Part shown: positions 1 through 30,171 of the stretch, piece after piece | Numbering within the stretch: the first letter of the stretch is position 1 | Layout of the letters: each line of letters starts with the position of its first letter | IMG/VR virus record: IMGVR_UViG_3300032217_000923 | Span: 1 to 30,171 of that record | Strand: one strand, 5' to 3' | Length of the DNA: 30,171 nt | Source: a virus | Position numbers and translations under genes: made by a program | Notes under the pieces: generated by a model | What the model was told of the DNA's origin: nothing | Seen by the model: the letters and a program-made list of their open reading frames with translations, nothing else | The model's database searches: none

Positions 1-225
1 ACTTAATTTAATACCAGCTTCGTGTAACTTATTTAGACGTTTAATTCTTTCTGCATAAGCACGTTCTTCTGGAGTATCGGGAGTTTTTGCTTTAGTTCCA
101 CCAGTTGAGCCAGCTTTATTGCCTGTAGGTCCACCGCGGCCTACAGTAGACGACAATTCAGATAACTTTTTAAAGAATCTATCTAAGGATTCATTAAGTT
201 CGTCTTTTGTTATTCCATCACTCAT
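1..225 (-). CDS. Small hydrophilic protein, partial (C terminus off the left edge)
   Basis: An open frame reads leftward from ATG at 225-223 and stays open to base 1, giving 75 codons with no stop, so the gene is cut by the window edge. The visible protein begins MSDGITKDELNESLDRFFKK, then has a Gly/Thr/Lys-rich linker (about residues 29-50, with GRGGPTGNKAGSTGG) and a charged helical stretch (PEERAYAERIKRLNKLHE). A weak SD (AGGA) lies 10 bases before the start. I do not recognise the family. It is divergent from the gp26-like gene, and the 226-318 gap separates the two. The clean start, lack of stops and phage-like composition support a real gene, but no function can be given. Confidence 0.6.
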   Translation of the reverse strand, partial: MSDGITKDELNESLDRFFKKLSELSSTVGRGGPTGNKAGSTGGTKAKTPDTPEERAYAERIKRLNKLHEAGIKLS

Positions 226-260
226 TCAGATTTGGTCCTAATATTGGTTAAAACACCACA

Positions 261-266
261 TAAATA
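261..266 (+). promoter_or_regulatory. Candidate late promoter core (TAAATA) upstream of gp26-like gene
   Basis: The gap between the divergent genes holds CATAAATA at 259-266. This is one mismatch from the T4 late promoter TATAAATA, and it fits the NATAAATA form I recall for marine T4-like phages. A start site about 6 bases downstream would give a leader of roughly 45 bases to ATG 319. The same TAAATA hexamer recurs in four other plus-strand gaps in this window. Confidence 0.5.
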
Positions 267-318
267 CATTTAATATAAATTGGCACCTATAGCCTATTTA
301 CCAACAAGGATTAACTAC

Positions 319-1224
319 ATGGATAACTCCAACCCACTTAATAGACCAATAAAGTCAGCTTCGGTAAATCCGTTGTCACAATATTACCGTCGACCAGGTA
401 CCTATATTGAACTTCCAAGCCAAGGAAGATTTTATAAAACGCCACCAAAGCTTTCCGACAACGGAGAATTGGCTGTTTATCCAATGACTGCTAAAGATGA
501 GCTGATTTTAAAAAATCCAGATTCGTTGCTCAACGGCGAAGCATTGAAGCATGTTATAACTTCTGTATGTCCAGACATTGCAAACGTAAATGAAATTCCA
601 ACAACTGATGTTGATGCAATTTTAGTTGCAATGCGTATGACCAGCTATGGTGACGATATGAGCTTGAACATTCATCACGGATGTAATCAAAGTAAAAGTA
701 AAGATCAAAATAAAAGTCAACATGTGGTTGTTGGACTTGGTAGTGTATTAGGTACACTACGTAATGTGCCCGATGACGTTGGCATTGTTACATTAAGTTC
801 TGGTATCAAAGTAAATTTAAAACCATACACACTGGAAGCACAAAGTAAATTGTTACGTGTGCAATTTACTACCATGCGTCAATTACAGGCGGCTGAAGTA
901 GACGAAAGAATGACAATTGATCAAAAGGCTGCAATTGCCAACAAGGGTTACAATGATTTAGTATCATTGAGTCAGGAAACAATGGGCGAATGTATCATTA
1001 GCGTTATGTTACCCGACGGTACAGAAGTATCAAACTCAAGCCATATCGCTGAATGGGTTAAGAATTTAGATCGAGCAAGTCATGAACGACTAGATCAAGA
1101 AGTAAAACGTTTTAACGAATATGGTATCATTAAAACAATTAAGGTACATTGTGATTATTGCGGTGAAGACTACACCAGTGACATGTTGTTTGACCCAACA
1201 AGTTTTTTCGAAATCGGCTCTTGA
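319..1224 (+). CDS. gp26: gp26-like baseplate hub / tail assembly protein
   Basis: A 301-aa protein with the profile of the T4-like gp26 baseplate protein family. The N-terminal signature is GTYIELPSQGRFY followed by YPMTAKDELILKNPDSLLNG. Next comes a helical middle, then a C-terminal CDYCGEDYTSDMLFDP segment with a CxxC pair. An earlier Cys and a His pair (IHHGC) could complete a metal site. The frame is open from TTG 280, but ATG 319 is the better start because AAGGA at 306-310 lies 8 bases upstream; TTG 280 has no SD. T4 gp26 acts in assembly of the baseplate hub. The stop TGA (1222-1224) shares one base with the next ATG. A slippery heptamer and stem-loop at the 3' end suggest that some ribosomes continue into the next ORF (see findings). 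It is longer than T4 gp26 (about 208 aa). Confidence 0.8.
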   Translation: MDNSNPLNRPIKSASVNPLSQYYRRPGTYIELPSQGRFYKTPPKLSDNGELAVYPMTAKDELILKNPDSLLNGEALKHVITSVCPDIANVNEIPTTDVDAILVAMRMTSYGDDMSLNIHHGCNQSKSKDQNKSQHVVVGLGSVLGTLRNVPDDVGIVTLSSGIKVNLKPYTLEAQSKLLRVQFTTMRQLQAAEVDERMTIDQKAAIANKGYNDLVSLSQETMGECIISVMLPDGTEVSNSSHIAEWVKNLDRASHERLDQEVKRFNEYGIIKTIKVHCDYCGEDYTSDMLFDPTSFFEIGS

Positions 1225-1244
1225 TGTTAGGTCTTGATAGAGCC
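1203..1244 (+). promoter_or_regulatory. Candidate programmed -1 ribosomal frameshift site
   Basis: In the gp26 reading frame the codons run AGT TTT TTC GAA, so T1203-C1209 forms the canonical heptamer T_TTT_TTC. After a 6-base spacer (1210-1215), GGCTCT at 1216-1221 is perfectly complementary to AGAGCC at 1239-1244, with a 17-base loop that contains the gp26 stop and the next ATG. A -1 slip reads CGA AAT CGG CTC TTG ATG without a stop, directly into the downstream ORF, and would give a 374-aa fusion. The downstream ATG has no SD of its own. Heptamer, spacer and stem-loop match the standard layout of -1 sites in phage tail-assembly chaperone genes; no expression evidence is available here. Confidence 0.55.
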
Positions 1245-1442
1245 AGCATTGCTCGCTTTATCGAGGGTATAGAAGCAGACTCAAGAGCCTTAATAAGGGA
1301 AGTGTCAGAACTAAGTGTATGGGGTTCTATTAATCCAGAGACCATATGGGACATGACATATTTAGAAAGATTAGTCCTTAGTGAAACAATTAAAGAACGT
1401 ACAGAAACAATGTATGGTAAGAAAGGTATTGCTAGAAGATAA
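1224..1442 (+). CDS. Small gp26-coupled ORF, possible gp51-like or frameshift extension
   Basis: A 72-aa ORF starting MLGLDRASIARFIEGIEADS and ending KERTETMYGKKGIARR. It is predicted to be all-helical, with a conserved-looking IWDMTYLERLVLSETIKERTE block. The ATG overlaps the gp26 stop by one base, and no SD precedes it, so it depends either on coupled re-initiation or on the -1 frameshift described at 1203-1244. In T4-like marine phages a short gp51-type hub-assembly factor lies next to gp26, so that is one candidate. The W..M....L..L...I..R style also resembles the second frame of tail assembly chaperones (G-T type) in other phages. T4 gp51 is much longer (about 249 aa), so the gp51 name is only tentative. 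The ORF is followed directly by a perfect palindrome. Confidence 0.65.
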   Translation: MLGLDRASIARFIEGIEADSRALIREVSELSVWGSINPETIWDMTYLERLVLSETIKERTETMYGKKGIARR

Positions 1443-1457
1443 TGTATTATCTTAATC

Positions 1458-1475
1458 GGGCGAAGTACTTCGCCC
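1458..1475. repeat. Perfect 18-base palindrome after the gp26 operon
   Basis: GGGCGAAGT and ACTTCGCCC are exact reverse complements lying back to back. As RNA this would be a 7-bp stem with a GTAC loop. It starts 15 bases after the stop at 1442. A second small hairpin (ATCAC-TTC-GTGAT, about 1487-1499) follows, then a T-run at 1515-1520. Neither stem is directly followed by a U-tract, so intrinsic termination is possible but not clear. It could equally be an RNA 3'-end stabiliser or a binding site for a dimeric protein. Confidence 0.5.
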
Positions 1476-1580
1476 TTGAATATCGCATCACTTCGTGATT
1501 GCTCATTCATTTCATTTTTTAATTAGTATTTTTACAGTTTATATTTTGTATTGTTTATACAGATATATGATTTAAATTTT

Positions 1581-2042
1581 ACTAACATTATGATTACTTG
1601 ACTTAGATTATCTAGTCACACTTAGCCTTGACAGGCTAAGGAAAACATTTGGTTCTTGACTCAGACCCCTATGCCACTTTGGATTAAGCAACTGTTTGCA
1701 CAGTAAAGGCGGTTACGCTGTACCTTTTTACACTAGACTTGAATAACGCAGAACACAACAACAATCCAAACTGTTCTTGTATTCTTGTAGGTTGTAATAG
1801 TTCAACAGAGCCTACTCATTTTGGTCTTGCAATTCTTACACCAAGCCAGTTTCATACCGTTTGACTTACGTCCTGTTAAGGATAGTGGTGATAAGTCTGT
1901 GCTACCGCGCACAATTTCCGTCCCTGCGATACGTGTGTCCAGGTTTAGGGCGCATTACAACCGGCCTGCGCGAAGCCTATCGGTAGAGATGGAGTATTGT
2001 GTTAGTGTGCGATTGACGCTATGGGAACTAAAGGAGCCGGTG
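1581..2042 (+). ncRNA. Candidate structured noncoding RNA, family unknown
   Basis: Hairpins readable by eye include CTTAGCC(1621-1627)/GGCTAAG(1634-1640); ACTGT(1691-1695)/ACAGT(1700-1704); GAATA(1741-1745)/TATTC(1780-1784) enclosing GAAC/GTTC; TTGGT/ACCAA (about 1821-1844); and GACTTA(1863-1868)/TAAGTC(1892-1897) enclosing TCCT-GTTA-AGGA (1871-1882). Others are TGTGC(1898-1902)/GCACA(1909-1913) and AGTGT(2004-2008)/ACGCT(2016-2020). Possible long-range closures are ACTAACAT(1581-1588) with GTGTTAGT(1999-2006), including one G-U pair, and ACCGGC(1960-1965) with GCCGGT(2036-2041). Large ornate phage RNAs such as GOLLD and ROOL have this size range, but I cannot match either from memory. The strand is uncertain because hairpins read on both strands. 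Chance accounts for some of the short stems; the cluster together with the raised GC is the argument. Confidence 0.3.
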
Positions 2043-2471
2043 TTATAGTTTGTTTATGATATGTGAGCCATGTACGCGAACCGAAATTTGACCGTTATAA
2101 TAATCAGTTGACTCTAAAACTTTTCTTTCAAATTGTTCTCGAGCTTCAATATACGAACACACTGCTTTTGAATTGCAGTAATGTAATATTTCGCGTGTAA
2201 ATTTTTCTTTGCCTAAGGTTACTACATCTTTGTTTAAGTGATCGTTTGAGCCATAATACTCTCGCCAATCAGAATCAATTTTGCTACGAATCTTTTTCTT
2301 CTTCTTGGTACCATTTTTAAGCTTTACTACCTTGTAGGAGGTTTTAGCAAACTTAGCTAACTTTTTACCTACATACTTTCTTCCGTCAACTGTGTTTGTT
2401 ATTAAGTAGACAAACCCGACGGTGTCGTCGGGTAAGTCCATAACTTCAGTGCCTTGATATGACCAAGTCAT
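2043..2471 (-). CDS. GIY-YIG family endonuclease
   Basis: A 142-aa protein with the GIY-YIG nuclease core. GFVYLITN (residues 19-26) supplies the GIY strand and KYVGKK (32-37) the YIG strand. A Lys-rich stretch follows (about 50-60, KLKNGTKKKKK), then WREYYGS (69-75). SYIEAREQFER carries the expected metal-binding Glu (E109 or E112), and YYNGQI (124-129) the terminal Asn. Stand-alone GIY-YIG nucleases in T4-like phages are often homing-type enzymes; no separate DNA-binding domain is visible here, so specificity is unknown. It is the last gene of the minus-strand operon. The annotated ATG (2471-2469) lies inside a hairpin and has no SD. An internal ATG at residue 11 (2441-2439) with AAGG 10 bases before it is a plausible alternative start. 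The gene's 3' end abuts the candidate structured RNA. Confidence 0.8.
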   Translation of the reverse strand: MTWSYQGTEVMDLPDDTVGFVYLITNTVDGRKYVGKKLAKFAKTSYKVVKLKNGTKKKKKIRSKIDSDWREYYGSNDHLNKDVVTLGKEKFTREILHYCNSKAVCSYIEAREQFERKVLESTDYYNGQISVRVHGSHIINKL

Positions 2472-2485
2472 TAACTAAGTTAATG
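2469..2485 (-). promoter_or_regulatory. Hairpin covering the GIY-YIG start codon
   Basis: CATTAAC (2469-2475) and GTTAATG (2479-2485) are exact reverse complements separated by TAA. On the minus-strand RNA the start codon of the endonuclease is the last three bases of the 3' arm of this 7-bp stem. The histone-like gene ends at 2487, just upstream. T4 homing endonuclease genes are known to use hairpins that hide the translation start in early transcripts, so this arrangement may hold down expression. Confidence 0.4.
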
Positions 2486-2486
2486 A

Positions 2487-2726
2487 TTATTTGGCAATCT
2501 TAGCGGCAACGCGAGCAGCCTTTTTCTCAGCTTGACGAGCGGAACCTTCTGGATTAGTGATCGTGTGGATTTCATCCTTACGAACCTTAGCCATTTTTGT
2601 AATGTCGCGTAGAGCACGTTTTGCACGGCTTCCAGCGGCCTTGACAGCACCATTGTTAAACTTTTCGCTTTCTGCCTTGTATGTATCTAATAGAGCAACA
2701 AGTGCGGCATGAGTTGGAGTAGACAT
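2487..2726 (-). CDS. Small basic histone H1-like (Hc1-type) protein
   Basis: A 79-aa Lys/Arg/Ala-rich protein. The N-terminal half has the helical pattern of the Hc1-like family (LLDTYKAESEKFNNGAVKAAGSRAKRALRDITKMAKVRKDEI, about residues 12-53). The C-terminal tail is Ala/Lys-rich (RQAEKKAARVAAKIAK), as in H1-type tails. The start is well set by AAAGGA about 9 bases upstream. Such proteins bind DNA without strong sequence preference; a role in compacting phage or host DNA is inferred. It sits between gp46 and the endonuclease in the minus-strand operon, with 12 bases to gp46. The assignment is from composition and pattern only. Confidence 0.65.
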   Translation of the reverse strand: MSTPTHAALVALLDTYKAESEKFNNGAVKAAGSRAKRALRDITKMAKVRKDEIHTITNPEGSARQAEKKAARVAAKIAK

Positions 2727-2738
2727 ATTAATTTTCCT

Positions 2739-4517
2739 TTATGTAATTTCATTCACCTGTGTATCGGTGTCCAGCATGGTAAATCCGTTCTGTTTGACTA
2801 CCATGAGTACATTATTTACCCTACTTGCCAGTTCATCCCTATGCGAAATAAGGAAAATATTGCGATTCATCTCTCTTCCCATGGATTTTAGTACAGACAT
2901 TGAGTTTTCAATGCCTACACTATCCATCCCAGAATCAACTAGCTCGTCAATGAACATAAGATTCATTGGCTCTGTAAAGCTTTCATACACATCTCGGAAA
3001 CTCCAGCTTAGTGCTAGAATTAACCTATTTCTTTCGCCGCGGCTCAGATTATCAAAATCAAAGCTTTGCCCAAGTTGACTAATATCCACTTCTAAATCGC
3101 TTTTAAAAATTACTTGGTGCGGCAATTGTAACCTATCTAAATATTGACCCAATCTGTGATTTAAGTATGCCAGATTTTGTTCAATAATACGTTTTCGAAC
3201 AAACGAATCCTTACTAGTTAGCAGTTTTAGCAGGAATTCTTGATGTTCTAGAAGTTTACTTACACGATTAATCTCATCCCAGCTGACCACAGCAAGGGCA
3301 GTGTTACGCATTGCTTCAATTTGTTCTTGATAAGGATCATCTTCTTGATTCTTGATTTCAAGTTGTTTCTTGATATTTTCTAAATTATTTTTATGAGCGG
3401 CAGCATCCTCAACACTGATATATTTTGTAGTTGGCCTGTTTCCGAGTTGGCCAATACTTTGTGCCATATAAATTGCTTGAGCCAGCAACTCATGTTCATC
3501 TCGAAGAGCCTTTTCAGTTATAGAAACTGATTCTTGTGCTGATGCAGTCATTTGATCGTGCTGTACATCATGCACACCTTGTCCACAGCTAGGGCAACGA
3601 TGCTCTTTAATATCTTCTAAATTTTTACAAACTACGGCAAGTGCATCTTCTAACTTTTTAACATTGCTTTGACGATTTGCAAGTTCTTTATTGGCTAACT
3701 TTAGGCGACTTTCATTTTCTTTAAATGTTACCAATGCTCTATGTGCATCAAGCTCTGCATCAATGTCTGTGCCTTCTAGTTCGTTGATGGCTGCATTGAA
3801 ATTTCTAATATCGTCAGACTTTTTTCGAGCCCATACACCCGAACGTCTTTCAAGATCATCAATGCTGGTCTGTACTCGTTGATTACTTTCTTGTAAGGCT
3901 TTAACACGTGACTCCTCATCTCGTATCATTTCCTTACTGTTTTTAATTTGTTCTTTAAGGATGTCAGCTTTTTCACTTAATAACGTGATACCGAGCAATT
4001 CTTCAATAATGTCACGTTGCTCATTTGCACGTAAACTTAAGAACGGCTGTGTATATGTGTTAAGAGCAACAATGTGCTTGAACATGTCAGCACTCATACC
4101 AACTACATGATCAATCGCTTCTTGAGTAACACGATTTTCACCAGCACCTTCATCTGTGCCTGCTTCGTTAACTTCGTGGTCGTCAACAATAAATCTTAAT
4201 AAGTTTGGCTTACGTCCACGTTCAATAATATATTTGTTGCCATTCTTTTCAAACTCAACAGTGACCAACATATTTTTTCCATTGGTCTTATTGATGAGAT
4301 TTTCTTTACGAATGTTAGTCAATGCGCCGCCAAACAATGCATAGCTTAGTGCATTGACCATAGTAGTTTTACCAACGCCATTACGGGCACCATCGCCACC
4401 CAAATCAAGATTATTACCAAGCACCAGAGTCAAACTATGTTGATCCATGCGAAGAGCCTGAGTAACATTACCCACGCTCATAAAATTCTTGATTGTTAAA
4501 TTTTTAAAAGTGATCAA
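2739..4517 (-). CDS. gp46: gp46 recombination endonuclease subunit (Rad50/SbcC-like)
   Basis: A 592-aa SMC-type ATPase. The Walker A is near the N terminus (ARNGVGKTT, residues 44-52). Long coiled coils run from about 180-300 and 320-480, around a zinc-hook CPSCG at 308-312. The ABC signature is LSRGERNR (491-498), Walker B is LMFIDE (520-525), and the H-loop is SHRDE (558-562). With gp47 it forms the nuclease complex that resects double-strand ends for recombination-dependent replication and host DNA breakdown. The start is TTG at 4517-4515 with AAGGG 7 bases upstream; it overlaps the gp47 stop (TTGA), indicating translational coupling. The next Met (residue 13) would remove the first strand of the ATPase fold, so TTG is preferred. 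Length is close to T4 gp46 (560 aa). Confidence 0.95.
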   Translation of the reverse strand: MITFKNLTIKNFMSVGNVTQALRMDQHSLTLVLGNNLDLGGDGARNGVGKTTMVNALSYALFGGALTNIRKENLINKTNGKNMLVTVEFEKNGNKYIIERGRKPNLLRFIVDDHEVNEAGTDEGAGENRVTQEAIDHVVGMSADMFKHIVALNTYTQPFLSLRANEQRDIIEELLGITLLSEKADILKEQIKNSKEMIRDEESRVKALQESNQRVQTSIDDLERRSGVWARKKSDDIRNFNAAINELEGTDIDAELDAHRALVTFKENESRLKLANKELANRQSNVKKLEDALAVVCKNLEDIKEHRCPSCGQGVHDVQHDQMTASAQESVSITEKALRDEHELLAQAIYMAQSIGQLGNRPTTKYISVEDAAAHKNNLENIKKQLEIKNQEDDPYQEQIEAMRNTALAVVSWDEINRVSKLLEHQEFLLKLLTSKDSFVRKRIIEQNLAYLNHRLGQYLDRLQLPHQVIFKSDLEVDISQLGQSFDFDNLSRGERNRLILALSWSFRDVYESFTEPMNLMFIDELVDSGMDSVGIENSMSVLKSMGREMNRNIFLISHRDELASRVNNVLMVVKQNGFTMLDTDTQVNEIT

Positions 4518-5536
4518 TGTGTGAGCCCTTGATATATGCTGGTTAAAATTTGTTTGTCAATGACATCGCTATCAATTGCTTGAATCTGATTTAGTACAAT
4601 AGCATCTACGCTTTCAAAGAGAATTTCTCCACCTTCCCACTCAGTTGCATATTCCTCAGTTTTACCAGGAATTAAACTAAGCTCGCGCATGTTATAGGTA
4701 GTTACCCATTGTTCTTTGATATAGCTTGCCTCTTCGTAACTAATATCAACGTCAATGGTAACACGAGCAAATGTTTGACTATCAAACAGTTCTTCATGAC
4801 GGTCAATTGCCTGAGTCAATGTCAAAGTTTTAAATTTTGGTGCAGCCGGCCATATTCTAAAGTCAGGTTGACCGCCATACTCTAAAAACATACATCCACG
4901 GTCGTCATCCCATGCATCAGCATAGTTGTGCGGGAAACAATTTCCCATGTATACTACATTACCTCGTTGTTGACGCTTATGAAAATGTCCAGAGAACACA
5001 AGTTCTTGGTTAGGAAAATGTCCTTCGTTTAAACCTCCATGATCCGGCATCTCTACCATGGCGTTCATTTTAAAGTGAGGCAGTTCAAAGTGTCCAAACA
5101 CATAACGGCTCTTGAGCTTTTTCATTGTCTCCCACTCGTCACCAACTAGCCAAGGAACAATAGTCATGTCGCCAACAGTTAACACATCATTGACTAGTAC
5201 AACATTATTCAAATAATCACCAAAAGGAAGTGAGTTAATTTCTCGCTTTTCTCTATAGGCCAAATCGTGATTACCCATAATAATATACACCTTTTCAAAG
5301 TTCTCTGAGAGATATTTGATGTTAGATGTTGTATAGTTCAGAGTGCTTACATTAATGTTTGCACGATTATTATGCCAATCTCCAAGGAAGATGCAAGTTT
5401 CAGCACCTTCCTTCTTGGCTTCTTGTGTCATCCATTTAATGAAGTTTTCACAGTCATCATTGTGGGCACGGCTGTTGTTTCGTAAACCAAAATGGATATC
5501 TGTAAAGCACACGGCTTTCTTAAAAGGTTGTGTCAT
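4514..5536 (-). CDS. gp47: gp47 recombination endonuclease subunit (Mre11/SbcD-like)
   Basis: A 340-aa calcineurin-type metallophosphoesterase. Phosphoesterase motifs in order are FTDIHFG (residues 11-17), LGDWHNNR (51-58), GNHDLAY (88-94), GHFE (148-151) and SGHFHKR (182-188). These are the metal-binding Asp/His/Asn residues of Mre11 nucleases. It pairs with gp46, whose TTG start overlaps this stop. Length equals that of T4 gp47 (about 339 aa). The ATG at 5536-5534 has no strong SD and lies 5 bases after the preceding stop, so coupled translation is likely. Confidence 0.95.
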   Translation of the reverse strand: MTQPFKKAVCFTDIHFGLRNNSRAHNDDCENFIKWMTQEAKKEGAETCIFLGDWHNNRANINVSTLNYTTSNIKYLSENFEKVYIIMGNHDLAYREKREINSLPFGDYLNNVVLVNDVLTVGDMTIVPWLVGDEWETMKKLKSRYVFGHFELPHFKMNAMVEMPDHGGLNEGHFPNQELVFSGHFHKRQQRGNVVYMGNCFPHNYADAWDDDRGCMFLEYGGQPDFRIWPAAPKFKTLTLTQAIDRHEELFDSQTFARVTIDVDISYEEASYIKEQWVTTYNMRELSLIPGKTEEYATEWEGGEILFESVDAIVLNQIQAIDSDVIDKQILTSIYQGLTH

Positions 5537-5541
5537 AACTG

Positions 5542-5736
5542 TTATTTTAGCATTTCAGTAAGTTGTTGTCTACAACGAGTTAGATCGTCTTTGACATGCA
5601 AACGTTTCTTCTTAAGGTCCTCTAAACGCAGGTCCTCAAATAGCCCAGTTTTCTCAAGTGTATCAACTTCCTTGTCCAACTTTTCGTGAGACTTTTCTAA
5701 ATGTGTGATATGATGTTTTAGGCTCTCTATATGCAT
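5542..5736 (-). CDS. DUF465/YdcH-like small coiled-coil protein
   Basis: A 64-aa, almost wholly helical protein. The pattern HLEKSHEKLDKEVDTLEK followed by LRLEDLKKKRLHVKDDL closely matches the two-helix hairpin of the DUF465 (YdcH) family: the first helix carries a DKEI-type motif and the second an LKKxRL-KD motif. Function is unknown in bacteria as well as phages. The start has a good SD (AAAGGAG, 6 bases before ATG 5736). It sits 3 bases after the pyrophosphohydrolase stop, within the minus-strand operon. Assignment rests on pattern and length. Confidence 0.75.
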   Translation of the reverse strand: MHIESLKHHITHLEKSHEKLDKEVDTLEKTGLFEDLRLEDLKKKRLHVKDDLTRCRQQLTEMLK

Positions 5737-5739
5737 GGC

Positions 5740-6111
5740 TTACTCCTTTTTTAAGAATGGGTTTAAATCTGGTGGTACCCAACCTAGTGGTTTAAGGACC
5801 TTGCCATCATCGCGTTTGCGAACCTTGCCAGTTTCTTTGTCAATCTTAGCAAAGTTAGTGCTCATGACTTCTTTCCATGCGCCTTCTGCATCGGCACCCA
5901 TACTATGGATTGCACCAATGGTAACAACAAGAATATCAATTAAAGCATCTAATTCCTCAACGGCATTGCGATTTGCATACGCAACATTATGCTCTTCAAA
6001 TTCTTCTCTCATTAGCTTTAGATAAAGCTTGTACTGATCTTCGTTAAAGGTCCCAACAGTTTGATCGCAGGCCCTCATAAATTTTTCTTGATCACGGAAT
6101 TGATTGGACAT
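5740..6111 (-). CDS. MazG-like all-alpha NTP pyrophosphohydrolase
   Basis: A 123-aa protein with the metal-binding pattern of the MazG/HisE-type all-alpha NTP pyrophosphatases: REEFEEH (residues 35-41), then VEELDALIDILV (51-62), then EVMSTNFAKI (81-90). The tail is KPLGWVPPDLNPF, common to short phage versions. These enzymes hydrolyse (d)NTPs or related nucleotides to monophosphates; the substrate cannot be told from sequence. The start overlaps the end of gp55 by 20 bases and has AAGGGG 9 bases upstream. In the operon it would be co-expressed with gp55 and the recombination genes, consistent with reshaping the nucleotide pool during infection. Confidence 0.85.
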   Translation of the reverse strand: MSNQFRDQEKFMRACDQTVGTFNEDQYKLYLKLMREEFEEHNVAYANRNAVEELDALIDILVVTIGAIHSMGADAEGAWKEVMSTNFAKIDKETGKVRKRDDGKVLKPLGWVPPDLNPFLKKE

Positions 6112-7054
6112 CTATACTTTCCCCTTCTTCTAAGATATCTGATACATCGTCAGTTAATAAGGCAGCCGCTTTCTCTGCGTCTTTGAGTGCATTAAGTCGT
6201 TCAACTTCTGCCAGATGCGCCTGCTGATGGTCCATTTGTCGAGTCCATGATGGCATTTGACCACTGTCTTGCAGTATGTCGTCTCGAATATCACGCTGGC
6301 GTTTTTCTACATTAAGCACTCGAGTAAATGAGTTTGTAACTGCGGCGGTATAATACGCAAATGGGTTTTGACTTTTGCCTTCGTCAAATTGAAGTGCAAT
6401 TTGTGTAAGTTGAATAAGAGCCTGGCCTCGCATCTCATCTACATAACTGTAGCCACGCCAATTACTACGTAAACTATAACGCTCGCATAATTTCAAAAAC
6501 ATGGCACCCAAACGATTGGTAATACGACCATGGTCAACAGAGAACTTGCCAGTTTCCAAGTCGCCCTGCCAATGACTACGTAATACTTCACGCCAAGATC
6601 CATCTGCATTAAGTACAAAATGCTTAAATGGAGGAAAGTTTACTTTGGATCGATGATCAGCCAAACTCTTAGGATTATTTTTACGTCCAGGTTCCAATGG
6701 AATATGGTCCCAGGTCATTACCCTAATTACTAAATCAGATGTTGGAATAGTTTTAGGATCAATTGCAAACTCGTCAGCCTTGGGTTTGTTACTTGCCTTA
6801 CCTTCCCATAACGCCAATGCGGCCTGATGTGCTTGCTGACTCAACCTGGTGGCTCGTGCTTCTCGTGCTAGATTAATTGCACCTTCGGGACATAATTTAG
6901 TTTTTCTGTTATGAACTGTTTTTAAATCGGAAGTGATATAATCATATTGCTGAAATTCTTTACTTTCTACCCAGCAATAGTTCATTTTACTACGATGAAT
7001 CTCTGCTAAGATATCTTTGTTTTTAAGATAAATTGTTTTTGTTTTTTCTTCCAC
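6092..7054 (-). CDS. gp55: gp55 late-transcription sigma factor
   Basis: A 320-aa protein. The core NWRGYSYVDEMRGQALIQL, LQFDEGKSQNPFAYYTAAVTN and SFTRVLNVEKRQRDIRDD (about residues 198-258) is the sigma region-2-like part of T4-type gp55. This part recognises the late -10 element and binds host core polymerase. The acidic, hydrophobic end (DDVSDILEEGES, about 302-313) could be the tail that contacts the sliding clamp. The roughly 190 residues before the core are an N-terminal extension not present in T4 gp55 (185 aa). It includes a PFKHFVL-x(7)-REVLRSHWQGDL segment that I believe occurs in other marine T4-like gp55 proteins. The start is GTG at 7054-7052 with AAGGAG 8 bases upstream. It is the first gene of the minus-strand operon and presumably drives the TAAATA promoters. 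Confidence 0.88.
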   Translation of the reverse strand: MEEKTKTIYLKNKDILAEIHRSKMNYCWVESKEFQQYDYITSDLKTVHNRKTKLCPEGAINLAREARATRLSQQAHQAALALWEGKASNKPKADEFAIDPKTIPTSDLVIRVMTWDHIPLEPGRKNNPKSLADHRSKVNFPPFKHFVLNADGSWREVLRSHWQGDLETGKFSVDHGRITNRLGAMFLKLCERYSLRSNWRGYSYVDEMRGQALIQLTQIALQFDEGKSQNPFAYYTAAVTNSFTRVLNVEKRQRDIRDDILQDSGQMPSWTRQMDHQQAHLAEVERLNALKDAEKAAALLTDDVSDILEEGESIDVQSIP

Positions 7055-7074
7055 AGTGTATGCTCCTTGCTATT

Positions 7075-7103
7075 AGTTTAGCACATTAGTTTAAGGTTGT
7101 CAA
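7075..7103 (-). promoter_or_regulatory. Sigma70-like promoter of the minus-strand operon
   Basis: On the minus strand, TTGACA (7103-7098, a perfect -35) is followed after exactly 17 bases by TAAACT (7080-7075, 4 of 6 matches to TATAAT). Transcription would start near 7068, giving a short leader that includes the gp55 SD AAGGAG. This fits expression by unmodified host polymerase, so gp55 would be made before late genes. Confidence 0.7.
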
Positions 7104-7132
7104 TAGGTAAAGTAGGTATATAACACAAACGG

Positions 7133-7138
7133 TAAATA
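7133..7138 (+). promoter_or_regulatory. Candidate late promoter core (TAAATA) upstream of the nucleotidyltransferase
   Basis: GGTAAATA ends 17 bases before ATG 7156, opposite the sigma70-like promoter in the 101-base divergent gap. A start about 6 bases downstream would leave a leader of about 12 bases that begins at the SD GGAG (7144-7147). Confidence 0.45.
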
Positions 7139-7155
7139 CAAGTGGAGAATTTACC

Positions 7156-7812
7156 ATGAAAATTACTGATATAGCCCCTCGTATTATTGCAGTATATGCT
7201 GGCCGCTTCCACCCGTTTCATCGTGGACATGCGGAAGTGTTTCGCGAGCTTGCCTCAAAGTTTGGCATTGCAAATACTTATATTACCACCAGCGGCAAGG
7301 TTGTACCAGGAACAAGCCCATTTGATTTTAGTGAAAAGCTAACTATGATGCAGGCAGCAGGCGTACCAGCTGATCATGTCATTGAAGAAACAGTTCCATA
7401 TTCTCCAAGGATTTTACCAGGTAAACTAGGACTTGATCCAAGCAAGGATGTATTAGTATTTGGTGTTGGACAAAAAGACATGGCCGAAGATCCAAGATTT
7501 GGATTTGCACCTCTCAAAGATGGGACTCCTAGTTACTTTCAATCATACAAAGGCAACGAACGCAAGTTAATGCCATTTTCAGACAAAAAGAACACAGACG
7601 GCACTCGAGCAGGTCATGGGTATGTTATTCCTGTTGCTGATGTAAAGTTTCCTATTCTGGGAAAAACAGTAAACAGCGCCAGCGCGATCAGATCAATGTA
7701 CACTGAATCATCTGATGAAGACCGATTAAAAATCATAGAAGAACTTTATCCAAATGGTCAAGAGTTTTATAAACAACTTAAACGCATTTTTGATGCCAAG
7801 TTAGGAGCATAA
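7156..7812 (+). CDS. Nucleotidyltransferase (cytidylyltransferase/NMNAT-like fold)
   Basis: A 218-aa protein. The N-terminal AGRFHPFHRGH (residues 15-25) is the HxGH nucleotide-binding motif of the cytidylyltransferase superfamily. NSASAIRSMY (173-182) corresponds to the second, ISSTxxR-type motif. Members transfer NMP to phosphorylated alcohols or to nicotinamide mononucleotide; the substrate is not readable here. Start ATG has GGAG 8 bases upstream. It is the first gene of the structural operon, 1 base before the tube-cap gene, so it is expressed with virion genes rather than with the metabolic genes. Proteins labelled cytitidyltransferase occur in marine T4-like phages; whether they act on metabolites or modify another molecule is not known to me. 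Confidence 0.85.
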   Translation: MKITDIAPRIIAVYAGRFHPFHRGHAEVFRELASKFGIANTYITTSGKVVPGTSPFDFSEKLTMMQAAGVPADHVIEETVPYSPRILPGKLGLDPSKDVLVFGVGQKDMAEDPRFGFAPLKDGTPSYFQSYKGNERKLMPFSDKKNTDGTRAGHGYVIPVADVKFPILGKTVNSASAIRSMYTESSDEDRLKIIEELYPNGQEFYKQLKRIFDAKLGA

Positions 7813-7813
7813 C

Positions 7814-8365
7814 GTGGCAAATTTATCTTCGCCTGTTACAATTGAGTTCAAAGCTCTTGGTAGCACAATTCAGTGGCCAAGTACTCCCAAGATTAATCAA
7901 TCAATCGAAGTAAACTACAGTACCTGGGAATTGCAACATACCAATTATCAGCCTAGTGCATTTGGTAGTCGATCAACTCCAACAATTAATATTTCTGGTC
8001 AGTGGTTCAGCAGAGATACAGCAGAAGCAACAAGAACATTACAGGCAATCCATATACTTAGATCTGCTACCAGCATGTATTATGGTCGTGAAGATTCAAA
8101 GAAGGGTACACCACCACCCATTGGTAGATTGAATGCACACGGTTTATATAATAATACTCCTGTAGTTGTCAAAACTTTTCAATATGATTATCCAAACGAT
8201 GTTGACTATATCACAGCATCATTGTTTGATGGAGAACAAGCTGTTCCTGTTCTATTTGAAATGTCAGTATCATTAATTGTGCAAGTCAACTTAGTTGACA
8301 CGGTAAAAAATTACACCCTAGACAAGTTCCTCAAAGGTGATTTATTAGGGGATGGGTATATCTAA
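7814..8365 (+). CDS. gp48: Baseplate tail-tube cap/initiator, gp48/gp54-like
   Basis: A 183-aa protein with a tail-tube-like fold signature: TIQWPSTPKINQSIEVNYSTW near the N terminus, YYGREDSKKGTPPPIGRLNAHG (about residues 89-110), and TFQYDYPNDVDYIT (121-134). The PPP-I-x-NAHG and YPxDVDYI blocks are typical of gp48-type proteins that cap the baseplate and start tube polymerisation. It is shorter than T4 gp48 (364 aa) and closer to the conserved tube domain alone. The start is GTG with TAGGAG upstream. The stop overlaps the gp53 start by one base (TAATG). gp54 is the related alternative; the context, just before gp53, does not decide between the two. Confidence 0.75.
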   Translation: MANLSSPVTIEFKALGSTIQWPSTPKINQSIEVNYSTWELQHTNYQPSAFGSRSTPTINISGQWFSRDTAEATRTLQAIHILRSATSMYYGREDSKKGTPPPIGRLNAHGLYNNTPVVVKTFQYDYPNDVDYITASLFDGEQAVPVLFEMSVSLIVQVNLVDTVKNYTLDKFLKGDLLGDGYI

Positions 8366-8664
8366 TGGCAACAACTGGAAAAAATCAATATTCATTTACA
8401 CCTATCACTGACTTCTATTTAGATATTGCAAACTTCCCTGAAGTCAGAGAACTACTTAGAAATAAATCACCTGAGTTATATACTGTTACACCAAAGCATC
8501 AGCATAGGCCAGACTTGCTAAGTTATGATCTTTATGGCAACAGTAATTATTGGTGGGTTATTGTTTTATTAAACAGAAATCAGTTACAAGATCCTATTAG
8601 AGATTTAGAAGCAGGCATGGTCCTTCGTGTACTTTCTCGCACTGATATCAGCGGAGTCATTTAA
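8365..8664 (+). CDS. gp53: gp53 baseplate wedge protein
   Basis: A 99-aa protein with the gp53 signature: LYGNSNYWWVIVLLNRNQLQDPI (about residues 56-78) followed by LEAGMVLRVLS, a LysM-like end. gp53 joins wedges around the hub during baseplate assembly in T4. T4 gp53 is longer (196 aa); the short form here keeps the core. Its start and stop each overlap the neighbouring gene by one base, so it is translationally coupled within the baseplate operon. Confidence 0.9.
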   Translation: MATTGKNQYSFTPITDFYLDIANFPEVRELLRNKSPELYTVTPKHQHRPDLLSYDLYGNSNYWWVIVLLNRNQLQDPIRDLEAGMVLRVLSRTDISGVI

Positions 8665-10889
8665 TGGCAGAAAAACCAACGTACAACAACGATGTCGGCT
8701 TGCCCGATACTCATTATAACCCTTTACAAAACTATAGAAATGTAACCTACAATACAAGGTTAACTATGATGCCGTCTGGCGAATCAACCAAGTCACGACG
8801 TGAAAGATCTTATGATTTTAAAAAGGGTATTACTGTTTGGGAAACCGGGGGTACTGGTACTGTTTTCTTAGAAGAACTAACAATTGAAACTGTTGGAACG
8901 GGCAATGAGACTGCCAATTATGCAATGCAAGATTTCCATAAATTTCAAGGTAAGTTAATTGAGCCAATTGGCGGAAGATTAATTGAAGCAATTAGTTTAT
9001 CTGCTATGGCCCTTGATTATCCCAACAACAGTGACGCAGTGTATCTATTAGAAGTATACTTTACCGGATATGATAATAGTGATATGCCAGTAACATGTAA
9101 AGGCTGGGACGATGAAGAATTAGTATTCCGTTGGTACGTTAAGTTACTACAATTAAAGATGTCGCTTAACTATCAAGGAAGTACATACGACTTTGAAATG
9201 TACCCAGACTTAGGCAATGCCAAACTTTCAGATTTTACAAATTTAGAACAAGGGTTTAGGATGGAAGGTCATCCAGATTCAATTGGAAGTTTTTGTTCAC
9301 AACTTCAAGAAGCATTAAACAAGCGGGAAAAAGATAAAGTTGATAGTGGATTACGTTGCTATCCCCACAAGTATAAAATTTCTGCACACAAAGACATAAC
9401 AAATTTTAAGTTTGATTATGGATTTTTTTCAAACCTTGCTCATTTGTGGGGATTGTATAAGGGAGAAATTCAAGTCAACACCGGCACATCAATTCAAACT
9501 TTTATCTTGGGGTCAATGACAAACAGTAAAGAATTGTTAAAATTCCTACATCGTATTCCAGAGAGAAAAGAATTTAACGCAACTGATACTAAACCAGATA
9601 CCATTCATATGCCAATGAAAAATATCAGTATCATCTCTGGTTCTAAGGCACAAGAACAAGGTGGCAAAGTTATATTTGATAACAAGCTTGGTAGTGTAGC
9701 ATATGAAGTGCATTACTTTATCACAACCAAGGAAGATGCTAAAAATATTATTAGTCCGCAAGAATATAAAGATGCACAAGATCAAGGAAACAGAGATAAA
9801 CGTGTAGACAATTGGATTAAAAAAGGACTATTGCGAAAAGTATATAAATGGATTTACACTGGAGAAAACACTGAAGTAATCTCAGCAGACATTAAAATTG
9901 ATAACCTATGGCGTAATGTAAGACCATTATGGATTGATGAAAATGGTAATCCCATTGCCGCTAGCTCTACTCCTAAACCTGCACAAAAAGGCCAAGCTGG
10001 TAAAGCAACATCTAAGGCCATAAACTGCAATGAAGCAAGACAAGTTGAAAAGTTAGGCGACGGTCAAACTCAATATTATGCAGAAGACATTCCTTTTAAA
10101 AAGGGTGATGAACGTAGAATTACTGCAAAACCAGGCTGGTGGCCACACATGCCTAGATATTACCACATGAACACAACTGTTGACCAAGCTAGTCAGCAAT
10201 CTTCTGTATATCAAGAGAGTGCCCAAGAATACAGCATTTTTAGACAAATTGGCAATAATCAAGCCACTGGTGGCAGTGACATGTTTAGTTTAAATTTAGA
10301 AACAGTTGGTGATCCATATTGGTTATTTCAAATTCCAGGAAAGCCAGGAACTCCTCCCTGGGAGGAAGATGTATGGGAATATGAAAAGGAACAACTGACC
10401 GAGGAGCAACTTGCCGAGAAACGCAAAAAAACTGCTAGTCATAACTGGTTACCTTTTATTTGGTTTGAAGCAGTAGTTCCATCTGTCGACTGGACTTCAA
10501 CTGATCTAATGGCTTTAAAAAACGCAGATGCAGTCACTGGAATTTATGCAATTAAAAAAGTTGTTAATAAATTTGTTAAAGGTAAGTTTACATCACAATT
10601 AGAATGTTTTAGAGATGCATTATCTAATCCGTGGAGTAAAAAAGCAGGTCCTGCTGGCAACAAAGAAGCTGTTGGTGGTGGCACTGGTGCTGGCAAAGGC
10701 CCTAGTAATGCTGGACCGTTCCCTAGTGCTAATGCAAGCAACACAAGGGCAAGCCAAGATTATCCAGCTAATCCAAGTAATAATGTTCCGCCTCGTCCTA
10801 CAGATTCCAAGGACTGGAAAGGTCAGCAAGTATGGGATTCAAAATACGCAAGTGGCTGGAATGCAGATGGTACAAGTAAAAAAAGGTAA
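8664..10889 (+). CDS. Baseplate hub-type structural protein (possible gp27 counterpart)
   Basis: A 741-aa protein between gp53 and gp5. The first 190 residues are beta-rich and hub/tube-like (YNTRLTMMPSGES, GTVFLEELTIETVG, LLQLKMSLNYQGSTYDFEMY). The middle includes LRCYPHKYKI and FLHRIPERKEFN blocks, and there is a Trp-rich region at about 490-640. The last 90 residues are low-complexity and Gly/Asn/Ser/Pro-rich (GNKEAVGGGTGAGKG, NASNTRASQDY). The position before gp5 is where a hub protein equivalent to T4 gp27 would be expected, and no other gp27 is in the window; this is inference from context and fold impression, since I cannot align it to gp27 by eye. The ATG overlaps the gp53 stop by one base. 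Large proteins of this sort occur in marine T4-like phages without a firm name. Confidence 0.6.
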   Translation: MAEKPTYNNDVGLPDTHYNPLQNYRNVTYNTRLTMMPSGESTKSRRERSYDFKKGITVWETGGTGTVFLEELTIETVGTGNETANYAMQDFHKFQGKLIEPIGGRLIEAISLSAMALDYPNNSDAVYLLEVYFTGYDNSDMPVTCKGWDDEELVFRWYVKLLQLKMSLNYQGSTYDFEMYPDLGNAKLSDFTNLEQGFRMEGHPDSIGSFCSQLQEALNKREKDKVDSGLRCYPHKYKISAHKDITNFKFDYGFFSNLAHLWGLYKGEIQVNTGTSIQTFILGSMTNSKELLKFLHRIPERKEFNATDTKPDTIHMPMKNISIISGSKAQEQGGKVIFDNKLGSVAYEVHYFITTKEDAKNIISPQEYKDAQDQGNRDKRVDNWIKKGLLRKVYKWIYTGENTEVISADIKIDNLWRNVRPLWIDENGNPIAASSTPKPAQKGQAGKATSKAINCNEARQVEKLGDGQTQYYAEDIPFKKGDERRITAKPGWWPHMPRYYHMNTTVDQASQQSSVYQESAQEYSIFRQIGNNQATGGSDMFSLNLETVGDPYWLFQIPGKPGTPPWEEDVWEYEKEQLTEEQLAEKRKKTASHNWLPFIWFEAVVPSVDWTSTDLMALKNADAVTGIYAIKKVVNKFVKGKFTSQLECFRDALSNPWSKKAGPAGNKEAVGGGTGAGKGPSNAGPFPSANASNTRASQDYPANPSNNVPPRPTDSKDWKGQQVWDSKYASGWNADGTSKKR

Positions 10890-10895
10890 TCTACA

Positions 10896-13010
10896 ATGAG
10901 AGTAAATTCATCAGGAGGAAGTCCAGCAGGTACCGGCAGCACATCTGACAGTAACAAGCATTTTGGTATCTTCCTTGGCAAGATAAAAGAAAATACAGAT
11001 CCTGAAGGCCTTGGCCGGTTGCGAGTATGGATTCCACAACTTAGTACAGCTAGAGAAGACGATGCATCTAGTTGGTACACCGTTAGATATTGCCCGCCAT
11101 TTGCAGGAGCCAGTAATACAGCCGATGAATCACAAGCAAATAATGCCACTGCATATGAACAAACAAATCAAGGATATGGTTTTTGGGCTGTTCCTCCGCA
11201 TAAAAATGTTAATGTAATTTGTGCATTTATCAACGGCGAATCACACCAGGGTATTTGGTGGTCTTGCTTGCCACATGACGGGCATACGCACTCTATTCCA
11301 GCAGTGGCAAGCGGGTCTACACACAACGGAAAAGTAAAGCCATTGTCTGAACGAAACCGATATAACACAAAAGATCCACAAAAAGAAAATAGACCAGAAC
11401 ATTTACTAAGTGACATACTGTCAAAGCAAGGATTAGAAAACGATTTGCGCCGCGGCCATAGCAATGCTGGTCCTTTTAGAGATAAAGATAAACATCCTGG
11501 CCTGGCATACGGCTTTTTAACACCTGGTCAACATCAATTTGTGTTAGACGACGGAGAAAAAGGCAATGGTGGCCAGATACGTTTACGTACCAATAGTGGT
11601 AACACTATGATAATGGACAATGACGAAGGATTTATCTACTTTATTAATGCCAATGGTAGTGCATGGATGCAACTTGATAAAGAAGGTAACGTAGACATAT
11701 ATGCCGCCGGGGATATTAGTTTTGCCGCAGAAAAAAGTATTAATTTACATGCTGGAAATAATATTAACATTGAAGCGGCAGCAAATATAAATGCCGTTGC
11801 AACCAATAACATTCAAATGGAAGCTTGCCAAGTATTCAACGCAACTGGAACAACTGGCATGAAGCTGACCAGTAATCAAAATATGAACGTTTATGCAGAC
11901 AGCCAATTTAAAGCAACTGCACTACGTATAGACCTTAACGGTCCAACTGCGGATATAGCAGATAAGCCACAAGAAAACAGCTTGGTGACAAATACAACAG
12001 TTGGTAAAAGTATTGCAGGTCGAGTTCCAGAAGCAGAACCGTACGGTGGACATGTATCACGCACCGGCGGCGAACAAATTACAACCCCTCCTGGCAGAGT
12101 TGCACAAGATGATAATTTAGGTAATCCACAAATTACACCTGACCCAAAAAGCTACGAAGACCTTCCGCCACCTACAACAGCAGATGCAATTGATTGCGTG
12201 GCTGATTTTAGTGCATCAAGACTTAGTGAAACTGGCTTTGAAAAAATGATGAGTCGTGAAGCTTATCGAGGTATGCAATATAGTGATTATCAAGGATACA
12301 GTATAGGATATGGGACTCGAATTGACATTTTTGGTCCACAAAACTCTGCTAGTAAACTTGACAGTCAGATTAAGAATGCACTACTGGCTGGTCCCAGTGA
12401 AGTCGAAGCAAGAACAGCCAGCAGACAAATTGTTGACAGGCACGTTGCTCCGGGAGTAATCAGTACGCTGAAAAAAGAATCTGCTGGCAAAAAAGTTTGT
12501 ATTACTCAAGCCCAAGTCGATGCATTGATTATAGCGGCATATGGAAATCCATCAAGTGCAAATAGCATGGCAACACAGCTTGTGGCCGCTGCCGCCAAAC
12601 AGCCCGACGGTAAACCAACAAATTCTGACATTGCAGGTATTTGGGCTAATGCATCGTATTCAAATAGTTCAACTCAAAGGAACAGCGAAGCAAGATATGC
12701 AATGACAGGCAGCGGCAACCCAGATGACGCAAATAAATCAGCGGCCAGTCGTATGACAGCCGGTGTAAAATCTGATACTAATGCTGTTATTAATAATAAA
12801 GCTAGAAATCCGCAAAATGGCGCCTGGAGAACTGCTGACGGAAATGGGCCATCAACAGGAACCAAAGTTGAAGCGGCATACACTGCTCCTACACCTCGAC
12901 AATTTGGACAGTATGAACGCAGTACTTGGCTGAACACCGGAAAAGTACCTCAGGGTTCGCGACTAACAGAGCAACAATTAAAAGACAAATACGGTTCTCC
13001 CGGGGAGTGA
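10896..13010 (+). CDS. gp5: gp5 baseplate hub spike with C-terminal lysozyme domain
   Basis: A 704-aa protein in three parts. Residues about 22-130 are the gp5 OB fold (FGIFLGKIKENTDPEGLGRLRVWIP, YGFWAVPPHKNVNVICAFING, IWWSCLP). Residues about 225-355 are a triple beta-helix-like repeat (QIRLRTNSGNTMIM, GNVDIYAAGDISFAAEKSI, INLHAGNNINIEAAANI). Residues about 430-620 are a GH24/T4-lysozyme-type muramidase: E455 in SREAY, D464 in YSDYQG and S469 in YSIGYGT take the places of the T4 E11/D20/T26 triad. In T4 gp5 the lysozyme lies between the OB fold and the helix; here it follows the helix. gp5 forms the cell-puncturing needle and cuts peptidoglycan. AAAGG is 9 bases upstream of the ATG. Confidence 0.9.
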   Translation: MRVNSSGGSPAGTGSTSDSNKHFGIFLGKIKENTDPEGLGRLRVWIPQLSTAREDDASSWYTVRYCPPFAGASNTADESQANNATAYEQTNQGYGFWAVPPHKNVNVICAFINGESHQGIWWSCLPHDGHTHSIPAVASGSTHNGKVKPLSERNRYNTKDPQKENRPEHLLSDILSKQGLENDLRRGHSNAGPFRDKDKHPGLAYGFLTPGQHQFVLDDGEKGNGGQIRLRTNSGNTMIMDNDEGFIYFINANGSAWMQLDKEGNVDIYAAGDISFAAEKSINLHAGNNINIEAAANINAVATNNIQMEACQVFNATGTTGMKLTSNQNMNVYADSQFKATALRIDLNGPTADIADKPQENSLVTNTTVGKSIAGRVPEAEPYGGHVSRTGGEQITTPPGRVAQDDNLGNPQITPDPKSYEDLPPPTTADAIDCVADFSASRLSETGFEKMMSREAYRGMQYSDYQGYSIGYGTRIDIFGPQNSASKLDSQIKNALLAGPSEVEARTASRQIVDRHVAPGVISTLKKESAGKKVCITQAQVDALIIAAYGNPSSANSMATQLVAAAAKQPDGKPTNSDIAGIWANASYSNSSTQRNSEARYAMTGSGNPDDANKSAASRMTAGVKSDTNAVINNKARNPQNGAWRTADGNGPSTGTKVEAAYTAPTPRQFGQYERSTWLNTGKVPQGSRLTEQQLKDKYGSPGE

Positions 13011-13034
13011 CTCGATTGATAAAACCCAGGATAA

Positions 13035-13068
13035 TAAAAACTGGTAAATAGGTTTATGCCAGTTTTTA
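13035..13068 (+). promoter_or_regulatory. 10-bp stem-loop with the gp25 start codon in its loop
   Basis: TAAAAACTGG (13035-13044) and CCAGTTTTTA (13059-13068) are exact reverse complements around a 14-base loop that holds TAAATA and the gp25 ATG (13056-13058). The A-tract and T-tract arms resemble a weak bidirectional terminator, but the GC part of the stem is only four pairs. It may also keep the start exposed in a loop. Confidence 0.45.
13045..13050 (+). promoter_or_regulatory. Candidate late promoter core (TAAATA) at gp25
   Basis: GGTAAATA ends exactly 5 bases before ATG 13056. With T4 late-promoter spacing, the transcript would begin at or next to the A of the start codon. No usable SD precedes gp25 (AGG is only 3 bases away), which fits a leaderless message or one translated from a longer transcript. 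Confidence 0.4.
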
Positions 13069-13436
13069 AATCAAGATTTCGAGGATATAGTTCAATTGGG
13101 ACCAGTTTCTTATCCCCTACTCGTTACGACCTAGACCTTGCTCGCCAAGACTTATTAAATCATTTTAACACACGACGCGGCGAACGTGTAATGATGCCAG
13201 AATTTGGAAGTATTGTTTGGGAATTATTGTTTGATCCGCTTGATGATAAAACTATAAGATTAATAGATGAAGATGTACGTAATATTATTAAGAATGACCC
13301 ACGATGGTCTCTTGCAAGTGTGTCAATTTCAGAAGGTCCCAATGCATTGAATATTGAGATAATAGTTACGTATGTGCCCACGGATGAAACTGTGATATTA
13401 CCGTTGACGTACGATAAAGGAACAACAACAAAATGA
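13056..13436 (+). CDS. gp25: gp25 baseplate wedge protein
   Basis: A 126-aa gp25/GpW-like wedge protein. The family block RRGERVMMPEFGSIVWELLF (residues 40-59) carries the E-R...P-FG motif, followed by DPLDD and LIDEDVRNIIKNDPR. The C terminus has the strands LNIEIIVTYVP and VILPLTYD. gp25 binds gp6 and starts sheath assembly. Length matches T4 gp25 (132 aa). Its stop overlaps the gp6 ATG in ATGA (13433-13436), so the two are coupled. The start is unusual, sitting in a hairpin loop with TAAATA upstream. Confidence 0.92.
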   Translation: MPVFKSRFRGYSSIGTSFLSPTRYDLDLARQDLLNHFNTRRGERVMMPEFGSIVWELLFDPLDDKTIRLIDEDVRNIIKNDPRWSLASVSISEGPNALNIEIIVTYVPTDETVILPLTYDKGTTTK

Positions 13437-16400
13437 GTCAAACTCGCAGACTTGGGCAACTATATGCTGCCGAAACTTGGTTAAACAACTATCGCTATCT
13501 GGTTAATCCAGACTTTAAAGCCTATGACTTTGAAAGTCTACGTACTGCATTATTAAATCATGTCCAGGTAAACTATCCTGAAGATTTCAATGACTTTATT
13601 AATAGCAGTGAATATGTTGCGTTGATTGACACGCTGGCATTTATGGGACAAAATTTAGCATTCCGTAGTGATTTAAATTTGCGTGAAACATACTTAGATA
13701 CTGCCAGAGTTCGTGGAAACGTATTAAGTATTGCCCGTCAATTGGGATATAAACCTTTCCGTAACGGCAACGCTGGCGGCTTCTTACGTGTATCTGCAAT
13801 TAAAACTACACAAAATTTATATGACAGTCAGGGTGCAAATTTAGCCGGACAAATCATTGTGTGGGCAGACCCACTGAATCCAGATTTTGCCGAGCAGTTT
13901 ACAACTATTCTCAACGAAGCATTAAACAAAGGGAACCCTGTTGGCCGCCCAATCAGCAGTATTATTAGTAATGGTGTTGTACGTCAACTATATCAAATTG
14001 ATCAGCCGGACAATCGAAGCATGGTTGAAACATTTACATTAAGTGCTAGAAATAGCACAAGCTACGACTGTGAATTATTGCCAATGATGATTGATGCTGA
14101 TTCTCATTTGGCAGTTGAAAGCGAACCTAATCCATATGGTTACATGACTGCATTGTTTAACAATGATGGTACTGGTTATGCTAATGTATCTAACGGTTGG
14201 TTCTTTATGTTTAAGCAGGGTAATCTAAAATATGAAGACTATGTATTAACATCAAGAGTTGAAAATCGTGTAATTGACTTGGCTGGAAGTAGCATCAATG
14301 AAACTGACGTATGGGTACAAAGCATTGATGGACAAGGTAAAATTTTAGATACATGGACTCAGGTTCCAAGTACTGTTGGTAAGAATATTGCGTTTAATGC
14401 AATTAATAAAGATACTAGAAAAATTTACGAAGTAATTACCAGAGAAAATGATGCAATTTCAATTAAGTTCGGCGATGGCACGTTTGCCGAAATTCCTGTT
14501 GGTAACATTCGTATTTGGTATCGTCAAAGTGCAAATGAAAGCGTAGTGTTTACTACAAATGATGTATCGGGACTGCAAGTTTCTATTCGTTATGTTGACG
14601 GACAGGGATTAGAGCAGGATTTAATCTGCACACTTGATTTAATAAATGTTGTCAGCAGTACTGCCAGCGAGTCAATAGATCAAATTAAAAATCGTGCCAG
14701 TCGTACGGCTGCCAGTCAAGACCGTATGATTACTGCTGGCGACTACAACATTTTTCCTGAAGGAAGAATTGGCGGAGTTGATAAAATTCAAACAATTAAT
14801 CGTACATACGCTGGCCAAAGCATGTACGCAGACATACAAGATCCAACCAGTACATATCGTCCTGTATTGACTTTTGCCGATGACGGATTTTTGTACACTA
14901 CAGAAACAACCTTTCAGGATTCTATAAGTGAAATAGCCGGAACAAATGGAATTATCACCTGGGCAGAGAATTTATTATTGAATAGAGGAACTCACCAACT
15001 CTATTATAAAAATCGTGAACCAAAAACCTATCCTCGAGTAACAATCGCAAGTAGCGTAGTTAGTATATTATGGAAAAATATTGATTATACAACAAATTCT
15101 AGTCATGGCTATTTTTACTCAAGTGACGACGTAAACAAAACTCCAATTAGAATTGGTAAAGGTAGTGTTATATTAGAACAACGCAGTTTGCGTAAAAATT
15201 CATTGGTCAATTTTGGTACTAAATGGTCTAAAATATTAGATGTATATCGAGAAGGATTTGGTCTGGCTGATAACGATGGCAACAACAGTGGACTAAGAGC
15301 AAATGGACTTGGTGCTGTGTTTTTAGATGGAATTGTTGCAGATGGTGCCACAGCTGAAAAGTGGATTCCAAACTTACGTACAGTTTTTAATCTCAATGAG
15401 GTCAATGACATTACAGCACAATTGAATAGTCAACAAAGCTTTGGATTAAAATACGATCAAAAGAAAGATAGATGGTTTGTTATTACAGCTGACAATATCG
15501 ATATCAATAAAGATTTTGAGCCAGACACTATTACACCAATGGCCGACGCAGGTTGGTTGATTCGATTTTATTATAATGCTGGTATGTGGTCAGCAGAAGT
15601 ACGCAAAGACCAAACAGTGTTTGGCAGTGCTGGTCAATTAGATTTCCATAATCAGCGTTTTGGCACAGCACTTGATCAAACTACAAAACGTTTGATTAAA
15701 GATTCTGTTAAATTTTTAGCAGTAGCCGACGGACAGATTGTTGGGCAAAGCGAGTTAGACGTTGCTGACTATATCAGACTTGATGACGGCCGCTACGACC
15801 CAAAAAGAGTATCTGTTTTACTTCCAGGACTATTAGATACTCTGGTCCCTAAAAATCCAGATGTCATTTCTGCTCTGGTTGGCTTAACATTAGATACAAA
15901 TTTAAAAATGAAACGTCAGGAATTTGTTGATGCACCAGGTCAATACACAATTGTTCCAGTAGAAACCAATGGCGATTTTAATGTAACTGGCAGACAAAAG
16001 TTAAAGGTACAATATAATCATGTACCATTGCGCGATAATCGAGTTGACTCGTCAACTACCAACATCATTGACATGTTTGTATTAACATCATCATTTAATC
16101 AATCGTTTAGAGCATGGATTGCCGCTGGCGCAAAAGACGGTCTTCGTCCATTGCCATTGACAACTTATGGATTAGGTAAATTGATGCAAGGCATTGAACA
16201 ATATAAGAGTGTAAGCGATAGTATTGTTTATCATCCTGTAAATTATAAAGTATTATTTGGTAGTGGAAGCGATCTTCGTTATCGCGCCGCGTTCCGTGTT
16301 ACAAAAAGTGACGGAACACGTATCAGCGACGCTGAAATTCGCAGTCGTGTAATTGCTAGTGTTAATCGATATTTTGCGGCAGATAATTGGGATTTTGGAG

Positions 16401-16618
16401 AAACTTTCTTCTTCACTGACTTGGCAGCATGGGTTCATAAAGACCTGGGCGGTATTATTAGCAGTATTGTTCTGGTACCAAGACAATCAGGATTATTATC
16501 AAGCGATTTATTTCAAATTAAATGCGACAATGACGAATTGTTTATTAGTAGTGCTACTGTGGCCGACGTTGAAGTTATTACAAGCCTAGTTGCACCAGTT
16601 GTTATATCACAAGGTTAA
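13433..16618 (+). CDS. gp6: gp6 baseplate wedge protein
   Basis: A 1061-aa protein. The N-terminal block YLVNPDFKAYDFESLRTALL, then YINSSEYVALIDTLAFMGQNLAFR-type sequence and LARQLGYKP-type helix (residues about 22-110) is the gp6/GpJ-like wedge signature. Later comes a gp6-like ASRTAASQDRMITAGDYN (about 420-437) and a long C-terminal part. gp6 makes the ring that ties the wedges together around the hub. It is much longer than T4 gp6 (660 aa), as in marine T4-likes. The start is the ATG overlapping gp25; the gp7-like ATG follows the stop by one base. Confidence 0.92.
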   Translation: MSQTRRLGQLYAAETWLNNYRYLVNPDFKAYDFESLRTALLNHVQVNYPEDFNDFINSSEYVALIDTLAFMGQNLAFRSDLNLRETYLDTARVRGNVLSIARQLGYKPFRNGNAGGFLRVSAIKTTQNLYDSQGANLAGQIIVWADPLNPDFAEQFTTILNEALNKGNPVGRPISSIISNGVVRQLYQIDQPDNRSMVETFTLSARNSTSYDCELLPMMIDADSHLAVESEPNPYGYMTALFNNDGTGYANVSNGWFFMFKQGNLKYEDYVLTSRVENRVIDLAGSSINETDVWVQSIDGQGKILDTWTQVPSTVGKNIAFNAINKDTRKIYEVITRENDAISIKFGDGTFAEIPVGNIRIWYRQSANESVVFTTNDVSGLQVSIRYVDGQGLEQDLICTLDLINVVSSTASESIDQIKNRASRTAASQDRMITAGDYNIFPEGRIGGVDKIQTINRTYAGQSMYADIQDPTSTYRPVLTFADDGFLYTTETTFQDSISEIAGTNGIITWAENLLLNRGTHQLYYKNREPKTYPRVTIASSVVSILWKNIDYTTNSSHGYFYSSDDVNKTPIRIGKGSVILEQRSLRKNSLVNFGTKWSKILDVYREGFGLADNDGNNSGLRANGLGAVFLDGIVADGATAEKWIPNLRTVFNLNEVNDITAQLNSQQSFGLKYDQKKDRWFVITADNIDINKDFEPDTITPMADAGWLIRFYYNAGMWSAEVRKDQTVFGSAGQLDFHNQRFGTALDQTTKRLIKDSVKFLAVADGQIVGQSELDVADYIRLDDGRYDPKRVSVLLPGLLDTLVPKNPDVISALVGLTLDTNLKMKRQEFVDAPGQYTIVPVETNGDFNVTGRQKLKVQYNHVPLRDNRVDSSTTNIIDMFVLTSSFNQSFRAWIAAGAKDGLRPLPLTTYGLGKLMQGIEQYKSVSDSIVYHPVNYKVLFGSGSDLRYRAAFRVTKSDGTRISDAEIRSRVIASVNRYFAADNWDFGETFFFTDLAAWVHKDLGGIISSIVLVPRQSGLLSSDLFQIKCDNDELFISSATVADVEVITSLVAPVVISQG

Positions 16619-16619
16619 A

Positions 16620-19600
16620 ATGGAAAAGAACCCAAAATCACTAACTCCTTCTGATGCAGGAATTAAAACATATCCAGGTCAAACCAATGGAGAATATGTT
16701 GCTCCATTGGTTACAGGTTTATTACCAACCATCTTTCGTACTGATACAAATAAAAAAGTATTAAGTGCAGTAGCAGAAGATTTATTCCAACCAAGCGCCT
16801 TGGAAGATTTAAATTTTTCAGTCGGACGCAACACAAGTAAAACTGTAGTAAAAGATTATTTGCCACATCCAACGGCACGTAGACAATTAGAAGCAGGTCT
16901 AGTAGTTTATACTAACAATGGTGCAAAAGCTCTAACAGCAGACAACATTGCTGACGCATGGGAATTGAATGATCGCTCCAACGAAACTCCTGTTCCTGTT
17001 AGTGTACTTGACCTTCCCATTGATTCAGATAAATTTGTCAATTGGACAGATTACTATTGGATTGAACAAGGGATGCCGGTAATTTATATCAGTGCAGTTG
17101 AAGAATTGATTGATATACAGAATGATATTATTGGCAAAAGTAATTATGTAACACCAGTTCAGTCCAATGGAAAACAATTAGAATTAAAAAATGGAATGAG
17201 AATTGTTTTTCAAGTTCGAGAAGGCCAGGCCAGTAGCATCAACGGAGATTATACCTTTACTATGATTGCCAATGGTGAAGTTGAACAGTCATTGAATGTT
17301 GAATTAACAGCATATAACAAAACTAATGTTCGCATTAGTATTAACAATGAAAACAAACAAAACGGTGTAGATTTCATTGTTCTTGGAAATACAATTAAAT
17401 GGTTAACAACTGGACCGGCAGCCGGCGCCACAATTACAGTTGTTTGCAACAATTTCTTTTTAAATGATCCAGCTTTAAATACTCTTCGCAGATGGCAAGT
17501 AAGCGGAGTTGGTTCTCACAGTGGTATTCAATTATTAGGTCGCACACATCAGTATACAAATACAGTATACAGTAAGGCAGTACAAACCCTTTGGGACGAA
17601 ACAGCAGTGTCGTGGGACAGTGTTGAGTGGGATGGTGCAATTCGTGGTATAAATCAAAAGCATTATGTGTGCGAACAAGTTGGTGCTGAGAATCGTAATG
17701 CACACAGCCGAGTTAATGTATGGTACCATAAAACTGTAATACAACAGGTTGCAGATTTCTTAGGGCTAGAATTTAGTGCAATTGCCAACAACAATAATAA
17801 AGCATCGCGCCCAATTGTTGAATTTGATAGAACATTAGAATTATTCAACAACGGCGTAACATATTGCGCCTGGCCAAATCTAGTGGTAGATAGCAATGTT
17901 GTGGCTCCAATTGATATTGTTAATATTAAGTTAAAGACGGAACGATCGTTGGCACTTGACACACGGTATGTAGATTTAATCAACAAGTTAAAGTACGCCC
18001 CAGACCTTTATGTTGAGATTAAATTCAAGGATCGTTTAAAGATTGCAGTTGACAAAAACAGAGTGTCTACTGTTGATTTTAAGAAAATTGATGACGAAGA
18101 AAATAAAGTAATATATGAAGTAAAAGGGAACAGAATTGAATGGCTTGCTGGCCACAGTCCGGCACCAGGCCATACTGTTACGATAAATTATAGAATTGAA
18201 GGTGTGCTATTAAAGGATCTAAGAATTTTATGGTTGGCTGATGGAAATTTCAAAGACAAGATTCTTACCTATTTTAATAATGGTGATGTAACCAGTTTGT
18301 TTCATTATGAACATCCGTCAGACGGCAGAGCAGTAGTAGTTGATACTCCGTATTCATCAAGCAACTATTACCTCAATGAATTTTATTGGTTCAATGGAGA
18401 AGCAAAGTTAGCCAGTTTTCGCTCAACTTGGACTCAACAACCTCGTTTTGAATTATATGATGCAAACCAGGTCAAGTTAAGTACAAACCCAATCAGACCA
18501 CTTGTAATTAATACCACAATTATTAAGGTTGCTGACGGAGATCTGTACGACAATGAGTCCGGTTATAATTTAGAATTTTTGCCTAGTCAATTTACAGAAC
18601 TAAGCAAGGATAATACTATTAAAAATGCAATGTATGATATTGTTTATAATCATACATTGCATAAACAATCAACGTATGAAGAAAATCGCAGTACTAAAAA
18701 CATTCGCGGACCATATTCCTTTAGACGTTTTAAAGGAGGTCAGCTTGCTGACGAATTAAGTATTGGCTATCGTAAAGCCTGGTTTAGACTGCGTAGTTGG
18801 GTAACCCAACTACATGATGTTAATGGGCAAACTGAAGTTCAAATTGATAACTCTGCATGGCCTACATACGAATGGGTACTACATACCAAAGATGGAAATC
18901 TAGTAGTTGCTCATTCTGATGACAATTCACAGGTGGTTGACAATCATGCAATTGCAGCCTTAGGCGAGCCAGTAACTTTTAAAACTTACATTTCTAGTAA
19001 GCCAACCCAAGCAACAATTACAAGTCAAGACGGTACAACCGTTACTGCTCCAATCAATCAGAATGGTGTCTTTGGTTTCACTGTCAGTGAAACTTCGGGA
19101 AATTTGCTTACAGTATCAATAGCTGGGAAGAAATTTTATATCAGAATCATTAATGTCAAGAATGATCCAAGAAATATTAAGTTAAAGTTAAACGGATTAC
19201 CAATTGATTATGCATTTAATATTACTCGTAATACCGATCTGACCATTGACTCTATCAGAGTATTACTCAACGGCATTGGTAAACTAGAAATATGTCACCA
19301 GGGTATCAATACACCTGCTGGCAGTAGTATTTCTGCAATTCCAGGATTTGAACTTAATCCCACTCAGGATATTAGTCTAGGTGAATTTACAGTCAGTCGT
19401 TTAGCATCATCAATGCTTGCAAATATTAACAGTAATAAATTATTTGACGACCAACAATGGATTGAGTGTCCTCAACTGCCAGCATTTAATGGCGCACTAA
19501 TGGTAGATCATAGTGCAATGCGTAGCGCCTGGGCTAGCACAAGATTGAGCCCAACAGTTCAAGACGTTGCAACAGCACGTTCCGTATCCGCTTGGCGTTG

Positions 19601-22600
19601 GTATAGAAAATTTATTTCTAAGATTGAGTCTAATAACAATCTATTAGACTTACAACAATTTGGACCACGTCGTGGTTTAGATAGAATATTAGAAGAACTA
19701 CTATTAGGAATCACATTCAGTTCAGCTGATGCAATCAGTGGCGTTGCATTTAGTACAAATGCAATGCGCTATGCTGGATATGTTGCTGTACAAAATACAA
19801 ATTATCTAATCAATACCGGAACTGATAGTATATACCAAGGCGCTTACGGAACAGACCATGTATATGTTTATGTCAACGATGAATTAATATCTGCATCTCA
19901 GTTTAGTATTGTCAACAATCAGATTATCTTCAATGAAGCATTGACCATTGGAGACCGTGTTGATATCTATTACGGTAATGCATTACAATTATTAACTGGC
20001 ATCCCTGCAAGTCCAACCAAGCTAGGCCTAGCGGAATTATACGTTCCACAAATCGTAACCGAGTCATGGGGAGATAATACAAGTAAGTTTATACAATTAC
20101 ATAATGGATCTAAAATTGCATTATTTGGTAATTCAGAAGAAGATATTAGAAATAAAATTATTTTAGAGTTTGAAAATAGAATCTACCTAGGATGCATATT
20201 CCAGGGCAACACATTGAATAGTAATTATTTGGCCACCACAGTATCGCCAACTATAGCAAATGCACAAATTGCCTGGTATGCAATGAACAACATAGATTAT
20301 CGTGACCGTAATGATTATGTCTCAGACAATGCATGGACTTGGAACTACAACGGCAAAAGCTGGAGAGCCTTTTATATTGATTTATTTGGAACTGACCAAT
20401 TACATACATCGCCATGGAAAGCCTTAGGGTATGCAGATGCACCATCCTGGTGGGAGTTGCATTATTCCTGGACAAATGCAAGTAAACGTCAGGCCCTGAT
20501 TAGAGCACTGCAACATGGTATTGTTACCGAACCAGGCACACCAGAAACCACAGTACCTGAATTTGCAAGAAGCTTTACAACTTATCCAGTTAATCAATTT
20601 GGTAAACTATTGGCTCCTGGCGAATGGAATATTAATTTTGCACCAACTGCTGACATTGCACGTTTACCTTGGGAAATTGGAGCACTAGGTCCTGCTGAAT
20701 TAGCATGGCGTCGTAGTGTTGCAGGTCACTGGGCAACTGTAATGCAACCATTGGATGATTATTCTAAAATCAGTGATTTTGTTGAATCTGGGGTTGATCC
20801 GTTTGTTAGAACAATTCCAACAAATAGTCCTAGAGCCAGGGGAGATATTACATTTAATCCTAGTTACTTTGCACAAAGTAGACCAGTAACTGGAATTGGT
20901 GCAATGCTGTTTGAAGCGTATAGAGAATTTAACCTACCTGGTGAGAATCCATTGGAAGAATTGATGTCAATTGCTCCTAGACTAGAATTTGCCTTGGGAG
21001 GATTTGCGGACTCGCGTATGTCATTGAAGATGTATTATGCAAAGTTTCAAACTGGTAGTTATGTGCCAGATGAAGATTTCTTCATGACATTAAACAATGG
21101 TGTGTCAATGGAGCAATTACGATACAGTGCAGTACGACTTGAAAAAGATGACGCCGGATTCCGAGTATACGGATATGATCCATCAAATCATTGGTTTGAT
21201 GTATTTGCACCAGTTGTTGATAATTCAATAAATCAAATCTCTTCTCGTCGAAGCATTTCAACCAGCTCGGGTGATTTTACAGAATACTTAAATTGGATTC
21301 CAACTAGTATTCGTATACCATACGGCACATACATTACTAATAAACAAGATTTATTGACTCTTTTACTAGGATTAGGAGAATGCCAAAAATCAAAAGGCCT
21401 GTTGCTTGACGAAATTAACAGTCGAGGCACAATTACAGACTGGAAACAGGCTGCACTAGATGCATTTACCTGGATTGATGAACAATGGGACAACAACAAC
21501 TATTGCATAATTGGTCCTGTGACAAACAATGGATTAAAAATTTATCATGCCACTGGTACTCTAGATAGATTAGATGCTGATTTGGGACGAACTGGCAAAA
21601 TTTTATTTGCCAATGGACGTTCGGCATTGGCCAGTGAGTTATTGATTACTCGTGATTATGAAAAAAATGTAGATAAGATTACACCAATCACAGGCGAACA
21701 GATATTGTTTGCAGATCTAGCACAACGCGAATACGAACATGTTGTTTATGTGAACTTGGTTACAAAGTTTGGCGACTTGGTTGCAGATTTACAAACAAAC
21801 AATAGACTTGATGTATTATCATTGAACGGCCGACGTACAACTAAGTGGGACGGACGTCCACATGCTCGAGGTGTTATAATTCAAAGCGATGGGCTATTGC
21901 CTGGATTTGATAGTTTAAGTAATGATGTATTAAAAAGCCACTTTCCCGAGAACAATGCATTTGATACATATAAATCAATAATTGCTCGCGGTGATGTAGT
22001 ACCAGTCAAAGCCACTGTATTAACTGAGCTTATCCAAGATAAAACACAATCTCATTTATATCAACAAGGTCTGCAAAGTTCTGCAGGCACCAACTTGGCA
22101 ATTAATGCAATATTTAGAGACGTTAATATTGATGTTCCTGGAAGAAGCCAGGACGTTGTTGTCAATGAAGAATGGTTATTTAATACTGGAAAATTTGGCA
22201 ATATCAAAGATCAAAAGATATGGGAATTTGAAGTTCGTAAAAGTGACGTATCAACTAATCGTCAAATTGTAAGATTAAGCAACGGCGTTGTTGACAAGCT
22301 CAGTGACAATATCATTGATATTAACATGAATGACCGACGCTGGGTTACTAAGCCGCAAGATCCATTTAACTTTATTAAGATTAATAGAGCAACAAACACC
22401 ACTTTAGAACAAACACAGTCATGGCTGCCAAGTGCAGGTGTAGCCAGTATTGTTGATGTAGATATTCAACACAGAAATATTTCGTCAGTTACAATTGATG
22501 ATTTTAAAAAAATAGACCAATCAAATAAATTTGAAAACTTAGACAGTATTTCATATTATGATACGTTAACAACACGGGATATTTTTAGTGCTCAAGGATT

Positions 22601-25600
22601 TAGCAGAAATAAATCATACAATGTTGATGACCTGGCCTGGAGTGGTGGCGTACTATTTAGAGCCAAAGCCAATATTCCTGCTAGTAGTACAAGTGTAATT
22701 GATCCAGATTTGTATGAACAAGTGGATATTGATTCTCGCCTGCTTCCTGTAATTTGGGTCACTGATTTTGCATACAGTTTAACAAACAAAAAAGGAAGAC
22801 AATACAGAGGCGCATGGTCGCCTGGAGTTGATTACAGTATAAATGATGTGGTATACCGCAACGGCTTGTATTATACCTGTACTCATGCTCATACTTCATT
22901 GGGTCAGTTTATTCAAAGTCAATTAGATACATTAACTATCATTGATGGCGGCGAAGGCTACACGGTCAGTGACACTATTAGCTTTGTATCAGATCAAGGC
23001 ACAGGTGCATCGGCCCGCATCTTAGAAATTGCCAATGGTAAAATTGCGGCTTTCACAGTTAATCGGTCTGGTACAAATTATGAAACCAAACAGACCTACC
23101 TGAAAGTAAATGGCCAACGTTTAGAAGCTTTCAATTACAAAATTAATTACAAAAACATAATCGAAATAGGTGCTAACAGTAACGGAATCATAAGCAAAGT
23201 AAAACCAACTGCACCTGGAGTAAGCAAATTTACAATTGGTAATAATTATACCAGAAACAACGTTGAAATAACTATTGTTGGCAATGGAACCGGTGCTGTA
23301 TTGGTTCCGATCATTGAAGACCAAATTCAAACAGGAGTTGTGTCAAAGAAAGGAATTATTCAATCGTTGACGTTAAAAAACGGCGGTCTAGGATACAGTG
23401 TTGGCGATGTTGTACGTATCCGTAATACTAATAATGCTGACTCGCCGGTTGATGCTATTGCCACAGTAGCCACAGTTGCATCTGTGCAATCAGCAACAGC
23501 TACCGCAGTTGTGCAAAATGGTTCTGTTACGAATGTTAATGTAGTTCAACCAGGGTCAGGATATGTAACACCACCAACAGTTACTATTGCACCACCTAAC
23601 AATCAAGGCACAATTACAAAAACGGTCAATTATTCACCATCAGTTAGTTTTGAACAAGAAAATAAATTGGTCGGGCAAGATATTGCCAATCAATTGATAG
23701 CATGGATTGATGGATTTAATACCAATAGTTTTGACATTGATCCTGCGGTATTTAAAAATGTATTATACAATCTTGAAGGTGATGAAACTATTGCCACCAA
23801 GTGGGGAAATGTAGGTGTTCAATTATGGCAAGCTGATACAGTTGTCAATACACTAATTGATCAGGCAAATATAGCAATGCAAGGACATATTGGTTCTGCA
23901 AATACCTACGTTGTTGATAACGTACCGCGCACATTGCGTCAAGTGACCAATGGAGAATTTACGGTCAATGGATTGACTTATACAAAGAGTTCAGTAGCCC
24001 GAAGCGGATTGAAATGGACTCCTACCACACAAATAACAGCTGGACTACGATCACAATTAATTGACAATGCAGTACAGGCATACATGGGACTTGGAATGTC
24101 TAATGGCGACAACGACACTACTTCTTTTTATAATGATCCTTCTAATATACAAATTGTAAGAACAGAAGTTGGTCATATTTTAGATCTAATTGCACAGGCC
24201 TATACAAATACAGCTTTTGGTGCAACAGTAAATTTATTCAACTATACTGTTAAATCAACTGTTACTCCAAGACAAGCAGTTGCACAAGCTATCCTATCAG
24301 CAAATGGAGGCAGCATTGCATCCTATGTTATAGTAGATGCAGGTGCTGGTTATGTTGACTCATTGCCACCAACTGTTACTGTTTCTGGACAATCTAGTGC
24401 AAGTAAAGCAATTGCAACATTAACATTAACTTCTCCTGGACAAAGTTATTTGTCAGGCGGCACTTATCAATTGTCAGGCGGCACTGGTACAGGCGGATCA
24501 GTTACTATAACAAGCGTAACTGACGAAGTTACTACTACTAAGATCTTGGATAACGGAGTAATCACTGGATTTACAGTTGCCAATGGCGGTAAAAATTATA
24601 CGTCTCCTGCTACAATTAGAATTTCTCGCAAGCCCACTGTATTTTTCTCTGACAGCAACAAGCAAGAGTATCGCAGGGCATTTGCATCAGTTCTTAATGG
24701 TCGTGTTAATGAAATTACTATTAATCCAAATGACCAAGGCAACGTTGTAACACCAAGTGATATTAAAATTCAAATAATTGGTAACGGTCTTGGTGCGATT
24801 GCAAATCCAATTATTACCAATGGTAAATTAACTGGAGTCGAGATTGTATCTGGCGGCAGCGGATATACCACAGCACCACTGGTCAGAGTCATTGATCCAT
24901 ATTGGGCAAATGATGTAATTGAAATTAGTGTTGCGCTAGAAACTATAACCGCAGTTACTGATACACTGGAAGTAGGTAATATTGATAGTATTACAATTTA
25001 TCCAAATGCAAGAAATGTTAACTTTAGCAATACTGCTACCGTAGAAGTGGTTGATCCAACTGGAAACGGCAACGGGGCTCAAATAGGAGTCAAGATTGCA
25101 AATGGTATTATATCTAAGGTAACATCACAATTTACCAACGACACAGGTGGTTCAGGATATGTAAGTTCGCCTACTGTAGTAGTCAGTGGCGGGTCATCTA
25201 CAAATCCAGCAATATTACAAGCCAATATTAAATCATTCTGGGTACTTAAAAACTCTGGATATGGCTGGAATATTCTACAAACATTTGGCCCAATATATGT
25301 TGAGGAAGTGTGTCCTAATGCATTAAACACTGGATTAAACGAAAGTAAAGTTACTTTTGCAAGCCCGCATGGTTTAAGAGAAGGCGAATATTTTGTATTG
25401 TCAGGCTGTAACGATGGCAGTTACGATAGTGTACATGCAGTCAAGGCAGTGGTTGATGACTATAATGTAACTATAGCCGCACGTAGCTCGCAGGATGCAA
25501 TTGCATACAATGTTGTAGCATTCAAGCTACTTCCAGTGAAATTTGATTCAACGTATGACTACGAAGAAACTAAAAACTATTATGACTGGAAAGCTGGAAT

Positions 25601-28160
25601 GAAAGCTTATGTTGATAAAGATGACAACGAAGTATTAACCGGTATTCAAACATATAACTTTAAAGTGTATGAGTTCCAAGATGATGGAACAGGAACTCTA
25701 ATTTCAACGCTGGTAGATAATGTATCTCAAGATTTTATTGATACCCAAAGTTTCTATAAGGCTCAAGTTGTTGATACTGCTAGCCAAGAATTGTTGGCAA
25801 CACTTGAAATTTATGATCCATATAAAGGACAAATAATTGATGAAGTGGCACAATACATTAGCTATAAAGAACCAATTGACCCAGCTGTTTATAACATTGA
25901 TGATTTGGATCAACTGGATAGCTCTATTATTGAACCATGGGATTTAAGAAAACTTGGCACACTATGGTGGGATATCAGCTATGTTCGTTACAATGAATAC
26001 GAGCAAGGCACACTTGAATATCGTGCAGTTAACTGGGCAAAGCAAGCTGTTGACAGCGAAGTACGAATATACGAATGGGTGTCAAGTATGGATGTTCCAT
26101 CATTTGAAACTCCAGGCATTTATCTAGATGACAGCAGTGGCGTTGGACAACCACGCTATTGTAAAATTGACGAGACTACTCCTGAAGGTGCTACAATAAC
26201 AATGTATTATTATTGGAAACGTAATGTTACATCATTGCCAACGTATACTGCACGTCCATACACTGCCAAGGCAATTGAAGGTACATTAAATAATCCAGAT
26301 TCTGAAGGAGTTGCTTGGATTTCGCCAATTGATAACGATTTATCTTCTGCATCATTTTTAATCTCTAATATACAAGATTATTTTACCGGCAGAGACAGCG
26401 TAATTATCAGAGTTGAACAGGATACTCATCCAGAGCAAAAACACACCACTGGCGTCTTGGTCAGTGAAGGAATGACAGGTACAACGATACCCGAATACCT
26501 ATATATTCGTTTACGTGATTCTTTAGTAAGCTATGATGGGTATCGTCATGCAGAACCAATCTTTACCTGGGATTCAACTTCTAGCTACAAGGAAGGTGAT
26601 ATAATTTCATATTATGATATCCGTACCCAGGCATCTATTAGAAAAGTAACTGTTCCATCAGATTATCACGGATTAGATATGCCAATTCTAAAAACAATTA
26701 ATGGCACTCGGAATAGTGTAACTCAATGCTGGTATCAGTCGGATGCTGACGGTCAATCCTTCAGTGATGGGCAGAGTCGATATGGTGTGTTCAAAGTATT
26801 AAATGATATACCAGCAGGTACATGGTCAAGTATTAGACCATCACTTGGTCTAATACAAGGTGCATTAGTCAAAGACCTAATTGAAGACAATAGATATTAT
26901 CTTGTAACAGAACATCCGCGACGTGTGCCCGACAGTAGATTGCATCCAACCCGCAGATATGGTAACAGTTATGTACCTTATCCACAAACTTGGTTCAAGG
27001 ATTTACAACGAGCTCGTCGAACTTGTTTGGAAGCAGTCAATGATAAATTATTAAAAATTGATGTTGTAAGTAAGCCTGATTGGGACAAGAATTTAAGAAC
27101 ATATATACCATTGCTTGGCCGTTTCATCACTAAATCTTTTGAATCAAGTGGAGTTTTAGACAGCCAATTTTATTTGCACTATGTATTAAAACCTGCTGAC
27201 ACAATCCGTGTAAAAGTAAATGGTACAATAATTGAGCAAGGTACAGGGTTTGACTTAATAAATGATTCACTTGTAATTAAGATTCCTTTGGCAAGAGGAG
27301 ATATCATTGATGTACACATTTCAACAAACCCAATAATTTATCTTGATCCTGAATCTAATAGATCAACTAAAATTTGGGATTATGCTGATTATGTTGTTGA
27401 CAACTACATAGCTGGCAATGAAACTATTCGAGTTACAAAGTTTGACGATTTAGTAGATTATCCAAGTGCAACAATTTTTGCTATTGTTGATGATAATAAT
27501 ATTACCCAACAAGTTTATAAAATAAACAATGGAAAATATGATCTAATCTATAGAAAGAACGGAACCATCCAATTTGTTGATTTATGGTACATGGAAGGAT
27601 GGGATACCAAGCTATGGGATAGCAGCCAATGGGACCGCGATTACAGTGAAATGTTTGGTATTATACTTAATGCTCTTAGAGAAAACATCTTTATTGGTAG
27701 TGATATTGGATACTTTAACTTGACATTCTTTGATATGGTACGTGAAAGCTTGTCGCAGATTCCGGCCGCCGATTGGGTTTACAAAACAACATACTTGTCA
27801 GTGAACCAATCAAACAACAATGAACTTGAAGAAATTGCAGTATACTACGATAAGAAAGATAAGCTGATTAAAGATTACCTCAATGAGGTAAAACCATATC
27901 ATAGCAAGTACATTGATCAAGGAACCTTTACAAGTTCTATGCAAGAGATAGATACATCTATCAATGAAAGCATTAAAATGCGTGTAACAGATATAGTATA
28001 TCTAGCCACAGAACAAGGCTCTACTAATAGGGTCATTGACTACAAACGAAATGGCAATCCAGTAACTGTCAATGTGCCAAATCGCATTTTAACTGAGTCT
28101 GGTAATTTAATTATCATAAAAGATGAGGTTACAGAGCACGTATTAACCGACGAAGGTTAA
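16620..28160 (+). CDS. gp7: Giant gp7-like baseplate wedge/structural protein
   Basis: A 3846-aa structural protein, nearly four times T4 gp7 (1032 aa). The start is ATG 16620, with AAGG 5 bases upstream and one base after the gp6 stop; the frame is open from 16590, but that would overlap gp6. Parts in order: an N-terminal block (LLPTIFRTDTNKKVL, FSVGRNTSK) with DKFVNWTDYYWIEQG; a central conserved-looking core at about residues 1225-1540 (IGALGPAELAWRRSVAGHWA, FALGGFADSRMSLKMYYAKF, GSYVPDEDFFMTLNNG); GGxGY-type beta repeats at about 2100-2870; and a C-terminal FFDMVRESLSQIP with LNEVKPYHSKY. Position after gp6 and the N-terminal style point to gp7, which nucleates wedge assembly in T4. The rest may include fused domains taking over gp8 or gp10 roles. 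Structural role is firm; the exact T4 name is less so. Confidence 0.75.
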   Translation: MEKNPKSLTPSDAGIKTYPGQTNGEYVAPLVTGLLPTIFRTDTNKKVLSAVAEDLFQPSALEDLNFSVGRNTSKTVVKDYLPHPTARRQLEAGLVVYTNNGAKALTADNIADAWELNDRSNETPVPVSVLDLPIDSDKFVNWTDYYWIEQGMPVIYISAVEELIDIQNDIIGKSNYVTPVQSNGKQLELKNGMRIVFQVREGQASSINGDYTFTMIANGEVEQSLNVELTAYNKTNVRISINNENKQNGVDFIVLGNTIKWLTTGPAAGATITVVCNNFFLNDPALNTLRRWQVSGVGSHSGIQLLGRTHQYTNTVYSKAVQTLWDETAVSWDSVEWDGAIRGINQKHYVCEQVGAENRNAHSRVNVWYHKTVIQQVADFLGLEFSAIANNNNKASRPIVEFDRTLELFNNGVTYCAWPNLVVDSNVVAPIDIVNIKLKTERSLALDTRYVDLINKLKYAPDLYVEIKFKDRLKIAVDKNRVSTVDFKKIDDEENKVIYEVKGNRIEWLAGHSPAPGHTVTINYRIEGVLLKDLRILWLADGNFKDKILTYFNNGDVTSLFHYEHPSDGRAVVVDTPYSSSNYYLNEFYWFNGEAKLASFRSTWTQQPRFELYDANQVKLSTNPIRPLVINTTIIKVADGDLYDNESGYNLEFLPSQFTELSKDNTIKNAMYDIVYNHTLHKQSTYEENRSTKNIRGPYSFRRFKGGQLADELSIGYRKAWFRLRSWVTQLHDVNGQTEVQIDNSAWPTYEWVLHTKDGNLVVAHSDDNSQVVDNHAIAALGEPVTFKTYISSKPTQATITSQDGTTVTAPINQNGVFGFTVSETSGNLLTVSIAGKKFYIRIINVKNDPRNIKLKLNGLPIDYAFNITRNTDLTIDSIRVLLNGIGKLEICHQGINTPAGSSISAIPGFELNPTQDISLGEFTVSRLASSMLANINSNKLFDDQQWIECPQLPAFNGALMVDHSAMRSAWASTRLSPTVQDVATARSVSAWRWYRKFISKIESNNNLLDLQQFGPRRGLDRILEELLLGITFSSADAISGVAFSTNAMRYAGYVAVQNTNYLINTGTDSIYQGAYGTDHVYVYVNDELISASQFSIVNNQIIFNEALTIGDRVDIYYGNALQLLTGIPASPTKLGLAELYVPQIVTESWGDNTSKFIQLHNGSKIALFGNSEEDIRNKIILEFENRIYLGCIFQGNTLNSNYLATTVSPTIANAQIAWYAMNNIDYRDRNDYVSDNAWTWNYNGKSWRAFYIDLFGTDQLHTSPWKALGYADAPSWWELHYSWTNASKRQALIRALQHGIVTEPGTPETTVPEFARSFTTYPVNQFGKLLAPGEWNINFAPTADIARLPWEIGALGPAELAWRRSVAGHWATVMQPLDDYSKISDFVESGVDPFVRTIPTNSPRARGDITFNPSYFAQSRPVTGIGAMLFEAYREFNLPGENPLEELMSIAPRLEFALGGFADSRMSLKMYYAKFQTGSYVPDEDFFMTLNNGVSMEQLRYSAVRLEKDDAGFRVYGYDPSNHWFDVFAPVVDNSINQISSRRSISTSSGDFTEYLNWIPTSIRIPYGTYITNKQDLLTLLLGLGECQKSKGLLLDEINSRGTITDWKQAALDAFTWIDEQWDNNNYCIIGPVTNNGLKIYHATGTLDRLDADLGRTGKILFANGRSALASELLITRDYEKNVDKITPITGEQILFADLAQREYEHVVYVNLVTKFGDLVADLQTNNRLDVLSLNGRRTTKWDGRPHARGVIIQSDGLLPGFDSLSNDVLKSHFPENNAFDTYKSIIARGDVVPVKATVLTELIQDKTQSHLYQQGLQSSAGTNLAINAIFRDVNIDVPGRSQDVVVNEEWLFNTGKFGNIKDQKIWEFEVRKSDVSTNRQIVRLSNGVVDKLSDNIIDINMNDRRWVTKPQDPFNFIKINRATNTTLEQTQSWLPSAGVASIVDVDIQHRNISSVTIDDFKKIDQSNKFENLDSISYYDTLTTRDIFSAQGFSRNKSYNVDDLAWSGGVLFRAKANIPASSTSVIDPDLYEQVDIDSRLLPVIWVTDFAYSLTNKKGRQYRGAWSPGVDYSINDVVYRNGLYYTCTHAHTSLGQFIQSQLDTLTIIDGGEGYTVSDTISFVSDQGTGASARILEIANGKIAAFTVNRSGTNYETKQTYLKVNGQRLEAFNYKINYKNIIEIGANSNGIISKVKPTAPGVSKFTIGNNYTRNNVEITIVGNGTGAVLVPIIEDQIQTGVVSKKGIIQSLTLKNGGLGYSVGDVVRIRNTNNADSPVDAIATVATVASVQSATATAVVQNGSVTNVNVVQPGSGYVTPPTVTIAPPNNQGTITKTVNYSPSVSFEQENKLVGQDIANQLIAWIDGFNTNSFDIDPAVFKNVLYNLEGDETIATKWGNVGVQLWQADTVVNTLIDQANIAMQGHIGSANTYVVDNVPRTLRQVTNGEFTVNGLTYTKSSVARSGLKWTPTTQITAGLRSQLIDNAVQAYMGLGMSNGDNDTTSFYNDPSNIQIVRTEVGHILDLIAQAYTNTAFGATVNLFNYTVKSTVTPRQAVAQAILSANGGSIASYVIVDAGAGYVDSLPPTVTVSGQSSASKAIATLTLTSPGQSYLSGGTYQLSGGTGTGGSVTITSVTDEVTTTKILDNGVITGFTVANGGKNYTSPATIRISRKPTVFFSDSNKQEYRRAFASVLNGRVNEITINPNDQGNVVTPSDIKIQIIGNGLGAIANPIITNGKLTGVEIVSGGSGYTTAPLVRVIDPYWANDVIEISVALETITAVTDTLEVGNIDSITIYPNARNVNFSNTATVEVVDPTGNGNGAQIGVKIANGIISKVTSQFTNDTGGSGYVSSPTVVVSGGSSTNPAILQANIKSFWVLKNSGYGWNILQTFGPIYVEEVCPNALNTGLNESKVTFASPHGLREGEYFVLSGCNDGSYDSVHAVKAVVDDYNVTIAARSSQDAIAYNVVAFKLLPVKFDSTYDYEETKNYYDWKAGMKAYVDKDDNEVLTGIQTYNFKVYEFQDDGTGTLISTLVDNVSQDFIDTQSFYKAQVVDTASQELLATLEIYDPYKGQIIDEVAQYISYKEPIDPAVYNIDDLDQLDSSIIEPWDLRKLGTLWWDISYVRYNEYEQGTLEYRAVNWAKQAVDSEVRIYEWVSSMDVPSFETPGIYLDDSSGVGQPRYCKIDETTPEGATITMYYYWKRNVTSLPTYTARPYTAKAIEGTLNNPDSEGVAWISPIDNDLSSASFLISNIQDYFTGRDSVIIRVEQDTHPEQKHTTGVLVSEGMTGTTIPEYLYIRLRDSLVSYDGYRHAEPIFTWDSTSSYKEGDIISYYDIRTQASIRKVTVPSDYHGLDMPILKTINGTRNSVTQCWYQSDADGQSFSDGQSRYGVFKVLNDIPAGTWSSIRPSLGLIQGALVKDLIEDNRYYLVTEHPRRVPDSRLHPTRRYGNSYVPYPQTWFKDLQRARRTCLEAVNDKLLKIDVVSKPDWDKNLRTYIPLLGRFITKSFESSGVLDSQFYLHYVLKPADTIRVKVNGTIIEQGTGFDLINDSLVIKIPLARGDIIDVHISTNPIIYLDPESNRSTKIWDYADYVVDNYIAGNETIRVTKFDDLVDYPSATIFAIVDDNNITQQVYKINNGKYDLIYRKNGTIQFVDLWYMEGWDTKLWDSSQWDRDYSEMFGIILNALRENIFIGSDIGYFNLTFFDMVRESLSQIPAADWVYKTTYLSVNQSNNNELEEIAVYYDKKDKLIKDYLNEVKPYHSKYIDQGTFTSSMQEIDTSINESIKMRVTDIVYLATEQGSTNRVIDYKRNGNPVTVNVPNRILTESGNLIIIKDEVTEHVLTDEG
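18625..18662 (+). repeat. Perfect 14-bp inverted repeat inside the gp7-like gene
   Basis: ATGCAATGTATGAT (18625-18638) and ATCATACATTGCAT (18649-18662) are exact reverse complements with a 10-base loop. It encodes residues reading NAMYDIVYNHTLH. A stem this long is unlikely by chance in 30 kb. Confidence 0.75.
24450..24485 (+). repeat. 15-base direct repeat within the beta-repeat part of the gp7-like gene
   Basis: TTGTCAGGCGGCACT occurs at 24450-24464 and again at 24471-24485, a 21-base period in frame. It encodes LSGGTYQ then LSGGTGT and looks like a recent duplication inside the GGxGY-type repeat region. Confidence 0.7.
26830..26856 (+). repeat. Perfect 11-bp inverted repeat inside the gp7-like gene
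   Basis: GTATTAGACCA (26830-26840) and TGGTCTAATAC (26846-26856) are exact reverse complements around a 5-base loop, in codons for SIRPSLGLI. No T-run follows, so it is not an obvious terminator. Confidence 0.7.
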
Positions 28161-28181
28161 AGTGGGTTATATAAAACAAGC

Positions 28182-28187
28182 TAAATA
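28182..28187 (+). promoter_or_regulatory. Candidate late promoter core (TAAATA) upstream of the 208-aa gene
   Basis: GCTAAATA ends exactly 5 bases before ATG 28193, the same spacing as at gp25. A TATAAAA (28170-28176) lies just upstream as a second, weaker match. No SD precedes the ATG. Confidence 0.4.
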
Positions 28188-28192
28188 TCATT

Positions 28193-28819
28193 ATGAACAT
28201 TCAGCATTTACCAGTACAGTTTAGCACTCATATCAAAATCATTGACCTTAATAATGGTTCAATTTTGCACGAAGGCTCAAACGCAATACACAAAGAAAAC
28301 ATGAGTTTAGCATTGGCACAGGGATTGTCACATGGACTAGGAACTTTTATTAGCGAAATGCACTTTGGATGTGGCGCAGCCATTATTGCAACAGATGGCG
28401 ATGTTACATACAGGACTCCCAATGTTACTGGTATCAATGCAGACCTACATACTCCAACATATTTTAAAGTAGTCGATGAACTTGATTTCAATAAAGCGCA
28501 AGATCAATTGGATAATGTATCAGTCTCACACGTTAGTGGCACTGGTTATGCTGATGTTGTTGTTACAGCTACATTAGATTATGAAGAGCCCAAGGCAGTT
28601 GATTCAATTTATAATTTGTTCGATACTACCAGTGGCAAAATTGATCCAACTACAGTTTTTGATGGAGAATTTGAGTTCAATGAAATTGGATTAAAAACCA
28701 AAGGAACTGAAGGCCTGAATACAGGTCGTTTATTAACACATTTCATCTTTCATCCTATTCAAAAAAATGCCGAACAGCGTATTCAGATTGTGTATACTCT
28801 AAGAGTACAGGTAGGATAA
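28193..28819 (+). CDS. Structural protein of unknown family (possible gp8 counterpart)
   Basis: A 208-aa protein with a beta-rich pattern: HIKIIDLNNGSILHEGSNAIHKENMS at the N terminus, FISEMHFGCGAA and YRTPNV in the middle, and a C-terminal FNEIGLKTKG, LLTHFIFHPIQK, QRIQIVYTLRV. The NEIGL...LLTH...F.PI.K....I.YTL end resembles phage baseplate or fibre-attachment proteins, but I do not recognise a named family. It follows the gp7-like gene, where T4 has gp8, which is the only reason to suggest that role; T4 gp8 is longer (334 aa). The ATG has no SD, and TAAATA lies 5 bases upstream. Confidence 0.75.
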   Translation: MNIQHLPVQFSTHIKIIDLNNGSILHEGSNAIHKENMSLALAQGLSHGLGTFISEMHFGCGAAIIATDGDVTYRTPNVTGINADLHTPTYFKVVDELDFNKAQDQLDNVSVSHVSGTGYADVVVTATLDYEEPKAVDSIYNLFDTTSGKIDPTTVFDGEFEFNEIGLKTKGTEGLNTGRLLTHFIFHPIQKNAEQRIQIVYTLRVQVG

Positions 28820-28830
28820 CCAATGAAAAC

Positions 28831-28836
28831 TAAATA
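28831..28836 (+). promoter_or_regulatory. Candidate late promoter core (TAAATA) upstream of the 339-aa gene
   Basis: ACTAAATA lies in the 51-base gap before ATG 28871. A start about 6 bases downstream gives a leader of about 29 bases that includes the strong SD AGAGGA (28858-28863). Confidence 0.45.
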
Positions 28837-28870
28837 TAATAATGGCACTTTAGCCAAAGAGGAATAAAAA

Positions 28871-29890
28871 ATGGCATACGAAATAACTAAAAGCAACGGT
28901 TTAACCCTGATAACCCTATTAGACGGTGAAGTTGATTCAACAACTACCGACTTGACACTATTGGGTAAAAACTATCTTGGTTATGGCGAAATTATTGCTG
29001 AAAATTTCCTTCACTTACTAGAAAACTTTGGTGGAAGAAACAGAACAGATCTAATCCCAGTAGAAGGTCAGCTTTGGTACAACAATAAAACTGATAGTTT
29101 AACCTTAGCAGATGGATTTGCTCCACAAGAAATGTATTTTAACATTGACGGAAAGAATACACCAGCTAGTTGGAAGCACTTACTATCTTTTACCAATGGT
29201 ACTGGCATCGAAGAAATTAACATTGTTGACACACAAGGCCAGAGACATAAGTGTATTAGAATTAAAATTAAGCCGTTGAATAGTCCAACAACCGTAATGG
29301 CCGCAATTATTAGTGTTGATGCAGACTTTACACCAGCAGGTGCTTCTTCACAAGTAGACGGATATGATTACACAACATTTTGCGGAAGTGGTGCAACTAA
29401 CCTAGGTGAAGGCGATTATAATCAAACTGGTATAATTGGCAAAGGCCTTAACTTAAATTCCAGCGGAGATTTTAAAATTCGTGGTGTTGCAGTCGAAGCA
29501 GAATTTGCCGACGTTGCTGAAATTTATGTTGGTGATGCTAGTTATGAGCCAGGTACGTTGGTATCGTTAGGCGGACCTGCAGAAATTACACAAACTACAA
29601 ATTATGCAGATACAAATATTTTTGGTATTGTATCCACTCGTCCTGCTTACTTAATGAACGCTAAAAAGAAAAAAGAAAAGAACGCATTGCCAATTGCTGT
29701 TGCTGGACGTATTCCAGTTAAGGTTAAAGGTATTGTAAACCGTGGTGATAGGTTAGTGTCTAGCGACATACCTGGAGTGGCTCAGGCTGCACAAGGCAAT
29801 GAACCAACATGGAGCATTATTGGACGTAGCTTATCAGCGTTTTCCGGAGCAGGAGTAGGTAAGGTAGAAGCCACAGTTGGCGTTAGGTAA
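28871..29890 (+). CDS. Marine T4-like phage structural/tail-fibre-type protein
   Basis: A 339-aa protein. Residues 27-55 carry the motif LTLLGKNYLGYGEIIAENF-x-HLLENF, followed by PVEGQLWYN (63-71), a module I know from many marine T4-like structural proteins. The C-terminal third begins FADVAEIYVGD, then YEPGTLVSLGG (about residues 211-233), continues through GIVSTRPAYLM and a basic KKKKEK stretch, and ends LPIAVAGRIPVKVKG-x-VNRGD. This type of C-terminal domain recurs in phage fibre and adhesion proteins. The start is set by AGAGGA 7 bases upstream. Function is probably in the baseplate periphery or fibres; no binding target can be read. Confidence 0.8.
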   Translation: MAYEITKSNGLTLITLLDGEVDSTTTDLTLLGKNYLGYGEIIAENFLHLLENFGGRNRTDLIPVEGQLWYNNKTDSLTLADGFAPQEMYFNIDGKNTPASWKHLLSFTNGTGIEEINIVDTQGQRHKCIRIKIKPLNSPTTVMAAIISVDADFTPAGASSQVDGYDYTTFCGSGATNLGEGDYNQTGIIGKGLNLNSSGDFKIRGVAVEAEFADVAEIYVGDASYEPGTLVSLGGPAEITQTTNYADTNIFGIVSTRPAYLMNAKKKKEKNALPIAVAGRIPVKVKGIVNRGDRLVSSDIPGVAQAAQGNEPTWSIIGRSLSAFSGAGVGKVEATVGVR

Positions 29891-29895
29891 TTGTC

Positions 29896-30171
29896 ATGCC
29901 AATTAATAAAGCTGATAAGATCACGCACCAGCGATTCAATAATATAGCAGATGAACTCAATGAGTTATTTGCTGATACGCACGAAGGTGAAGGACCTAGT
30001 TCACTGACCAACGTGCAAGAAAATGCAATTCGTTGGGGCTGGGGCGGTAGTGCTGTACCTAGTACAGTTCGTGGTCAGAAGATTACGGCCGCATTAGTAA
30101 ATGAATTAGCACATAGAATCAATATCAGCACATTACGAACAAACAGCTCTGACGATGAAATTCATATTGTG
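29896..30171 (+). CDS. Structural protein, partial (runs off the right edge)
   Basis: An open frame from ATG 29896 to the window end, 92 codons without a stop. It starts MPINKADKITHQRFNNIADE and includes IRWGWGGSAVPSTV, then ITAALVNELAHRINI. The WGWG-x(n)-ITA...N.L..R.N pattern is familiar from conserved proteins of marine T4-like phages located among baseplate and fibre genes. It begins 5 bases after the preceding stop and has no clear SD, so it is probably coupled to the 339-aa gene. Function unknown. Confidence 0.75.
   Translation, partial: MPINKADKITHQRFNNIADELNELFADTHEGEGPSSLTNVQENAIRWGWGGSAVPSTVRGQKITAALVNELAHRINISTLRTNSSDDEIHIV

Follow-up and report, generated by a model that had tools for sequence, protein, structure and literature searches.

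The window analysed here is the whole of a 30,171-nucleotide stretch, positions 1 to 30,171 of the IMG/VR virus record IMGVR_UViG_3300032217_000923. It carries a gp26-like gene, whose ATG at 319 is preceded by AAGGA, followed by an overlapping open reading frame in the -1 register (Table 1). The initial annotation of this DNA had read TTTTTTC as the slippery sequence T_TTT_TTC in the gp26-like frame, and the heptamer does lie in that phase, with gp26-like codons TTT at 1204-1206 and TTC at 1207-1209. The -1 frame, which was said to be open past the gp26-like stop, indeed continues as far as the TAA at the end of the extension. Reading both frames also recovers the two product sizes given at that time, a predicted 301 aa for the gp26-like frame and a predicted 374 aa for the -1 fusion, with a common N-terminus.

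Table 1. Features at the junction, with positions in the window
Feature	Position	Strand	Remark
Tape-measure gene N-terminus, divergent, running past the window edge	1..225	-	BLASTP E 2e-5 to L007 protein
gp26-like gene, predicted short tail assembly chaperone (TAC-N), 301 aa	319..1224	+	PF12322, phrog_150
Slippery heptamer T_TTT_TTC	1203..1209	+	in phase in 87/87 junctions
-1 frame extension, predicted long-product C-terminal domain (TAC-C), 77 codons post-slip	1209..1442	+	ends at TAA 1440-1442
Spacer GAAATC, 6 nt	1210..1215	+	between heptamer and outer-helix 5' arm
Outer helix 5' arm, GGCUCUUGA	1216..1224	+	9 bp with 1281-1289
TGA stop of the short product	1222..1224	+	within outer-helix 5' arm
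Inner hairpin, inside the 56-nt loop	1232..1266	+	arms 1232-1243 and 1255-1266
3' arm of the 6-bp stem	1239..1244	+	not conserved
Outer helix 3' arm, UCAAGAGCC	1281..1289	+	9 bp with 1216-1224

The gp26-like protein matches PF12322 (T4_baseplate) with an E value of 6.5e-14 and 52.6 bits against a cut-off of 24.5, and phrog_150 (baseplate hub) with an E value of 2.8e-19. PF12322 also matches T4 gp26 and gp51, of which gp51 has an extra C-terminal part. The extension of the window, searched alone against PHROG and Pfam, gave no significant match; a profile of the fusion family, which is alignable across 13 phages, was colinear with T4 gp51 at a weak score (hhalign probability 15, E 0.0018). The N domain and the extension were modelled separately. 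The N domain was modelled at pLDDT 84, and its fold matches are predicted T4-like baseplate hub assembly proteins (E 8.7e-25); a fold search of the PDB with this domain returned nothing significant and no close solved structure. The extension model (pLDDT 89) is all helical, and Foldseek returned a weak match to the hub assembly catalyst of Acinetobacter ZZ1 (E 2.8). The N domain model, spanning window positions 319-1221, also gave weaker Foldseek matches (E 1e-6 to 3e-4) to giant-phage proteins of about 500 aa from Ralstonia RP12 and RSF1 and Erwinia Special G, which are possible distant chaperones.

The gp26-like gene adjoins a divergent tape-measure gene. The window copy comprises the N-terminus only, and its identity comes by way of the corresponding divergent neighbour in the related locus L007, which matched seven PHROG families (best phrog_991, E 3.4e-15), in six cases a tape-measure family.

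On the other side of the junction, an inverted repeat (GGGCGAAGTACTTCGCCC, 1457-1474) lies shortly past the extension stop; it has no T run and is absent from the terminator scan. The surrounding stretch of about 600 nt (1443-2042) contains no convincing ORF. Most relatives share 67-80% of its nucleotides, even at loci where the gp26-like proteins are only about 38% identical. Within it, positions 1837-1976 on the minus strand match the Rfam family RF01718 (Polynucleobacter-1 RNA) at 94.7 bits. The 2010 description presented this as a Burkholderiales or fresh-water RNA (PMC2864571). RF01718 also scores above gathering in seven related phage loci (L007, L055, L061, L066, L067, L072 and L073) and was not found in L081, L082, L083 or L087; here the RNA looks phage-borne, beside a small ORF at 2043-2471 (minus strand). 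Farther along, window positions 16590-28160 on the plus strand form one ORF of 3856 codons.

Conservation of the slip site and the second frame

A scan of viral contigs yielded 80 loci at 73-36% protein identity, and tblastn against phage records yielded 94 records in which jumbo phages predominate, with matches that include Atu_ph07, Phosso, PA5oct-like phages, SCTP-2, XacN1 and RaK2-like phages. The initial annotation had referred to related marine T4-like phages. The window falls instead in a huge-phage clade, in which the nearest named phages are Atu_ph07, Phosso and the PA5oct-like phages; marine T4-like cyanophages carry the same slippery site. We read the junction in 78 viral contigs, 8 named jumbo phages and the window, giving 87 junctions that do not count as independent events, as 64 distinct 105-nt regions are left once duplicates are removed. 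In an alignment of 14 sequences, no stretch was sufficiently conserved to serve in a search for further related loci.

The heptamer alone is weak evidence because X_XXY_YYZ heptamers often occur in frame in a window so rich in AT, at about 60 per 9461 codons; T_TTT_TTY occurs in frame a single time, at the junction. Judged from the aligned genes, the unusual feature is the conservation of the heptamer rather than its presence. Every one of the 87 junctions reads NNT TTT TTC or NNT TTT TTT at the same FF codons. The preceding codon takes seven forms (AGT 67, ACT 9, GAT 5, CAT 2, AAT 2, GCT 1 and TAT 1) and ends in T each time, whereas T-ending codons make up only a third in these genes. The heptamer is retained down to about 25-35% protein identity, and both it and the -1 relation stay constant while the zero-frame stop lies 1 to 11 codons past the slip, depending on the lineage.

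Because the site is a run of six to eight T, the frame could also be changed in the transcript, by slippage of RNA polymerase on the T run. Most sites, however, have only six T, and the run keeps a constant phase, with a third-base T before TTT TTY, which transcript slippage would not need. The covarying RNA helix described below, at a spacing suited to the ribosome, also fits translation better, and we regard slippage by the polymerase as most unlikely.

The second frame has the marks of a coding sequence. It is open in 84 of the 85 untruncated relatives, and its median dN/dS across 42 distinct close relatives is 0.16, as against 0.93 and 1.38 in the other two frames of the extension, each of which has more than five stops. 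By this comparison the -1 ORF is under purifying selection. An origin of the second frame by decay or sequencing error within a formerly single gene is hardly credible: only the two-frame arrangement itself speaks for it, and that arrangement recurs in 87 junctions with the second frame under selection.

Two relatives depart from the common pattern. Locus L069 (3816 onward) has an in-frame TAG at extension codon 14, where L070 has CAA. Recoding of TAG to Gln in L069 is unsupported, and a change of code is unlikely because the adjoining tape-measure gene has no in-frame TAG. Cyanophage S-SCSM1 (L092, 2150-2374) has the same heptamer with the extension in the +1 (equivalently -2) frame, apparently through a small insertion relative to SynMITS9220M01, which would represent either a sequencing indel or a -2 shift.

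A coding second frame might also belong to a separate small gene, translated by termination and reinitiation at the overlapping TTG (1221) or ATG (1224). In favour of such a gene, the close clade has a TTG that overlaps the stop, the window has an ATG after it, and the GenBank records of several phages list the ORF on its own. An in-frame ATG is, however, present within the first 25 extension codons in only 35 of 85 relatives, and in MIJ3 the extension has no ATG, GTG or TTG among its first 60 codons, so that independent initiation is unavailable there; together these observations argue against independent translation of the extension. The conserved FFR.RLL residues, moreover, run from the slip site and precede any start codon, and reinitiation would leave the invariant heptamer unexplained. 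We rejected independent translation of the small ORF as the main route on the basis of this start-codon survey, and consider reinitiation highly unlikely.

RNA structure downstream of the heptamer

The initial annotation had described a 6-bp stem in which GGCTCT (1216-1221) pairs with AGAGCC across a 17-nt loop. Both arms are present in the window, but the stem is not conserved. It was rejected as the stimulator, with 61% of cells paired and no two-sided changes. Alignment of the junction across relatives had been proposed as the means of checking the frameshift; in that alignment the heptamer (87/87) and the -1 relation (84/85 open) hold, and this stem does not.

A search for helices 3' of the heptamer pairs the same 5' arm with a later 3' arm: GGCTCTTGA (1216-1224) and TCAAGAGCC (1281-1289) match perfectly around a 56-nt loop, which encloses an inner hairpin. 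Both helices are present in the fold of 1210-1295, which has a minimum energy of -33.4 kcal/mol (z -4.3). Across 59 aligned relatives, 92.1% of cells in the outer helix are paired and two-sided changes occur at 4 pairs, GGCTTTTG/CAAAAGCC being one example. When the partner was slid by 1-3 columns as a control, these counts collapsed. Covariation of the outer helix extends over much of the clade. The inner hairpin is paired in 71.8% of cells across relatives, with two-sided changes at 7 pairs. Where it is found, the outer helix begins 4-7 nt past the heptamer, mostly at 6 nt, and its 5' arm contains the stop codon of the short product in the close clade. Stimulatory structures, which are not obligatory, are looked for 5-9 nt downstream of a slip site, and the window has a 9-bp covarying helix at +6.

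Protein conservation is a confound here, since the 3' arm of the outer helix sits in conserved codons. Codon bias within that arm and the rarity of matches under randomisation both count against it. The Ala codon of the 3' arm is GCC in 56 of 56 cases, compared with 42 of 214 elsewhere in the extension, and Arg is encoded there by AGR in 45 of 45, compared with 160 of 412 elsewhere. Randomisation of synonymous codons matched the outer helix 8 times in 1000 for the window, 0 in 1000 for L077, 4 in 1000 for Atu_ph07 and 1 in 1000 for Phosso. The helix exceeds synonymous randomisation in most lineages and is marginal in MIJ3 (60/1000) and Vibrio 2.275.O (29/1000). Because the outer helix is absent from CBB, Munch, SCTP-2 and L066, and no more than marginal in MIJ3, the stimulator is not universal. 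RaK2-like phages lack this helix. An Rfam search of the frameshift region returned no family match.

On balance we favour the view that a conserved stimulator, not described before, drives the frameshift of this clade. It would consist of an outer helix of 8-13 bp with an inner hairpin, set 6 nt from the heptamer and kept by compensatory change and biased synonymous codon choice, with sister groups having other local hairpins or none. This covarying two-helix element is the part of the arrangement most likely to be new, and may be undescribed.

Proposed frameshift and its relation to known tail chaperones

Every comparative test that was run supports the initial proposal that a -1 frameshift joins the gp26-like gene to the next ORF. 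Reasoning from these sequence comparisons, we consider it very probable that the junction directs -1 programmed frameshifting and thereby yields a short and a long tail assembly chaperone of 301 and 374 aa. Most ribosomes would read the gp26-like frame to the TGA and produce the 301-aa protein. Some would pause on meeting the outer helix, with their P and A sites on T_TTT_TTC, and slip back by one base, with the pairing on UUU/UUC being re-formed on UUU/UUU. These ribosomes would then continue in the -1 frame to 1442 to give the 374-aa protein, which is longer by a helical C-terminal domain. Homology would make the two products the short (TAC-N) and long (TAC-NC) chaperones that load the tape-measure protein. 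Slippage, its efficiency, its stimulation by the helix and the chaperone function are all predicted.

The chaperone reading is supported by its fit to the family membership, the predicted fold and the tape-measure neighbour. In CBB, the gene beside the gp26-like gene and small ORF is well covered in virion mass spectrometry; CBB_249 and CBB_250 are not on the virion list (PMC5259590). A chaperone would be expected to be missing there, although such an absence carries little weight and CBB is a distant relative.

Frameshifting in chaperone genes, for which the initial annotation had cited lambda G/GT and P2 E/E', is textbook knowledge (PMC5009743), and in those systems, as proposed here, the gene for the short chaperone has a -1 frameshift close to its end, by which a C-terminal domain is added. 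The same 2016 review named T4 as the exception to frameshifted tail chaperones (PMC5009743). T4 gp26 and gp51 were proposed as its tail assembly chaperones by Vladimirov, Gautam and Davidson (2022, Virology 566:9-15), as cited in PMC10885494 and PMC12846349. The initial annotation did not recall frameshifting as established for T4-like phages; in its passage on the subject, PMC12846349 names Vladimirov et al. (2022) as the source for poly-T signals of -1 shifting in the TAC-N genes of T4-like phages, and PMC10885494 mentions some T4-like phages in which a short gene accompanies a fused long one.

The T4 pair resembles the products predicted here in its PF12322 N domain, in comprising a short form and one extended by a C-terminal domain, and in its part in tail and hub assembly. 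Unlike the single gene of the window, with its predicted frameshift, T4 has two separate genes on opposite strands. The abstract by Vladimirov and colleagues reportedly describes frameshifting as apparently conserved in several T4-like groups. Among the Kyanoviridae, P-SSM2, S-SM2, S-T4, S-CAM8, S-RIM8, SynMITS9220M01 and S-SCSM2R have the identical T_TTT_TTC at the end of a gp26-like gene with a -1 extension, and for several T4-like cyanophages, P-SSM2 for example, the annotation given to the -1 ORF is gp51 or baseplate hub assembly catalyst. In contrast to the window, most of these cyanophages lack the long-range outer helix, and some have short local hairpins. Conserved GTTTTT and comparative support for a poly-T -1 frameshift are likewise described at the TAC locus of Vandenendeviridae and Andersonviridae (PMC12846349); these are different families, in which the TAC gene lies directly upstream of the tape-measure gene, whereas the two genes are divergent in the window. 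Full-text literature searches, with most subscription journals outside their coverage, returned no paper on the slippery site in jumbo phages. Judged by its conservation, the -1 frameshift signal in the T4-type chaperone gene of huge phages is real, and the kind of frameshift is already known.

Several GenBank records either list the -1 ORF as a small gene of its own or omit it, and for this reason neither annotations nor peptide databases contain the long chaperone. The same heptamer stands at the same codon in the huge-phage clade, RaK2-like phages, Atu_ph07-like phages and T4-like cyanophages, and this shared position suggests that frameshifting may be the older arrangement and the separate genes 26 and 51 of T4 the derived one.
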